A DNA stretch of 64,000 nucleotides from Cyanobium sp. NIES-981 (GTDB lineage: Bacteria > Cyanobacteriota > Cyanobacteriia > PCC-6307 > Cyanobiaceae), in the NCBI RefSeq assembly GCF_900088535.1, contig NZ_LT578417.1, forward strand, positions 2,232,001 to 2,296,000, read 5' to 3'. The notes beneath the pieces were generated by a model. That model was given only the letters and a program-made list of their open reading frames with translations. It was not told the origin of the DNA and did no database searches. The position numbers were made by a program, and so were the translations under genes. Each line of letters starts with the position of its first letter. Within the stretch, counting starts at the first letter, position 1. Below, piece after piece: positions 1 to 64,000 of the stretch.

Positions 1-203
1 ACATTGAGGCCGCGGCAGTCGAGGGCCTCCAGGGCCCGCACCACGGCGGCCAGCTCAGCGGCAGGGGTGGGCAGGGCCAGGTAGATCCAGTCGAGCCCGA
101 GGGCAGCCAGGGCGGCGTTGTGCATGGCCGGCGACAGCGAGTGCCGCACCGGATCCCCCAGCACTCCCAGCAGGGCCGTGGACGCGGAGATCGGCAGGGC
201 CAT
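1..203 (-). CDS. aroE: Shikimate dehydrogenase, N-terminal part (cut by window edge)
   Basis: NADP-dependent reduction of 3-dehydroshikimate to shikimate in the cytoplasmic chorismate pathway. Only the first 67 codons are inside the window. The ATG at 203-201 opens a reading frame with [17 protein letters not shown] near residues 12-28. This is the family's conserved shikimate-binding N-terminus (GxPxxHSxSPxxHN), so the call is firm although the NADP domain is outside. It is divergent from dnaK, with 127 bases between the two starts that must hold both promoters. Confidence 0.9.
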
Positions 204-330
204 CGCGGGCGGGGCGGCGGGACAGCCCCGGAACCGTAACCGCCTGTTCGGGAACCACCCCTCGCCTGGCCCCGTCCCCGCTGATGAAGATGCAGAGACG
301 CAACTCGAACCACTGAGGAGGTGGGAACCC

Positions 331-2244
<1,914 letters not shown>

Positions 2245-2285
2245 GGTCCAGGCGTCTTCGCGGCTGATCTCCAGCCTCGAGCCCC

Positions 2286-2309
2286 AGCCCCCATCCCGGG
2301 GGCTTTTTT
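2286..2309 (+). terminator. Rho-independent terminator of dnaK
   Basis: The stem AGCCCCC/GGGGGCT with loop ATCCC is followed by a run of six T. It lies 42 bases after the dnaK stop and fits an intrinsic terminator on the plus strand. Confidence 0.85.
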
Positions 2310-2356
2310 GCTGTCACGTCACCGGGCAGTTGCCTCACCCGTAGCGGCCGGCCATG

Positions 2357-2379
2357 AAAAAAGCCCCCCAGCGGGGGGC
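2357..2379 (-). terminator. Rho-independent terminator of pstS
   Basis: The stem GCCCCCC/GGGGGGC with loop AGC has an A-run on its left, which reads as a T-run on the minus strand. It lies just past the pstS stop, facing the dnaK terminator, so the convergent pair is insulated on both strands. Confidence 0.85.
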
Positions 2380-2411
2380 GCGGGGTCTCCGCCGGTCAAT
2401 CGGACCCGGGT

Positions 2412-3422
2412 TCAGGGGCTGATCCGGGCCACGGCGGCCATCGACTTCTCCACCACGGCGGCAGGCATGGTCACGTAGCCCAGCTCCGGAGCCAGGGCCT
2501 GATTCGGCTCCGACAGCATCGTGTTGAACACCTTCTTGAGCAGATCGGTCTTGTCGCCGTTGCCGCTCTCGTAAGCCAGGATCCAGGTGAAGGTGACGAT
2601 CGGGTAGCCCTTGGCGGGATTGGGATCGCCGCCGATCAGATCGGGGCCCAGGTCGATGGCGGCGAGGGCCTCGCTCTCGGTGGCGTTGGTGGGTTTGACG
2701 ATGTCACCGGATCCGTTCTGCAGGGCGGCAGCCTGGAGTTTGCCCTGGACGTAGGCCACCTCCACGTAGCCCAGGCCGCCCTCGAGCTGGTTGAGCTGGG
2801 CCGCCACGCCCTCGTTACCCTTGGCACCGACGCCGGTGGGCCAGTTCACCGCCTTGTCGGCCCCAGGGCCTGCGCTCCAGTCCTGGCTGATCGCCGCCAG
2901 GTGCTTGGTGAAGTTGTAGGTGGTGCCGGAGCCGTCGGAGCGGTGCACGATGGTGATCGTCTTGTCGTCGCAGCCGAGCTCCTTGTAGTTGGTGATCTTG
3001 CCGAGGAAGATGTCCGCCAGCTGCTTCTGGGTGAGCTTGAGCTCGCAGCCGGGGTTGTTGTAGGCCACGGCGATCGCGCCGGCCGTCATCGGGATCTGCA
3101 GCACGCCCCGGGGCACCTTGGCGATGTCGTCGGCCTTCATCGGCGCGTCGGAGGCGCCGAAGTCCACGGTGCCGGCGATGAACTGGCGCACACCGGCTCC
3201 GGAGCCCACCGACTGGTAATTCACATTGATGCCCTCCCCGCTCATGTCCTTGAACCAGCGCTGGTAGATGGCAGCCGGGAAGGAGGCTCCGGCTCCGTTG
3301 AGGGTGCCGGTGAGCCCGGATCCGCTCCCGCCACCGCCGCCGCAGGCGGCCAGGGAGAGGGAGAGGCCCGACAGGGCGAGGGCAGCGGCGGTGCGGCGGG
3401 GCAGGCCGGAAAGCAGCGTCAT
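2412..3422 (-). CDS. pstS: Phosphate ABC transporter substrate-binding lipoprotein PstS
   Basis: Periplasmic high-affinity phosphate receptor for the Pst importer. The product has 336 residues with a lipoprotein signal peptide (lipobox LAAC, acylated Cys about 27) followed by a Gly/Ser linker. The mature start TLNGAGASFPAAIYQRWF and the internal HRSDGSGTTYNFTKHL are typical of PstS. The ATG at 3422 is chosen because it puts the signal peptide at the N-terminus; the frame stays open far upstream without similarity. It stands alone here, with pstCAB absent, which is common for cyanobacterial pstS copies. Pho-type control is expected, but no Pho box was identified. Confidence 0.95.
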   Translation of the reverse strand: MTLLSGLPRRTAAALALSGLSLSLAACGGGGGSGSGLTGTLNGAGASFPAAIYQRWFKDMSGEGINVNYQSVGSGAGVRQFIAGTVDFGASDAPMKADDIAKVPRGVLQIPMTAGAIAVAYNNPGCELKLTQKQLADIFLGKITNYKELGCDDKTITIVHRSDGSGTTYNFTKHLAAISQDWSAGPGADKAVNWPTGVGAKGNEGVAAQLNQLEGGLGYVEVAYVQGKLQAAALQNGSGDIVKPTNATESEALAAIDLGPDLIGGDPNPAKGYPIVTFTWILAYESGNGDKTDLLKKVFNTMLSEPNQALAPELGYVTMPAAVVEKSMAAVARISP

Positions 3423-3505
3423 GTCTGTGGTGGCGGGGAAGGGAGGTAACGACGTCACCGGCTCGAACGTACGCAGCGGGGGTGCCCTCCCGCCATAACG
3501 CGTTC

Positions 3506-4660
3506 TTAACGAGGCTGGGGTGCCCCCTCCACCTGTGTCACCACCCATTCGGCACTGGCCGGGGCCAGCAGCACCCCATTGCGGTAGTGCCCACTGGCGA
3601 TGAGCAGCCCAGGTTCCAGCTGCTCCAGCACCGGGGCCGGCCGATCCACCGGCCGGGCGCGATGGCCGTGCCACCGCTGCTCCACCCTGGCCGACGCCAG
3701 CCAGTCGAGCTGGGCATCCCCCCAGTGCCGCAGTGCCGCCAGCCGGGCGGGATCCGCCACGTGCCCGGGCTCGAGGCTGGCTCCCAGCCAGAAGTGCCGT
3801 CCACCAGGCCGGTCGGGCCGGGGAACCAGGTTGACTCCACGCCACACCACCACCCCCGGCCAGCTCCAGGCCGGGGGCGCCACCAGGCTGAGCTCCAGGG
3901 CCTGGCCGAGCACGGGGGTGATCGGCAGCTGATGCCCCAGGTTCCGCAGCAAGTCCGTGCACGCCACTCCTGCCGTGAGCACCAGCCAGGGCGTGACGGC
4001 CAGCGCCTCGCCCCCTTCCCCCTCCAGGCGCCAGCCGTCGGCGCCCCCCTGCCGGCGGATCGCCGTGACCCGGCGCGCCTGGCTCCGCAGTCCGGCGGCG
4101 CGGGCGTCGGCGAGCAGGGCGGCCATGGCGTCGCCGGGATCCAGTTGTCCATCCCGGGGAGAGAACAGGGCCCCGGAGGCAGCGGGGGGAACGGAGGGCT
4201 CCAACGCGCTGAGCCGTTCCCTGTCCCACTGCTCCAGCGGCAGCCCCATGGCCTGGCGCTCCTCCACCAGCCGCTGCTGGCGCAGCAGCTCCTCGGCGTC
4301 CGCGGCCAGCCACAGCAGGCCATGGCGGTAGGCCAGGCGGTGCCCCTGCGCCTCGAGCAGGGGGATCCAGCTGTGCCACAGCTCGAGGCTGCGCTGGCGC
4401 AGCCGCCAGGCACGGCCGCGGCCGCGGTGAAACACCTGGGCCATGAGCACGCCGAGGGCGGCCGTGCTGCCGCTGCGCCGCTCCGGATCAGGCGACCGTG
4501 CAGCGGAGCCGGAGGGCTCGAGGGCGGGATCCACCAGCAGCACCGGGTGGCCCCGCCGCTGCAGCAGCCAGGCGCAGCACAGACCCACGATGCCGGCTCC
4601 CACGACCGCCACCGGCTGGCGGGACGAGGCCGGGGCCAGGCAGGCTGCAGCCTCGTTCAC
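3506..4660 (-). CDS. FAD-dependent glycine oxidase-like oxidoreductase (ThiO/DAO family)
   Basis: The 384-residue protein carries an N-terminal dinucleotide-binding motif VAVVGAGIVGLCCAW (residues about 17-31) and a C-terminal FAD contact region around GLLIASGHYRNGVLLAP. This is the layout of D-amino-acid oxidase / glycine oxidase proteins. ThiO oxidises glycine to the imine for the thiazole of thiamine. That is the likeliest role, but substrate cannot be read from sequence. It starts 28 bases after psbQ on the same strand and may be cotranscribed with it, although the functions are unrelated. Confidence 0.8.
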   Translation of the reverse strand: MNEAAACLAPASSRQPVAVVGAGIVGLCCAWLLQRRGHPVLLVDPALEPSGSAARSPDPERRSGSTAALGVLMAQVFHRGRGRAWRLRQRSLELWHSWIPLLEAQGHRLAYRHGLLWLAADAEELLRQQRLVEERQAMGLPLEQWDRERLSALEPSVPPAASGALFSPRDGQLDPGDAMAALLADARAAGLRSQARRVTAIRRQGGADGWRLEGEGGEALAVTPWLVLTAGVACTDLLRNLGHQLPITPVLGQALELSLVAPPAWSWPGVVVWRGVNLVPRPDRPGGRHFWLGASLEPGHVADPARLAALRHWGDAQLDWLASARVEQRWHGHRARPVDRPAPVLEQLEPGLLIASGHYRNGVLLAPASAEWVVTQVEGAPQPR

Positions 4661-4688
4661 GGCTTCCCGGCGGTCAGCCGGCCGGGAC

Positions 4689-5252
4689 TCAGGCCTGCTT
4701 CAGATCGGCCTGCACCTGCTCGGGGAGGATCTGAGCGTACTTACCGAAGCCGCTGGCCACCTGGATGTAGGCCTTGCGCAGCTTCTCGCCGTCCTGGAGG
4801 CGGGCCGCCTCATCGAGCTGCGCCATGGCGGTCTTGAGCTGGCTGGCCAGCTGTTCGGCTTCGGGCCGGTCGGCGGGCAGCAGCCGCTGGTTGATGTAGG
4901 ACATCTGGCGTCCCACTTCCTGCATGGGGCCCCGCAGGAGATTGCGGGTGAAGGTCCAGTCGCGGTCCCTCACCAGGGCGGCCAGTTCGGGCAGCCGGTC
5001 GCGGGCGGCGAGGAAGCCCTCGGCCTGCCGTTCGATCGCCGCGATGTCCTCGGCACTGAGGCTGGGGGGCTTGGCCTGGCTGCCGCTGCAGGCCGTGAGC
5101 CCCACGCAGAGCAACAGGGCCAGCCCGAGGGAGGCCAGCCGGCGCAGGGTCCCGCCACAGGCCCGACGCAGGGCGGCGAAGCGGAATCGGACTGGCGAAC
5201 CAGAGGCCATCGCGGAAAGCATGTCAGTGCAGACCCCGACTGTATCCACCAT
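4689..5252 (-). CDS. psbQ: Photosystem II extrinsic lipoprotein PsbQ (CyanoQ)
   Basis: Lumenal lipoprotein that stabilises the oxygen-evolving side of photosystem II. A hydrophobic signal segment LALLLCVGLTAC ends in a lipobox. The mature part is a four-helix-bundle-like sequence with DWTFTRNLLRGPMQEV and a lysine/glutamine-rich C-terminus, as in cyanobacterial PsbQ. The start is uncertain: ATGs at 5252, 5222 and 5210 are all in frame, and the last still leaves a complete signal peptide. It is divergent from the sulfiredoxin gene. It is direct evidence for an oxygenic phototroph. Confidence 0.85.
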   Translation of the reverse strand: MVDTVGVCTDMLSAMASGSPVRFRFAALRRACGGTLRRLASLGLALLLCVGLTACSGSQAKPPSLSAEDIAAIERQAEGFLAARDRLPELAALVRDRDWTFTRNLLRGPMQEVGRQMSYINQRLLPADRPEAEQLASQLKTAMAQLDEAARLQDGEKLRKAYIQVASGFGKYAQILPEQVQADLKQA

Positions 5253-5377
5253 GCAGGACCCTGACCCGCCGCTGTCGCGGCTCGCAACGGGCGGTGGGCT
5301 CGGGCTGACCGGGGCCTGGTGGCCCTTGGGGCCCCTCCCCTAGAACGGCTGCTGCAAGCAGGGGCTCTGCCTGGACC

Positions 5378-5638
5378 ATGCGTGTGGACACTCTGCCGCT
5401 GGCTGCCATCCACCGCCCCCTGCAGCGGCGCCTGGACGAGGACAAGGTGAGCGCGCTCATGGCCTCGATCGCCCGTGAGGGGCTGCGGGAGCCGATCGAC
5501 GTGCTCGAGGTGGAGGGCCGCTTCTGGGGCTTCAACGGCTGCCACCGGGTGGCCGCCCATGAACGTCTGGGCCTGCCCACGATCCGGGCCCGGATCCGGC
5601 GGGCCACCCCGCAGGTGCTACGGATGCATCTGCTCTGA
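5378..5638 (+). CDS. srxA: Sulfiredoxin
   Basis: ATP-dependent enzyme that rescues over-oxidised (sulfinic) 2-Cys peroxiredoxins. The 86-residue, ParB/sulfiredoxin-fold protein has the signature FNGCHR with the catalytic Cys at residue 55, and a family-like N-terminus (LPLAAIHRPLQRRLDEDKV). Length and motif match cyanobacterial Srx. It lies 39 bases upstream of purU and may share its transcript. Confidence 0.88.
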   Translation: MRVDTLPLAAIHRPLQRRLDEDKVSALMASIAREGLREPIDVLEVEGRFWGFNGCHRVAAHERLGLPTIRARIRRATPQVLRMHLL

Positions 5639-5677
5639 TGCCTTCACGGCTCACCTGCGCCCCCCCGCCTGCGCCCG

Positions 5678-6574
5678 ATGTCTTCCCCCACGGCCATCCT
5701 GCAGCTGATCTGTCCGGATCGCCCCGCCCTGGTCAGTGAACTCTCCGGCTGGGTGGCGGCCAACGGCGGCAACATCCGTCACGCCGATCACCACACCGAC
5801 CTCGGGGCCGGCCTGTTCCTCAGCCGCATCGAATGGGCCCTGGAGGGTTTCGGCCTGCCGCGCGAGGCCATCGCCCCGGCCGTCTCGGCCCTGGCCCGGC
5901 GCCTGGGCGGCGAGGGGGAGCTGCACTTCTCCGACGCCATCCCCCGGGCCGCCATCTTCGTGAGCCGCCAGGACCACTGCCTGGTGGATCTGCTCTGGCG
6001 GGTGCGCGCCGGCGAGCTGCCGATGCAGGTGCCGCTGGTGGTGTCCAACCACCCGGATCTCCAGCCGCTCGCCGAAGGTTTCGGTGCCCGCTACGCCCAC
6101 GTGCCCGTGTCGGCGGCCACCAAGGGGGAGGCGGAACAGGCCCAGCTGGAGCTGCTGCGGCAGCACGGCATCGAACTGGTGGTGCTGGCCAAGTACATGC
6201 AGGTGCTGAGCGCCGGTTTTCTCGAAGCGTTCCAGCGGGAGCCTTTCCCTGCCGGCGGTGGGACGGGCAGCAGCCCCCGGGTGATCAACATCCACCACTC
6301 CTTCCTGCCGGCGTTCCAGGGGGCCCAGCCCTACCACCGGGCCTGGGAGCGGGGGGTCAAGCTGATCGGCGCCACCGCCCACTACGTGACCGAGGAGCTG
6401 GATGCCGGCCCGATCATCGAGCAGGCCACCGTGCATGTGAGCCACCGCGACGAGGTGGAGGACCTGATCCGCAAGGGCCGGGACACCGAACGGCTGGCAC
6501 TCGCCAGGGCCGTGCGCCTGCATCTGCGCCGTCAGGTGATGGTCTACCGCGGGCGCACGGCGGTCTTCGACTGA
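5678..6574 (+). CDS. purU: Formyltetrahydrofolate deformylase
   Basis: Hydrolyses 10-formyl-THF to THF and formate, balancing one-carbon pools. The 298-residue protein has an N-terminal ACT-like domain (LICPDRPALVSELSGWVA) and a formyltransferase fold with the catalytic Asn-His region INIHHSFLPAF and the Asp-bearing ELDAGPIIEQ. PurU differs from PurN by this ACT domain. Its last 31 bases overlap the 3' end of the radical SAM gene on the other strand. Confidence 0.93.
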   Translation: MSSPTAILQLICPDRPALVSELSGWVAANGGNIRHADHHTDLGAGLFLSRIEWALEGFGLPREAIAPAVSALARRLGGEGELHFSDAIPRAAIFVSRQDHCLVDLLWRVRAGELPMQVPLVVSNHPDLQPLAEGFGARYAHVPVSAATKGEAEQAQLELLRQHGIELVVLAKYMQVLSAGFLEAFQREPFPAGGGTGSSPRVINIHHSFLPAFQGAQPYHRAWERGVKLIGATAHYVTEELDAGPIIEQATVHVSHRDEVEDLIRKGRDTERLALARAVRLHLRRQVMVYRGRTAVFD

Positions 6575-8181
6575 GCGCCCGATCCTCCGGGCGCCCGATC
6601 CTCCCCCGTGGCGGATGGGACCGGCTCCACCAGACTGCGCCTGGCGTGATCGGCCAGCACCGCCTTGCTCAGCGGTCCCTTCAGGTGGTCCCAGGGCAGC
6701 ACCCGCTCCGCACTCCAGGTGGCGTGGATCACCTCCTCCCAGGGGGGTGGCGGCGGCATTCCGGCCGGCCGTTCCACCTCGCCGGCCAGCACGGCCCGGT
6801 AGGCCCGTTTCCATCCCCCCAGACTCTCGTTCTGGCCCCGGGCGGCGGCGATCACCGGGGCCAGCCGCCGGTCACTGCGGGAGAGCAGGGCCTGGATCAC
6901 GCTCCAGCCGTAACTCTCGGGGCGCAGCTCCACCCCCTTGGGCCTGAGCCGTTTGGCCAGCAGCTTCAGGCGCTTCTCGGCCTCCGGCCGCACCCCCTGC
7001 CACTGGAACGGCGTGTGGGCCTTGGGCACGAAGGTGCTCACCCCCAGGCTGAGCCGCAGGCCCGGGGTGGCCTTCTTGAGCTCCAGCAGCAGGGAGGCGG
7101 TGGCTTCGATGTCGGCCTCCTCCTCCGTGGGCAGCCCCGCCATGCCGTAGAGCTTGAGGCCGGTGAGTCCACCCTCCTTGGCGTAGCGGGCGGCGGCGAA
7201 GATCTCCTCGGTGGCGAGTTTCTTGTTCACCACCTCGCGCATGCGGGCACTGCCGCTCTCGATCGCGATCGTGAGCGATCGGCTGCCCCGCCGGGCCAGG
7301 ATCCGGCCCAGCTCCGGGGTCACCGTGGCCGCCCGCACCGAACTCACGCTCACGCGGGTGTCTGCGAAGCGGTCCTGGTCCAGCCACTGGAGCAGGTCGG
7401 CGAACTGGGGGTGCTGGGTCACCGAGGCCCCCAGCAGCCCGAGGCGCCGGGTCACCGCCAGGCCGGCCTCCACGGCGGGGATCAGACCGTCGTCGAGCGA
7501 GGGGGTGCGGAAGGGAAGGGTGAGGTAGCTGGCCAGGCAGAAGCGGCACAGCTCCGGACAGCTGCGCACCACCTCCACCATGTGGATTGACGGCCAGGCG
7601 CTTTCCGGGGTGACGACGGTGGAGTGGCTGAGGGTGTTGCCCTGCCAGGTCTGCTTGGCAAGGCTGGTGGGCAGGTCGCCGCTCACCGGGGTCACCGCCA
7701 GCAGGTTGCCGTCGCTGCCGTAGTCGGGCCGGTAGAGCGCCGGCACGTAGACCCCCGGCACCTGCGCCAGGGCGGCGAGCCGCTCATCCCGGCAGGCCTG
7801 CCGGCAGCTCTGCAGCGCGTCGATGAAGGCGGGCAGCAGCAGTTCGCCGTCGCCCAGCAGCACCGCATCGAGAAACGGGGCCAGGGGTTCCGGGTTGGCG
7901 GTGAGCACCGGCCCGCCGCCGAACACGATCGGATCCTCGTCACCCCGCTGGCTGGCCCAGATCGGAATCCGCTGCTGTTCCAGCAGATCCAGCAGCACCG
8001 GGCCGTCCAGCTCCCAGCTCAGGGAGAGCCCGAAGAGGTCGCAGCGGCGATGGGGCGGATCGCCCTGGTCGGTGAAGAGGCGCCGCACGTCCACGTCGGC
8101 GCGCCGCGCCAATGTGGCCCACACTACCTGATAGCCCAGGCTGGTGATCCCCACGCTGTAGGTGCTGGGGAAAGCCAGCAC
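6544..8181 (-). CDS. Radical SAM protein with B12-binding-like N-terminal region, unknown substrate
   Basis: A protein of at least 545 residues with an N-terminal Rossmann-like segment (YSVGITSLGYQVVWATLA) resembling cobalamin-binding radical SAM proteins, then the cluster motif CPELCRFC (about residues 210-217) and a TIM-barrel core with AIESGSARMREVVNKK. The chemistry cannot be inferred. The only conventional start is GTG 8181, which would put the first conserved strand at residue 2. In-frame sequence back to a stop at 8277-8275 (including ETLLFEPAQP) looks like a natural N-terminus but contains no ATG, GTG or TTG; a CTG lies at 8241. See findings. Confidence 0.75.
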   Translation of the reverse strand: MLAFPSTYSVGITSLGYQVVWATLARRADVDVRRLFTDQGDPPHRRCDLFGLSLSWELDGPVLLDLLEQQRIPIWASQRGDEDPIVFGGGPVLTANPEPLAPFLDAVLLGDGELLLPAFIDALQSCRQACRDERLAALAQVPGVYVPALYRPDYGSDGNLLAVTPVSGDLPTSLAKQTWQGNTLSHSTVVTPESAWPSIHMVEVVRSCPELCRFCLASYLTLPFRTPSLDDGLIPAVEAGLAVTRRLGLLGASVTQHPQFADLLQWLDQDRFADTRVSVSSVRAATVTPELGRILARRGSRSLTIAIESGSARMREVVNKKLATEEIFAAARYAKEGGLTGLKLYGMAGLPTEEEADIEATASLLLELKKATPGLRLSLGVSTFVPKAHTPFQWQGVRPEAEKRLKLLAKRLRPKGVELRPESYGWSVIQALLSRSDRRLAPVIAAARGQNESLGGWKRAYRAVLAGEVERPAGMPPPPPWEEVIHATWSAERVLPWDHLKGPLSKAVLADHARRSLVEPVPSATGEDRAPGGSGAQSKTAVRPR

Positions 8182-8294
8182 CGCCCGCAGGGCGCCAGCC
8201 GCGGGCTGGGCGGGTTCGAACAGCAGGGTTTCCTGGTGCAGGGCTGCAGGGGGCGATCGGCTCCCTCCAGCGTCTCACCCGGTGGGCAGCGGCC

Positions 8295-8771
8295 TCATTG
8301 CCCCACCAGGGCCTTGAGGGGCGCGATCAGGCCCGAGACCGCTGAAGACGCTTCCGCCTGGGTCGGCGCGCTGCCGCCGACCGTCTGGATCAGCATCTGG
8401 GCAGCGCTGTCGATGGCCGGCCACTTCTCGCCCGCCAGCGGCTGAATCATGGGCGCCGCCTTCTGCCACAACGCCGGGAATCCGCCCAGCGTGCCCAGCG
8501 CGGCCCGAAGATTGCCTCCGTTGAGCTGGGCATCGCCCTGCCGCAGCAGGTCGAGCACCGGGTTCACCGCCGGCGCCAGGGCGGCCTGGCCGGCGCTGCT
8601 GGCGGCTTCCTTCACCGTGTCCTGCATGGTCTGGCTGGCCTTCTGGCAGCCGCCGAGGGCGAGCCCACCGGCCAGGCTGACCACCATGGCGGCGGCCAGT
8701 ACGGAGGAGCCTGGCCCTGGCCGCCTGGGTGCCGGCTGGCAGGTGCTGGACCCGGGGTCTGCATGGCGCAT
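8295..8771 (-). CDS. Predicted lipoprotein of unknown function
   Basis: Not recognised by family. The 158-residue product has a hydrophobic segment MVVSLAGGLALGGC with a lipobox (Cys about 42 from this start). The remainder is helical and Ala/Gln-rich, with no cofactor motif. The residues before the signal peptide are basic and Pro-rich, so an internal start at the Met near residue 29 is possible. It is probably attached to a membrane in the periplasm or thylakoid lumen. Confidence 0.6.
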   Translation of the reverse strand: MRHADPGSSTCQPAPRRPGPGSSVLAAAMVVSLAGGLALGGCQKASQTMQDTVKEAASSAGQAALAPAVNPVLDLLRQGDAQLNGGNLRAALGTLGGFPALWQKAAPMIQPLAGEKWPAIDSAAQMLIQTVGGSAPTQAEASSAVSGLIAPLKALVGQ

Positions 8772-8828
8772 GGGCTGCTCCAGTGTTCCCCCGAACCTAT
8801 TGAGCGCAGAACGGCGTGTCCAGCTCGA

Positions 8829-10343
8829 TCAGGTGTCCGTTGCATGTGTTGATCCGTGCACGGTCTCTGCGCCCGGTTTCTCCTCGGGGCGCGGGCGCAG
8901 CGGCACGGAGCTGAGCCGCAGGCTGGCGGTGCCGGAGGCCGAGCCGGCGGTGCCGGCCGGTGCCGGCAGCATCAGCCGTTTGAACAGCGACTGGCGGTGC
9001 AGCAGCCGGGCCATCACCAGGCTGCCGAGACAGGCCACCAGCACCGGTCTGAGGATCAGCAGATCCTTGGTGACGGCGAAGGTGAGGAAGGTGGCGCTGA
9101 TCGGCGCCCTGGCGCAGGCGGCCATGAAGGCCCCCATGCCGGCGAACACGGCGGTGCTGGGGGCGGAGGGACCCAGCTGCTCCACCCCGGCGGCTGCGGC
9201 CAGACCCAGAGCTCCGCCCAGGGTGAGCATGGGAGCGAACAGCCCGCCTGGCGTGCCCGCCGCCGCCGCCATGCCGGTGGTGAGAAACACCACCAGGAAG
9301 ATCGCCAGCGCCTTGGCGAGATCCACGTTGCCCTCGGCGATCGCCTGGCGGATGCCGGCGCGGTTGATGAAGTCCGGTGGCAGCCAGGCATCCACCAGGC
9401 CCAGCAGGGTGCCGGTGGCGGTCATCGCCCCGGCCAGGGGAACGCGCCAGCGCAGGCGCAGCTGCTGCAGCGTCACCACGTAGCGGCAGTAGAGCTCGGC
9501 GGCGAGGGCCACGATCACGCCCAGGAGGAACAGCCACAGCAGGTCGATCGGCCGCACCACCACGAACGTCATCACCTGCCGCTGCAGCTGGAAGGTGCTG
9601 GCGGAACCGCCGAGGCTCGACTCCGGTTCGAGATTCACCAGCCGGGCCAGCCCGAGCAGGTCGGCCCAGGTGTCCGCCCAGAAGGTGGTGACCAGCACCA
9701 GCAGCATCACCACCGGCCTGGCCCCCTGCAGGAGTTCCTCCAACGTGTAGAGAAAGCCGCCGATCGGTGCCCGGAACACCGCCGCGATGCCGGCCCCGCC
9801 GCCTGCGGCCACGATCAGCCGGCGGAAGGCGTTGGGCGCGCGCAGCAGCCGCGCCATCTCCCAGCCCACCGAGCTGCCCATCTGCACCGACGGACCGGAG
9901 GGGCCGAGGGGAAACCCGCTGCCGATCGCCACGATCCCGGCCACCAGCTTGACGGTGGCCACCTGGAACCCCATCGGGATCGGCTGGCGGCGCAGGAACT
10001 GCATCACCTGGGGAATGCCTGAGCCCTGGGCCGCAGGGGCCAGGATCTGCACCAGCGCCCCCGCCACCAGGCCGCCGCCGCCGCCGATGGCCGGCAGCAC
10101 CAGCCAGCGGGGGCCCAGCTCCAGCATGTGAATCCGCCAGCGGCCCAGCCCATCGAGGCCGCTGCGGAACAGCAGGGCGGCGGTGGTGGCGCCCAGCCCG
10201 GTGATGATCAGCGCCAGCACCACCACCAGCCAGCGGTGCTCCAGCAGCTGGCGGATCGAGGTGCTGCGTACGGGCTCCAGCCGCGGCTGGCGCAGCGCGG
10301 TGGTGCCCGGTGGCCGGGGTTTCAGTCGCAGCGGACCCTGCAT
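8829..10343 (-). CDS. CLC-family chloride channel/transporter with non-canonical gate
   Basis: Integral membrane anion pathway of about 504 residues. Family motifs are clear: GSGIPQ (107-112), the helix-F region GPSGPSVQMG (147-156), LEEL (201-204) and GGLFAPM. In canonical CLC exchangers the helix-F motif is GxEGP with a gating glutamate. Here that residue is Ser149. The internal proton glutamate (E203 equivalent) is kept, but the position of the central Tyr445 of E. coli ClcA appears to be Leu. Transport mode is therefore uncertain. It ends with a soluble Pro-rich tail. The gene lies 13 bases after acnB on the same strand. Confidence 0.88.
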   Translation of the reverse strand: MQGPLRLKPRPPGTTALRQPRLEPVRSTSIRQLLEHRWLVVVLALIITGLGATTAALLFRSGLDGLGRWRIHMLELGPRWLVLPAIGGGGGLVAGALVQILAPAAQGSGIPQVMQFLRRQPIPMGFQVATVKLVAGIVAIGSGFPLGPSGPSVQMGSSVGWEMARLLRAPNAFRRLIVAAGGGAGIAAVFRAPIGGFLYTLEELLQGARPVVMLLVLVTTFWADTWADLLGLARLVNLEPESSLGGSASTFQLQRQVMTFVVVRPIDLLWLFLLGVIVALAAELYCRYVVTLQQLRLRWRVPLAGAMTATGTLLGLVDAWLPPDFINRAGIRQAIAEGNVDLAKALAIFLVVFLTTGMAAAAGTPGGLFAPMLTLGGALGLAAAAGVEQLGPSAPSTAVFAGMGAFMAACARAPISATFLTFAVTKDLLILRPVLVACLGSLVMARLLHRQSLFKRLMLPAPAGTAGSASGTASLRLSSVPLRPRPEEKPGAETVHGSTHATDT

Positions 10344-10356
10344 CGGGCCGCCCCCT

Positions 10357-12972
10357 TCACACCTCCGCCAGCACCTTCGCCTCCTCCTCGGCGCTCACCA
10401 CCCGGCCGGCATCCTCGAAGCCCTCGATCTGATCGAAGTTGAGGTAGCGGTAGAGCTCCGCGCCGTAGGGATCGATCTTCTCGGCCGCGATCGCCAGGTA
10501 CTCCTCCTTGCTGGGGATGCGGCCCAGCTGGGCACACACGGCCGCCAGTTCGGCGCTGCCCAGGTACACCTGGGCGCCGTTGCCGAGGCGGTTGTTGAAG
10601 TTGCGGGTGCTGGTGGAGAACACGGTGGTGTTGTCCTCCACGCGGGCCTGGTTGCCCATGCACAGGGAGCAGCCGGGCATCTCCATGCGCGACCCCGCCG
10701 CCTCGAAGATGGCGTAGTAGCCCTCTTCCTTGAGCTTCTCCTCGTCCATGCGGGTGGGGGGACACACCCACAGGCGGGCGGCGTTCTCGCCCTGGCCCTG
10801 CAGCACGTTGGCGGCGGCGCGGTAGTGGCCGATGTTGGTCATGCAGGAGCCGATGAACACCTCATCGATCGGCGCACCCGCCACCTCGCTCAGCGTCTTG
10901 ACGTTGTCGGGGTCGTTGGGGCAGGCCAGGATCGGCTCGGTGATCGCATCGAGATCGATCTCGATCACAGCGGCGTACTCCGCGTCCGGGTCGGCCTCCA
11001 TCAGTTGCGGATCGGCCAGCCAGGCCTCCATCGCCTTGATGCGGCGGGCCAGGGTGCGGGCATCGCCGTAGCCGCGGGCGATCATGTTCCTGAGCAGGGC
11101 CACGTTGCTGCGCAGGTACTCGCTCACCGTGTCCACCGAGAGCTTGATGGTGCTGCCGGCACAGGAGCGCTCGGCGGTCGCGTCTGTCAGTTCAAAGGCC
11201 TGCTCCAGCTTCAGATCGGGCAGGCCCTCGATCTCCATGATCCGGCCGTTGAACACGTTCTTCTTGCCCTCCTTGGCCACCGTGAGCAGCCCCTGCTGGA
11301 TCGCCACGTAGGGAATGGCGTTCACCACATCCCGCAGGGTCACCCCCGGCTGCAGCGCGCCGGAGAACTTCACCAGCACCGATTCCGGCATGTCCAGCGG
11401 CATGGCACCGATGGCGGCGGCGAAGGCCACCAGGCCCGAGCCGGCCGGGAAGGAGATGCCCAGGGGGAAACGGGTGTGGCTGTCACCGCCGGTGCCCACC
11501 GTGTCGGGCAGCAGCATGCGGTTGAGCCAGCTGTGGATGATGCCGTCGCCGGGGCGCAGGGCCACGCCGCCGCGGGAGCTGATGAAGTCGGGCAGTTCGG
11601 CGTGGGTCTTCAGGTCCACCGGCTTGGGGTAGGCGGCGGTGTGGCAGAAGCTCTGCATCACCAGATCGGCGCTGAAGCCCAGGCAGGCCAGCTCCTTCAT
11701 CTCGTCGCGGGTCATGGGCCCGGTGGTGTCCTGGGAGCCCACGGTGGTCATCAGCGGCTCGCAGCTGGTGCCGGGGCGCACGCCCGCCAGGCCGCAGGCC
11801 CTGCCCACCATCTTCTGGGCCAGGGTGAAGCCCTTGCCGGTGTCGGCCGGGGCCACCGGGCGGATGAACAGATCGGAAGGGGGCAGGCCCAGCTGCACGC
11901 GCACCTTGTCGGTGAGGGCGCGGCCGATCATCAGCGGGATGCGGCCGCCGGCGCGCACCTCATCGGTGATGGTGCTGGGCTTGAGTTCGAAGCGGGCCAC
12001 GATCTCGCCGGCCTTCGGCTCGCCGGCGGCCCGCTCGATCGTGCCGGCGTAGGGGCGGATCGTGATCACGTCGCCGGAGTTGAGGGCGCTCACGTCGCAC
12101 TCGATCGGCAGGGCGCCGGAGTCTTCGGCGGTGTTGAAGAAGATCGGCGCGATCTTGCCCCCCAGCACCACGCCGCCGCTGCGCTTGTTGGGCACGTGGG
12201 GGATGTCGGTGCCGGTGTGCCAGAGCACCGAGTTGATCGCCGATTTGCGGGAGCTGCCGGTGCCCACCACGTCGCCCACGTAGGCCACGGGGTGGCCCTT
12301 GCCCTTGAGCTCGGCGATCAGCGCCAGGCCGCCGGGCATGCGGGTCTCCAGCATCGCCGTGGCGTGCAGGGGGATGTCCGGCCGGGTGGTGGCGTGGGTG
12401 GCCGGCGAGAGGTCGTCGGTGTTCGTCTCTCCCTCCACCTTGAACACCGTCACGGTGATCTCGGCGGGCAGCTCCGGCTTGGCGGTGAACCACTCCGCGG
12501 CGGCCCAGCTGTCCACCACCTGCTTCGCCCAGGGGTTGGTCTCGGCCAGCTCCAGCACGTCGTGGAAGGCGTCGTAGACCAGCAGCGTGCGGCTCAGACC
12601 CTCGGCGGCGGCCGCGGCGATGGTGGCGTCGCCGCTGGAGAGCAGCTCGATCAGGGCGCCCACGTTGTAGCCGCCGATCATGGTGGCCAGCAGCCGCACC
12701 GCCTCCACCGGGCTCAGCAGGGGACTGGTGGCGGTGCCCCTGGCCACGCCGCTCAGCCAGCCGGCCTTCACGTAGGCCGCCTCATCCACCCCCGGCGGAA
12801 TCCGCTCGCTGAGCAGGTGCAGCAGGAAGGTTTCCTCGCCTGCCGGCGGCGCCTCCAGCAGCTCGGTGAGGGCCTGGGTCTGCTCGGCCGTGAGGGGCAG
12901 GGCCGGGATTCCCTGGGCTTCCCGCTCGGCGGCGGCGACGCGGTAGCTGGAGAGAAAGGTGTCTGCGGCCAT
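10357..12972 (-). CDS. acnB: Bifunctional aconitate hydratase 2 / 2-methylisocitrate dehydratase
   Basis: [4Fe-4S] enzyme interconverting citrate and isocitrate in the cytoplasm. The 871-residue length and domain order are those of AcnB: an N-terminal HEAT-like domain, then the swivel domain, then the catalytic domain with cluster cysteines (including [11 protein letters not shown] near residue 775). The ATG at 12972 is the natural start. It is divergent from the DAHP synthase gene, with 125 bases between starts, and the CLC gene follows closely. Confidence 0.97.
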
Positions 12973-13097
12973 GCCCTACAAGGTCGATCTGCCTTCCATT
13001 GTTCTGGTCGGCGCTGCCGGTTGTTGGTGTGCGCTGTTGCAAATGGCCCCTGTCTAGGGTGGAGGGTCACTTTGTCCTTCCTGCGCAGCGTCCTCCC

Positions 13098-14180
13098 ATG
13101 CATGCCTCCACCAGCGATCTCCATGTGGTGGAAACCCGCCCCCTGGTGGCGCCCGCCCTGCTGCACCGGGAACTGCCCATCGGTGAGCGTTCCGCCACCA
13201 CCGTTCAGCAGGCCCGGGAGCGGGTCAAGGCGATCCTGCATGGGCGCGACCACCGGCTTCTGGTGATCGTCGGTCCGTGCTCGGTGCACGACGTGTCGGC
13301 GGCGAAGGAGTACGCCGGCCGGATTGCTGCGCTGCAGCAGCGCCATCGCTCCGAGCTGGAAGTGGTGATGCGGGTGTACTTCGAGAAGCCACGCACCACC
13401 GTGGGTTGGAAAGGCCTGATCAACGACCCCCACCTCGACGGCAGCTACGACATCAACACCGGCCTGCGGCTGGCCCGTGAGCTGCTCCTGCACGTGGCCG
13501 AACTCGGACTGCCGGCGGCCACCGAGCTGCTCGATCCGATCGTGCCCCAGTACATCGCCGATCTGATCAGCTGGACGGCCATCGGCGCCCGTACCACCGA
13601 AAGCCAGACCCATCGCGAGATGGCCTCGGGTCTGTCGATGCCGATCGGCTTCAAGAACGGCACGGACGGCACGATCGCCACCGCCATCAACGCCGTGGAA
13701 GCAGCCGCCCGTTCCCACCATTTCCTGGGCATCAACCAGGACGGCTACGCCTCGATCATCACCACCACGGGCAATCCCGATGGTCATCTGGTGCTGCGAG
13801 GCGGCAAGGGCGGCACCAACTACCACCCCGAGGCGATCGAGACGGCCGCCCTGGCCCTCGAGGCCGCCGGCCTGCCGTCACGGCTGATGGTGGATTGCAG
13901 CCACGGCAACTCCAACAAGGACTACCGCCGCCAGACCGAGGTGGCGGCCCGGGTGGCCGACCAGGTGGCTGGCGGCAGCCGGCACGTGATGGGGGTGATG
14001 CTGGAAAGCCATCTGGTGGCGGGCCAGCAGCCGATCCCCTCGGATCTGGCCCAGCTCACCTACGGCCAGAGCATCACCGATGCCTGCATCGATCTCGACA
14101 CCACCGAAGCCGTGCTTGCCCAACTGGCGGCGGCGGTTCGGGCCACCGCGAGCGGGCCAGTGCCGATGGTGCTTGCCTGA
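13098..14180 (+). CDS. aroG: 3-deoxy-7-phosphoheptulonate synthase (class I DAHP synthase)
   Basis: First step of the shikimate pathway, condensing PEP with erythrose 4-phosphate. The 360-residue protein has LLVIVGPCSVHD, FEKPRTTVGWKGLINDP, GARTTESQTHREMASGLS and MVDCSHGNSNKDY, all characteristic of the AroFGH class. The ATG at 13098 is chosen over upstream frame extension because it leaves a normal-length N-terminus. Which of AroF, AroG or AroH feedback types applies cannot be decided, so the symbol is by class. Confidence 0.93.
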   Translation: MHASTSDLHVVETRPLVAPALLHRELPIGERSATTVQQARERVKAILHGRDHRLLVIVGPCSVHDVSAAKEYAGRIAALQQRHRSELEVVMRVYFEKPRTTVGWKGLINDPHLDGSYDINTGLRLARELLLHVAELGLPAATELLDPIVPQYIADLISWTAIGARTTESQTHREMASGLSMPIGFKNGTDGTIATAINAVEAAARSHHFLGINQDGYASIITTTGNPDGHLVLRGGKGGTNYHPEAIETAALALEAAGLPSRLMVDCSHGNSNKDYRRQTEVAARVADQVAGGSRHVMGVMLESHLVAGQQPIPSDLAQLTYGQSITDACIDLDTTEAVLAQLAAAVRATASGPVPMVLA

Positions 14181-14187
14181 CGCCACC

Positions 14188-14271
14188 CCGGAGCAAGGCT
14201 CCGGAGCACGCCGTGGCCAGCCGAACGGACTGGCCCGTTGAAGATAACTGGCACTCGGAAACTTCGAGTGC
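14188..14271. repeat. Cluster of three perfect hairpins downstream of DAHP synthase
   Basis: In the 182-base gap before the next gene, CCGGAGC/GCTCCGG (14188-14204) is followed by a GGCCAG/CTGGCC stem (about 14215-14234) and by GCACTCG/CGAGTGC (14251-14271, loop GAAACTT). None is followed by a T-run, so they are not clear intrinsic terminators. They could stabilise the aroG 3' end or structure the leader of the next gene. Confidence 0.45.
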
Positions 14272-14362
14272 TAAGTGTTACGCCTGCAACGAACTGTTCC
14301 TGCTGAACGGATTCCTTTGACGGTCTCCATAGGGTTGTTGGCGACGTCTCTGAAGGTCAGCC

Positions 14363-14686
14363 GTGACCTACCTCCTCCAGTTCTGCGGTCTGAGTGATCC
14401 TCTGCAGGTGTTCTATCTGGAGCAGTCACGGGGGCCAGCGTTTGCCGGCTTCCGGCCCCTTCAGCTCGATGAGTTGCTGAGCTGGGCCCAGACGATCGGT
14501 CAGCAGCGCGCATGGGACGGCGGTGCCCTTCACAACACCGTGCTTCAGGCCTGGATGGAGCGGGCCGATCTGATCAGGCAGTGGCAGCTGCGACTGCGGG
14601 AGGAGCCCAGCGATCGCCTGATGGTGGCCGGCCTCGGAACAGCCGCTGACTGGGAGCGCCGCTGCGAAGACCTGCTCACGGCCTGA
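14363..14686 (+). CDS. Hypothetical protein, 107 residues
   Basis: Family not recognised. The GTG start at 14363 has AAGG about 6 bases upstream. The protein is Trp- and Gln-rich, acidic and apparently soluble, with segments such as LQLDELLSWAQTIGQQ and DWERRCEDLLTA suggesting a small helical protein. There is no signal peptide or metal motif. Codon use matches the neighbours, which supports a real gene. It is convergent with the phytol-kinase-like gene. Confidence 0.6.
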   Translation: MTYLLQFCGLSDPLQVFYLEQSRGPAFAGFRPLQLDELLSWAQTIGQQRAWDGGALHNTVLQAWMERADLIRQWQLRLREEPSDRLMVAGLGTAADWERRCEDLLTA

Positions 14687-14746
14687 GTCGCATCCGTCGC
14701 ATGGTTGCTGCCCGGGTCTCCCTCCGCTCGCTGCGGGCTGCTGGCG

Positions 14747-15424
14747 TCAGGCCAGGGCCTGCCACAGCCAGGCCACGCCCAGCGGAACGGTGAGGTTGTC
14801 CACCCCGGCCACACCCACCTGCTCCAGCAGGGTGGCGGCGATGGCGATGCCCACCAGCCCCGGCCATGCCGGGCCGGCGGCCAGCGAGGCCAGCAGCACC
14901 AGCACCACCGTGCTGGCGCTGGCCATCACGGCCGTGCCCAGCAGGGAGCGCCGCTGGCCGAAGACGGTCCAGCTCGGTGAGATCCACACGGGGCCCAGGA
15001 GTCCCGCCAGGCCGTCGCCCACGGCCATGACCAGCACGCCCGCCGCGACGGTGGCCGGCCGCTCGGGCCACCAGATCCAGAGCAGCAGGGTGATGGAGGC
15101 CCCATAGGCGACGGTGCCGTAGCTGGGGCGGCCCACATCCTCCACGGCCGGCAGCACCCTGAAGCGGTGGTTCAGCGCTGCCAGCAGGGTCACCAGAGTG
15201 GCGGCCGGGATCGCGATGTCGCGCGCAATGCCCATGGCCCAGGCCATGGGCACCACGAGGCCGGTGCCGATGTGCACCAGCTTGCGGCTCCATTCCCGCC
15301 GCTTCGGGCTTGCCTCGGCATCCCAGCAGCGGCGCAGCTGGATGGCCGCGATGGAGAGAACCGCGAGCCAACCGGACACCGCCAGCACACCGGCCAGCTG
15401 CTGCTGCCAACCCTGCACCCTCAA
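14747..15424 (-). CDS. Phytol kinase-like / SEC59-DGK1-VTE5 family membrane protein
   Basis: A 225-residue integral membrane protein with about six hydrophobic segments. Near the N-terminus is RKLVHIGTGL, and mid-protein is VMAVGDGLAGLLG, the two hallmarks of the CTP-dependent prenol/dolichol kinase family that includes cyanobacterial phytol kinase. It probably phosphorylates phytol released from chlorophyll for tocopherol or chlorophyll salvage; substrate is inferred from family. The start is TTG 15424 or the GTG two codons on. Confidence 0.75.
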   Translation of the reverse strand: MRVQGWQQQLAGVLAVSGWLAVLSIAAIQLRRCWDAEASPKRREWSRKLVHIGTGLVVPMAWAMGIARDIAIPAATLVTLLAALNHRFRVLPAVEDVGRPSYGTVAYGASITLLLWIWWPERPATVAAGVLVMAVGDGLAGLLGPVWISPSWTVFGQRRSLLGTAVMASASTVVLVLLASLAAGPAWPGLVGIAIAATLLEQVGVAGVDNLTVPLGVAWLWQALA

Positions 15425-15464
15425 CCCCGCATGGTCAGGCGATCAAGCGGACAAGGCACCGGGA

Positions 15465-16448
15465 TCAGGCGACCTGCTGGTAGTTGCTCATCAGCCGCAG
15501 CTTCATGATCGCCTTGGCTTCCAGCTGACGCACCCGTTCGCGGGACACGTTGATCAGACGGCCGATCTCGGCGAGGGTGAGCGGTTCTGAGCCCTCCAGG
15601 CCGAAGCGCAGCTTGATGATCTTCTGCTCCCGCTCGTTCAGCTGGGAGAGCCAGGCACCCAGATGCTCCTTCTGGATGTGGCGGTCCATGGAGTCGAAGT
15701 GCTCATTGCTGGCCGGATCGGCAATCAGCTCGCCGAGGGTGCTGCGGTCTTCATCGCCGCGGGCGTGGGCATCGAGGGAGGCGCAGGGGGCGCTCTGGGC
15801 CATCAGTTCCTCGAGTTCCTCGGGGCGCATGTCCATGGCATGGGAGAGCTCCAGCCGGTTGGGCTGGCGGCCCAGGCGGTGGGAGAGCTCCCGGGTGATG
15901 CGCCGCATCTTGGAGAGCTTCTCACTGATGTGAATCGGCAGGCGAATGGTGCGGGCGCTGTTGTCGATGGCCCGGGTCATCCCCTGACGGATCCACCAGT
16001 AGGCGTAGGTGGAGAATTTGTACCCCATGGCAGGGTCGAATTTGTCGACCGCCCGCTCCAGGCCGATGGCTCCTTCCTGAACGAGATCCAGCAGCTCCAG
16101 GCCCTGGTTCTGGTATTTCTTCGCCACGCTCACCACCAGCCGGAGGTTCGCCGCCATCATGCGGTCGCGGGCCCGCTGGGCCATCCTGATCTGGCGCTTG
16201 TGCTTCGGGGTCAGTTCCTCAAGTGGCATCTCCTGCAGGCGCTTGCCAGCCTGCACGTGATGCGCTAGCTCGATTTCTTCGGCCGGTGTGAGAAGTGGCA
16301 CACGGCCAATGTTGCTGAGATACCAGCCAATGGAGTCGGCGCTCAGGCGACCTGTGTGACGCGGTCCCGTGCTGCGGGAACCGGAAGCTGTTGTCGATGA
16401 AGCGGCCTTCCTGACGTTCATGAGAGTAACGCCAGAGGCGGACTGCAT
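15465..16448 (-). CDS. RNA polymerase sigma factor, RpoD-like (group 2)
   Basis: A 327-residue sigma70-family protein. Region 1.2 (SIGWYLSNIGRVPLL), region 2 with the -10 recognition segment FSTYAYWWIRQGMTRAIDN, region 3, and region 4.2 helix-turn-helix LAEIGRLINVSRERVRQLEAKA are all complete. There is no long acidic region 1.1, which marks a group 2, non-primary sigma factor as in cyanobacterial SigB/C/D/E types. ATG 16448 is chosen; 16421 is an alternative, and an upstream in-frame extension does not look like sigma. The 167-base A/T-richer region upstream should hold its promoter. Confidence 0.92.
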   Translation of the reverse strand: MQSASGVTLMNVRKAASSTTASGSRSTGPRHTGRLSADSIGWYLSNIGRVPLLTPAEEIELAHHVQAGKRLQEMPLEELTPKHKRQIRMAQRARDRMMAANLRLVVSVAKKYQNQGLELLDLVQEGAIGLERAVDKFDPAMGYKFSTYAYWWIRQGMTRAIDNSARTIRLPIHISEKLSKMRRITRELSHRLGRQPNRLELSHAMDMRPEELEELMAQSAPCASLDAHARGDEDRSTLGELIADPASNEHFDSMDRHIQKEHLGAWLSQLNEREQKIIKLRFGLEGSEPLTLAEIGRLINVSRERVRQLEAKAIMKLRLMSNYQQVA

Positions 16449-16615
16449 AGGCGTCCCCACACCCGTGCCTCCGAATTTGAATGTGCGCGGAATGTAGCAC
16501 TGCTGGCCAGGAAGCAACGGTATGAATTGGAAGACTTTCTGGATAGCCACATTCGAGGCGATTTTGGTGTCAATCGCTGCGTTTTGTGTGTTTCACTCCG
16601 TTTGCATCGTGTGGT

Positions 16616-18763
16616 TCAGCGCACCGTCGTCAGGCCGCCCCGCCACTGGCGCATGAGGGTCGCTTGGGCCCTCTGGCCTTCGTCGTCGCTGTGCTGCTGC
16701 TGTTCGAAGCTTCCATCGCCCCGCATGTGCCATGCCCCTGCGTCGTTCAGGTAGAGCGCCAGCACACCCTCCAGGTGCTGGCGCAGGGTGGGATCCTCCA
16801 CCGGTGCCACGGCCTCGACGCGCCGGTCCAGGTTGCGTGTCATCCAGTCGGCGCTGCCCAGATAGAGCTCCGGTTCGCCGGCATTGCCGAACCAGAACAG
16901 GCGCGAGTGTTCCAGCAGATGGCCGATCACACTCACCACGTGGATGTGCTCACTGATGCCGGGCAGCCCGGGCCGCAGGCTGCACATGCCCCGCACCACC
17001 AGATCAATGGTCACTCCAGCCTGGGAAGCCTCGTAGAGCAGGGCGATGATGGCCGGGTCCACGAGCGAATTCATCTTCGCCTGAATGTGTCCTTCCCGGC
17101 CGGCGCGGGCGTGCTCGATCTCCCGCCGGATCAGGGATTCCATGCGGCTGCGCAGGCTTACCGGGGCCACCAGAAGTTTGCGGAAGCTCTGCTGCTTGGA
17201 GAAGCCCGTGAGGTAGTTGAACAGCTCCACCAGATCGGCACCGAAGTCAGGTCGGGCCGTGAGCAGCCCGAAGTCGGTGTAAAGGCTTGAGGTCTTGGCG
17301 TTGTAGTTGCCAGTGCCGATGTGCACGTAGCTGTTGAGACGCTCTTTTTCCTTCCGCACCACCAGCAGGATCTTGGTGTGGGTTTTCAACCCGATCACCC
17401 CATACACCACGTGCACGCCCGATCCTTCCAGCCGTCTGGCCCACTGAATGTTGTTGTCTTCGTCGAAGCGGGCCTTCAGTTCCACCAGGGCCATCACCTG
17501 CTTGCCGTTCTCGGCGGCCCGGATCAGTGCCGACACCACCGCCGAGTCCTTGGAGGTGCGGTAGAGGGTCATCTTGATGGCCAGCACCGAGGGGTCGTCG
17601 GCGGCCTGGCTGAGGAATTCCTCCACGGAGGTGGAGAACAGGTCGTAGGGGTGCTGCAGCAGCACATCGCCGCGGCGGATCACCGAAAAGATGCTCTCGA
17701 ATTCCTCGGCCTTGATCGAGCCATCCTCCAGCAGGCTCTTCTGGGCCCTGGCCAGCACGGGGGCGGTGCGTCCCTTGAAGGGGGGAGCCTTGAGCTGGGG
17801 CAGGGGCACGGCCATCAGGCTCATCAGGTCATCGAGGCCGAGTGGCCCGTTGATCCGGTACACGTCCTGCGGTTCCACCGTGGTGCCTTCCATCAGCAGC
17901 TCCACCACCGAGTCCGGCATTTCGTCGGCCACCTCCAGCCGCACCACCTCGCCGCCGCGCCGCCGCTTGCGCAGGCCCTCCTCCAGGGCCTCCATCAGAT
18001 CGTCGGCCTCCAGATCCCGCAATTCGAGGTCGGCATCGCGGGTGACCCGGAAGAAGTAGTGCCCCTCCACACTCATGCCGGGAAACAGCAGGGACAGGTT
18101 GAAGGCCACCACCTGCTCGAGGGGCACCGCGGTGAACACGGGCGCGGGATGGCGCGCACTCAGCTCCGTGGGGATCTGCACGAACCGGGGCAGGTTCTTC
18201 TGGGGCACCTTGACCCGGGCGAACTCCTGCTGACCCGTGTCGGGGTCGCGCACCAGCGCGGCCACATTGAGGCTCAGGTTGCTGATGAAGGGGAAGGGGT
18301 GGGACGGGTCCACCGCCAGGGGGGTGAGCACCGGAAAGATGGCGCTGCGGAAATACTCATCCACCCAGTGCCGCTGGGCGTCGTTGAGGTTGGCGTAGTC
18401 GAGCAGCAGCAGGCCGTATTCGGCCAGGTGGCTTTTCAGCGAGTGGCGGTAGTGCTGCTGCTGGAGTTCCAGCAGGGGCCGCAGCTTGGTCTGGATGGCC
18501 TGCAGCTGCTGCTGGGGGGTGAGTCCGTCGTCGCTGAGGCTGCTCACGCCCGCCTCCACCTGGGACTTCAGGGAGGCCACCCTCACCATGAAGAATTCAT
18601 CGAGGTTGTTGCTGAAGATCGCACTGAACTTCGCCTGCTCCAGCAGGGGGGTGCGCTCATCGAGGGCCTGGGCCAGCACCCGGTAGTTGAAATCGATCCA
18701 GCTCAGCTCCCGGTTGATGTAGAGCTCGGGAGGAACCGTGGGCGCGGGTTGGGCAGAAACCAT
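16616..18763 (-). CDS. ppk: Polyphosphate kinase 1
   Basis: Membrane-associated enzyme making polyphosphate from ATP. The 715-residue length is standard. Conserved parts include LYINRELSWIDFNYRVL at the N-terminus, SNNLDEFFMVRVA, and the HIGTGNYNAKTSSLY segment carrying an active-site His. Both phospholipase-D-like C-terminal domains are present. The last 35 residues are Gln/Arg-rich and variable. It lies 30 bases after the MFS gene on the same strand. Confidence 0.96.
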   Translation of the reverse strand: MVSAQPAPTVPPELYINRELSWIDFNYRVLAQALDERTPLLEQAKFSAIFSNNLDEFFMVRVASLKSQVEAGVSSLSDDGLTPQQQLQAIQTKLRPLLELQQQHYRHSLKSHLAEYGLLLLDYANLNDAQRHWVDEYFRSAIFPVLTPLAVDPSHPFPFISNLSLNVAALVRDPDTGQQEFARVKVPQKNLPRFVQIPTELSARHPAPVFTAVPLEQVVAFNLSLLFPGMSVEGHYFFRVTRDADLELRDLEADDLMEALEEGLRKRRRGGEVVRLEVADEMPDSVVELLMEGTTVEPQDVYRINGPLGLDDLMSLMAVPLPQLKAPPFKGRTAPVLARAQKSLLEDGSIKAEEFESIFSVIRRGDVLLQHPYDLFSTSVEEFLSQAADDPSVLAIKMTLYRTSKDSAVVSALIRAAENGKQVMALVELKARFDEDNNIQWARRLEGSGVHVVYGVIGLKTHTKILLVVRKEKERLNSYVHIGTGNYNAKTSSLYTDFGLLTARPDFGADLVELFNYLTGFSKQQSFRKLLVAPVSLRSRMESLIRREIEHARAGREGHIQAKMNSLVDPAIIALLYEASQAGVTIDLVVRGMCSLRPGLPGISEHIHVVSVIGHLLEHSRLFWFGNAGEPELYLGSADWMTRNLDRRVEAVAPVEDPTLRQHLEGVLALYLNDAGAWHMRGDGSFEQQQHSDDEGQRAQATLMRQWRGGLTTVR

Positions 18764-18793
18764 CCCAGCAACGTAGCAATCGCGGTCGGTGTC

Positions 18794-20056
18794 TCAGGTC
18801 ACCTCGGCCCGGGGCCCGGCCTGGCCAGGCAGCCCCCCGGCCACCAGCAGCACCACCCCGGCCATCAGGGTGATGCCCAGCCAGAACGGGCTCTTCCAGC
18901 TGATCGTTTCGTAGACCAGGCCCGCCAGGGGTGGACCGATGAATCCCGCCAGGCTCTGGAGCCCCTGCAGGCTGCCCAGGGCCGCGCCCTGGCCGGCGTC
19001 GTTCAGCCGCCGCGACACCAGGGCCCGCAGGCAGGGGGTGACCAGGCCGGTGCCCAGGGCGAGCAGGGCCACACCGCTGAACACCAGCACCTTCGCCGTG
19101 GCCGGTGCCGCCACGGCGATCAGCAGGCAGCCGGCGATCACGAACCCCAGGCCCGCCAGGCTGAGCCTCCATTCGCCCAGGCGTTTCACCAACGGACCGA
19201 TCAGTCCCCCCTGCACCACCGTGGCCACCACCCCCACCACCAGGAAGGCGGCGCCGGCCAGACCGGGCCCCCAGTCGAAGGCCTGCTTGAAGTAGAGCAC
19301 CAGCACGGCTGTGAAGCCGCTGAAGCCCAGAAAGAACAGAAAGAAGGCGCTGCACAGGCGCCGCACCCGCGGGTCGCGCAACACCCGGGCCAGGGGACTG
19401 AAGGGCTGCAGATCCCGTTTGCGCGGCAGCGGCAACCGTGCCTGCGGTGGGTGGGTTTCCGGCAGCACCCCCACCACCAGCAGCAGGTTGAGCACGGCGA
19501 TCGCCACGGCGATCAGCAGCGGCAGCATCACGTTGATCCGCCCCAGCAGCCCCCCCATGGCGGGCCCGAGGATGAACCCCAGCCCGAAGGCCACGCCGAT
19601 CAGGCCGAACGCCTTGGCGCGGCGTTCCGGCGGCGTGATGTCCGCCAGCACCGCACTGGCGGTGGCGGCGGTGCCGCCGCTCACGCCATCGATCAGCCGG
19701 CCGAGGAAGAGCAGGCCCAGGGGCAGGCTGCTGCCGCTGACCCAGGCCACGGACGCCCAGTCGATCGAGAGGGTGAGGGCGAACAGCCCCAGGCCCAGCA
19801 CCGATCCGGCCACGCAGCCGGCGATCACCGGCTTGCGTCCGTAGTGGTCGCTGAGGGCTCCGATCAGCGGTGTGAAACCGAACTGCGCCAGGGCATAGCT
19901 GCCGGCGAGCAGGCCGATGATGCGGCCGTCATTGCTGAAGCTGGCGAGCAGGAAGGGCAGCAGCGGGAAGATGAGCGACTCACTGAGGCGATCGTTCAGC
20001 AGGGTGAGAAACGCGCAGAAGAGCGTCGAGGAGCGTGAGCGCTGCGAGCTGGCCAC
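18794..20056 (-). CDS. MFS transporter, TetA-like DHA1 family
   Basis: Inner-membrane secondary transporter of 420 residues with about 12 transmembrane segments. The loop 2-3 signature GALSDHYGRKPV and the helix-4/5 region GRLIDGVSGGT place it among drug:H+ antiporter-1 proteins similar to TetA. The substrate is unknown; export of a metabolite or xenobiotic is the family norm. It is divergent from sps, with a strong palindrome between the two starts. Confidence 0.85.
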   Translation of the reverse strand: MASSQRSRSSTLFCAFLTLLNDRLSESLIFPLLPFLLASFSNDGRIIGLLAGSYALAQFGFTPLIGALSDHYGRKPVIAGCVAGSVLGLGLFALTLSIDWASVAWVSGSSLPLGLLFLGRLIDGVSGGTAATASAVLADITPPERRAKAFGLIGVAFGLGFILGPAMGGLLGRINVMLPLLIAVAIAVLNLLLVVGVLPETHPPQARLPLPRKRDLQPFSPLARVLRDPRVRRLCSAFFLFFLGFSGFTAVLVLYFKQAFDWGPGLAGAAFLVVGVVATVVQGGLIGPLVKRLGEWRLSLAGLGFVIAGCLLIAVAAPATAKVLVFSGVALLALGTGLVTPCLRALVSRRLNDAGQGAALGSLQGLQSLAGFIGPPLAGLVYETISWKSPFWLGITLMAGVVLLVAGGLPGQAGPRAEVT

Positions 20057-20097
20057 AGAAGCGGGCAGGGGGGGATCTCACCCTCCCATGGGCGCCG

Positions 20098-20122
20098 CTC
20101 AGCGGTCGCTGCGACCGCTGAG
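20098..20122. promoter_or_regulatory. Perfect 11-bp inverted repeat between MFS gene and sps
   Basis: CTCAGCGGTCG and CGACCGCTGAG are separated by CTG. The element sits in the 74-base gap between divergent starts, so it can be a dimeric operator for either gene or a hairpin in the sps leader just before its start. No T-run follows, so it is not a terminator. Confidence 0.5.
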
Positions 20123-20130
20123 CCACCGGC

Positions 20131-22386
20131 TTGCCGCCACAGCCTGATTCCAGCAGGCTTGATCCAGCCTCGCGCCCTGCTGCCATCGCCTTGCCCACTC
20201 CGGCCGCACCCTCACGCGCACCCGCACCTGCACCTGCACCTGCAGCTTCACCCGCTCAGCAGGGTCTTCACCTGTTGCTGATCAGCGTTCATGGTCTGAT
20301 CCGCGGCCACGACCTGGAGCTCGGCCGGGATGCCGACACCGGTGGCCAGACCAAGTACGTGGTGGAGCTCGCCAAGGCCCTGGCCCGTCAACCCCAGGTG
20401 GCCCAGGTGGATCTGGTGACCCGGCGGGTCTGCGATCCCGCCGTGAGCGACGCCTATGCCCGGCCCGTGGAACCGCTGGGCCCCGGGGCCCGGATCGTGC
20501 GGATCGATGCCGGTCCGCCGGAGTATCTGCACAAGGAAGACCTCTGGGACCACCTCGACAGCTTCGCCGACAACCTCTTCGGCTGGATCCAGGCCCAGCC
20601 CAGCCGCCCCCACCTGCTCCACACCCACTACGCCGATGCCGGCTACGTGGGGGTGCGGCTCTCCCACCGCACCGGTCTGCCGCTGGTGCACACCGGCCAT
20701 TCCCTCGGACGGGACAAATACCGCCGGCTCCTCTCCATGGGGCTCTCCCTCGAAGACATCGAGACCCGCTACAGGATCAGCCGGCGCATCCAGGCCGAGG
20801 AGGAGGTGCTCAGCTCGGCGGCCCTGGTGATCACCAGCACCCGCAACGAAATCGAGGACCAGTACGAGCTCTACGACTGCTACACCCCAGCCAAGATGGC
20901 GGTGATTCCCCCAGGCACCGACCTGGAGAATTTCCACCCGCCTGACGGGTCCGATCCGGTGAAGGGTGCGGCCCACTTCCAGGCCAGCCTTAAGGCGGCC
21001 CTGCAGGAGCCGGAGAAGCCCATGATCCTGGCCCTCTCCCGCCCCGATCTGCGCAAGAACCTGATCACCCTGGTGGAGGCCTTCGGGGAATGCCCCGCCC
21101 TCCAGCAGCTCGCCAACCTGGTGATCGTGGCCGGCAACCGCGACGACATCCGGGACCTGGACGAAGGGCCCCAGGCGGTGTTCACCGAGCTCCTGCTGGC
21201 GATCGACAGCTACGACCTGGTGGGACGGGTGGCCCTGCCGAAGCACCACAGCGCCGCGGACGTGCCCTTGATCTACCGGCTCGCAGCCGCGTCCCGGGGG
21301 GTGTTCATCAACCCCGCCCTCACCGAGCCATTCGGGCTCACCCTGCTGGAGGCGGCGGCCAGCGGCCTGCCGGTGGTGGCCACGGAGAACGGTGGCCCGG
21401 TGGACATCCTGGCCAACTGCCGCCACGGCCTGCTGGTGGACCCCCTGGATCGCCAGGCCATTGCCCGCGCTCTGCAGGCGATCCTGGCGGACCCGCACCA
21501 GTGGGATCGCTACTCCCGGCAGGGGGCCCGCCTGGTGGCCGACCACTACTCCTGGGATGCCCACGCCGAGGCCTACCTGGCCAGGGCGCACGCGCTCGTG
21601 GCGGTGAAGGCGTCCCAGGAGGCGCCGCAGATGGAACAACGGGGTGGCCGCGGCCGCACCAAGGCCCTGTTCACGGCGATCGACAACACCCTGCTCGGCG
21701 ATCGGGAGGGCCTGGACCTGCTGAGCGCCCTGATCCGCGAGCGCAGCAAGGAATGGCTGTTCGGGATCGCCACCGGGCGCCGCCTGGATTCGGTGCTGGC
21801 GATCATCCGCGAGTACGGCATTCCCGTGCCCGACATCCTGATCACCAGCCTCGGCTCGGAGATCTACTACGCCCCCAACTGGCTGCCCGATCTGGCCTGG
21901 GCCAGGCACATCAACCATCTCTGGACGCCCCAGGTGCTGCGGCGGTTGATGCAGGAGCTGCCCGGTGTGACCCCCCAGTCGCGCCGCGAGCAGAGCAGCT
22001 TCAAGCTGTCGTACCACTACGACGCCGCCCTGGCTCCCTCGGTCGATCAGATCCGGGCGCTGCTGCGCCACCACGATCTCTCCGTGAACCTCACCCTCTC
22101 GTTCGGCCAGTTTCTCGATCTGGTGCCCGCCCGAGCCTCCAAGGGGCAGGCCCTGCGGTTCGCGGCGGAGCGCTGGCGCATTCCCCTGGACCGGATCCTC
22201 GCCACCGGGGGCTCCGGCGGCGATGAGGACATGCTGCGGGGCAATACCCTGGGGGTCGTGGTGGCGAACCGCCACCGTGAGGAGCTCTCGGTGCTGGGTG
22301 AGACCGAACACGTGTACCTGGCCAGCCAGCCGCACGCCCGGGGAATCCTCGAAGCCATCGCGCACTATGACTTCCTCGACCTCTGA
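20131..22386 (+). CDS. sps: Sucrose-phosphate synthase with degenerate phosphatase-like domain
   Basis: GT4 glycosyltransferase making sucrose 6-phosphate from UDP-glucose (or similar) and fructose 6-phosphate. N-terminal donor/acceptor domain: [21 protein letters not shown]-terminal half of the [23 protein letters not shown]. From about residue 510 there is an SPP-like HAD domain, but its first motif is [10 protein letters not shown]. The nucleophilic Asp of DxDxT is Ala, and motif IV reads GGSGGDEDM, so this domain is probably inactive. The N-terminus is Pro/Ala repeats, and no ATG or GTG precedes the conserved core. TTG 20131 or TTG 20191 must be used. Confidence 0.9.
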
Positions 22387-23737
22387 GGCCCGGCCTGCGC
22401 CGCCCGCCCGGTTGCTGCTCTGCACCGATCTCGACCGCACTCTGCTGCCCAACGGCCGTCAGGCCGAATCCGCCGCTGCCCGCGGCCTGTTCGCCCAGCT
22501 GGTGCAACGGCCGCAGGTGACCCTGGCCTACGTGTCCGGCCGTGATCCGGCCCTGGTGGCCGAGGCCATCACGACCTACCAGCTGCCCCGGCCCGCCTGG
22601 GTGGTGGCCGATGTGGGCACCTCGATTCTGGAGGTCTCCGGCCGGGGCTGGGAGAGGGATGGCGGCTGGGATGAGGCGATTGCGGCGGACTGGGCCGGCC
22701 GGGGGGCCCTCGAGCTGCTGCCTCTGCTGGAGGGGGTGTGCGGGCTGACGCTGCAGGAATCCCACCGGCAGGGGCGCCACAAGCTCAGCTTCTATGTGCC
22801 CCTGGACGTGGACGCCCCGTCCCTGCAGGACGATCTGGAAACCAGGCTGCGGCGCGCGGGATTTCGGGCCAGCGTGATCCACAGCATTGACGAGGCCGCC
22901 GCCGTGGGCTTGGTGGACGTGCTGCCCGCCTCGGCCACCAAGCTGCATGCCGTGCAGTTTCTGATGGCCCGCCTCGGCTTTGATCACGGCAACACCATCT
23001 TCGCCGGCGACAGCGGCAACGACCTGCCGGTTCTGCTCAGTGATCTGCCCTCGATCCTGGTGGCCAATGCCGATCCGCACCTCATCGAGAGCCTCGGATC
23101 GGCCCGAGCGGGGGGCGGCCATGTCTATGTGGCCCGCGGCGGTTTCATGGGCATGAACGGCAACTACAGCGCCGGAATCGTGGAGGGCGTGGTGCACCAC
23201 TGCCCCGGCACCGCCTCCTGGCTGGAGCCGGGGCCGCTCCCCCACCTAAATGCGCGGGGGGAGGTGCGCATGGTGGAGGTGGGCGACCGGCCCCACACCC
23301 TGCGGCAGGCCACGGCGGAAGGCCTGATCACGATGGACCCCGCGCTGCTCCAGGCCGTGGTGGAGGGCCGCAGCGTCAAGGGAGACGTGCTGGCCGTGGC
23401 GCGGGTGGCCGCGATTCAGGGCGCCAAGCGCACCTCCGAGCTGATCCCGCTCTGCCATCCCCTGGCGCTCAGTGGCGTGGATGTGGCGATTGCCCCGGTG
23501 CCGGAGCGGAGCGCGCTGCGGGTGGAGGTGACCGCCCGCACCACCGGGCCCACCGGGGTGGAGATGGAGGCGCTCACGGCCGTGCAGGTGGCCCTGCTCA
23601 CCCTCTACGACATGGTCAAGGCCCAGGATCCGGCCATGACCATCGGCCCGGTGCGGCTGTTGCGGAAGGAGGGCGGCCGCCATGGTGCCTGGGCCCATCC
23701 GGCCGGTGGGCAGGCCGCCCTGCCGGTGGAGGGTTGA
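22367..23737 (+). CDS. Sucrose-phosphate phosphatase fused in frame to MoaC
   Basis: A single 456-residue reading frame. Residues about 15-278 are a complete HAD-type sucrose-phosphate phosphatase: motif [12 protein letters not shown], motif [14 protein letters not shown], ending [12 protein letters not shown] where SPPs normally end. After a roughly 12-residue linker, residues about 292-456 are cyclic pyranopterin monophosphate synthase Moa[45 protein letters not shown] with the active-site Lys, His, Asp and Lys all present. The ATG at 22367 overlaps the end of sps. No stop, or ribosome-binding site with a start, was found between the halves. moeA follows 5 bases later. One bifunctional product or an internal GTG start are both possible. 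Confidence 0.85.
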
Positions 23738-23742
23738 CGACG

Positions 23743-24984
23743 ATGGGCGAACCGTTCCCCCCGGAGGGACTGGCGCTGGAGGAGGCCCGCCGCCAGGTGC
23801 TGAGCGGCCTGGAGCCCCTCGCTGGCGAGGAGACGCTTCCCCTGGACGCGGCCCTCGGGCGCGTCACCGCCGCTGCCCTCCTGGCCAGCGAGACCGTCCC
23901 CGGTTTCAGGGCTTCGATCATGGACGGCTACGCCCTGGGGGGGGATGGGGCGATCCCGGCGGAGGGCAGCCGCTGGCGCCTTGTGGGCCGTGCCGCCCCG
24001 GGCGCGCCCTTCGGGCGCGCCCTGCTGCCCGGAGAGGCCGTGCGCATCCTCACCGGAGCCCCGGTTCCAGGCGGCTCCGCGCGGGTGTTGCCCCAGGAGC
24101 TGGTGCTGCTCGAGCAGGGGGATGCGCTGCGGCTGCAGCGGCCGGTGGGGCCCAATCCCTGGATCCGTGCCGCAGATGAGGAAGCCGAACCGGGACAGGT
24201 GCTCTGTGAGGCGGGCCGGCGCCTCGGCCCGGCCGATCTGGCCCGCCTGGCCAGTTGCGGCGTGCCCCTGGTGCCGGTGCGCCGGCGCCCGCGGATCGGG
24301 GTGCTGATCAGTGGTGACGAGCTCACCCCCGTGGGGGAACCTCGCCGCCCCGGGGCGATCTGGGAGAGCAACGGCACCCTGTTGCAGGCCCTTCTGGCAC
24401 GACTGGGCTATGGGGTGGCGCAGCGGCTGGTGGTGGCCGATACGCCCGAAGCCCTGCGGGCCGCCCTGGAGCAGCTGGCCTCCGCCTGCGATGTGGTGGT
24501 GAGCACCGGCGGGGTTTCCGCCGGCGACAGCGACTGGATCCGTCCGCTCGTGGCGGAGCTGGGCACGGTGGCGTTCTGGAAACTGTTCCTGAAACCCGGC
24601 CGCCCCTTCGCCTTCGGCCAGGTGCGGGACCGGCCGTTCTTCGGCTTGCCCGGCAATCCAGTGGCCGCGGCCGTCACGGCCCTGCAGTTGCTCTGGCCGG
24701 CCCTGCAGAGGCTTGAGGGAGCCCAGGTGCAGCTGCTGCCGCGGCTGCCTGTGCAGCTGGCGGCTCCCCTGCAGCGCCCGGCCGGCCGGCCCGAGCTGGC
24801 CCGGGCCCGTCTGGAGGTGGGACCGGCCGGGGAGCTGCTGGCCCGGCTGGATGGCACACAGGCATCGTCGCGGATCGGCTCGCTGCAGGGAGCCGATCTG
24901 CTGCTGGAGCTTCCGGCGGCCTGCGCCTCCCTCGAGGCGGGGGCCACGGTGTGGGCCCAGTGGCTCAGGCTGCCGATCTTCTGA
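23743..24984 (+). CDS. moeA: Molybdopterin molybdenumtransferase MoeA
   Basis: Inserts molybdate into adenylylated molybdopterin. The 413-residue protein has the MoeA order: an N-terminal region with VPGFRASIMDGYAL, domain II around VRILTGAPVPGG, the MPT-binding domain with STGGVSAGDSDWI and FGLPGNPVAAAVTALQL, and the C-terminal beta domain. ATG 23743 is preferred over an in-frame TTG at 23734. It is tightly coupled to the SPP-MoaC frame and convergent with moaE. Confidence 0.95.
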   Translation: MGEPFPPEGLALEEARRQVLSGLEPLAGEETLPLDAALGRVTAAALLASETVPGFRASIMDGYALGGDGAIPAEGSRWRLVGRAAPGAPFGRALLPGEAVRILTGAPVPGGSARVLPQELVLLEQGDALRLQRPVGPNPWIRAADEEAEPGQVLCEAGRRLGPADLARLASCGVPLVPVRRRPRIGVLISGDELTPVGEPRRPGAIWESNGTLLQALLARLGYGVAQRLVVADTPEALRAALEQLASACDVVVSTGGVSAGDSDWIRPLVAELGTVAFWKLFLKPGRPFAFGQVRDRPFFGLPGNPVAAAVTALQLLWPALQRLEGAQVQLLPRLPVQLAAPLQRPAGRPELARARLEVGPAGELLARLDGTQASSRIGSLQGADLLLELPAACASLEAGATVWAQWLRLPIF

Positions 24985-25040
24985 CCGCCGGGTTGCCCCC
25001 TCCTGCCCAGGCCAGGCCCCGGCCCCGGTCACCCAGGCCG

Positions 25041-25499
25041 TCAGTAGAGGGTGTTGCCCTCCACCCAGCGGCCCTCGCCGCTGCGCAGATGCTCCCGTTT
25101 CCAGAAGGGGGCGTCGTGCTTGAGGGCCTCCAGCAGGGCCTGGGCGCAGCGCTGGGCCTGCCCACGCCGGTCGGCGGCCACGGCCACCAGCACGATCGTC
25201 TGCCCGGGGAGCACCTCCCCCACGCGGTGCCGGATCAGCACGGCGGAGGCCCCGTGCTCCTGAGCGAGTTGCCTGGCCTGCCTGGCGAGGCACTGCTCCG
25301 TCATGCCCGGGTAGTGCTCCAGCTCCAGCGCCGCCAGGGGCTCGCCCTGCGGACCATGGCCCCTGACCCGGCCGATGAACACGGCCTCGGCCGCAGGCGC
25401 CCCCCCGGGCTGCCCCTCCAGGGCGTTCTGCCAGTGCTGCAGCTCCTGCAGGGGATCGAAGGCTTCGGCCTGGAGAGCGAGGCACAGCTGCATGGGCAT
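25041..25499 (-). CDS. moaE: Molybdopterin synthase catalytic subunit MoaE
   Basis: Large subunit that transfers sulfur from MoaD thiocarboxylate to cyclic pyranopterin. The 152-residue protein includes FIGRVRGH, LELEHYPGM and the catalytic loop HDAPFWKREHL with the conserved Lys residues. It lies two bases after moaD on the same strand, forming a moaD-moaE pair that makes the heterotetrameric synthase. Confidence 0.93.
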   Translation of the reverse strand: MPMQLCLALQAEAFDPLQELQHWQNALEGQPGGAPAAEAVFIGRVRGHGPQGEPLAALELEHYPGMTEQCLARQARQLAQEHGASAVLIRHRVGEVLPGQTIVLVAVAADRRGQAQRCAQALLEALKHDAPFWKREHLRSGEGRWVEGNTLY

Positions 25500-25501
25500 G
25501 G

Positions 25502-25774
25502 TCAGCCCCCGCTGATCGGTGGCAGGAAGGCCAGCTCATCGCCGGGATGGAGGGGCTGATCCGGCGGCGCGAACTGCTGGTTGACGGCCACCCGCACCCC
25601 TGCCGGAAGCGGCCCTGGCCCGTTGAGCTCCAGCTGGTGCCAGATGTCCAGGGGCGTGGTCACCCCCGCGGCCGCCAGGGGCCAGCACCGTTCACCCCAG
25701 CCCGCCTCCTCCCGCAGCCTGGCGAACAACCTCACGCGCAGACCGGTGCTCGCGTCGGCGGGCGGTGGCCCCAT
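25502..25774 (-). CDS. moaD: Molybdopterin synthase sulfur carrier MoaD
   Basis: Ubiquitin-fold sulfur carrier of 90 residues. The C-terminus is LAFLPPISGG; the terminal Gly-Gly is the residue pair that is adenylylated and thiocarboxylated. RVRLFARLREEAGW near residue 13 and VRVAVNQQF are typical. The ATG at 25774 gives the correct length. It is divergent from moaB with only 9 bases between start codons, so each promoter must lie inside the other gene or further off. Confidence 0.9.
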   Translation of the reverse strand: MGPPPADASTGLRVRLFARLREEAGWGERCWPLAAAGVTTPLDIWHQLELNGPGPLPAGVRVAVNQQFAPPDQPLHPGDELAFLPPISGG

Positions 25775-25783
25775 GGGGTGGGC

Positions 25784-26332
25784 ATGGCGGAACTCGATCA
25801 CAATGGCGCTTTGCCAGGGGTCGTGGTGGGTCTGACCATTGCTCTGCTCACGGTGTCGGATACCCGCAGCCTGGCCGAGGATCCATCGGGCGATACCCTG
25901 CAGCAGCGTCTCCAGGCCGCCGGCCACCGGCTTGCCGCGCGGGAGCTCGTGCCCGACGACCGCTACCGGATCCGGGCGGCGCTGAGCACCTGGATCGCCG
26001 ATGCCGGCGTGCAGGTGGTGATCACGACGGGGGGAACGGGGCTGACGGGCCGCGACGGCACGCCCGAGGCGGTGGCGCCCCTGCTCGACAAGACGATCGA
26101 GGGCTTCGGGGAGCTGTTCCGCGTGCTCTCCTTCGAGACCATCGGCACCAGCAGCCTGCAGAGCCGTTGCCTGGCCGGGGTGGCCAACGGCACCGTGGTG
26201 TTCGTGCTGCCGGGATCGCTGGACGCGGTGCAGACCGCCTGGGACCGGCTGATCGGGGCCCAGCTGAGTGCGGAGACCAGGCCGTGCAACCTGGCGATGC
26301 TGCTGCCGCGCCTCACCGAGCCCACGGGCTGA
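25784..26332 (+). CDS. moaB: Molybdopterin adenylyltransferase-like protein MoaB
   Basis: MoaB/Mog-fold protein of 182 residues that adenylylates molybdopterin before MoeA, or a related function. Motifs: ALLTVSDTRSLAEDPSGDTL at the N-terminus, VITTGGTGLTGRDGTPEA (MPT-binding loop) and FVLPGSLDAVQTAWDRL. ATG 25784 gives a short N-terminal extension; a later GTG is possible. It converges on moaA with a gap of 10 bases. Confidence 0.9.
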   Translation: MAELDHNGALPGVVVGLTIALLTVSDTRSLAEDPSGDTLQQRLQAAGHRLAARELVPDDRYRIRAALSTWIADAGVQVVITTGGTGLTGRDGTPEAVAPLLDKTIEGFGELFRVLSFETIGTSSLQSRCLAGVANGTVVFVLPGSLDAVQTAWDRLIGAQLSAETRPCNLAMLLPRLTEPTG

Positions 26333-26342
26333 TGGCCCGGAG

Positions 26343-27467
26343 CTAGCCCCCCAGGTAGGCCATCTCGGCCGGCGAGCGGCTCCCGGCCCCGGGCTGGCTG
26401 GCCCGCTCCTCGCTGTAGCGGTCGTGCCGCTGCCGCCACAGGCCGGCCAGGGCCTGGCGCAGCCCCGCCGGATCGGGGTCGGGCCGCAGCCAGGGCCGCA
26501 GGTCGGTGCCCCGCTCGGCGAACAGGCAGGTGTAGGCCTGGCCGTCGGCGGTGACGCGCAGCCGGTTGCAGTCGCCGCAGAAGGGGGCCGTGATCGAAGC
26601 CACCACCGCCAGGTGCAGGCCATCGGCGCGGTCGCGGTAGCGCCAGCGGCTGGCCGTGCCGTGGGCGGCCCGCCCCACCGGATCGAGGGGCCACTGCCGG
26701 TGGATCCGCTCCACCATCGCGGCGGCGGGCAGCACCTGATCGACGCTCCAGCCATTGCGGTTGCCCACGTCCATGAACTCGATCAGGCGCAGCTCCAGGC
26801 CCAGCCGTCGCGCCAGGTCGGCCAGGGGCACCACCTGCCCGCCATTGCGGTGGCGGTCGATCACCGCATTCAGCTTGAGTTCGCCGCGCTGCGGATCGAA
26901 ACCCGCCTCCCTGGCATGGGCGACCGCCTCCAGCACCCGCTCCAGCAGCGCCTCCCCCTGGCTCACCCGGCCGGTCATGCGTCCCACGCTGGGGCCATCG
27001 GCACCGTCCAGGCTGATCGTCATCCGGTCCAGCCCCGCCTGACGCAGGGCCCGGGCCCGCGCCGCCGTGAGCAGAATCCCGTTGGTGGTGAGGGCAATGG
27101 TCTGGAGTGCCCCGTGGTGCGCCCCTTCGTTGCCGCACCCTCGCCGCAGGGGCTGGACGGCGTGGATGAGGTCCTCCAACCCCCGATGCAGCAGCGGTTC
27201 GCCGCCGGTGAGCCGCAGGCTGCCGAACCCAAGGCCGGCGGCGGCCGCGATCAGTGCCCGGCGCTCCGGCAGGCTGAGCAGCCCCGGGGGATCCGCGTCG
27301 TCGGGGCAGCAGTAGGGGCAGGCCAGGTTGCAGCGGGCCGTGAGCGAGAGGCGCAGCACGCCGGGGGGCCGCCCGAGCTGGTCGAACGGCAGGGCGGCAG
27401 CGGTGGCAGCGGTGGCAGCGGCAGCATCCACGGGGTCTGGGCGAACAGGGGAGGGAGGAAGGGTCAA
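26343..27467 (-). CDS. moaA: GTP 3',8-cyclase MoaA
   Basis: Radical SAM enzyme for the first molybdopterin step, acting with MoaC. The N-terminal cluster motif is CNLACPYC, and the C-terminal cluster lies in FCGDCNRLRVTADGQAYTC. The last residues MAYLGG supply the C-terminal Gly-Gly needed for activity. The start is uncertain: TTG 27467 forms a TTGA overlap with the mobA stop, GTG 27431 is later, and GTG 27536 lies inside mobA. The N-terminal extension is an Ala/Thr-rich stretch encoded by a 9-base tandem repeat. Confidence 0.92.
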   Translation of the reverse strand: MTLPPSPVRPDPVDAAAATAATAAALPFDQLGRPPGVLRLSLTARCNLACPYCCPDDADPPGLLSLPERRALIAAAAGLGFGSLRLTGGEPLLHRGLEDLIHAVQPLRRGCGNEGAHHGALQTIALTTNGILLTAARARALRQAGLDRMTISLDGADGPSVGRMTGRVSQGEALLERVLEAVAHAREAGFDPQRGELKLNAVIDRHRNGGQVVPLADLARRLGLELRLIEFMDVGNRNGWSVDQVLPAAAMVERIHRQWPLDPVGRAAHGTASRWRYRDRADGLHLAVVASITAPFCGDCNRLRVTADGQAYTCLFAERGTDLRPWLRPDPDPAGLRQALAGLWRQRHDRYSEERASQPGAGSRSPAEMAYLGG

Positions 27468-28186
27468 CCCCGTGCCCAGCCTGTCGCCTGTCCTCGCGCA
27501 TTGACGGGTGCTCCGGCGGGCCTCCTGCCCACCCACTCTTCAGGCCTGTTGCAGTTGGCCAGGGCCCGGGGGTCAAGGGTCACGCCCGTGAACGGCTGGC
27601 CGCCCAGCCAGCCCAGCATGCTGCGGCCTCCCAGGGCCAGGAAGCGCTCGAGGCTGCTGTGGCGGCTCGGCGTGGCCGGGTAGATCCCGAGCAGGGGGTG
27701 GAGACGATCGCCATCGGTGGCCACCAGCACCGCATCCGGAGCCTGCTGCCTGGCCGCCAGCAGGATGTGGAGGCTGGCCGGATCCAGCCAGGGCATGTCC
27801 ACGGCACAGATCAGCAGGTCCTCGCCGGGATGGAGGCCCATCAGATGGTGCAGGGCGTTGAGGGGGCCCTGTCCGGGCACCGGCTCCTCCGTGATCTCCA
27901 CCCGCTGCGACAGGCCGTGCAGCAGCTGCCGGTGACGCCGATGGTGGCTGCAGACCGTGAGCGGAGCCTGGAGGTCCGCCAGCAGTTCCACGGTGCGGCT
28001 CAGCCAGGTGCCTCCGGCGGGATGGGGCAGGAGTGCTTTGTCCTGCCCCATCCGGCGGCTGTGGCCACCGCTCAGCAGGCAGCTGCGCCATAGGACAGGC
28101 CCGCGGCGTGCCGGAATCGCAATCTCGGTAGCTTCAACAACAGACGGAGCGGGGCCGTTGTGGTTCTGTTTTCTTGCGGTTTGCAT
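27464..28186 (-). CDS. mobA: Molybdenum cofactor guanylyltransferase MobA
   Basis: Attaches GMP to the molybdenum cofactor, giving the guanine-dinucleotide form used by NarB. The 240-residue protein has the nucleotide-binding LLSGGHSRRMGQDKALLP, the segment EPVPGQGPLNALHHL and CAVDMPWLDPASL with the metal-binding Asp. The N-terminus before residue 34 is not conserved and a later start is possible. It is divergent from nrtP across 62 bases. Confidence 0.92.
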   Translation of the reverse strand: MQTARKQNHNGPAPSVVEATEIAIPARRGPVLWRSCLLSGGHSRRMGQDKALLPHPAGGTWLSRTVELLADLQAPLTVCSHHRRHRQLLHGLSQRVEITEEPVPGQGPLNALHHLMGLHPGEDLLICAVDMPWLDPASLHILLAARQQAPDAVLVATDGDRLHPLLGIYPATPSRHSSLERFLALGGRSMLGWLGGQPFTGVTLDPRALANCNRPEEWVGRRPAGAPVNARGQATGWARG

Positions 28187-28248
28187 GAAGCGCCGCCTTC
28201 AGATCCGGCTCCAGCGTTCCGAAGCCTGATCAATAATAATAGTGCTCC

Positions 28249-29814
28249 ATGCTTGGTGAACTCTGGTCGCTCCAGGGGAGATACAAGACACTGCATCTCA
28301 CCTGGTTTGCTTTCTTTCTCACGTTTGTCGTCTGGTTCAACCTGGCGCCACTCGCCACAACGGTCAAAGCAGACCTGGGTCTCACCGTGCCCCAGATCCG
28401 CACGCTGGCCATCTGCAACGTTGCTCTCACGGTTCCAGCCCGCATCCTGATCGGCATGCTGCTGGATAAGTTCGGTCCGCGCATCACTTATTCCACCCTT
28501 CTGGTGTATGCGGCGATTCCCTGCCTGATGTTCGCCCTGGCGCAGGACTTCAGTCAGCTCGTCATCGCCCGTCTGCTGCTCTCCATCGTGGGCGCCGGTT
28601 TCGTGATCGGCATCCGGATGGTGGCCGAGTGGTTCCCGCCCAAGGAGATCGGCCTCGCCGAAGGCATCTACGGCGGCTGGGGCAACTTCGGCTCCGCCTT
28701 CTCGGCCCTCACCCTGGTCATGGTGGCCGGCTGGCTCTCGTTCAGCGGCGGTTTCGAGGTGGATGGGGTGGTGCTCAACTGGCGCGGTGCCATCGCCCTC
28801 ACCGGCATCATCTCTGCTGTCTACGGCGTTCTCTACTTCTTCAACGTCAAGGACACGCCGCCCGGCAAGACCTACCAGCGCCCTGAGAAGACCGCCGGCC
28901 TGGAAGTCACCTCCATGCGGGATTTCTGGGGGCTGATCGGCATGAACGTGCCCTTTGCCGCGATTCTGGCGGTGCTCGCCTGGCGCCTGCAGAAGGTGAA
29001 ATTTCTCACCGGTCCCGGCTACACCATCGCCCTGCTGCTGGTGCTCGCCTTCTTCGTGTTCCAGACCTGGGGCATCATCCGCACCAACCAGGACCTGCTC
29101 AGCGGCCGCAAGACCTATCCCAAGGAGGACCGCTACGAGTTCAAGCAGGTGGCGATTCTCGAACTCACCTATATCGTGAACTTCGGCTCCGAGCTGGCGG
29201 TGGTGTCCATGCTGCCCACCTTCTTCGAAACCACCTTCGAGCTCCCGAAGGCCACCGCCGGGATCCTGGCATCCGCCTTCGCCTTCGTGAACCTGGTGGC
29301 GCGTCCGGGTGGTGGCCTGCTCTCGGACAAGCTCGGCTCCCGCAAATCCACGATGGGTTTCCTCACCGTGGGTCTCGGGATCGGCTACCTGGTGATGAGC
29401 ATGATCAAGCCCGGCGCCTTCACCGGCACCGCCGGCATCGCCTTGGCTCTGGTGATCACGATGGCCTGCTCCTTCTTCGTCCAGGCCGGGGAAGGCTCCA
29501 CCTTCGCCATCGTTCCCCTTGTGAAGCGCCGGGTCACCGGCCAGATCGCCGGGATGGTCGGCGCCTACGGCAACGTGGGCGCGGTGGCCTACCTCACCAT
29601 CTACAGCCTGCTGCCCCTGTGGATGTCGGGGGGCGCCGCCGATGCCGATCCCACCCCTGCCGTGATCGCGGCCTCGAACAGCGCCTTCTTCCAGGTGCTG
29701 GGGATCGCTGGCCTGATCGTGGGCTTCCTCTGTTACTTCGTGCTCAAGGAGCCCAAGGGTTCCTTTGCTGAACAACACGAAGGTGAGGCACCCGCCACGG
29801 TCCCTCTGGCCTGA
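28249..29814 (+). CDS. nrtP: Nitrate/nitrite permease, MFS type (NrtP/NapA)
   Basis: Major-facilitator uptake system for nitrate and nitrite, as in marine Synechococcus instead of the NrtABCD ABC system. The 521-residue protein has 12 predicted membrane segments. Nitrate-porter signatures include FFLTFVVWFNLAPL, GFVIGIRMVAEWFPPKEIGLAEG and the glycine-rich YGGWGNFGSAFSA. The segment between helices 6 and 7 is long. It is followed by narB and expected to be NtcA-activated, but no perfect NtcA box was seen in its 62-base upstream gap. Confidence 0.95.
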   Translation: MLGELWSLQGRYKTLHLTWFAFFLTFVVWFNLAPLATTVKADLGLTVPQIRTLAICNVALTVPARILIGMLLDKFGPRITYSTLLVYAAIPCLMFALAQDFSQLVIARLLLSIVGAGFVIGIRMVAEWFPPKEIGLAEGIYGGWGNFGSAFSALTLVMVAGWLSFSGGFEVDGVVLNWRGAIALTGIISAVYGVLYFFNVKDTPPGKTYQRPEKTAGLEVTSMRDFWGLIGMNVPFAAILAVLAWRLQKVKFLTGPGYTIALLLVLAFFVFQTWGIIRTNQDLLSGRKTYPKEDRYEFKQVAILELTYIVNFGSELAVVSMLPTFFETTFELPKATAGILASAFAFVNLVARPGGGLLSDKLGSRKSTMGFLTVGLGIGYLVMSMIKPGAFTGTAGIALALVITMACSFFVQAGEGSTFAIVPLVKRRVTGQIAGMVGAYGNVGAVAYLTIYSLLPLWMSGGAADADPTPAVIAASNSAFFQVLGIAGLIVGFLCYFVLKEPKGSFAEQHEGEAPATVPLA

Positions 29815-29863
29815 TCCCCGCTTCGGCCGGAGGCCAGGCGCAACCTCTTCTCCTGGCAGGTCC

Positions 29864-29890
29864 ACGGGGCAGTCCGTGGGCCTGCCCCGT
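29864..29890 (+). promoter_or_regulatory. Hairpin between nrtP and narB
   Basis: A perfect 9-bp stem, ACGGGGCAG/CTGCCCCGT with a 9-base loop, is followed by the T-rich TCTGTTGTTGTT. It is weaker than a true terminator and lies 17 bases before the narB start. It could attenuate read-through or protect the upstream transcript. Confidence 0.5.
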
Positions 29891-29907
29891 TCTGTTGTTG
29901 TTGGTTC

Positions 29908-32142
29908 ATGCCTGACTCTGCTTCTGCCTCTGTGCGTTCCCAGTGCCCCTATTGCGGCGTGGGTTGCGGACTCGAGCTGATGCCTCCGGCCGCCAAGAGC
30001 CAGCCCACCCGGCGGGATGCGGAGGGCCTGCCGGTGTGGGGCGCCCGCGGTGACCGCACCCATCCCTCCAGCCAGGGCCAGGTGTGCATCAAGGGCGCCA
30101 CCGTGGGAGACACCCTCCAGGGCGGGCGCCTCACCCAGCCCCTGGCACGCGAAAGTCTCGATGACCCCCTGGAACCCATCAGCTGGGAGGAGGCCCTCGA
30201 TCGGATCGTCGCCCGGATCCGCAGCACCCTCGCCACCCGGGGGCCGGCGGGCATCGCGATGTACGGCTCCGGGCAGTTCCATCTGGAGGACTACTACGTC
30301 GCCCAGAAGCTGCTCAAGGGGGCCATCGGCACCAACAGCTTCGATGCCAACTCAAGGCTGTGCATGAGTTCGGCGGTGGCGGGCTATGCCCGCAGCCTCG
30401 GCTCGGACGGCCCCCCCTGCTGCTACGAGGATCTCGATCACTGCAGCGTGGCCCTGCTGATCGGCACCAACACGGCCGAGTGCCACCCCGTGCTGTTCCA
30501 GCGGCTGATCAAGCGCAAGCGGCGCCAGCCGGAGAGCGTCACGATCGTGGTGGTGGATCCCCGCGCCACGGCCACCAGCGACGCCGCCGACCTGCATCTG
30601 GCCATCCGGCCGGGCACCGATCTGGTGCTGCTGCACGGGGTGGCCCACCTGCTGCTGCGCCGTGGCGCCGTGGCCTTCGAGTTCATCGAGGGGGAGACCG
30701 AGGGCTTCGCGGCCTACGCCCAGCTGGTGCAGGCCTGGACTCCGGAGCGGGTCTGCCGCCTCTGCGGCATCGCCGAGCCGGCCCTGCGGCAGCTGGCGGA
30801 TCTGTGGGAGCAGGACGGCGGGGTGCTGAGTCTCTGGTCGATGGGCATCAACCAGAGCGTGGAGGGCACCGCCAAGGTGGCGGGCCTGATCAATCTCCAT
30901 CTCCTTACCGGCCAGATCGGCCGGGTGGGCGCCGGTCCCTTCTCGCTCACCGGCCAGCCCAACGCCATGGGGGGAAGGGAGGCCGGCGGACTGGCCCACC
31001 TGCTGCCGGGCTACCGCAGCGTGACCAACCCCACCCATCGGGCCGAGGTGGAGGCGGTGTGGGGCTTCAGGCAGGGGGCCATCGCGCCGGAGCCGGGTCT
31101 GGATGCCTGGAAACAGGTGGAGGCGATGGAGGCCGGAACCCTCGACCTCTGGTGGGTGGCGGCCACCAATCCGCTGGTGAGCATGCCCAACCTGGAGCGG
31201 GTCAAGGCCGCCATGGCCCGCTGTCCCCTGGTGGTGCTGAGCGAGGCCTACGCCGGCACCGAGACCGCCCAGTACGCCCACCTGGTGCTGCCCGCGGCCC
31301 AGTGGAGCGAGAAGGCCGGTGTGATGGTCAATTCCGAGCGGCGGGTCACCTACTGCCCGGCCTTCCGGCGGCCCCCCGGCCAGGCCCGCCCGGACTGGGA
31401 GGTGTTCGCCGAGGTGGGCCGGCGGCTGGGGCATGCCGAGGCGTTCGGCTTCGGCTCCGCCGCCGAGGTCTATGCCGAGTTCACCCGGCTCACCGACGGG
31501 CGGCTCTGTGACCACGCCGGGCTCAGCCATGGGCTGCTGGCCGCCGAAGGCCCGCAGCAGTGGCCGTTCCCGCGGGGCTCCGCGCCCACCACGGCCTCCA
31601 AGCGGCTCTACACCGATTTCCGCTTCTCCACGCCCAGCCGGCGGGCCCGCTTCATCGCCGAGGAGCCCATGGGCCTGGCCGAACCGCCCAGCGCGGCCTA
31701 CCCCCTGGTGCTCACGGTGGGCCGCTATCTGGGCCAGTGGCACACCATGACGCGCACGGCCCGGGTGCCCCGGCTCACCGCCATGCATCCCGAGCCGCTG
31801 CTGGAGATCCATCCCGACGACGCCCTCCCCCTGGGCCTCGAGGACGGCGGCCGGGCCGCCATCCGCTCCCGCCGGGGCAGCGTTTCGGCCCGGGTGCGGC
31901 TGACGGAGCGCATTCGCCCCGGCACCGTGTTCCTGCCGATGCACTGGGGCTTCATGCAGGAGCAGGCCTGTGAGGCCAATGTGCTGCTGCACGAGCAGGC
32001 CTGCCCGATCTCCCGCCAGCCGGAACTCAAGGCCGCGGCGGTGTGTGTGGAGCCGATCGCGCCGGCTCAGTCGCTGCCTGGGCTTGAGGGGCTGGTGCCG
32101 GTGGCAGCGAAGACCTCCGCGAGGGCCGGGGCCAGGTTGTGA
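29908..32142 (+). CDS. narB: Ferredoxin-type assimilatory nitrate reductase NarB
   Basis: Reduces nitrate to nitrite using reduced ferredoxin, a [4Fe-4S] cluster and bis-MGD. The 744-residue protein begins with the cluster motif CPYCGVGCGLELMPP, then molybdopterin oxidoreductase signatures such as FDANSRLCMSSAVAGYA and DPRATATSDAADLHL, and ends with the MGD-binding beta-barrel (LTVGRYLGQWHTMTR). The 3' end overlaps narM on the other strand by 76 bases. Confidence 0.96.
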   Translation: MPDSASASVRSQCPYCGVGCGLELMPPAAKSQPTRRDAEGLPVWGARGDRTHPSSQGQVCIKGATVGDTLQGGRLTQPLARESLDDPLEPISWEEALDRIVARIRSTLATRGPAGIAMYGSGQFHLEDYYVAQKLLKGAIGTNSFDANSRLCMSSAVAGYARSLGSDGPPCCYEDLDHCSVALLIGTNTAECHPVLFQRLIKRKRRQPESVTIVVVDPRATATSDAADLHLAIRPGTDLVLLHGVAHLLLRRGAVAFEFIEGETEGFAAYAQLVQAWTPERVCRLCGIAEPALRQLADLWEQDGGVLSLWSMGINQSVEGTAKVAGLINLHLLTGQIGRVGAGPFSLTGQPNAMGGREAGGLAHLLPGYRSVTNPTHRAEVEAVWGFRQGAIAPEPGLDAWKQVEAMEAGTLDLWWVAATNPLVSMPNLERVKAAMARCPLVVLSEAYAGTETAQYAHLVLPAAQWSEKAGVMVNSERRVTYCPAFRRPPGQARPDWEVFAEVGRRLGHAEAFGFGSAAEVYAEFTRLTDGRLCDHAGLSHGLLAAEGPQQWPFPRGSAPTTASKRLYTDFRFSTPSRRARFIAEEPMGLAEPPSAAYPLVLTVGRYLGQWHTMTRTARVPRLTAMHPEPLLEIHPDDALPLGLEDGGRAAIRSRRGSVSARVRLTERIRPGTVFLPMHWGFMQEQACEANVLLHEQACPISRQPELKAAAVCVEPIAPAQSLPGLEGLVPVAAKTSARAGARL

Positions 32143-32576
32143 TGGTCGTGGCCGGGTCGGGCCAGCTTGCAGAGGGCGAAGCGCTCCAGCTCCGACAGGT
32201 CCATCCATTGCCCGGCGGTGATGGTGAACCCCAGGGCTCCGGCCGATGTGTTCACCTCGGCCGGCACGCGGTCAACACACTGCCACGGGGCCTCGGTGGG
32301 GATCGGCAGGCGCTTCACCGCACCGTCGGCATGGTGAGCGGTGCGGGCGTGCAGGTGATCGGCCATCGACCGCAAGGCCGCAGGGTCATCGGGCCACTGC
32401 ACCAGCGCCTGCCGCTCCGCCTCGCTCATGGCCAGCCAGTGGCTGAGTTTGAGCTTGATGCCCGCCAGGTCGAGCTTGCGGCGCAGGCACAGGGGAATGC
32501 AACGCCAATGGCCGAGGAAATCGCTCTCGAAGCCGAAGCAATGGGCGGCCTGCCGTGGCGGGGGCACAGGAGCCAT
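32067..32576 (-). CDS. narM: Nitrate reductase-associated protein NarM
   Basis: Small cyanobacterial protein required for active NarB and probably involved in its maturation. The 169-residue product has the diagnostic FGFESDFLGHWRCIPLCLRR segment followed by KLDLAGIKLKLSHW. ATG 32576 overlaps the stop of the upstream TrpD-like gene (TGATG), showing translational coupling. Its last 76 bases are antisense to the end of narB. Confidence 0.92.
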   Translation of the reverse strand: MAPVPPPRQAAHCFGFESDFLGHWRCIPLCLRRKLDLAGIKLKLSHWLAMSEAERQALVQWPDDPAALRSMADHLHARTAHHADGAVKRLPIPTEAPWQCVDRVPAEVNTSAGALGFTITAGQWMDLSELERFALCKLARPGHDHHNLAPALAEVFAATGTSPSSPGSD

Positions 32577-33739
32577 CAGCCGGCGAGGGTTCTCCAGGCG
32601 ATCAGCTCCCGCAGCTGGCCCAGCACCGCGCCCGTCTGCACCAGCTCTTGAGCCTTGGCCAGCCCCTCCTCGAGGCTTTTGCCGATGCCCGCGAACCAGA
32701 GGTAGGTGCCCGCATTCCATGCCAGGGGAATGGCCAGGGGGCCCTGGCCTCCGAGAGCGGCCAGGGCCTGCTCCCGCCAGCTGTCGAGGTCGATCCAGAG
32801 GGCGTCGGCGCCATAGCAGCCGTGGTCGCGGGGATGGAGAATGACCCGCTCGCCCACCCCCCTGTGGACCCGGGCGGTGATGCAGGCCCGGCTGATCGGC
32901 AGGTCGGTGCTGCCCTCCAGCCCCTTGACGGTGATCACCGCCGACTCACCGGCGAGCTCCAGGGCCTTCCAGGCCCTGGTCTCCGTGGGGGGGTGGACGA
33001 AGCCGCTCACCAGCAGGTGATGGCTGCGGTGGGCGGTCCAGAGCAGTTCGAGGCTGGCCACGGGGGGACGCTTGCCCAGCTCGTCCCGGATCGGGGTGAG
33101 CCGGTCGGCCAGGGGGAAATGGTCCGGCAGGTGCACCAGGGCGAGGCGCTGGCTGTCGAGGCCCTGCTGCAGGGCCGCCAGGGAGAGGCCTTGCAGGTTG
33201 AGCCCCAGGGAAGCGAACAGCTCCATGGCCGTCACGCCGTACTTGACGGGCATCCGGGCGCCACCCTGCAGCACCACCGGCAGACCTGCGGCCGCCAGGG
33301 TCAGGGCCGTGAGCGGGTAGAGGGGTGCGGTGCGCGTGCGGCCGTCGAAGGGCATGCCGAAGCACACGGCCGGCTCCGTGCTGCTGAGGCTGGGGCCCAG
33401 CTCCCGGTAGAGGTCCAGCATGCCCGCCAGCTCCTGGGGCTCGGGCCGCCGGATGCGATGGGCGATCAGAAAGGCCCCGATCTGGGCCGGCGTGGCCTCA
33501 TCCCTCAGCATCAGCGCCAGGGCGTCGTGGGCCTCGTCGCGGCTGAGGCCCCGGCTGGTGTGCTCCCCGCTGCCCACTTTCTGGATGTAGTGCTTGAAGC
33601 GCTCGCGCCCGCTCACCCCAACCGCAGGCGCTGCAGGGGCCTGCGGGTCCGGGTCCGTGCCGGGGACCGCGTCAGTGCCGGCGACCGGGTCGGTGCCGGG
33701 GACCGGGTCGGTGGATGTGCCGGCGGAAAGCGCCATCAA
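32576..33739 (-). CDS. Anthranilate phosphoribosyltransferase-like protein (TrpD2 type), role unknown
   Basis: A 387-residue member of the glycosyltransferase-3 / TrpD fold: helical N-terminal domain with LSRDEAHDALALMLRDEATPAQIGAF, then GARMPVKYGVTAMELFASLG. The KHGN phosphoribosyl motif of true TrpD reads KYGV here, so tryptophan synthesis is doubtful. Translational coupling to narM ties it to nitrate reductase. Residues about 7-34 are imperfect VPGTDP repeats encoded by an 18-base DNA repeat, so the real start may be later, near VSGRERFKHYIQ. Confidence 0.8.
   Translation of the reverse strand: MMALSAGTSTDPVPGTDPVAGTDAVPGTDPDPQAPAAPAVGVSGRERFKHYIQKVGSGEHTSRGLSRDEAHDALALMLRDEATPAQIGAFLIAHRIRRPEPQELAGMLDLYRELGPSLSSTEPAVCFGMPFDGRTRTAPLYPLTALTLAAAGLPVVLQGGARMPVKYGVTAMELFASLGLNLQGLSLAALQQGLDSQRLALVHLPDHFPLADRLTPIRDELGKRPPVASLELLWTAHRSHHLLVSGFVHPPTETRAWKALELAGESAVITVKGLEGSTDLPISRACITARVHRGVGERVILHPRDHGCYGADALWIDLDSWREQALAALGGQGPLAIPLAWNAGTYLWFAGIGKSLEEGLAKAQELVQTGAVLGQLRELIAWRTLAG
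33657..33710. repeat. Three tandem 18-bp units in the 5' end of the TrpD-like gene
   Basis: Units at 33657-33674, 33675-33692 and 33693-33710 differ at only a few positions (GTGCCGGGGACCGGGTCG type). On the minus strand they encode repeated VPGTDP-like hexapeptides in frame, so unit gain or loss keeps the reading frame. Confidence 0.85.
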
Positions 33740-34190
33740 CGGCAGAGAAAAGTCCGTGCAGCAGTCGCTGCCTTGCGTTCATTCTCCACGCTGCGGACAC
33801 TCCACGGCGGCAGCTGGAGGCCTGTGCCCGCATATCAGAGCCGAGGATGGACGGGGCCGGGCCCAAGGCAAGGCCAAAGAAGTATCAAGCAATACCAAAA
33901 ACATTCTGAGCCCTGCCGCGCGCCTCGCCCCGGGCGGGCTTCGGTACCAATGGCTGCATCCCAGGGGGTGGCGGAGCGGAGAGAGTTCCCCATCCCCCTT
34001 GCTCCTGTCGATGCACTTCGCTGCCTGCTGCGGGCTTCTGCTCGGTGTGCTCCATGGACTCCTGGCTGTGGACCTGCAGGCCTCCAGGCCCCTGCAGTTC
34101 GGTGCAGCGGAGCCGCCGGAGGCCTGGAGCCCCGCATCCGGCCCTGGGTTCGGCCTCTGATACTGGCCGTTGCTCTGTGACGGCTCTGTC
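33740..34190. other. Intergenic region upstream of the TrpD-like gene and nirA
   Basis: About 450 bases without a convincing gene. It is divergent space between the TrpD-like/narM operon and the nirA side. It includes an A-rich patch near 33873-33906, unusual for this GC-rich window, which contains the candidate NtcA box at 33882. No intrinsic terminator was seen. Confidence 0.5.
33882..33895. promoter_or_regulatory. Candidate NtcA-binding site
   Basis: GTATCAAGCAATAC matches the palindromic NtcA consensus GTA-N8-TAC exactly and lies in a locally A-rich stretch 143 bases upstream of the TrpD-like/narM operon. A matching -10 (TAN3T) about 22 bases away was not evident on either strand. A few such matches are expected by chance in 64 kb, so the support is the location among nitrate genes. 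Confidence 0.4.
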
Positions 34191-34403
34191 ATGGCCCTTC
34201 CGGTTCAGTCTTCCCAGCGGGCTTCCCAGCGGGCGTCGTCCCCCCTGGGTGTCGCCCTGGCTTTCCTCGGCATGTTCGTGGTCGGGTCCCTGGGTGTGCA
34301 GCTGCTGAGCACGTTGCCCCGTGCCGCCGCCGTCCCCTCCGGCGGACCGGAACCGGTCCTGGCCCATCCGGCGGCGCTCTGGAGCGCCCTGGGCGAGCGT
34401 TGA
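34191..34403 (+). CDS. Possible small membrane protein, 70 residues
   Basis: Unrecognised. The frame begins MALPVQSSQRAS and contains one hydrophobic segment (LGVALAFLGMFVVGSLGVQL, about residues 17-36), then a short Pro-rich tail. The single-pass topology argues for a real gene, but the Shine-Dalgarno is poor and length alone is not decisive. It would be the first gene on the nirA side; 278 bases with no clear motif separate it from nirA. Confidence 0.4.
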   Translation: MALPVQSSQRASQRASSPLGVALAFLGMFVVGSLGVQLLSTLPRAAAVPSGGPEPVLAHPAALWSALGER

Positions 34404-34681
34404 CTCCCCGCGGTCCTGGCCCGGCGCTGTGACCCGCCCGCCGGTCCGTAACGATCACGACACACGAATCGGACGCCGGCCCTCACGATGGTCGGAGCCC
34501 GTGCCCGCGGGGGGCGGCACTGCCCCACCTCCCGCGTTCCATTCCAGGCGACGCATCCCTCATTGGCGTTTCCCGGCCGCTCCGGTCTCCAGCCCCAAAG
34601 ACCTGCCGGTGCCTTGAAAGCCTGACGTCACGGAGCCTCCGCTGCGTCCCTCCGGGCGCCCCTGTGTGTCGCCCCATCGTT

Positions 34682-36253
34682 ATGAGTTCAGTTACGTCTT
34701 CCGCTCCCGTATCCGGCGATTCCGCTGCCGGCCTGTCCAAGGTCGAACAGGCGAAAGCCGACCTCTGTGGCCTGGACCTCCGGCCCCGTCTGGCGGAGCT
34801 GGCCGTCGAGGGCTGGGAAGCCCTCGACGAGGCCACCCTCACCATCCGGCTCAAGTGGCTGGGGATTTTCTTCAGGCCGGTCACACCCGGCCGGTTCATG
34901 CTGCGGCTGCGCCTCGCCAACGGCGTGATCAACGCCGAGCAGATGGCGTTGCTGGCGGAAGCCGTCGACCGCTGCGGCGAGCACGGCAGCGCCGACATCA
35001 CCACCCGCCAGAACCTCCAGCTGCGCGGCCTGCTGTTCGAGGACATGCCACCGCTGCTGGAGGCGATGGACCAGCTGGGCCTCACCAGCCGCCAGTCCGG
35101 CCACGACAATCCCCGCAACATCACGGGCAATCCCCTGGCGGGCATCGACCCCGAGGAGTACCTCGACACCCGGCCCGTGGTGCAGGCCATCCAGGAGCGC
35201 CTGTTCCGGGCCGACGGCCCACGCAACCTGCCCCGCAAGTTCAACGTGGCCGTGGGAGGCGCCCCCGACAGCTTCCTGCTGCACAACGACCTGGCCTTCC
35301 TGCCGGCCCACCACAACGGCAGGCTCGGCTTCACCGTGATGGTGGGGGGGTTCTTCTCGGCCCAGCGCAACGAACTGGCCGTTCCCCTCGGGCTCTGGCT
35401 GGCAGCCGACCAGCTGCCGGACTTCTCCCTCGCGGTCCTGCTCCACTTCGAGCAGAGCGGCAACCGGCAGCAGCGCAACAAGAGCCGCCTGATGTACCTC
35501 ATCGACGCCCTGGGGCTGGAGGCCTACCGGGAGGCCGTGCTGGGGCTGTACGGCGAGCTCGCCGGGCCTGAGGCCCTGGCCCGGGTCCAGCCCCACGATG
35601 GCCGTCACCTGGTGACCCGGGCTCCGCGGGACGGTCTCGGCTGGAACCTCCAGCGGCAGGAAGGCCTGGCCTGGATGGGCCTGCACGTGCCGATGGGCCG
35701 CCTCGATGCCGCCGCGATGCTCGCCCTGGCCGACCTCGCCCGCCGTTACGGCAGCGGTGAGCTCCGCCTCACCGAGGCCCAGAACGTGCTCCTTCCGGGC
35801 GTGCCCCTGGCCCGCCGCGAGGCCCTGGAGGCCGAACCCCTGCTGCAGCAGCTCCGTCCCGATCCCGGTCCGCTCCAGGCCGAGGCGGTGAGCTGCACGG
35901 GCAATGCCTACTGCAGCTTCGCCCTGATCCCCACCAAGGGCACGGCCCAGGCCCTAGTGGAGGAGCTGGAGCGCCGGGTGGAGCTGCCCCACGCCGTGCG
36001 CACCCACTGGACGGGATGCCCGAACGCCTGCGGCCAGCCCTACATGGGCCAGATCGGTCTGATGGGGGCCAAGGCCCGCAAGGATGGCCAGATGGTGGAG
36101 GCCGCCAAGATCTTCCTGGGGGGCTCGATGGACGCCGAGCCCAGGCTGGCAGAACTGCACGACAAGGGCGTGCCCCTCGATGAGCTGGCCGATGTCATCG
36201 AGCAGCTGCTGGTGGAGCGCTTCGGTGCGCGCCGGAAGGCCGCCGCGGTCTGA
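34682..36253 (+). CDS. nirA: Ferredoxin-nitrite reductase
   Basis: Reduces nitrite to ammonium with six electrons from ferredoxin, using siroheme coupled to [4Fe-4S]. The 523-residue length is typical. The N-terminal half has the siroheme substrate-binding motif DITTRQNLQLRGL. Cluster cysteines are in CTGNAYCSFALIPTKG and WTGCPNACGQPYMGQIGLMG. ATG 34682 is chosen over an upstream in-frame alternative because MSSVTSS reads as a natural variable N-terminus. No C-terminal ferredoxin domain is present. Confidence 0.96.
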   Translation: MSSVTSSAPVSGDSAAGLSKVEQAKADLCGLDLRPRLAELAVEGWEALDEATLTIRLKWLGIFFRPVTPGRFMLRLRLANGVINAEQMALLAEAVDRCGEHGSADITTRQNLQLRGLLFEDMPPLLEAMDQLGLTSRQSGHDNPRNITGNPLAGIDPEEYLDTRPVVQAIQERLFRADGPRNLPRKFNVAVGGAPDSFLLHNDLAFLPAHHNGRLGFTVMVGGFFSAQRNELAVPLGLWLAADQLPDFSLAVLLHFEQSGNRQQRNKSRLMYLIDALGLEAYREAVLGLYGELAGPEALARVQPHDGRHLVTRAPRDGLGWNLQRQEGLAWMGLHVPMGRLDAAAMLALADLARRYGSGELRLTEAQNVLLPGVPLARREALEAEPLLQQLRPDPGPLQAEAVSCTGNAYCSFALIPTKGTAQALVEELERRVELPHAVRTHWTGCPNACGQPYMGQIGLMGAKARKDGQMVEAAKIFLGGSMDAEPRLAELHDKGVPLDELADVIEQLLVERFGARRKAAAV

Positions 36254-36605
36254 CACGGTGGCCTCCTCCCAGCCAGGGGGCCACCAGCCATGGGCGGCGC
36301 TCCGCCGCGGCCATCCGGCCACACCAGCGGCCGTCCAGGTCCACCAGGGCCTGCCGGTCCTCCATGTCCACGCCCGCATAGAGCAGGTGGGTGGCGCGCT
36401 CGGGGTCCAGCTGGAGCTGCGCCAGTTCCTGCCAGAGGCGCTCGCTGCGCGGCTGATCGGCCCGGCGGAACTGGCTGTCGGCCAGTTGCTGCACCAGGTT
36501 CACCAGAATCTGTTGCTCCTTGACCGTTGCCAGCCTGGCGGCATCGATGCGTCCCACCCGTGGGCGCTGGTTGCCTGGCCTGCGTGTGGTGGTGCCCATC
36601 GCCAT
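36195..36605 (-). CDS. Hypothetical basic protein overlapping the nirA 3' end
   Basis: Family not recognised. The frame reads MAMGTTTRRPGNQRPRVGRI, then a helical middle (EQQILVNLVQQLADSQFRRA, RLWQELAQLQLDPERATHLL) and LVDLDGRWCGRM, which look protein-like. The last roughly 20 residues are Arg/Pro-rich and antisense to nirA, so the true stop may have been lost or shifted. It is divergent from the CbiX-type gene with 35 bases between starts. Confidence 0.5.
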   Translation of the reverse strand: MAMGTTTRRPGNQRPRVGRIDAARLATVKEQQILVNLVQQLADSQFRRADQPRSERLWQELAQLQLDPERATHLLYAGVDMEDRQALVDLDGRWCGRMAAAERRPWLVAPWLGGGHRVRPRRPSGAHRSAPPAAAR

Positions 36606-36640
36606 CCCCCGTGTCGAATCCGTACTCCTTGCTACAGCCG

Positions 36641-38017
36641 ATGGCCGACCGTTGTGCAGATGCCTCACCAAACGTATCGGTGGTCACCGTTGGCGGGGGC
36701 GGCCCGAGCACTCCCTCCCTTCCCCCGGCGGACCTGCCCCCACCGGGCTCGAGCGAGCGCTGGCCCTGGCTCCAGCGCCTGAAGCGCAGCACGGCCGTGC
36801 CGCTGGAGCCCTGGCTGGCCGCGATCGAGGCGGGCCAGCTGCGTCCGCAGGCCGATCTGATGGCTGTGCTGGCCCCACACCTGGACCGGGCAGCCACGCT
36901 CCGCCTGCTGGGCTGGTGGCTGGCCGACCCGGAGGCGGATCCAGCCCTCCTGCCGGTGATCGGGCAGCGGCGGGATCCCGCCCTGGCGGAGCAGCTGCGC
37001 GACGCCATGCCTGGCTGTGCTCCGGAGCGTGCCCGCTGGCTGCTGCCGCTGCTGGGCCACCAGCGCGAGGCCGTCGATTTCCCCCTGCTGCGTCGCTGGG
37101 TGCAGAGCCCCCATGGCACCGCCTGCCGCCGCGCGGCCCTCGAGGGCCTCGCCGTGGGCCTGCCGAGCTGGCCGGTGGCCCAGCTCAGGCCCGTGCTGCG
37201 CTGGCTTGCCGCCGACCTCGACGGGGTGCTGGCCGCCTCGGCGGTGGATCTGCTGGCCCGGCTGCCGCAGCCCCGCTGGGGTCTGGCCAGGCTGGACCCC
37301 CTGCGCCTCGAGCCGGCTGTTCAGGCGCGCCGTCTGCGGCGGCTGGGGGCCCTGCCTGCCCAACCCCTGGTTCTTGTGGTGCACGGCCGCCAGGGGGGCG
37401 CCATCCCACAGGCGCTGGACGTGCTCCGGACCGAGCTCGAAGCCCGTCGCGGCGCCCCCGTGCTGCTCCAGAGCCTGACGGCGGCAGGCCCGCCGGATGC
37501 TGCTCCCCTGCGGGAGGCCGCCCGGGGACGGCCCCTCACCCTCATGCCCCTGCTGCTGCTGCCGGGCGGGCACGTCTGCCGGGACGTGCCCGCCCTCGCC
37601 GCCACCTGGCGCTGCAGCGGGCCCGTGCAGCGGCTGCCGTTTCTCGGAGCGTGGCCGGTGTGGCAACGCGCGCTCATGGAGGAGGCCGCCGCCCTGGCGG
37701 CAGCCTCCGGCACCGACGGCAGCGGCTGCCCACGGCCGCTGCTGCTGCATCACCCCCTCCAGAGCGGCCTGGGAGCCCGCTATCTGGCCCATCTGGAGCG
37801 GTTCTGTGCTGTCAGATGCCTGCCCACTCCATACAGTGCGGCGGACTCTGCGGAGCAGCTGGCCTTGCTGCAGTCCCCCGACCAGCCCGCCGCGCTGCCG
37901 CTGGTGCTGGCCGCCAACCGTCTCACCGAGAGCCTGCCTCCCCGGTGCGGCCCTGCGCTGCTGCAGCGCCCGCGCTTGCGCGCCTGCCTGCTGGACCTGC
38001 TCGCCGCCCTGCCATGA
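36641..38017 (+). CDS. CbiX/SirB-type chelatase with N-terminal helical-repeat domain
   Basis: A 458-residue protein. Residues about 30-215 are Leu/Ala/Arg-rich paired helices resembling HEAT-like repeats. From about residue 240, LVLVVHGRQGG and TLMPLLLLPGGHVCRDVPAL carry the two metal-handling His positions of class II chelatases (CbiX/SirB). Placed between nirA and cobA and coupled to cobA by an ATGA overlap, it is the likely sirohydrochlorin ferrochelatase that finishes siroheme for NirA. The metal is inferred from context. ATG 36641 is chosen; the frame stays open upstream. Confidence 0.75.
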   Translation: MADRCADASPNVSVVTVGGGGPSTPSLPPADLPPPGSSERWPWLQRLKRSTAVPLEPWLAAIEAGQLRPQADLMAVLAPHLDRAATLRLLGWWLADPEADPALLPVIGQRRDPALAEQLRDAMPGCAPERARWLLPLLGHQREAVDFPLLRRWVQSPHGTACRRAALEGLAVGLPSWPVAQLRPVLRWLAADLDGVLAASAVDLLARLPQPRWGLARLDPLRLEPAVQARRLRRLGALPAQPLVLVVHGRQGGAIPQALDVLRTELEARRGAPVLLQSLTAAGPPDAAPLREAARGRPLTLMPLLLLPGGHVCRDVPALAATWRCSGPVQRLPFLGAWPVWQRALMEEAAALAAASGTDGSGCPRPLLLHHPLQSGLGARYLAHLERFCAVRCLPTPYSAADSAEQLALLQSPDQPAALPLVLAANRLTESLPPRCGPALLQRPRLRACLLDLLAALP

Positions 38018-38817
38018 GTGCATCCCCCCCGTCCGGCGTGAGTGGACCCGGCACGGTCTATCTGGTGGGTGCGGGGCCCGGCGATCCGGAGCTGCTCACC
38101 CTGAAGGCCCACCGGCTGCTGCGGCAGTGCGATGCCCTCGTCTACGACGCCCTCGTGCCCAAGGCCCTGCTCGACCTCGTTCCGCCCGGCTGCGAACGCC
38201 GCTTCGTCGGCAAGCGCCGTGGCCACCATTCCGTGCCCCAGCCCAGCACCAATGCGGTGCTGGTGGCCCTGGCCGCCACCCACCGCATGATCGTGAGGCT
38301 CAAGGGTGGTGACCCGTTCCTGTTCGGCCGCGGTGGTGAGGAGGCGGCCCACCTGGCGTCCCACGGCATCCCTGTGCAGGTGGTTCCAGGCGTCACCTCC
38401 GGCATTGCGGCTCCGGCCTATGCCGGGATACCCGTGACCCACCGCCGTGCCGGTTCGAGCGTGACGTTCGTGACGGGCCATGAGGAGATCGACAAGGCGC
38501 GCCGCGGGGTGGACTGGCAGGGCCTTGCCCGCAGCAGCGATGGTCTGGTGATCTACATGGGGCTCCACAACCTCGCGCGGATCTGCCAGGAGCTGATGGC
38601 GGGGGGGCTGGATCCGTCCACCCCCGCGGCGGTGATCCAGCAGGGCACCGTGCGTGGCCAGCGCAGCCTGGTGGCGGAGCTGGGCAGCCTGGCCGAGCGG
38701 GTGGACCAGGAGGCTTTCTCGTCGCCGTCGATCGTGGTGGTGGGGGCGATGGTGGCCGAGCGCATCGAGGCGTGCGCGCCCACTCCCGCCGATGCGGAGA
38801 TGCCCATTCCTTTCTGA
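38014..38817 (+). CDS. cobA: Uroporphyrinogen-III C-methyltransferase (CobA/SUMT)
   Basis: SAM-dependent double methylation of uroporphyrinogen III to precorrin-2, the entry to siroheme and cobalamin. The 267-residue protein has VYLVGAGPGDPELLTLKA, VGKRRGHH, MIVRLKGGDPFLFGRGGEEA and GVTSGIAAPAYAGIPVTHR, all family hallmarks. It lacks the CysG oxidase/chelatase domain, which fits a separate chelatase gene just upstream. ATGA overlap with that gene indicates coupling. Confidence 0.95.
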   Translation: MSASPPSGVSGPGTVYLVGAGPGDPELLTLKAHRLLRQCDALVYDALVPKALLDLVPPGCERRFVGKRRGHHSVPQPSTNAVLVALAATHRMIVRLKGGDPFLFGRGGEEAAHLASHGIPVQVVPGVTSGIAAPAYAGIPVTHRRAGSSVTFVTGHEEIDKARRGVDWQGLARSSDGLVIYMGLHNLARICQELMAGGLDPSTPAAVIQQGTVRGQRSLVAELGSLAERVDQEAFSSPSIVVVGAMVAERIEACAPTPADAEMPIPF

Positions 38818-38903
38818 ACCGTTGCGTCGCCCTTCAGTAGCGAGGAACACCTGGCCTCCGGCACCGATCTGGTCACCTGGACCTTCACGTCTGCGCACGT
38901 CCG

Positions 38904-39101
38904 ATGCCCCTGCCCCGGCCCCTTCCCCGTTCCAGTCGCCAGCAGCGACGCAGAGGCCCCCAGGGGGACGCCGTGGGCAGGAGCCGCTCCACAGGATCAG
39001 CCGCTTCCCTTGAGCGCGATTGGCAGTCCATGCGCCAGGTGCTGATCATGCTGCGAGCCGGTGCCTTGCGCATGTGGGGCGAAATCGGTCGCACCACCTG
39101 A
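38904..39101 (+). CDS. Doubtful small protein, 65 residues
   Basis: The N-terminal half is Arg/Pro-rich and looks random. The last 28 residues (ERDWQSMRQVLIMLRAGA then LRMWGEIGRTT) are amphipathic and more protein-like, so the true start may be internal. Weak call: no clear ribosome-binding site and no family. Confidence 0.25.
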   Translation: MPLPRPLPRSSRQQRRRGPQGDAVGRSRSTGSAASLERDWQSMRQVLIMLRAGALRMWGEIGRTT

Positions 39102-39131
39102 CGCACCCAGGCGACTCAGCCACCCTTCCGC

Positions 39132-39167
39132 TTTCACCCGGCTTTCCTCTTTCACCCGGCCTTCCTC
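39132..39167. repeat. Two tandem 18-bp repeats
   Basis: TTTCACCCGGCTTTCCTC (39132-39149) is followed directly by TTTCACCCGGCCTTCCTC (39150-39167), one mismatch. Non-coding, downstream of cobA. Confidence 0.8.
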
Positions 39168-39200
39168 TCTCAGCCAGCCTTCTCCCTGGTGATGGTGTTC

Positions 39201-39222
39201 CCACCAACAGGCCTGTTGGTGG
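39201..39222. repeat. Perfect 22-bp palindrome
   Basis: CCACCAACAGG is followed immediately by CCTGTTGGTGG. With no loop and no T-run it resembles an operator or a cruciform more than a terminator. It is about 390 bases upstream of the focA leader gene. Confidence 0.6.
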
Positions 39223-39592
39223 CGCGAGATACAGGACCAATCATCATTCGGTGTCTTAATAGTTTCATTGGGTCAATCAGTTACAGCTGATTTTCTCTGT
39301 TTCCGCTGAGAAGCGGACAGCACTGGACACTTCTTTGCGCCTGGGGTTTCCCCCTCGATGTCCACAGGCTGATTTCAACGCTCCCGCAGCTTTCCCTCCC
39401 TCGCCTTGCCGCTGGCCGGCAATGCCATTGCTGCGCTGCTCCTCTCCTTGCGGCTGCGTCTTCCGCAGCTGCCGGGGATTGGCGTGCCTTGCCCGACCCC
39501 ACCCCTGCAGGTTGGCCTGGCGGGATTGCGGCGCGGGAGCTCAACAGCGCTGCGGTACGCAGCCGCGCCCATGACGACACCGCTTCGAGGCC

Positions 39593-39739
39593 ATGGCCCC
39601 CACTACACCCACTCCTTCAGACGTTCTTTCACGTTTTGTCAACTGGTTCAGTACGCTCGGTAAGGATCTCCCACCGGTTGCCCAGCCACCACAGCAGCAG
39701 GACAGGTTCAGTGCACTGATGAACAAGTTCAGCCGCTGA
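39593..39739 (+). CDS. Small 48-residue protein upstream of focA
   Basis: Unrecognised. The ATG at 39593 is preceded by GAGG about 3 bases upstream. The product starts MAPTTPTPSDVLSRFVNWF and ends DRFSALMNKFSR, with a PPVAQPPQQQ linker between two short amphipathic helices. A Pro-rich linker between helix-like ends and a sensible start site argue for a real gene. It lies 53 bases before focA on the same strand with no terminator between, so cotranscription is likely. Confidence 0.6.
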   Translation: MAPTTPTPSDVLSRFVNWFSTLGKDLPPVAQPPQQQDRFSALMNKFSR

Positions 39740-39792
39740 ATCCCTGCTCTCTCTTTTTAATCAAACCTTCTCTTCCGGGCTTCGTTACCATC

Positions 39793-40674
39793 ATGGATTA
39801 CGTCTTACCCAATGAGCTTGTGGATGGCATGATTGCCGCCGGAGGCAAGAAAGCTCATGTCAGCACCAAAAACCTTCTGCTGAGAGGCTTCTACTCAGGC
39901 TCGGTGCTCGGTCTGGCCCTCTGCCTGGCCCTGACGATCATGCACCAGACAGGGATTCCCTGGATTGGCTCCTTCATCTTCCCTTTCGGCTTTGCCAGCA
40001 TCGTGCTCTTCGGCATGGAACTGGTCACCGGTAATTTTGCCCTCCTGCCCATGGCTGTCTGGGCTGGGAAGACAACCTGGGGCAAGACCCTCCGAAACTG
40101 GGTCTGGGTGTGGATCGGTAACTTTCTGGGAACAGGTCTGGTCGGCATCCTGTTCGCCATCAGCCTCACCAGTGGTGGCACGGCGGATCTGGCGGCCGGC
40201 ACCGGGGATTGGGTCGCCGTTGCCAACAAGATCATTGGCCTGAACAAGGCCAATGTGATCGTCAAGTACCAGAACCTTGGGGTGCTTGGCTTCTTCCTGG
40301 CCTTCCTGCGTGGCCTGATTGCCAACTGGCTGGTTTGTCTCGGCGTCACCCTGGCCCTGGTGAGCAAGAGTGTGCCGGGCAAAATCCTGGCCTGCTGGTT
40401 GCCGATTACGGCCTTCCAGGCCCTCGGCATGGAGCACATCGTGGTGAACATGTTCCTCCACACCACGGGCCCCCTCCTGGGTTCCGGTGTGAGCTTCGCT
40501 CAGATCGCCTTCTGGAACTATCTTCCTGTCACCCTGGGGAACATTGTGGGTGGCATGGTGTTCATCGGCATGCTCTTCTACAGCACCCATCGCACGCCGA
40601 TGAGCAATGTGCTGCCTCCGCAGCATGACGACAGGCTGGAGCGTGAGCTGGCCGCCGAGCTTGGTGCCCGCTGA
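39793..40674 (+). CDS. Formate/nitrite transporter, FocA/NirC family
   Basis: Pentameric inner-membrane anion channel; in this context nitrite (or formate) uptake is most likely. The 293-residue protein has six hydrophobic segments. Family signatures are GMELVTGNFALLPMAVW, RGLIANWLVCLGVTLA and AFQALGMEHIVVNMF. The C-terminus is soluble and acidic. It is followed by a strong terminator. NtcA control is plausible in this island, but no perfect box was found upstream. Confidence 0.92.
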   Translation: MDYVLPNELVDGMIAAGGKKAHVSTKNLLLRGFYSGSVLGLALCLALTIMHQTGIPWIGSFIFPFGFASIVLFGMELVTGNFALLPMAVWAGKTTWGKTLRNWVWVWIGNFLGTGLVGILFAISLTSGGTADLAAGTGDWVAVANKIIGLNKANVIVKYQNLGVLGFFLAFLRGLIANWLVCLGVTLALVSKSVPGKILACWLPITAFQALGMEHIVVNMFLHTTGPLLGSGVSFAQIAFWNYLPVTLGNIVGGMVFIGMLFYSTHRTPMSNVLPPQHDDRLERELAAELGAR

Positions 40675-40715
40675 GCTCTGCCCGGCACAGGTGCTGGCCG
40701 ATGGCTGCACCGTTC

Positions 40716-40742
40716 ACCCCCGGTCGATGGCCGGGGGTTTTT
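40716..40742 (+). terminator. Rho-independent terminator of focA
   Basis: The 8-bp stem ACCCCCGG/CCGGGGGT with a 7-base loop is followed by a T-run, 41 bases after the focA stop. Confidence 0.88.
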
Positions 40743-40906
40743 CATGGCCTTCTCTGGGAACGGGAGGAGGGAACGGGAGGAGACCATGGAAGGAGGGAGC
40801 ATGAGGAAAGCCCCCGACCAATCCCCGCCTCGATCAGCGCAGGGAATGACAGGGGGCTGCCGCCATCAACGGGCTGACTGGCCAACTGGTCAGCTGATTT
40901 GCAGCG

Positions 40907-41350
40907 TCACCACTTTTTGTAGGGCAGAAACTTGCCGCACATGATCACCTGCACGCGGGCGCCGGCTGGGTCGTCAATCTTTTCCACATCAAGGGTGAAG
41001 TCGATGGCACTCATGATGCCATCGCCGAACTTCTCCTGAATCACATCCTTGAGAGGCATCCCGTACACCTGCATGATCTCGTAGAACCGATAGATCAGTG
41101 GGTCCGTTGGAATCACAGGATCCAGGCACCCTTTGGTGGGGAAGGTCTGGAGGGCTGCCGTGGTCTCCGCGTCCAGATCCAGAAGCTCCGCCAGCTTGGT
41201 GGCTTCCTCTGGCGACGCCGTTGCCTGGCTATAGAACAGCGAGGCGATCCAGACTTCGTCGCGCCCGAGTGATGCTTCCAGGTCAGCAAAACTGAGATTC
41301 TTGACCTTTTTTGCAGCCATGAGCTTGGCTGTCAGAGCAGAAGCTGCCAT
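40907..41350 (-). CDS. cynS: Cyanate hydratase (cyanase)
   Basis: Converts cyanate plus bicarbonate to CO2 and ammonium (via carbamate). The 147-residue protein includes the catalytic triad: Arg88 and Glu91 in [11 protein letters not shown] and Ser114 in [11 protein letters not shown], each offset by 8 from the E. coli enzyme. The C-terminus [15 protein letters not shown] is typical. No cynABD transporter genes are adjacent, so the substrate may be internal cyanate. A TATATT box lies about 17 bases upstream of the start. Confidence 0.97.
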
Positions 41351-41385
41351 AAATCGTGGGGATTGTAATATAAGAAGAGCGGGTT

Positions 41386-41428
41386 AAAGGGGCTTCGCCC
41401 TTTGCTCTAAAGGTCGCAAGAAGCGACC
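41386..41428. promoter_or_regulatory. Two hairpins upstream of cynS
   Basis: AAAGGGGC/GCCCTTT (41386-41403, one G-T pair, loop TTC) and GGTCGC/GCGACC (41412-41428, loop AAGAA) lie within 80 bases of the cynS start in the 262-base gap before the cupin gene. They may be operator half-sites or leader structures of either divergent gene. Confidence 0.4.
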
Positions 41429-41612
41429 CTGTGATTCTCTCGCTGTGGGCCAAAATCTCGTGTCATCGATGCTACGTTCGGCCCCCTCGGCCTGGGCCAC
41501 CCCGGGAACTGCCCAGCCGGTTCCCGATTCGGTAGTGGTGGTCACGTTGGAGGGGTTGGCCCGTTCGGTTCACTGGACTACCCCCATCCGGTGCTGCCCA
41601 GCACCCACCGCC

Positions 41613-42119
41613 ATGGTCGCCACCTCGCCGAAGCCGGCGCCGATGTTCGAGCTGATCCCGTACGAGAAGTTCCGGGACACCCCCGCCGTGCGGTTCTTCG
41701 ACATCACCGTGGCGGCCTCCAACGCCCGGGATCTGGTGATCCACTCCGGGCCAGCCATCTCACCGCCTGACGCTGCCGACACCGGGGCCTGGCAGTTCTA
41801 CCTGCACCCCCACCAGGAGGACAACCTGCTGGCCCTGCACGGCGGCCGCACCTTCTACCTGGTGAACTTCGGCTGGAACTACCCGTTTCACATTGTGCGG
41901 CTGGACACCGGCGGCGACATCCTGCGCATCCCCCCCGGCACGTTCCACCGGTCGGTCTCCGACCCCAACGGTTCCGTGGTGCTGAACCAGGCCGTACGCG
42001 ACGAGGGGGCCAGTGTGGTGCGCGAGTTCCGTGTCTACAACAGCCGGCGGATCCCGCGTCTTTTCGCCACCACGTCCAAGACGGCTCCCCTGCCGAAGCT
42101 GCACGGCCTCAACTGGTGA
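41613..42119 (+). CDS. Cupin-fold protein of unknown function
   Basis: A 168-residue protein. Cupin motif 1 is recognisable in HPHQEDNLLALHGG (metal-ligand H-x-H-x-E) and motif 2 in IPPGTFHRSV with the third His, so a metal-binding cupin is likely; the substrate is unknown. ATG 41613 is chosen, with ATG 41643 (MFELIPYEKF) as an alternative that starts at the conserved part. Its last 11 bases overlap the end of the convergent transglutaminase gene. Confidence 0.65.
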   Translation: MVATSPKPAPMFELIPYEKFRDTPAVRFFDITVAASNARDLVIHSGPAISPPDAADTGAWQFYLHPHQEDNLLALHGGRTFYLVNFGWNYPFHIVRLDTGGDILRIPPGTFHRSVSDPNGSVVLNQAVRDEGASVVREFRVYNSRRIPRLFATTSKTAPLPKLHGLNW

Positions 42120-42969
42120 GGATCTCCGCCTGGATGTCCCAGGCGAACCTGCTGCTCACACCCGGCGGACCGGAGAAGCTGCCGGTGATGGCTGCCGTGA
42201 GTTCCGGTTTCGAGGACGTGGCCACGGTGATGTAGCGGTCGTCCACGGCCCCCTTGCCACTGGGGTCGAATCCCCTCCAGCCGGCTCCGGGCAGGTACAC
42301 CTCCGCCCAGGCGTGCAGGTCGTAGCGCCTGGGGGCCGGGTCCACCAGGTGGTAGCCGCTCACGAAGCGGGCCGGCAGGCCCACGCAGCGGCAGGCCTCC
42401 ACCATCAGCATGGCCAGATCGCGGCACGATCCCACCCGTTCCTTGAGGGTGCGCCCGGCCGGCCAGGCCGGCCCCACGTGGCGCTGGGTGTACTTGACCC
42501 GATCCTGAATCATCTCCACCAGCTGGCCCAGGAACATCAGGGCCCGCTGATCACTCCCCATCAGGGCTTCCTGGGCCATGTCCACCGCGGCGGGATCGTG
42601 CTGGCCATTGGGCAGCCATCCCTGCAGCGAACCCATCAGATCGCCGTTGAGGCGGCCCGCCGGATAGGGCAGCAGGGGTTCGTTCGCCTCCAGGCACACC
42701 TCCAGGGCCGGCGCCGTTTGGGTGTCCACGGTGCTGGCGGCGCGCACCAGGAAACGGTCGGTGCTTCCCTCGAACCGGGCGCGCAGGATTTCATCGCCAC
42801 TGGCGGCCACCAGGGGATACAGGCAGCTGGGCGCCGGATCAATGGCCAGGTTGAAGTCCACCAGGGTCTGAAAGCCGTGCCCCCGCGGTTTCAGGCAGAA
42901 GCGATGGGCTCCGAGCTGCACCGGAGCCGAATAGCCGTAGGTGAGCGAGTGCGTCAGGCGGGCACGCAT
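42109..42969 (-). CDS. Transglutaminase-like cysteine protease family protein
   Basis: A 286-residue cytoplasmic protein. An N-terminal beta-sandwich-like region precedes the transglutaminase core with the catalytic triad Cys (VGSCRDLAMLM), His (LHAWAEVYLPG) and Asp (WRGFDPSG). It is the third gene of an operon with alpha-E and ATP-grasp proteins, overlapping the alpha-E gene by 16 bases. Such operons are widespread and predicted to make or trim peptide conjugates, but the substrate is unknown. Confidence 0.85.
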   Translation of the reverse strand: MRARLTHSLTYGYSAPVQLGAHRFCLKPRGHGFQTLVDFNLAIDPAPSCLYPLVAASGDEILRARFEGSTDRFLVRAASTVDTQTAPALEVCLEANEPLLPYPAGRLNGDLMGSLQGWLPNGQHDPAAVDMAQEALMGSDQRALMFLGQLVEMIQDRVKYTQRHVGPAWPAGRTLKERVGSCRDLAMLMVEACRCVGLPARFVSGYHLVDPAPRRYDLHAWAEVYLPGAGWRGFDPSGKGAVDDRYITVATSSKPELTAAITGSFSGPPGVSSRFAWDIQAEILTS

Positions 42970-43937
42970 GCCGGATCCGCACTCTGGGACTCGAGGGTGG
43001 GGGCCACGAAGTAGCGCTGCTCGATCAGGTTGTGCAGCCTGTTGAGGTCGCTCTGCAGCGCATCGATCGCCTCGTGCAGACCCACGGCGATCAGATCGTT
43101 GATGCGGGTGTAACTCCAGCGGGCCAGGGTGAGGCCGCTCAGGCATTCCAGCTCATCGGGGGCACCGGGCACGGCACGCCCCTGCACGATCCGCAGGGTT
43201 TCCTGGATCCGTTCGAGGCAGTAGCGCACCGAACGGGGAAAGATGGGATCGAGCAGCAGGAAGGCGGCCACGGCGCGCGGTTCGATGGCCTGCTGGCGCG
43301 ACTGGCGGAACATCTGATAGGCCCCGGCGCTGCGCAGCAGCGAGATCCACTGCAGTTCATCCAGCACTCCCCCCACCTCGTCGGGGGAGGGAAGCAGCAG
43401 AAAGTACTTCACGTCGAGGATGCGGGTGGTCTTGTCCGCCCGTTCCAGCAGCCGGCCCAGCCGGCTGAACTGCCAGGAGAGGTCCCGGCTCAGGGTGGAG
43501 TCGGTGATGCCGTAGAAGAGCTGGCAGGCCCTGCGGATGTCGCGCAACTGCTCCTGGGGGGGCTGACGCCAGAACCCTTCGTTTTCCTGCAGTGTCCAGT
43601 AGATGTCGTTGAGATGCTCCCACATCTCCGTGGTGATCACTTCGCGGATCTGCCGGGCGTTCTCCCGTGCGATGGCAATGCAGTTGGCCACGCTGTTGGG
43701 GTTGTCTTCCGCACGCACCAGAAACTCCACCACGTCCATGGGCTGGCCCTGGGGGTAAAGCTTGTCAAACAGTTCCCGATCGCCGTTCGCATCGATCAGG
43801 GGAAGCCAGGGTTCGGCACTGCCGGGGGGGCAGTCGAGGGCCATCGCTTCACTCACTTCCACGAAACGGGAGATGTTTTCCGCCCGCTCCACATAGCGGT
43901 TGATCCAGTACAGCGATTCGGCTACGCGGCTCAGCAT
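42954..43937 (-). CDS. Alpha-E domain protein
   Basis: A 327-residue all-helical protein. The N-terminus MLSRVAESLYWINRYVERAE is the signature of the alpha-E family, and SWQFSRLGRLLERADKTTRI repeats a similar helix mid-protein. No catalytic residues are known for the family. It always travels with transglutaminase and circularly permuted ATP-grasp proteins and is the middle gene here, overlapping both neighbours (7 and 16 bases). Confidence 0.88.
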   Translation of the reverse strand: MLSRVAESLYWINRYVERAENISRFVEVSEAMALDCPPGSAEPWLPLIDANGDRELFDKLYPQGQPMDVVEFLVRAEDNPNSVANCIAIARENARQIREVITTEMWEHLNDIYWTLQENEGFWRQPPQEQLRDIRRACQLFYGITDSTLSRDLSWQFSRLGRLLERADKTTRILDVKYFLLLPSPDEVGGVLDELQWISLLRSAGAYQMFRQSRQQAIEPRAVAAFLLLDPIFPRSVRYCLERIQETLRIVQGRAVPGAPDELECLSGLTLARWSYTRINDLIAVGLHEAIDALQSDLNRLHNLIEQRYFVAPTLESQSADPACVPA

Positions 43938-45421
43938 GACGCGGCTCCATCGTCGGCGTCGTTCTGCTCACTCACGATCCAGGTGTCCTTGCATCCCCCA
44001 CCCTGGGAGGAATTCACCACCAGGGAGCCGCGCCGCAGGGCGACGCGGGTGAGGCCGCCGGGGCTCACCCAGGCGCCCTTGCCCCGCAGCACATAGGGCC
44101 GCAGATCCACGTGGCAGGGGAACAGCTCGCCGTTGCTCAGGGACGGCACCGTGGAGAGTTCCAGCGTGGGTTGGGCGATGTAGTTGCGGGGGTTGGCCTC
44201 GATCCGCTGGGCGAAGTCGGCAATCTCCTCCGCCGGGGCATGGGGGCCGATCAGCATGCCGTAGCCGCCCGCTTCCGCCACGGCCTTCACCACCAGCTCC
44301 GGCAGGTGTTCCAGCACGTAGGCCCGGTCGTCGTCACGGGAACACAGGTAGGTGGGCACGTTCTCGATGATCGGCTCCTCGCCCAGGTAGTAGCGGATCA
44401 TCTCCGGCACATAGGCATAGATCAGCTTGTCGTCGGCCACCCCGGTGCCGGGGGCGTTGGCGATCGCCACCCGGCCGGCGCGGTAGGCCCCCATCAGCCC
44501 CCGCACCCCCAGCATCGAGTCGCTGCGGAACACGGCGGGATCGAGGAAGTCGTCGTCGATGCGGCGGTAGATCACATCCACCGGCTCCAGGCCGCTGGTG
44601 CTGCGCATCCAGACGCGGTCGTCGTGGCAGATCAGATCCCGCCCCTCCACCAGCTGGATGCCCATCTGCTGGGCCAGGTAGCTGTGCTCGAAGTAGGCAC
44701 TGTTGAACACCCCGGGGGTGAGCAGCACCACCGTGGGCCGCTCGGTCCAGGGGGCGAGCTCCCGCAGGGTCTGCAGCAGATGGGAGGGGTAGTCGTCGAT
44801 CGGCTGCACCGTGCGGGCCGAGAACAGGCTGGGGAACATGCGCTTCATCACCCGCCGGTTCTCCAGGAAGTACGCCACCCCGGAGGGGCAGCGCAGGTTG
44901 TCCTCCAGCACCCGCCAGGTGCCCTGGCCGTCGCGGATCAGGTCGAGCCCGGAAATGTGGCACCACTTGCCCAGGGGCGGCTTGAAGCCCTCCATCTGGG
45001 GGCGCCAGCCCTGGGAACTCTCCAGATCCCCCACGGGCACGATGCCGTCGCGCACGATCAGCCGGTCGCTGTAGATGTCGCCCAGGAACTGGTCGATCGC
45101 CTCCAGCCGCTGCACCAGACCCTGCTCCAGCCGCTGCCATTCACTTGAGCCGATCAGGCGCGGCAGGGGATCGAAGGGCAGGATGCGTTCCACCCCGCGG
45201 TTGTCGGAACCGTTGAGCCGGAAGGTGGCGCCGAGGCGCTTCAGCAGCATGCCGGCGGCCGCATGGTTGCGGTTCAGCTCCTCCAGCCCCAGCTGACCCA
45301 GGCAGGAGAGCAGGGGGCTGAGGGCGCGGCGCGGTTCGTCGGCGGCGCTGAAGTACTCGTCGTAGCCGCGGTTGGGCTTGTAGTCGGTGAACATGCCTGG
45401 CCAGCTGGCTGCGCCAATCAT
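43931..45421 (-). CDS. Circularly permuted ATP-grasp protein (putative peptide ligase)
   Basis: A 496-residue protein of the CP-ATP-grasp type. Characteristic segments are FTDYKPNRGYDEYF near the N-terminus, LIRDGQGTWRVLEDNLRCPS, NAPGTGVADDKLIYAYVPEM and VSPGGLTRVALRRGSLVVNS. The family is predicted to form peptide or amide bonds using ATP. First gene of a three-gene operon. The start may be ATG 45394 (MFTDYKP) instead of ATG 45421. Confidence 0.88.
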   Translation of the reverse strand: MIGAASWPGMFTDYKPNRGYDEYFSAADEPRRALSPLLSCLGQLGLEELNRNHAAAGMLLKRLGATFRLNGSDNRGVERILPFDPLPRLIGSSEWQRLEQGLVQRLEAIDQFLGDIYSDRLIVRDGIVPVGDLESSQGWRPQMEGFKPPLGKWCHISGLDLIRDGQGTWRVLEDNLRCPSGVAYFLENRRVMKRMFPSLFSARTVQPIDDYPSHLLQTLRELAPWTERPTVVLLTPGVFNSAYFEHSYLAQQMGIQLVEGRDLICHDDRVWMRSTSGLEPVDVIYRRIDDDFLDPAVFRSDSMLGVRGLMGAYRAGRVAIANAPGTGVADDKLIYAYVPEMIRYYLGEEPIIENVPTYLCSRDDDRAYVLEHLPELVVKAVAEAGGYGMLIGPHAPAEEIADFAQRIEANPRNYIAQPTLELSTVPSLSNGELFPCHVDLRPYVLRGKGAWVSPGGLTRVALRRGSLVVNSSQGGGCKDTWIVSEQNDADDGAASC

Positions 45422-45477
45422 GGGCAGCCGTCTGGGGGGTGGCCGGTGTGGGTTGCTACGGAAGACCCAACGGGCCC

Positions 45478-47196
<1,719 letters not shown>

Positions 47197-47242
47197 GGCG
47201 GCGGGAAGGCGTGGGGGCGGAGGCCAGGGGCGTGGGAAGGGG

Positions 47243-47560
47243 TCAGTCCAGGGGGCCGTTCACCAGGCCGTTGAAGCCCACCACACGGCGCTGGCCGGCG
47301 AAGGGCACCAGGTTCACCTCACGGCTGTCGCCCGGTTCGAAGCGGATCGCCGTGCCGGCCGGGATGTCGAGCCGCAGGCCCCGGGCGGCGTCGCGGTCGA
47401 AGGCAAGGGCGCCATTGGCCTCCTGGAAGTGGAAGTGGGAACCCACCTGCACGGGGCGGTCGCCGGTGTTGGCCACCAGCAGGGTGGTGACGGGCCGGCC
47501 GGCATTGAGCTCGAGCTCGCCGGGTTCCGGAATCAGCTCGCCGGGGATGAGGGGGGCCAT
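47243..47560 (-). CDS. ureB: Urease subunit beta
   Basis: Small structural subunit, 105 residues, starting [19 protein letters not shown] with the conserved [17 protein letters not shown] in the middle. It assembles with UreA and UreC into the (alpha-beta-gamma)3 enzyme. Separated from ureA by 37 bases and from ureC by 46. Confidence 0.96.
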
Positions 47561-47597
47561 GGGGAAGCGGCGGGGGTGGCCGGGATGGGGGAGGGTC

Positions 47598-47900
47598 TCA
47601 GCGGATCGGGTCGTGCAGGGTCACCAGCTTGGTGCCGTCAGGGAACATGGCCTCGATCTGCACCTCCTGCACCAGCTCCGGCACGCCCTCCATCACCTGG
47701 TCGCGGCTCAGCCAGGTGGTGCCCTCGCCCATCAATTCGGCCACGGTCCTGCCGTCGCGGGCGCCTTCCAGCACCAGAAAGCTGAGCCAGGCCACGGCTT
47801 CGGGGTGGTTGAGCCTGAGGCCGCGCTGGAGGCGGCGCTCGGCCAGCAGCGCGGCGGTCACGATCAGGAGCTTGTCCTTCTCCTGGGGGCTGAGGTGCAT
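47598..47900 (-). CDS. ureA: Urease subunit gamma
   Basis: Small structural subunit, 100 residues: [50 protein letters not shown] and VTLHDPIR at the C-terminus are all canonical. First gene of the ureABC unit; its promoter must lie in the long gap to the right. Confidence 0.97.
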
Positions 47901-48386
47901 GGCTGCCGGGCGTGGAACGATTCAGATCCACCGGAACCACTCTGACAGTCACCTGGACTCTGCCCACGTTCTGACTGGACGTTTCATGAGGACACCTCGG
48001 CAAGACCCTCAGGAAGACCCCTCAGGAAACCGTCAGGTTCTCTTCAGCGGTGTCCTGGGTGCTTGAGCGGGCACCGGGGCCTGGGAACTGCCAGTGTGGG
48101 GAACCTTTCGGATGGCCCAGGCATGTGACCGTCATGGCTGGGCTGGCCAGGACCAGCCGGCAGGTGCGGCGTTCCCCAGGGGTACGGCGCTTTCGATCCA
48201 CGGCCTCGATCTATGGCTTCGACCCATCGGCCTCGACCCAACGGCCTCGATCGTCTCCTGCAACCCTCTGCCTCAAGTCCCCGCCTCCACCCTGCTGCTC
48301 GAGCTTCTGTGCATGGTTTCCAGTGGGCTGCGCAGCTCATGGGAAGCCATGGTCCTGCGATGAGGTTCGCCTTGCGATGACTTCCG
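47901..48386. other. Intergenic region between ureA and the antiporter gene
   Basis: About 485 bases of divergent upstream sequence. It contains a short imperfect tandem repeat at 48201-48253. No convincing gene, terminator or exact NtcA box (GTA-N8-TAC) was found. It should hold the ureABC promoter on the minus strand and the antiporter promoter on the plus strand. Confidence 0.5.
48201..48253. repeat. Imperfect 14-bp tandem repeat, about four units
   Basis: Units based on GGCCTCGACCCAAC: GGCCTCGATCTAT, GGCTTCGACCCATC, GGCCTCGACCCAAC and GGCCTCGATCGTC run head to tail in non-coding DNA upstream of the antiporter gene. Confidence 0.65.
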
Positions 48387-49646
48387 ATGACGACGTACTC
48401 CATTGAGTTCGCTAAACACATCCTGCTTCAGTTCGGTGTGATCCTGGCGGTGGGATCGAGCTGTGCGGTTCTCTCCAAGAAGCTGAAAATCCCCGATGTG
48501 GTCACCTTCCTGCTCGTGGGAACCCTTCTCGGGCCCGGGGGTTTGGGCTGGATCGACATCAAGGCCGACTCGGCGCTGAACCAGCTGCTGTTGATCTTCG
48601 GGTCCTGCTATCTGCTCTTCGATGGCGGGGTTTCCATGCGTTTCCGGGTCATCCAGGAGGTGTGGGTCACCATCGTGTCGCTCGCCACGGCCGGGGTTCT
48701 GATCACCGCCGCGATCACCGGCCTGGCTGCCCACGTCTTCCTGGGCCTGCCCTTCCTCGTGGCACTGCTGCTGGCTTCGGTGATCGCCTCCACGGACCCG
48801 GCCACCCTGATCCCCGTCTTCCGCCAGGTGAGGGTGAAGGACCGGGTCTCCCAGACGGTGATGTCGGAGTCGGCCTTCAACGACGCCACCGGAGCCATCC
48901 TCACCTTCTCGGTGCTGGGGGTTGCCATGGGTACGGGCCAGTTCTCGCTGCAGGCTGCCGCCCTTGAACTGGTGCACCAGGCCCTGCTCGGCCTGGTGGC
49001 GGGGGCCCTGCTCGGTTACCTGGCGGCCACCCTGATCGCCCATGAGCGCTATGGCTTTCTGCAGGAATACGCTCCGCTGGTGTCGTTGATGGCCGTGATC
49101 GCGGCCTACCTCGGCGCCAGCGGCCTGCACGCCAGTGGTTTCATGGCCGTCTTCGTGTTCGGCTTCATGGTGGGGAACAAGGAGCTGTTCGGCTTTGAAA
49201 TGAAGGAGGGTGAGCAGGAGCGGATGGACGATTTTGTCGAAACGACTTCGTTGATCATGCGGATGTTCATCTTCTTTCTGCTCGGCAGTCAGGTTGACTT
49301 CGCCCTGATCAACCAGTACTTCCTCGGCGGAATCGGGGTGGTGGTGGTGTTGATGCTGGTGGCCCGACCGATCACGGTGTTCGTGTGTGCTCTGCCGGAT
49401 CGCCGCGCCCGCTGGTCGATCGAAGAGCTGCTGTTCATCTGTTGGACCCGGGAGACCGGTGTCATTCCGGGGGCGCTGGCGGGTCTGATGCTCGGGGTCG
49501 GCGCCCCCCAGGCTCGGCTGATCTCCTCGGTGACCTTCCTGGCCATCCTGGTCACGATTCTCACCCAGGCCACCACCACCCGCTGGCTGGCTGGCCGGCT
49601 CGGGCTGCTGGAGGCTTCTGCGCCGGCAGAAGCAGCGTCCAGGTGA
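48387..49646 (+). CDS. Cation/proton antiporter, CPA1 (NhaP-like) family
   Basis: A 419-residue membrane protein with about 12 hydrophobic segments. LLLASVIASTDPATLIPVF and VMSESAFNDATGAILTF carry the paired Thr-Asp and Asn-Asp motifs of CPA1 Na+/H+ antiporters. The cytoplasmic tail is very short. It is inserted between the ureABC unit and ureD and is the only non-urea gene there; a role in pH or ion balance during urea use is a guess from position. Confidence 0.88.
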   Translation: MTTYSIEFAKHILLQFGVILAVGSSCAVLSKKLKIPDVVTFLLVGTLLGPGGLGWIDIKADSALNQLLLIFGSCYLLFDGGVSMRFRVIQEVWVTIVSLATAGVLITAAITGLAAHVFLGLPFLVALLLASVIASTDPATLIPVFRQVRVKDRVSQTVMSESAFNDATGAILTFSVLGVAMGTGQFSLQAAALELVHQALLGLVAGALLGYLAATLIAHERYGFLQEYAPLVSLMAVIAAYLGASGLHASGFMAVFVFGFMVGNKELFGFEMKEGEQERMDDFVETTSLIMRMFIFFLLGSQVDFALINQYFLGGIGVVVVLMLVARPITVFVCALPDRRARWSIEELLFICWTRETGVIPGALAGLMLGVGAPQARLISSVTFLAILVTILTQATTTRWLAGRLGLLEASAPAEAASR

Positions 49647-49652
49647 GGCCAC

Positions 49653-50513
49653 TCAGCCCAGCGGCCGCTCCTGGAAGGGCCACACCCTGGGCAGGTCCGG
49701 GTCCGCCAGGTTCCGGACCTGGCGGACCCGGGCCCAGATCCGGGTGAACCAGTAGCGGGCCGCCTGGCTGGAGTGGCCCCGGTAGCGGGCCACCAGGCCC
49801 GGCTCCAGCGCGCCGCAGGCCATCTCACCGCTCAGGCCGGCCCGGTCCCGGCGGCAGCCCTCGAGCAGGCTCGTCAGCGTCGTGGTGGCCAGGGTGTCCG
49901 GCGCCGCCCACACCAGCGAGCCATACACCGGCGCTCCCGCCAGGCCGTGCTCCCCCTCCAGACAGCCCCCCGCCAGTTCCGTGCGGTCCACCAGCACCCA
50001 CTCGCTCGCCCCGTTCCGCTGCCGCCGGATCTCGAGGGCCGAGCGCCAGCGGCCCGATCCGAGCGTCTCCCCGGCCGCCGTGCGGCCCAGGCGCACCACC
50101 TCGCCCCCCAGAAAGGAGGCTCCCGCGGCCAGGTTCACCCGGCAGTGCTGCTCGAACAGCCCATCGGCGTAGAGCACGAGCTCCTGGGGCAGCCACTCCA
50201 GGTCGGCCCCCTCCTCGAGGCTGAAGTGCAGATCCTGACGGGCCCAGCGGCCCGCGGGGGCCTCCCGGCAGCGGCCAACGGAGCCATAGATCTTCTGGGC
50301 GGCCACGCTGGTGAGCAGAGCCCGGCTGCCGGGGGCGAGGCCGGCCGTGATGCTCAGCCGATCGCCGCCCACCAGGCCCCCGGCGGTGTGCAGCAGCGGC
50401 AGCTCACAGCGGCCATCGGCGTGGGGAAAGGCGCGTTGCAGTTTGAGCGGTGCGCTCGTTTCCCCCTGGTGAACCGTGTCCGCCCGCGGGTCCTGCCCGC
50501 GGCGGCGGAACAA
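49653..50513 (-). CDS. ureD: Urease accessory protein UreD (5' end unclear, possible frameshift)
   Basis: Scaffold of the urease activation complex with UreF and UreG. Conserved parts: APLKLQRAFP, LLHTAGGLVGGDRLSI, LLTSVAAQKIYGS and YWFTRIWARVRQV. With TTG 50513 as start, the normal UreD N-terminus is missing. In the same frame upstream lies PPWHGKARLLF, the usual beginning, but with no start codon. An ATG at 50586 in another frame would join it if the G5 run at 50536-50540 had one base fewer. It is therefore either a frameshift (real or assembly) or an unusual start. Confidence 0.85.
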   Translation of the reverse strand: MFRRRGQDPRADTVHQGETSAPLKLQRAFPHADGRCELPLLHTAGGLVGGDRLSITAGLAPGSRALLTSVAAQKIYGSVGRCREAPAGRWARQDLHFSLEEGADLEWLPQELVLYADGLFEQHCRVNLAAGASFLGGEVVRLGRTAAGETLGSGRWRSALEIRRQRNGASEWVLVDRTELAGGCLEGEHGLAGAPVYGSLVWAAPDTLATTTLTSLLEGCRRDRAGLSGEMACGALEPGLVARYRGHSSQAARYWFTRIWARVRQVRNLADPDLPRVWPFQERPLG

Positions 50514-50584
50514 CAGCCGGGCCTTGCCATGCCACGGGGGATTCCCTGTGATGCTGGTGATCGTCCCGTCCGCGTGCTCCGGCC

Positions 50585-51097
50585 ATGATCCCCGCCGCCG
50601 CGCCCGCTGCGCCAGCCTCCGGCCCCCTGCTCCTCACCCGCAGGCTGGGGGAGCGGGCCGGGGGAGAGGCGACCCTGAAGCTGGCCCTCAGCGCCGAGGA
50701 GCGCAGCCGGCTGCGGGGCCTGCGCCAGAGCGTCTGTGGTTGCCCGCTGCTGCTGCAGCTCCCCCGGGGTGAGCCGCTGCGGCCGGGCGAACTGCTCGGG
50801 GGAGCCAGCGCCGAGCCGCTGGTGCGGATCGAGGCCGCCCCCGAGCCGCTGCTGCGGGTCACCGCGGCTTCCGAACTCGGCCTGTTGCAGGCGGCCTACC
50901 ACCTCGGCAACCGCCATGTGGCGATGGAGATCAAGACCGGGGAACTGCGGTTGCTGGCGGATCCGGTGCTGGCCCATCTGCTCGAACACCGGGGCCTGAC
51001 CGTGACCGAGGTGGTCGCCCCCTTCCTGCCGGAGGCGGGGGCCTATGCCCCGGCCATCGACCACACCCACACCCACACCCACACCCATGGGCATTGA
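50585..51097 (+). CDS. ureE: Urease accessory protein UreE (nickel metallochaperone)
   Basis: Delivers Ni2+ to apo-urease. The 170-residue protein has the central AAYHLGNRHVAMEIKTGEL with the conserved metal-binding His, and a C-terminal tail of Thr-His repeats ending [11 protein letters not shown] that can bind extra nickel. The tail is encoded by a CACACC hexamer repeat. The first codons overlap an ATG on the opposite strand that may start ureD; a later start is possible. Confidence 0.93.
   Translation: MIPAAAPAAPASGPLLLTRRLGERAGGEATLKLALSAEERSRLRGLRQSVCGCPLLLQLPRGEPLRPGELLGGASAEPLVRIEAAPEPLLRVTAASELGLLQAAYHLGNRHVAMEIKTGELRLLADPVLAHLLEHRGLTVTEVVAPFLPEAGAYAPAIDHTHTHTHTHGH
51059..51086. repeat. 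CACACC hexamer repeat encoding the UreE His tail
   Basis: About four and a half units of CACACC end at the ureF start codon. The unit length of 6 keeps frame, so slippage would add or remove Thr-His pairs and shift the spacing before ureF. Confidence 0.8.
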
Positions 51098-51728
51098 GCG
51101 GCTCCGCCTGTTCCAGCTGGTCAGCCCGGCGCTGCCGGTGGGCGCGTTCAGCTATGCCGAGGGACTGGAGGCCCTGGTGCAGGCCGGCCGCCTGGAGGAT
51201 GGCCCTGCCGTGGCCCGCTGGCTGCAGGACGAGCTCCACCGGGGCGTGCTGGCCATCGAGGCGGCCTGGCTGCCCGCGTTGATGGAGGCTTCGCCGCAGG
51301 AGCTGCAGGACCGGGACCGCTGGCTGCTGGCCCTGCGGGAGGCCCACGAGGTTCGGGCCCAGCAGCGCCAGATGGGCGGCTCGCTGCTGCGGCTGCTGGC
51401 CGACCTGGGATTTTCCATGCCCAGGCTCGACCTGGCCTGGCCGGCGGCCTTCGCCCTGGCAGGCCGGGCCCTGGATCTCCCTGCAGCCGATGTGGTGGAG
51501 GCCTACCTCTATGGCTGGGTGGCCAACCAGCTGAGTGCGGCGGTGCGCCTGGTGCCCCTGGGCTCCACCGAGGCCCAGCGGCTGCAGCTGGCCCTGGCGC
51601 CGCTGATACAGGAGCGGGCGGTGGAGCTGGCGGCGGCCGATCCGCGCCAGCTCTGGAACGGGGGGGTGGGCGCCGGCATCGCCCAGCTGCGCCATGCTGA
51701 GCTCTACTCCCGGTTGTTCAGGAGCTGA
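51087..51728 (+). CDS. ureF: Urease accessory protein UreF
   Basis: GTPase-gating partner in the UreDFG nickel-insertion complex. The 213-residue, mainly helical protein has [20 protein letters not shown] at the N-terminus and [22 protein letters not shown], both family hallmarks. ATG 51087 overlaps the last 11 bases of ureE; a longer frame upstream runs through the His-tail repeat and is unlikely. Confidence 0.94.
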
Positions 51729-51736
51729 ACGGGGCC

Positions 51737-52345
51737 ATGAGCAAGCTGCGTGTGGGTGTCGCCGGCCCGGTGGGCTCCGGCAAGACGGCCCTGGTGGAGG
51801 CCCTCTGCCGCCGCCTGCGCCAGCAGCTGCAGCTGGCCGTGGTCACCAACGACATCTACACCCAGGAGGATGCCCAGTTCCTCACCCGGGCCGGGGCGCT
51901 GGAGCCGGAGCGCATCCGGGGCGTGGAAACGGGAGGGTGTCCCCACACCGCCATCCGGGAAGACTGCTCGATCAACCGGGCCGCCGTGCGGGAGCTGGAG
52001 GAGGCCTTCCCCGATCTCGATCTGGTGCTGGTGGAGAGCGGCGGCGACAACCTGGCCGCCAGTTTCAGCCCTGAACTGGTGGATCTCTGCATCTATGTGA
52101 TCGATGTGGCCGCCGGTGACAAGATCCCCCGCAAGGGCGGCCCCGGCATCACCCGCTCCGATCTGCTGGTGATCAACAAGATCGACCTGGCCGCGATGGT
52201 GGGGGCCAGCCTGGAGGTGATGGAGCGCGATACCGAGCGGATGCGGCCGGGGCGGCCCTGGTGCTTCACCAATCTGCGCAGTGGCGAGGGGTTGGAGGCG
52301 GTGGAGGCGTTTCTGCTGCGTCAACTGCCAGTCGTCACGAACTAA
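51737..52345 (+). CDS. ureG: Urease accessory GTPase UreG
   Basis: SIMIBI-class GTPase that couples GTP hydrolysis to nickel insertion. The 202-residue protein has the P-loop [10 protein letters not shown], the Ni-binding Cys-Pro-His in [27 protein letters not shown] and the NKID guanine motif. It lies 8 bases after ureF. No terminator follows; a structured gap leads to urtA. Confidence 0.97.
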
Positions 52346-52378
52346 CACAATTCGTTGAAGATCAGCGGGCATGGCTTG

Positions 52379-52551
52379 GCGGGTTCGGGGCACCCGCTTC
52401 AGAACGTTGCGCTGGGGCTGCTGCCAGGGGTCTCCCCATGCAAGGGGATGGGTCAGGTGCCACTGACCAGCCCGGCAAAGTGTGGCCTTGGCTACATTCC
52501 ATCGGTTGCCCGCTGGATACGGTCCGCTATGCCGCTGAATCGCAGCGGACC
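52379..52551 (+). promoter_or_regulatory. Structured leader upstream of urtA with several hairpins
   Basis: The 234-base ureG-urtA gap contains perfect stems: GCGGGT/ACCCGC (52379-52397), CCCC/GGGG (52434-52446), GGTCAG/CTGACC (52451-52468) and GGTCCGCT/AGCGGACC (52521-52551, 15-base loop). The last ends 28 bases before the urtA start. It could be a processed leader, a site limiting read-through from ureG, or an RNA regulator. No known riboswitch class was recognised. Confidence 0.45.
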
Positions 52552-52579
52552 ATTCGGCGGTTCTTCCGTAGGAGCTTCT

Positions 52580-53887
52580 ATGACCCCTTCCTTCATGGGC
52601 AAAGCCATGGGCAAGACGTCGCTGCGCCTGTTCAGCGGTGCCACGGCCCTGGCCACCTCCCTCACCCTTGTGGCCTGCGGAGGAGGCGAACAGGCCTCCG
52701 GGGATTTCGACGGTGAAGTGAAGGTCGGGATCCTTCATTCCCGCTCGGGCACCATGGCCATCTCCGAGAACACGGTGGCCGAAGCCGAGTTGATGGCGAT
52801 CGATGAGATCAATGCCAAGGGCGGCATCACGATCGATGGCAAGAAGCTCAAGATCGTTCCTGTCGAGGAAGACGGAGCCTCGGATTGGCCCACCTTCGCC
52901 GAGAAGGCCAAGAAACTGATCGATCAGGATCAGGTGGCCGTGGTGTTCGGCGGTTGGACCTCCGCCAGCCGCAAGGCCATGCTGCCTGTCTTCGAGGCCA
53001 AGGATCACTTCCTCTTCTATCCGATTCAGTACGAAGGCCAGGAGTGCTCCAAGAACATCTTCTACAGCGGTGCTGCCCCCAACCAGCAGGCTGAGCCCGC
53101 TGTTGACTGGCTGCTCAAGAACAAGGGCAAGGACTTCTTCCTGGTGGGCTCCGACTACGTGTATCCACGTACGGCCAACACCATCATGAAGGAGCAGCTC
53201 AAGGCCATGGGCGGCACCGTGGTGGGTGAGGACTACCTGCCTCTGGGCAACACGGAAGTCGCCCCGATCATTGCCAAGATCAAGCAGGCCCTCCCCAACG
53301 GCGGCGTGATTGTCAACACCCTGAACGGCGACAGCAACGTGGCCTTCTTCAAGCAGATGAAGGCCGCTGGGATCACGCCAGCCAACGGCTACTCGATCAT
53401 GAGCTTCTCGATCGCCGAGGAGGAAGTGGCGGCCATCGGTCCTGAGTATCTCGAGGGCACCTTCGCGGCCTGGAACTTCTTCCAGTCGCTCGACACTCCC
53501 GCTTCCAAGGAGTTCACCGAGAACTTCAAGAAGAAGTACGGCGATAACCGCGTCACCAATGACCCGGCGGAATCTGCCTACATGATGGTGTACCTGTGGG
53601 CCGCTGCTGCCGAGAAGGCCAACAGCGTCGACGACAACAAGGTGCGTGAAGCCCTGATCGGTGTCAGCTTCGACGCTCCCCAGGGCACCGTCACCGTGCA
53701 GCCCAATCACCACGTCGAGAAGCGCGTGCTGATCGGTGAGGTGCAGAAGGACGGCATGTTCAAGATCGTCGAGGACAAGGGCGTGATCAAGCCCATCGCC
53801 TGGAACCAGTTTGTGCCCGAAACCAAGGGCTTCACCTGCGACTGGACCCGCACGGACGTGCCCGATCCCGGCAAGTTCAAGATGTGA
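52580..53887 (+). CDS. urtA: Urea ABC transporter substrate-binding lipoprotein UrtA
   Basis: Periplasmic urea receptor. The 435-residue precursor has a signal peptide with lipobox LVAC (Cys about 33). The mature protein has KVGILHSRSGTMAISENTV, VVFGGWTSASRKAMLPVF and FYPIQYEGQECSKNIFY, all typical of UrtA rather than LivK amino-acid receptors. Strong Shine-Dalgarno TAGGAG lies 6 bases before ATG 52580; the frame is open further upstream but that part includes the structured leader. Confidence 0.97.
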   Translation: MTPSFMGKAMGKTSLRLFSGATALATSLTLVACGGGEQASGDFDGEVKVGILHSRSGTMAISENTVAEAELMAIDEINAKGGITIDGKKLKIVPVEEDGASDWPTFAEKAKKLIDQDQVAVVFGGWTSASRKAMLPVFEAKDHFLFYPIQYEGQECSKNIFYSGAAPNQQAEPAVDWLLKNKGKDFFLVGSDYVYPRTANTIMKEQLKAMGGTVVGEDYLPLGNTEVAPIIAKIKQALPNGGVIVNTLNGDSNVAFFKQMKAAGITPANGYSIMSFSIAEEEVAAIGPEYLEGTFAAWNFFQSLDTPASKEFTENFKKKYGDNRVTNDPAESAYMMVYLWAAAAEKANSVDDNKVREALIGVSFDAPQGTVTVQPNHHVEKRVLIGEVQKDGMFKIVEDKGVIKPIAWNQFVPETKGFTCDWTRTDVPDPGKFKM

Positions 53888-53943
53888 GCCGCCAGGCGTC
53901 GATGACCCACCCCCCGCCCAGGGGGAGGGGTTGCCTCGGCGCC

Positions 53944-53972
53944 GGAAGGGGGAGCCACCTCCCCCTTCCTTT
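53944..53972 (+). promoter_or_regulatory. Strong hairpin between urtA and urtB
   Basis: A perfect 11-bp stem GGAAGGGGGAG/CTCCCCCTTCC with loop CCAC is followed by TTTC. It resembles a leaky terminator or 3'-stabilising hairpin that lets the binding-protein message exceed the permease messages. Confidence 0.7.
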
Positions 53973-54099
53973 CATGGGTCGCTTCCTGTGTCGCTGACAT
54001 CCTGTTCCTGAATTCGGCTCTCCCTGAAGGATGGCCGCATCAGGGCAACCGGGGCCTCTGCGCTGTTCTCTGTTCCCCTGGGCGCCCCTGCGAGGGCCT

Positions 54100-55257
54100 A
54101 TGGATCTCTTCAACGAAACCCTCTTCAACGGCCTCGCCATCGGATCGGTGCTCGTGCTGGCCGCCCTCGGCCTGGCCGTGGTGTTCGGCCTGATGGGTGT
54201 GATCAACATGGCCCACGGCGAGCTGATGATGCTCGGGGCCTACACCACCTTCGTGGTGCAGAACCTCTTCAAGAACGGCCCGCTGGAAGCCCTCTTCCCG
54301 CTCTACATCATCCTGGCGATCCCCGCCGCCTTCCTGGTGAGCGGTCTGGCCGGATTGCTGCTGGAGAAGACGGTGATCCGCCGTCTCTACGGCCGACCGC
54401 TGGAGACCCTGCTCGCCACCTGGGGGGTGAGCCTGATCCTGCAGCAGTTCGTGCGCTCGGTGAGCAGCGCCTTCGCCATCGGCCTGGTGGTGGCGGTGGT
54501 GGTGGGTCTGCTGGTGCCGAAGTTCACCCCCCGCACCTGGTGGCAGCAGCGCTGGACCCCCCTGCTGGGTGTGGGCAGCTGGATCGTGGCGGCGCTTGCC
54601 GGTGTGGTTCTCGCCAGCGTTCTCGGCGGCGTGAGGGTGCTCGATCAGCCCTGGTTCAGTGCCCGCAACATCGACGTGACGGCACCCGTGTGGCTGCGCG
54701 GCTCCCTGCAGGTCGGGGCGCTCACCATGCCGGTGGCCCGCTTGTTCATCATCGCCCTCACGATCGTCTCGCTGGTGGCGGTCACCTGGTTTCTCCAGAA
54801 GAGCGTCTGGGGGATCCGCATCCGTGCCGTGACCCAGAACCGGCCGATGAGCGACTGCCTGGGCATCCCCACCGAAACGGTGGATGCGCTCACCTTCCTG
54901 GTGGGCTCCGGTCTGGCGGGCGTAGCGGGCGTGGCTGTGACCCTGCTGGGCTCGGTGGGGCCGAATCTCGGCGGCAACTACATCGTGGACTGTTTCATGG
55001 TGGTGGTGCTCGGCGGGGTGGGCAAGCTGCTGGGCACTGTTGTGGCCGCTCTGGGCATCGGCGTGCTCAGCTATGTGATCGGTTCGGGCTCGCTGCTGCT
55101 GGTGTGGCCCGCCATGCCGGAGGGGCTCAACGCCCTGGTCACCTTCTTCGCCACCACCTCGATGGCGAAAGTGCTCGTGTTCGCCGTGATCGTGGTGTTC
55201 CTGCAGTTCAGGCCCGCTGGCCTGTTCCCGCAGAAGGGACGCATGGTGGAGGCCTGA
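54100..55257 (+). CDS. urtB: Urea ABC transporter permease UrtB
   Basis: Membrane permease of the LivH type, 385 residues, with about nine hydrophobic segments. The N-terminus NETLFNGLAIGSVLVLAALG, LMGVINMAHGELMMLGAY and TWGVSLILQQFVR are characteristic. ATG 54100 is preferred over an in-frame upstream start because the conserved sequence begins there. It lies three bases before urtC. Confidence 0.94.
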   Translation: MDLFNETLFNGLAIGSVLVLAALGLAVVFGLMGVINMAHGELMMLGAYTTFVVQNLFKNGPLEALFPLYIILAIPAAFLVSGLAGLLLEKTVIRRLYGRPLETLLATWGVSLILQQFVRSVSSAFAIGLVVAVVVGLLVPKFTPRTWWQQRWTPLLGVGSWIVAALAGVVLASVLGGVRVLDQPWFSARNIDVTAPVWLRGSLQVGALTMPVARLFIIALTIVSLVAVTWFLQKSVWGIRIRAVTQNRPMSDCLGIPTETVDALTFLVGSGLAGVAGVAVTLLGSVGPNLGGNYIVDCFMVVVLGGVGKLLGTVVAALGIGVLSYVIGSGSLLLVWPAMPEGLNALVTFFATTSMAKVLVFAVIVVFLQFRPAGLFPQKGRMVEA

Positions 55258-55260
55258 TCC

Positions 55261-56388
55261 ATGCCACGCCTGCGTCAATGGTTGCCCTGGCTGCTGATCA
55301 TCGCGGCCGGCCTCATCCTTCCGGCCGTGCTGCCGCCCTTTCGGCTCAACCTCCTCGGCCGCTTTCTCTCCCTCGGCATCGTGGCCCTGGGCATCGACCT
55401 GATCTGGGGCTTCACCGGCCTGCTCAGCCTGGGTCAGGGCATCTTCTTCGCCCTCGGGGGCTATGCCATCGGCATGTACCTCCAGCTCAAGAGCCTGCAG
55501 CCCGGCCAGCTGCCCGAGTTCTTCGGCCTCTATGGCGTTCAGGAACTGCCGGCCTTCTGGAAGCCGTTCGGCTCACCCCTGTTCACCTTCCTCTGCATCT
55601 GGGTGTTGCCGGCCCTCGTGGCGGGGGTGCTGGGCTATCTGGTGTTCCGCAACCGCATCAAGGGGGTCTACTTCTCGATCCTCACCCAGGCCTCCCTGCT
55701 GGTGTTCTTCAACTTCTTCAACGGCCAGCAGAAGCTGATCAATGGCACCAACGGCCTCAAGACCGACACGGCGCGCATCTTCGGCCAGCTGGTGGGCAGT
55801 GACGGCATGCAGCGCTGGCTGTTCTGGCTCACCCTGCTGCTGGTGGTGGCCTCCTGGGTGCTGTGCCGCTGGCTCACCCGCGGCCGCTTCGGCGATGCGC
55901 TGATCGCCATTCGTGACGACGAACCACGCCTGCGCTTCACCGGCTACAACCCCACGGCCTACAAGACGGTGGTCTTCGCCATCGCCGGCGCCCTGGCCGG
56001 GGTGAGCGGTGCCCTCTACACCGTGCAGTCCGGCATCATCTCGCCCCAGTTCATGGCCGTGCCGTTCTCGATCGAGATGGTGATCTGGGTTGCCGTCGGC
56101 GGACGGGGCACCCTGATCGGCGCCGTGCTCGGCGCCGTGCTGATCAACTACGCCAAGAGCCTGGTGAGCGAGCAGCTGCCGGAAACCTGGCTGTTCATCC
56201 AGGGCGGCCTCTTCCTTCTGGTGGTCACCGCCTTGCCCGATGGGCTGGTGGGCTGGTGGCGTCAGGGTGGTCCGCGCCATCTCCAGGCCATGGTGGGCTG
56301 GCCGCCGCTGGCACCCACCTACCCCAGCCTCGATCTCGATCCGGCTGTGCAGGCTGAAAAGCACGACCTTCAGGGAGGTGGGTCATGA
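55261..56388 (+). CDS. urtC: Urea ABC transporter permease UrtC
   Basis: Second permease, LivM type, 375 residues with about nine hydrophobic segments. GIDLIWGFTGLLSLGQGIFF and FAIAGALAGVSGALY are family signatures. The C-terminal 40 residues form a soluble extension. The stop overlaps the urtD start by 4 bases (ATGA). Confidence 0.94.
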   Translation: MPRLRQWLPWLLIIAAGLILPAVLPPFRLNLLGRFLSLGIVALGIDLIWGFTGLLSLGQGIFFALGGYAIGMYLQLKSLQPGQLPEFFGLYGVQELPAFWKPFGSPLFTFLCIWVLPALVAGVLGYLVFRNRIKGVYFSILTQASLLVFFNFFNGQQKLINGTNGLKTDTARIFGQLVGSDGMQRWLFWLTLLLVVASWVLCRWLTRGRFGDALIAIRDDEPRLRFTGYNPTAYKTVVFAIAGALAGVSGALYTVQSGIISPQFMAVPFSIEMVIWVAVGGRGTLIGAVLGAVLINYAKSLVSEQLPETWLFIQGGLFLLVVTALPDGLVGWWRQGGPRHLQAMVGWPPLAPTYPSLDLDPAVQAEKHDLQGGGS

Positions 56389-57146
56389 CTGTGTCACCGC
56401 TGCTGGAACTGCGTGGGGTGAGTGTGAGCTTCGATGGCTTCTGGGCCCTCAGCGATCTCAACCTCGCCCTCGCACCCGGTGAACTGCGCGCCGTGATCGG
56501 TCCGAACGGCGCCGGCAAGACCACCTTCCTGGATGTGATCACCGGCAAGGTGAAACCCACCAAGGGGGAGGTTCACTTCCGTGGTCAGTCGTTGCTGGGC
56601 ATCAGCGAACACAAGATCGCCAGGCTGGGTATCGGCCGCAAATTCCAGACCCCGCGCGTGTATCAGAACCTCACGCCGCGGCGCAACCTGGAGCTGGCCG
56701 TCAGCCGGCGGTCGTCTCCCTTTGATCTGCTCTTCGGCCGGCTGGATTCCACCGCCAGGGACCGGGTGCAGCACCTTCTGGGCGTGGTGGGGCTCGAGCC
56801 CCATGCCAACCAGCGGGCCGGGGGCCTCTCCCACGGCCAGAAGCAGTGGCTGGAGATCGCCATGCTGGTGGCACAGGATCCGCAGCTGCTGCTGGTGGAC
56901 GAGCCCGTGGCTGGCCTCACCGACGAGGAGACCAAACTCACGGCTGATCTGCTCAAGCAGCTCTCCGGGGATCACACCGTGCTGGTGATCGAGCACGACA
57001 TGGAGTTCATCCGCGATCTGCAGGCGCCGGTCACGGTGCTCCATGAAGGTCACGTGCTGTGTGAGGGCCCCATGGATCAGGTGCAGAGCGATCCGCGGGT
57101 GATCGAGGTGTATCTCGGCAGCGAAACCGAGGGTGAATTCAACTGA
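56385..57146 (+). CDS. urtD: Urea ABC transporter ATP-binding protein UrtD
   Basis: First ATPase subunit, LivG type, 253 residues. Walker A GPNGAGKTT, signature LSHGQKQWLE and Walker B LLLVDEPVAGL are all present. The start forms an ATGA overlap with urtC. Confidence 0.95.
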   Translation: MTVSPLLELRGVSVSFDGFWALSDLNLALAPGELRAVIGPNGAGKTTFLDVITGKVKPTKGEVHFRGQSLLGISEHKIARLGIGRKFQTPRVYQNLTPRRNLELAVSRRSSPFDLLFGRLDSTARDRVQHLLGVVGLEPHANQRAGGLSHGQKQWLEIAMLVAQDPQLLLVDEPVAGLTDEETKLTADLLKQLSGDHTVLVIEHDMEFIRDLQAPVTVLHEGHVLCEGPMDQVQSDPRVIEVYLGSETEGEFN

Positions 57147-57157
57147 CTTCCAAGCCG

Positions 57158-57910
57158 ATGACCGTCACCAGCCCCCTGCAGGACCCCCCCGATCCCGTGG
57201 CCGACACGGTGCTTGAGGTCCAGGGCCTCAATGTGTATTACGGCGAGAGCCACATCCTCAGAAACGTGGATCTGAGCGTGCGCCCGGGCCAGATGGTGTG
57301 CCTGATCGGCCGCAACGGCGTCGGCAAGACCACCCTGCTCAAGACGGTGGTGGGCCTGCTGCGCCAGCGCAGCGGGCACGTGACCCTGGAGGGGCGCGAC
57401 CTCTCCGCCCTGCCGCCCCACGGACGAGCCCGCGGCGGTATCGCCTACGTGCCCCAGGGGCGGGAGATCATTCCGCGCCTCACGGTGCGTGAGAACCTGC
57501 TGCTGGGCCTCGAAGCGCTGCCGGGCGGCCTGGGCCGCAACCGCCACATCGACCCGGTGGTGTTCGAGCTGTTTCCCGTGCTCGAGAAGTTCCTCAACCG
57601 CCAGGGGGGCGACCTCTCCGGTGGGCAGCAGCAGCAGCTCGCCATTGCCCGGGCCCTCCTCGGCAAACCGAAGCTGCTGCTGCTGGATGAGCCCACCGAG
57701 GGCATCCAGCCGTCGGTGGTGCTCGACATCGAGCGGGCCGTGCGCCGGATCATCGCCACCACCGGCGTGAGTGTGCTGTTGGTGGAGCAGCACCTGCACT
57801 TCGTGCGCCAGGCCGACTGGTACTACGCGATGCAGAAGGGTGGGGTGGTGGCCAGTGGCCCCACGGCCGAGCTGAGCAAGGACGTGGTGGACCGCTTCCT
57901 GAGCGTCTGA
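57158..57910 (+). CDS. urtE: Urea ABC transporter ATP-binding protein UrtE
   Basis: Second ATPase subunit, LivF type, 250 residues. Walker A GRNGVGKTT, signature LSGGQQQQLAIARAL and Walker B LLLLDEPTEGIQP are intact. It closes the urtABCDE operon and converges on pabC with a 17-base gap. Confidence 0.95.
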   Translation: MTVTSPLQDPPDPVADTVLEVQGLNVYYGESHILRNVDLSVRPGQMVCLIGRNGVGKTTLLKTVVGLLRQRSGHVTLEGRDLSALPPHGRARGGIAYVPQGREIIPRLTVRENLLLGLEALPGGLGRNRHIDPVVFELFPVLEKFLNRQGGDLSGGQQQQLAIARALLGKPKLLLLDEPTEGIQPSVVLDIERAVRRIIATTGVSVLLVEQHLHFVRQADWYYAMQKGGVVASGPTAELSKDVVDRFLSV

Positions 57911-57927
57911 GACCCCAGGCCCGAGGT

Positions 57928-58770
57928 TCAACCCTCCAGCAGGGCCCTCCAGAACCTTTCGGCACCCTCCACCGGTGGCAGGCGCTGGCCCTCAAGCTGG
58001 GCGATCGGCCGGCAACCCAGGCTGTTCAGCAGCACAGCGCCCCGGCTCGCGAGCAGATCCTCGACGCCCAGGGGAGCTTCCTCGGCCATCCCCAGAGCGA
58101 GGGCCTGGCCCCGCATCACGCCGGGCAGACAGCCACTGGAGAGGGGTGGCGTCAGCCACCGGCCGCCGCGGCGCACCAGCAGATTCGCTGCGGTGCCGCA
58201 GCTGAGGCCCCCGCCGCTGCTGGCCAGCAGGGCATCGTCGGCGCCGGCGGCCTCCGCCTGGCGGCGCGCCTGGATGGCGCTGCCGTAGGCGAAGGTCTTG
58301 CAGCGGCTCAGCAGGCTGGTGCTGCAGCGACGTTCGGTGGGGCTCACGATCGTTCGCACCGGGGTGAAGCACGCCTCAGCAGGGGTGAGCACCAGCCAGC
58401 AGCGGTGCCGGCACCCGGCCGGGATCGCCAGACCGCGGCTGGCCCCAGGCCCGGCGTCGCCCCGACTCCAGTTCAGGCGCAGGGCCCCGTTCACCCCGCC
58501 GCTGCGGCCGATGGCGGTGGCGATGGTGGGCTCCAGCTGCGCCTGGGTGGGTGGAGCCTCCATCCCCAGCAGGGCGGCGCCCCGGTGCCAGCGCTCCAGG
58601 TGCTGCCGCAGCAGCTGGGCCCGGCCGGCCTCCACCCACAGCGTCTCGAACAGCCCATCGGCGAGCAGGAGGCCCCGGTCGTGCAGCGGCACCCCCAGCT
58701 CGGCCGGTGCTCCCCAGCGCTCAGCCTCCTGGGGATGCGCGATCCAGGCGATGGCTCTGGCGCTGCTCAT
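57928..58770 (-). CDS. pabC: Class IV aminotransferase, probable aminodeoxychorismate lyase PabC
   Basis: PLP enzyme expected to release p-aminobenzoate from aminodeoxychorismate for folate. The 280-residue fold-IV protein has DRGLLLADGLFETL at the N-terminus, the PLP Lys in SRCKTFAYGSA and the phosphate-loop region NLLVRRGGRWLTPPLSSGCL. Assignment over branched-chain or D-amino-acid transaminase rests mainly on the ATGA coupling to pabB. Confidence 0.8.
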   Translation of the reverse strand: MSSARAIAWIAHPQEAERWGAPAELGVPLHDRGLLLADGLFETLWVEAGRAQLLRQHLERWHRGAALLGMEAPPTQAQLEPTIATAIGRSGGVNGALRLNWSRGDAGPGASRGLAIPAGCRHRCWLVLTPAEACFTPVRTIVSPTERRCSTSLLSRCKTFAYGSAIQARRQAEAAGADDALLASSGGGLSCGTAANLLVRRGGRWLTPPLSSGCLPGVMRGQALALGMAEEAPLGVEDLLASRGAVLLNSLGCRPIAQLEGQRLPPVEGAERFWRALLEG

Positions 58771-60206
58771 GCCAGGGCGTCGAGCAGAGGATCCAGTTTC
58801 CAGCCCATTTCCTCGGCTTCGTCGTCCGGATCCGAGTCGACCACGATGCCGCAGCCGGCGTGGGCGCGCAGCCGGGCTCCCCGCACCAGCAGCGAGCGGA
58901 TCAGGATGTTGCTGTCCAGGCTGCCGTCCGGTCCCAGCCGGAACAGGGCGCCGCAGTAGGGCCCCCGCGGCACGGGCTCCAGGGCGTTGAGGCGGGCGCA
59001 GGCCCGCACCTTGGGGGCGCCGGTGATCGAGCCGCCGGGCCAGCAGGCCTTCAGCAGCGCCACCACGTCCTGCCCCGCCGCCAGCTCTCCCTCCACCACC
59101 GAGGTGAGGTGGTGGACCTGGGGGTAGCTCTCCAGCCCCACCAGCTGGGGAACTCCGATCGAGCCGGGCCTGCAGACCCGGCCCAGGTCGTTGCGCAGCA
59201 GGTCCACGATCATCACGTTCTCGGCGCGGTCCTTGGCACTGGTGATCAGCTCGGCCGCGGCATCCGCGTCGGCCTCGGGATTGCCGTGGCGGGGCCGGGT
59301 GCCCTTGATCGGCCGGGTCTGCACCTGGCCCGACGGCTTGAGCTGCAGAAACCGCTCCGGGGAGGTGGACAGCACGGCCTGCAGGCCGGAGCCCCCCTCC
59401 AGGGGGTTGCCGCCCTCGATGCGGCCGATCGCCAGACCACCGAACGGCGCCGGACAGTGGCGGCGCAACCGCAGGTAGAGGTCCACCAGGGCTTCGGCGC
59501 CGGGAACCTCAGGCAGCACCTGTTCGCAGCAGGCCGTGAGGTTGGCCTGGAAGAGATCGCCGCGCACGATCCAGGCCTGCACCCGGCGCACCTGGTCGGC
59601 GAACTGCTGACGGTCGGTGTGCCACCGCCAGCCGTCCCGCGGCGCCGCCAGGCGGTCAGGCCGGGTGGGTGCAGGGCCGGCCGCCGGTGCGTCCAGCAGG
59701 GCGCTGAAGCGGGCGAGGGTGGCGGGGTTCCGCCCCTGAAGTTCCAGCCGCATCCGGTGGCGGTCGATCACCACCAGGGGGTCGGCGCGCACGGCCCAGA
59801 GCACGGCCATGTCCGGGCGTCGCCAATGCCCGGCCGGTTCCACCCAGGCTCCCGCCTCGTAGCTGAGCCAACCGAGCCAGGTGTCCCCCTCGGCCCTCGC
59901 CTGACGCGCCAGCTCCGCCAGCAGGGCGAAGGGATCGCGGGCGCCTGGATCGCCCGGCAGCCCATGGCAGCAGCGCTGCTCGGCCGGAGCCACCGCCAGG
60001 AAGCTCTGGCCGGCGAGGGGAGAATCGGCGGCTCCCTGGCTGTCGAGCCAGACCAGGCCCTCGGCACCGAGGGCACCCACCAGAATCTCCACCACCTGCT
60101 CCGGAGGGCGCCAGGGAAGCGGCCGGCGCAGCGGCGGCTGTGGCGGCGCCTCCAGCAGGGGCTGGCCCGGCGGTTCGGGCTCCCAAGCCCTCCTCGAAGC
60201 CCTCAT
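58767..60206 (-). CDS. pabB: Aminodeoxychorismate synthase component I (PabB)
   Basis: Converts chorismate with ammonia from PabA to aminodeoxychorismate. The 479-residue chorismate-binding enzyme has [11 protein letters not shown] (the Pro-Ile-Lys-Gly-Thr with catalytic Lys that separates PabB from TrpE), LIVD-type [15 protein letters not shown] and [13 protein letters not shown]. The N-terminal 40 residues are Pro-rich and variable. Overlaps pabC and queC by 4 bases each. Confidence 0.9.
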
Positions 60207-60880
60207 CGGCCCACCAGATCAGCCCGCCCCGCCTCGATCAGGGCCGCATCGCGGATGCGGCAGCTGTCGCACACCCCGCAGGGCCGATCGCCGCCGCTGT
60301 AGCAGCTCCAGGTGCTGGCGATCGGCACGCCCAGCCGCAGGGCCTCACGCACGATCCGGGTCTTGCTCCACTGCACCAGCGGCGCCCAGAGGCGCACCCC
60401 GTGCCCCTCGCGGCCGGCCTTGCTGGCCAGGTCGGCCAGGGTCTGGAAGGCCTCCAGATAGTCGGGCCGGCAGTCGGGGTAGCCGGAGTAGTCCACGGCA
60501 TTCACCCCCAGCACCAGCCGGCCGGCGCCGCGGGCCTCGGCCAGGCTCAGCCCCAGGGCGATGAACACGGTGTTGCGGCCCGGCACGTAGGTGCTGGGAA
60601 TCACCCCCGCGGCGGTTCCCTCCTGGGGCACCGGCAGGGCGGGATCGGTGAGGGCTGACCCGCCCCAGGCGGCCAGGTTCACCGCGACGGTGTGGTGCTC
60701 CGCCAGGTTCAGCGCCCCGGCGATGGCGCTGGCCGCCAGCAGTTCGCGGCGGTGGCGCTGGCCGTAGTCGAAGGAGAGGCCGATCACCCGGTGGCCCGCC
60801 TCGATCGCCAGGGCGGCGGCCGTGGCGGAGTCGAGGCCGCCGGAGAGCAGCGCGATCGCCGTGGGGGAGGGGCTGGCCAT
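60203..60880 (-). CDS. queC: 7-cyano-7-deazaguanine synthase QueC
   Basis: ATP-dependent conversion of carboxy-deazaguanine to preQ0 for queuosine tRNA modification. The 225-residue protein has the PP-loop [28 protein letters not shown] and the C-terminal zinc motif [15 protein letters not shown]. It lies 3 bases after queE, forming a queE-queC pair. Confidence 0.95.
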
Positions 60881-60883
60881 GGC

Positions 60884-61513
60884 TCAGCGGATCGCCAGCC
60901 ACTTGTGGTTCTGCAGGCTCAGGCGCCAGGCGGGATGGCCGCGCACGAAGTCGAGGGCCAGCCGCTGCCCCTCGGCGCTGTCCCAGCCCGGCTGCAGCAG
61001 CAGCGCCGGGTGGTTCCCCGCGGCACGGGCCTGCTGGGCCATGGCCACCGCGAAGTGCAGGTCGGCCTCCCCGTGCACCACCACCTTGAGCTCCTGGCAG
61101 GCGGCCAGCAGGGAGGGGAGGGGAGGGCGATGGGGCTTGGGCGAGAGGGTGATCCAGTCGAAGCGGCCGCTGAGCCGATCCACGCCGCTGGTTTCCAGGT
61201 GCAGGGGGAGCCCCACCGGCGCGATCCCCTCGCACAGGTCGGTGAGGTCGTGGTGGAGCGGTTCGCCGCCCGTCACCACCACGAAGGCCGCCCCCGCCGC
61301 CGCCGCGCGCCGCACCGTGTCGGCCAGGGCCGCCACAGGGCGCCTGGAATGGCCGGCCTCGGGCCAGGAGTGCTTGGTGTCACACCAGGGGCAGCCCACG
61401 CCGCAGCCGGCCAGCCGGATGAAGCAGGCGCTCCGCCCTGCATGCAGCCCTTCGCCCTGGAGGGAGTGGAAGGTTTCCACCACGGGCAGGGCGGCCGGGG
61501 GTGAGGACACCAC
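60884..61513 (-). CDS. queE: 7-carboxy-7-deazaguanine synthase QueE
   Basis: Radical SAM enzyme making 7-carboxy-7-deazaguanine. The roughly 209-residue protein has ETFHSLQGEGLHAGRSACFI, the cluster motif CGVGCPWCDT (CxxxCxxC), VVTGGEPLHHDL and ITLSPKPHRPP. The start is a choice between GTG 61513 (AAGG upstream) and nearby TTG codons; a longer frame to 61576 has no family similarity. Confidence 0.92.
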   Translation of the reverse strand: MVSSPPAALPVVETFHSLQGEGLHAGRSACFIRLAGCGVGCPWCDTKHSWPEAGHSRRPVAALADTVRRAAAAGAAFVVVTGGEPLHHDLTDLCEGIAPVGLPLHLETSGVDRLSGRFDWITLSPKPHRPPLPSLLAACQELKVVVHGEADLHFAVAMAQQARAAGNHPALLLQPGWDSAEGQRLALDFVRGHPAWRLSLQNHKWLAIR

Positions 61514-61668
61514 CAAACCTTTGACCGAAATCCACCCCTCAACCCTAGGCAGGCCTCCGCCGGGCCTGGCCCGCACGCAGAGCCAAGCCAGCCGGCCCTT
61601 GGCAGGATGGCTGCAGGTGAGGCCGATCCACGCCCCACCGGCGTTCCCCCCGGGGTGGAGTCACAGGT

Positions 61669-62385
61669 TTGATCACGTCTCCGGATCTGCAGAAGCTTGC
61701 CCGTTACGGCCTGCTGCGTCCCTTCATCCGCCAGGTGAGGCTGGAGGAGGCCCTCGAGGGGATCGCGCTCGATGGCGAGGAGCGGGAGGCGGCCTGGGCG
61801 CAGTTCCGCGAGGACAACGGCATCGAGAGCGAGGAGGATCTGCAGCGGCTCCGGCAGGGGCTGATGATGAGCCAGGCGGACGTGGACTACCAGGCCCAGT
61901 TCCCCGTGAGGGTGTGGAAGTACTGCGTGGAGCACTTCGCGGCCAAGGCCGAATCCCGCTTCCTGGCCAAGAAGGCCGACCTCGACCAGGTGGTCTACAG
62001 CCTGCTGCGCACCACCCAGCCCCACCTGGCCCGGGAGCTGTACCTGCAGATCAGCGAAGGGGAGGCGAGTTTCGATGCTCTCGCCGTGGCCCATGCGGAG
62101 GGACCCGAGCAGGCCACCCGCGGCATCGTGGGGCCGGTGCCGCTCACCCAGGCCCATCCGGAACTGGTGCAACGGCTGCGCACAGCCCATCCGGGCGTGG
62201 TGCTCGAGCCCTTTCCCATCGGCGAGTGGTGGCTGCTGGTGCGGCTGGAGACCCTGATCCCTGCCAGCTTCAACGACGAGGTGGCCGACGCCATGATCCA
62301 GGAGTTGCTGGACGAGTGGCTCGAGGAGGAGGTGGATGCCTGCCTCGCCCGCATGCGCCCCGGGACGGCGGAAGGGAGCCGATGA
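61669..62385 (+). CDS. PpiC-like peptidylprolyl isomerase of an export operon
   Basis: A 238-residue protein without a signal peptide. Residues about 100-215 resemble a parvulin/PpiC rotamase domain (HLARELYLQISEGEASFDAL, RGIVGPVPLTQAHPEL), preceded by a SurA-like helical N-terminus. The TTG at 61669 has GGTGGAG about 9 bases before it. It overlaps the exporter gene start (ATGA), so it probably handles a substrate of that exporter in the cytoplasm. Confidence 0.75.
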   Translation: MITSPDLQKLARYGLLRPFIRQVRLEEALEGIALDGEEREAAWAQFREDNGIESEEDLQRLRQGLMMSQADVDYQAQFPVRVWKYCVEHFAAKAESRFLAKKADLDQVVYSLLRTTQPHLARELYLQISEGEASFDALAVAHAEGPEQATRGIVGPVPLTQAHPELVQRLRTAHPGVVLEPFPIGEWWLLVRLETLIPASFNDEVADAMIQELLDEWLEEEVDACLARMRPGTAEGSR

Positions 62386-64000
62386 CCACCAGCTTCGACC
62401 TTGCCCAGCTGCGCGACCACCCCGCCTTCGCCGCCCTCTCGCCGCGGGGCCTGCAGCAGCTCGAGCGGCGCGTTGCGCGCCGGCCGTTCGCCCTGGCGGA
62501 ACCCCTCTGCCATGGCGAGCTGATCCCCTCGCGGATCCTGCTGCTGCTCTCCGGCTCGGCCCGGCTGCTGGTGCGGGATCAGGGCACGCTGCGCACCGGC
62601 GCCCGGCTGGGGGCCGGCAGCTTCGTGGGGCTGGCTTCCCTGCTGCGGGCCGCGGCCTGTGAGGAGGTGAGCGCGGCCTCGGCGGGGGAGGCGCTGGAGC
62701 TGCCCGATGAGCTGGTGCTCGCGCTGCTGGAGCAGGAGCCGGGCTTCGCGGCCTGGTGCGGCGCGGAGCTGTTCGAGGCTGAGCTGCTGGACCTGCTGGC
62801 GGGGCTGTTGGAGCGCTATCCCCGCGGCGGCCCGTCGTTGCTGGCCCTGCGGGCCGATGTCGCCGGCCGGGCCACCCTCGTGCCGCCCGAGCCCGGAGCT
62901 CTCCAGAGCCTGCCCAGGGACCAGATCCTCTTCGCCGCCAGCCAGAACCTGCTGGAGCACCCCATCGGGGCCCGCCTGGATCCAGCCCAGGGTCTGCCAC
63001 GGGTCCGCCCGCCGCTGCCTCCCCGCCTGCTGGCCCTGCCGGAGGCCGTGCTGGCCCAGCTGGATGAGGCAGGCCCTTCCCGCGCGGGCCCGGAGGCCAT
63101 CGAGCTCGAGCCGGTGGAGGCGGTGGAGGCGTCGGCCCTGGCGCCGCGGGCGGCCGGGCCGGGCCCCCTGGCGAGCCGGCTGGATTTCGGCCAGGAGCCA
63201 CGCCCCGAGCTGCGGCTGCTGCGGGGAAGCGGGCCGCTGGAGGAAACGCTGGCCTGCTTCCAGATGCTGGCCATGGAGCTCAAGCTCCCCTTCCGGCGCG
63301 ACTCGATCGAGAAGATCCTGCGGGATGTGCTGCGGCGCGGCCAGACCCCCGACCTGCAGCTCTGCGGCAACATCGCCGCGATGATGGGGCTGCACGTGAG
63401 CGGCTACCGGATCCCGGCCGCCCAGGGCACCCGGCTGCAGGTTCCGTCGCTCGTGCCCTGGAGAGGCGGCTTCGCCCTGGTGCGCGCCGCCGATGCCAAG
63501 GGCCTGGTGCTGGCCTCACCGCGGGACGGCTGGGTGGAGCTCTCGCCGCGGCAGATCGAGCAGGAGTTCCCCAACGGCATCGAGCTGCTGCTGATGGAGC
63601 GCAGCAGCGCCACGCCGGATCAGCGCTTCAGTTTCAGCTGGTTCTGGCCTTCGCTCAAGCGCTACCGCGGCCTGCTGCTGCAGGTGCTGGTGGCCTCGTT
63701 CGTGGTGCAGCTGTTCAGCCTGGCCAATCCCCTGCTCATCCAGGTGATCATCGACAAGGTGATCGCCCAGCGCAGCCTCGACACCCTGCAGGTGCTGGGC
63801 ATCGCCCTGGTGGTGGTGACCCTGCTGGAGGGATTGATCGGAGCCCTGCGCACCTTCCTGTTCACCGAAACCACCAACCGCATCGATCTGCGCCTCGGTG
63901 CCGAGGTGATCGATCACCTGCTGCGCCTGCCGCTGAGTTATTTCGACCGCCGTCCGGTGGGGGAACTGGGAACGCGGGTGGCGGAACTGGAGAACATCCG
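62382..64000 (+). CDS. Peptidase-domain ABC exporter with N-terminal cNMP-like domain (cut by window edge)
   Basis: 539 codons are visible. Residues about 1-130 resemble a cyclic-nucleotide-binding fold (SRILLLLSGSARLLVRDQG, GARLGAGSFVGLASLL). Residues about 285-410 form a C39-like domain: ETLACFQMLAMELKLPF, MMGLHVSGYRI, LASPRDGWVEL. The catalytic Cys position appears to be Glu, suggesting a non-cleaving domain. From about residue 420 the transmembrane domain begins (LLLQVLVASFVVQLFSLANP, DRRPVGELGTRVAELENI). The ATPase domain is outside. Probable type I secretion or peptide export, as in HetC-like proteins. Confidence 0.85.
   Translation, partial: MTTSFDLAQLRDHPAFAALSPRGLQQLERRVARRPFALAEPLCHGELIPSRILLLLSGSARLLVRDQGTLRTGARLGAGSFVGLASLLRAAACEEVSAASAGEALELPDELVLALLEQEPGFAAWCGAELFEAELLDLLAGLLERYPRGGPSLLALRADVAGRATLVPPEPGALQSLPRDQILFAASQNLLEHPIGARLDPAQGLPRVRPPLPPRLLALPEAVLAQLDEAGPSRAGPEAIELEPVEAVEASALAPRAAGPGPLASRLDFGQEPRPELRLLRGSGPLEETLACFQMLAMELKLPFRRDSIEKILRDVLRRGQTPDLQLCGNIAAMMGLHVSGYRIPAAQGTRLQVPSLVPWRGGFALVRAADAKGLVLASPRDGWVELSPRQIEQEFPNGIELLLMERSSATPDQRFSFSWFWPSLKRYRGLLLQVLVASFVVQLFSLANPLLIQVIIDKVIAQRSLDTLQVLGIALVVVTLLEGLIGALRTFLFTETTNRIDLRLGAEVIDHLLRLPLSYFDRRPVGELGTRVAELENI

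Follow-up and report, generated by a model that had tools for sequence, protein, structure and literature searches.

An operon of Cyanobium sp. NIES-981 that probably encodes HlyB/HlyD-type secretion through an exporter with a non-catalytic C39-like domain

Several described export systems resemble the operon analyzed here, and the account of them given below covers the available parts of the papers cited. The nearest in gene content is the group I bacteriocin cluster of cyanobacteria (Wang, Fewer and Sivonen 2011, PMC3140520), in which a long-type transporter (CAP_ED, C39, and ABC domains) is encoded together with a rotamase called SurA and an HlyD protein. Group I makes up 57 of the 145 catalogued clusters, is missing from just one of the genomes that have clusters, and is found once to three times in almost every genome listed. 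Its predicted precursors are few: 0.35 per cluster, versus 3.78 in group II (Table 2 of PMC3140520), with 20 putative precursors listed for the 57 group I clusters. A second relative is HetC from Nostoc PCC 7120, an active protease with the domain order CNBD, C39, ABC and, according to the available text, no adaptor gene nearby (PMC10986499). The N-terminal part of HetC binds ppGpp in vitro with a Kd of about 59 μM, cAMP and 2-oxoglutarate gave it no significant protection in the experiments described there, and the cNMP region is required in vivo (PMC10986499). The third comparison is with the HlyB/HlyD type I secretion systems. RTX exporters use C39-like domains that lack the catalytic Cys and to which unfolded cargo binds (PMC8277102, PMC6363468), and in HlyB the residue standing in for the catalytic Cys is Tyr9 (PMC8277102). 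Among cyanobacteria, Synechocystis PCC 6803 has an RTX-type S-layer protein and the TolC-like protein Slr1270 (cited in PMC11594277 and PMC3034196), and its S-layer protein is exported by the HlyB/HlyD analogues Sll1180/Sll1181 (Agarwal 2018, cited in PMC11594277).

We analyzed a window of 64,000 nucleotides, that is, the whole stretch C1:2232001-2296000 of the single-contig, 3.02-Mb genome of Cyanobium sp. NIES-981. A preliminary description of its right end had proposed an exporter with a cyclic-nucleotide-like domain and a C39-like domain, coupled to a rotamase. The features are listed below in window coordinates, except for the last, which is numbered within locus L003.

61669..62385, + strand: PpiC-like (SurA/PrsA-like parvulin) gene, TTG start, 238 aa
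62382..64000, + strand: exporter gene, first 539 of 988 codons, with 1348 more bases past the right edge
62382..62774, + strand: cyclic-nucleotide-binding-domain fold with an altered phosphate cassette, exporter residues 1-131
62631..62663, + strand: phosphate-cassette positions Leu84, Cys93, and Glu94
63207..63626, + strand: C39-like domain, exporter residues 276-415, from profile and fold comparison
63243..63245, + strand: Glu288 at the catalytic Cys position, from alignment
63468..63470, + strand: Gly363 at the catalytic His position, from alignment
63516..63518, + strand: Ser379 at the catalytic Asp position, from alignment
63630..64000, + strand: start of the ABC membrane domain (HlyB-like), ending at the window edge
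L003:5349-6557, beyond the right edge and 3′ of the exporter gene: HlyD-type gene, 402 aa

The stop codon of the PpiC-like gene overlaps the exporter ATG at 62382, and the exporter stop in turn overlaps the ATG of the HlyD-type gene by one base; the adaptor protein scored 78.9 bits with HlyD_3 (Pfam cut-off 22.2). This gene set is the same as that of group I, and the operon is thus of a kind already known and catalogued, a published cyanobacterial cluster type (PMC3140520, in the part available). The coupling of exporter to rotamase was borne out by the first of these overlaps and by the conservation of the set across the class described below. The preliminary description had also placed accessory and cargo genes past the right edge: the adaptor gene is indeed there, adjoining the exporter gene, but no cargo gene was found; after the adaptor gene comes a convergent pyrG-like gene (named by eye). 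A second, diverged copy of the operon, consisting of genes for a PpiC-like protein, a 992-aa exporter, and HlyD, lies in the same genome about 113 kb to the right (L005:8238-13635; C1:2406237-2411634). It lies near glycosyltransferase-like genes and a DUF4214-like gene (names by eye), as well as a gene for a 257-aa Gly-Asp-repeat protein with no Pfam match. About 13-24 kb to the right of the first operon, a stretch with a recombinase-like and two transposase-like genes, recognized by eye (L004:277-11290; C1:2311277-2322290), is perhaps a mobile island. Within the window, positions 54031-57910 hold four ABC-transporter-like genes in a row that by eye resemble a urea uptake (urt) set.

The 988-aa exporter combines the cyclic-nucleotide-domain fold and the C39 fold with HlyB-type membrane and ATPase parts. 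Its closest solved relative is HlyB (2.8e-160), and its top model is TIGR01846 (HlyB type), at 708.8 bits and thus 17 under the cut-off of 725.55. The ATPase end, sought by extending the sequence to the right, was found there and is intact by motif, with Walker A, the signature, and Walker B-Glu all present. The genome has one TolC-like gene, located away from the operon (OEP, 183.1 bits; cut-off 22). The system therefore shares with the HlyB/HlyD type I systems an HlyB-like core, a non-catalytic C39 fold without the Cys, an HlyD adaptor, and a TolC-like gene, and differs from them in adding an N-terminal cyclic-nucleotide fold and a gene for a parvulin partner. An AlphaFold model of exporter residues 1-430 had a mean pLDDT of 84, with residues 231-273 below 50. 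Between the nucleotide-domain and C39-like folds, it contains a small, confidently folded β-rich segment (window 62830-63070, residues about 150-230) in which G196 and R215 are conserved; it may be a second roll of the cyclic-nucleotide kind in reduced form.

Generic similarity to many ABC-B exporters would also be expected of an exporter of small molecules (e.g., a siderophore or lipid) whose N-terminal domains are remnants, and, according to the available part of PMC11171426, HlyB-HlyD-TolC offers a possible exit for the siderophore of Synechococcus PCC 7002. We consider this reading very improbable, given that the HlyB-type model is far ahead of the runner-up (486.5 bits), that the SurA/PrsA-like partner and the C39-like domain both point to a polypeptide cargo, and that RTX genes neighbor the operon in relatives.

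The presence of a C39-like domain with Glu at the catalytic Cys position was confirmed by fold and by alignment. Peptidase_C39 (Pfam) scored 15.3 bits on the window part of the exporter, below the cut-off of 22. Residues 276-415 of the model superimposed on the C39 domain of PCAT1 (8vp6) with Z 15.8 and rmsd 2.4 over 135 aligned residues, and the same region on that of LahT with Z 15.5 and rmsd 2.5 over 132. When a profile of 16 sequences was aligned with HlyB (6.8e-72, beginning at HlyB residue 7), Glu288 paired with Tyr9. The alignment revealed no intact triad, the Cys, His, and Asp positions being occupied by Glu288, Gly363, and Ser379; the catalytic His is kept by HlyB (PMC8277102, available part) but lost in the exporter here. 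Across 78 aligned exporters, the Cys column holds Cys in 1, the His column His in none, and the Asp column Asp in 6. In this set, the window's protein and its paralogue stand in for L001, L003, L010, and L005; L002, L004, and L006-L009 were unused; and identical proteins were counted once. The alignments used in this study (A1-A5) comprised 16, 31, 28, 19, and 28 sequences chosen from these 78 exporters and from 71 PpiC proteins.

A FastTree phylogeny of the membrane and ATPase part, to which relatives were added solely as ORFs of at least 650 aa scoring >300 bits, and with one short exporter as the outgroup, separated clade A (n = 94, including both exporters of this genome), clade D (n = 4), and clade B (n = 11). 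Support was 1.0 for A plus D, a moderate 0.83 for A, and 0.97 for B. A complete Cys-His-Asp triad was present in all 11 members of clade B and in the outgroup (1/1), and in none of clade D (0/4) or clade A (0/94), where the single columns hold Cys in 1, His in 1, and Asp in 6 of the 94. The simplest history suggested by these sequences is that the catalytic Cys was lost once, before clades A and D diverged. Clade B includes the HetC-like L194, whose triad is complete and whose Cys348 and His421 match C347 and H420 of HetC (PMC10986499, available part). HetC itself, with the same domain order as the exporter here, differs from it in being an active protease and in having no adaptor gene nearby, as far as the available text goes, whereas the exporter here lacks a complete triad and adjoins an HlyD gene. 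In clade A, a single exporter (L044:8666-9976, − strand) has Cys where the catalytic Cys belongs; as Ser stands at its His position, this protein may be a remnant of the active state. Clade D consists of shorter exporters without the catalytic Cys (L188, L193, L216, and L230; 840-894 aa); in the clade-D flanks at L195 and L203, a PpiC-like gene lies upstream and no HlyD gene follows the exporter. Trp360 was considered as a hallmark of the C39-like state and dropped, because it is found too in 11 of the 11 active clade-B proteins.

With a complete triad in 0 of 94 proteins, an intact peptidase in clade A was ruled out, and it is well supported at the level of sequence that the clade-A domain should not cleave, in line with the proposal that cargo is recognized and not cut. 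In the literature searched, which was covered in part and largely excluded subscription titles, we found no report of the incomplete clade-A triad. The available part of PMC3140520 treats the group I C39 domain as a leader peptidase, whereas in clade A the triad is incomplete throughout. We infer that group I corresponds to clade A from gene content and spread. The missing triad would explain the low precursor count of group I, and the published bacteriocin label is probably wrong for clade A. On that label, the operon would export bacteriocins whose double-Gly leaders are removed by the C39 domain or by another protease. The match of the gene set to group I, with its 20 putative precursors per 57 clusters (PMC3140520, available part), and the intact triad of clade B amid the same kinds of genes speak for it; the absence of any complete triad in clade A, the scarcity of precursors that the same paper gives for group I clusters, and the RTX neighbors in relatives make it improbable. 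Double-Gly leaders were sought by pattern near the operons, at clade-B loci, and in controls, and none turned up in any of them, so that the scan was uninformative.

The cyclic-nucleotide-like nature of the N-terminal domain held up as a matter of fold. Although cNMP_binding (Pfam) scored 26.0 bits on the window part, below the cut-off of 27.5, model residues 1-163 matched the regulatory subunit of cAMP-dependent kinase (6rsx) with Z 17.0 and rmsd 2.1 over 129 aligned residues, and a profile of 31 N-terminal parts retrieved cGMP- and cAMP-binding domains (best 3.9e-23). Profiles were needed here, as searches of solved-structure sequences with single sequences of this part or of the parvulin were unproductive. 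The canonical phosphate-cassette Glu and Arg, which from CRP and PKA we take to correspond to the positions of Leu84 and Cys93, are kept in 3 and 0 of the 78 exporters, respectively. A Cys-Glu motif is found instead, with Cys93 in 62 and Glu94 in 73 of the 78. Because the cassette Glu and Arg are so rarely kept, ordinary cyclic-nucleotide binding by this domain is unlikely to judge from its residues. By analogy with the N-terminal part of HetC, which binds ppGpp, a ligand other than cAMP or cGMP is possible, and the domain would more likely have a docking or regulatory role toward something other than these two nucleotides. Whether it goes further and acts as a true sensor, with a nucleotide such as ppGpp gating an export that otherwise proceeds as we propose below, seems to us possible if doubtful. 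The retained fold, the conserved Cys-Glu of the cassette, ppGpp binding by HetC, and the need for its cNMP region in vivo (PMC10986499, available part) are consistent with such gating; the scarcity of the canonical Glu and Arg argues against it, and the literature searched, seen in part, gave no ligand test for clade A.

The partner protein is a parvulin by both sequence and fold. Rotamase (Pfam) scored 28.5 bits (cut-off 21.7), and a profile of 28 relatives retrieved SurA (8.1e-14) and PrsA (2.1e-9). The model of the PpiC-like protein had a pLDDT of 95, and its parvulin part matched 6xd8 with Z 15.8 and rmsd 1.5 over 93 aligned residues. Over most of its length, the protein matched PrsA and SurA with Z 15 to 17 and rmsd 6 to 16, and the parvulin part alone matched solved structures with rmsd 1.5 to 2.3. 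In agreement with the preliminary description of a rotamase without a signal peptide, a signal-peptide-like stretch above a Kyte-Doolittle mean of 2.0 was found in none of the 71 PpiC relatives (own protein included), by the crude measure of a 12-residue window over the first 50 residues. Parvulins have dual active-site histidines, as in Pin1. The column of the second His holds V, L, I, or A in all 71 PpiC-like proteins; one of the 71 has a His within the first strand, in a strand-level look in which the first His column was not aligned residue by residue. To call the rotamase inactive would be too strong, as the usual histidines are absent and activity without them is possible. PpiC-like proteins beside active clade-B exporters keep the second His (L196:7805-8575, L197:1609-2364, and L198:8905-9654, all in one genome), and those at two clade-D loci lack it.

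The operon is widespread in the class. Of the 291 genomes sampled from the phylum, 122 matched the PpiC profile at E 1e-25, namely 28 of 37 members of the organism's own family and 94 of 104 other class members (122 of 141 in total). Outside the class there were 0 matches in 150 genomes, provided that the unlisted genomes follow list order, 149 genomes without a match having been assigned outside the class from that order. The nine own-family members without a match all have genomes of 1.6-1.8 Mb. Among class members, PpiC and exporter occur together in 120, PpiC alone in 2 (G181 and G262), the exporter alone in 1 (G163), and neither in 18, in a table read by hand from two lists with an exporter threshold of 1e-130 chosen by us. 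Of 60 fetched loci, to which the own family contributed 20, 53 contained PpiC and 55 HlyD; 49 had both genes along with the exporter, including 20/20 own-family loci. In a larger set of 142 loci, many of which are truncated at contig ends, the exporter family was present in 140, HlyD in 117, and PpiC in 102; the next commonest family was that of RTX proteins, in 13 loci. The gene set is more than chance, since it is conserved across the class, and this spread ruled out the idea that the architecture is rare. Among the matches listed by a scan of named genomes (80 loci), none came from PCC 6803, PCC 7942, PCC 7120, or WH8102, and no strain from PMC3140520 was recognized. L102, on a contig titled Candidatus Gracilibacteria, carries a cyanobacterial exporter (74% identical) and is probably a mislabelled bin.

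The neighborhoods of relatives hint at the cargo. Of the 20 same-family loci, 6 have RTX ORFs close to the operon, versus 0 of 40 control windows (p 0.0008); restricted to the ten control genomes, the comparison is 3 of 10 loci versus 0 of 40 windows (p 0.006). The controls were 40 windows from ten same-family genomes at spaced, not random, positions. Over the 142 loci, 18 have an RTX-motif ORF and 124 are without one nearby. In a same-genus relative, an ORF for a 771-aa cadherin/RTX protein lies 300 bases past hlyD on the same strand. In the genome studied here, no RTX or other cargo gene adjoins the operon, and the sole gene above the RTX cut-off, for a 229-aa protein (C1:887796-888485), lies 1.4 Mb away.

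Taken together, the operon quite likely encodes HlyB/HlyD-type type I secretion through an exporter with a non-catalytic C39-like domain, with RTX or surface proteins as the proposed cargo. A leader-cutting domain has here lost its active site, and whole surface or repeat proteins are therefore the more likely cargo of the system. We propose that the parvulin, which lacks a signal peptide, would keep new cargo unfolded in the cytosol. The C39-like domain, its triad gone, would then tether the cargo without cutting it, as in HlyB, and the cargo would pass from the ABC core to HlyD and on to the TolC-like protein, whose gene lies elsewhere in the genome. To judge from the gene neighborhood in relatives, this cargo would be an RTX-type secreted or surface protein. 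Sll1180/Sll1181, which are HlyB/HlyD analogues like the products of this operon, are a likely counterpart, the two being likened here by description (PMC11594277 and PMC11171426, available parts). As regards the preliminary description, its observation of an exporter with cyclic-nucleotide-like and C39-like domains, coupled to a rotamase, was confirmed. Its interpretation is partly supported: the predicted lack of cleavage and the adjoining HlyD gene speak for it, but the cargo was not found past the right edge.

Textbook residues are gone from three domains of this system, namely the parvulin histidines, the phosphate cassette (now Cys-Glu), and the C39 triad. A bolder reading, which we regard as rather unlikely, is a relay of three repurposed domains in which the nucleotide domain would sense a new, non-cyclic ligand and gate S-layer or RTX export, so that the commonest "bacteriocin clusters" would be regulated surface-protein secretion systems. 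For HlyB/HlyD-type secretion through a non-catalytic domain, which we favor, what the nucleotide-domain fold does becomes testable in laboratory strains through comparison with HetC. Should the loss of the triad extend to the published strains, the predicted bacteriocin clusters that form the largest class in cyanobacteria (57/145) probably carry the wrong label, and the numbers of such bacteriocins obtained by genome mining would be too high. If true, our reading would tie one old, class-wide operon to the export of RTX and surface proteins.
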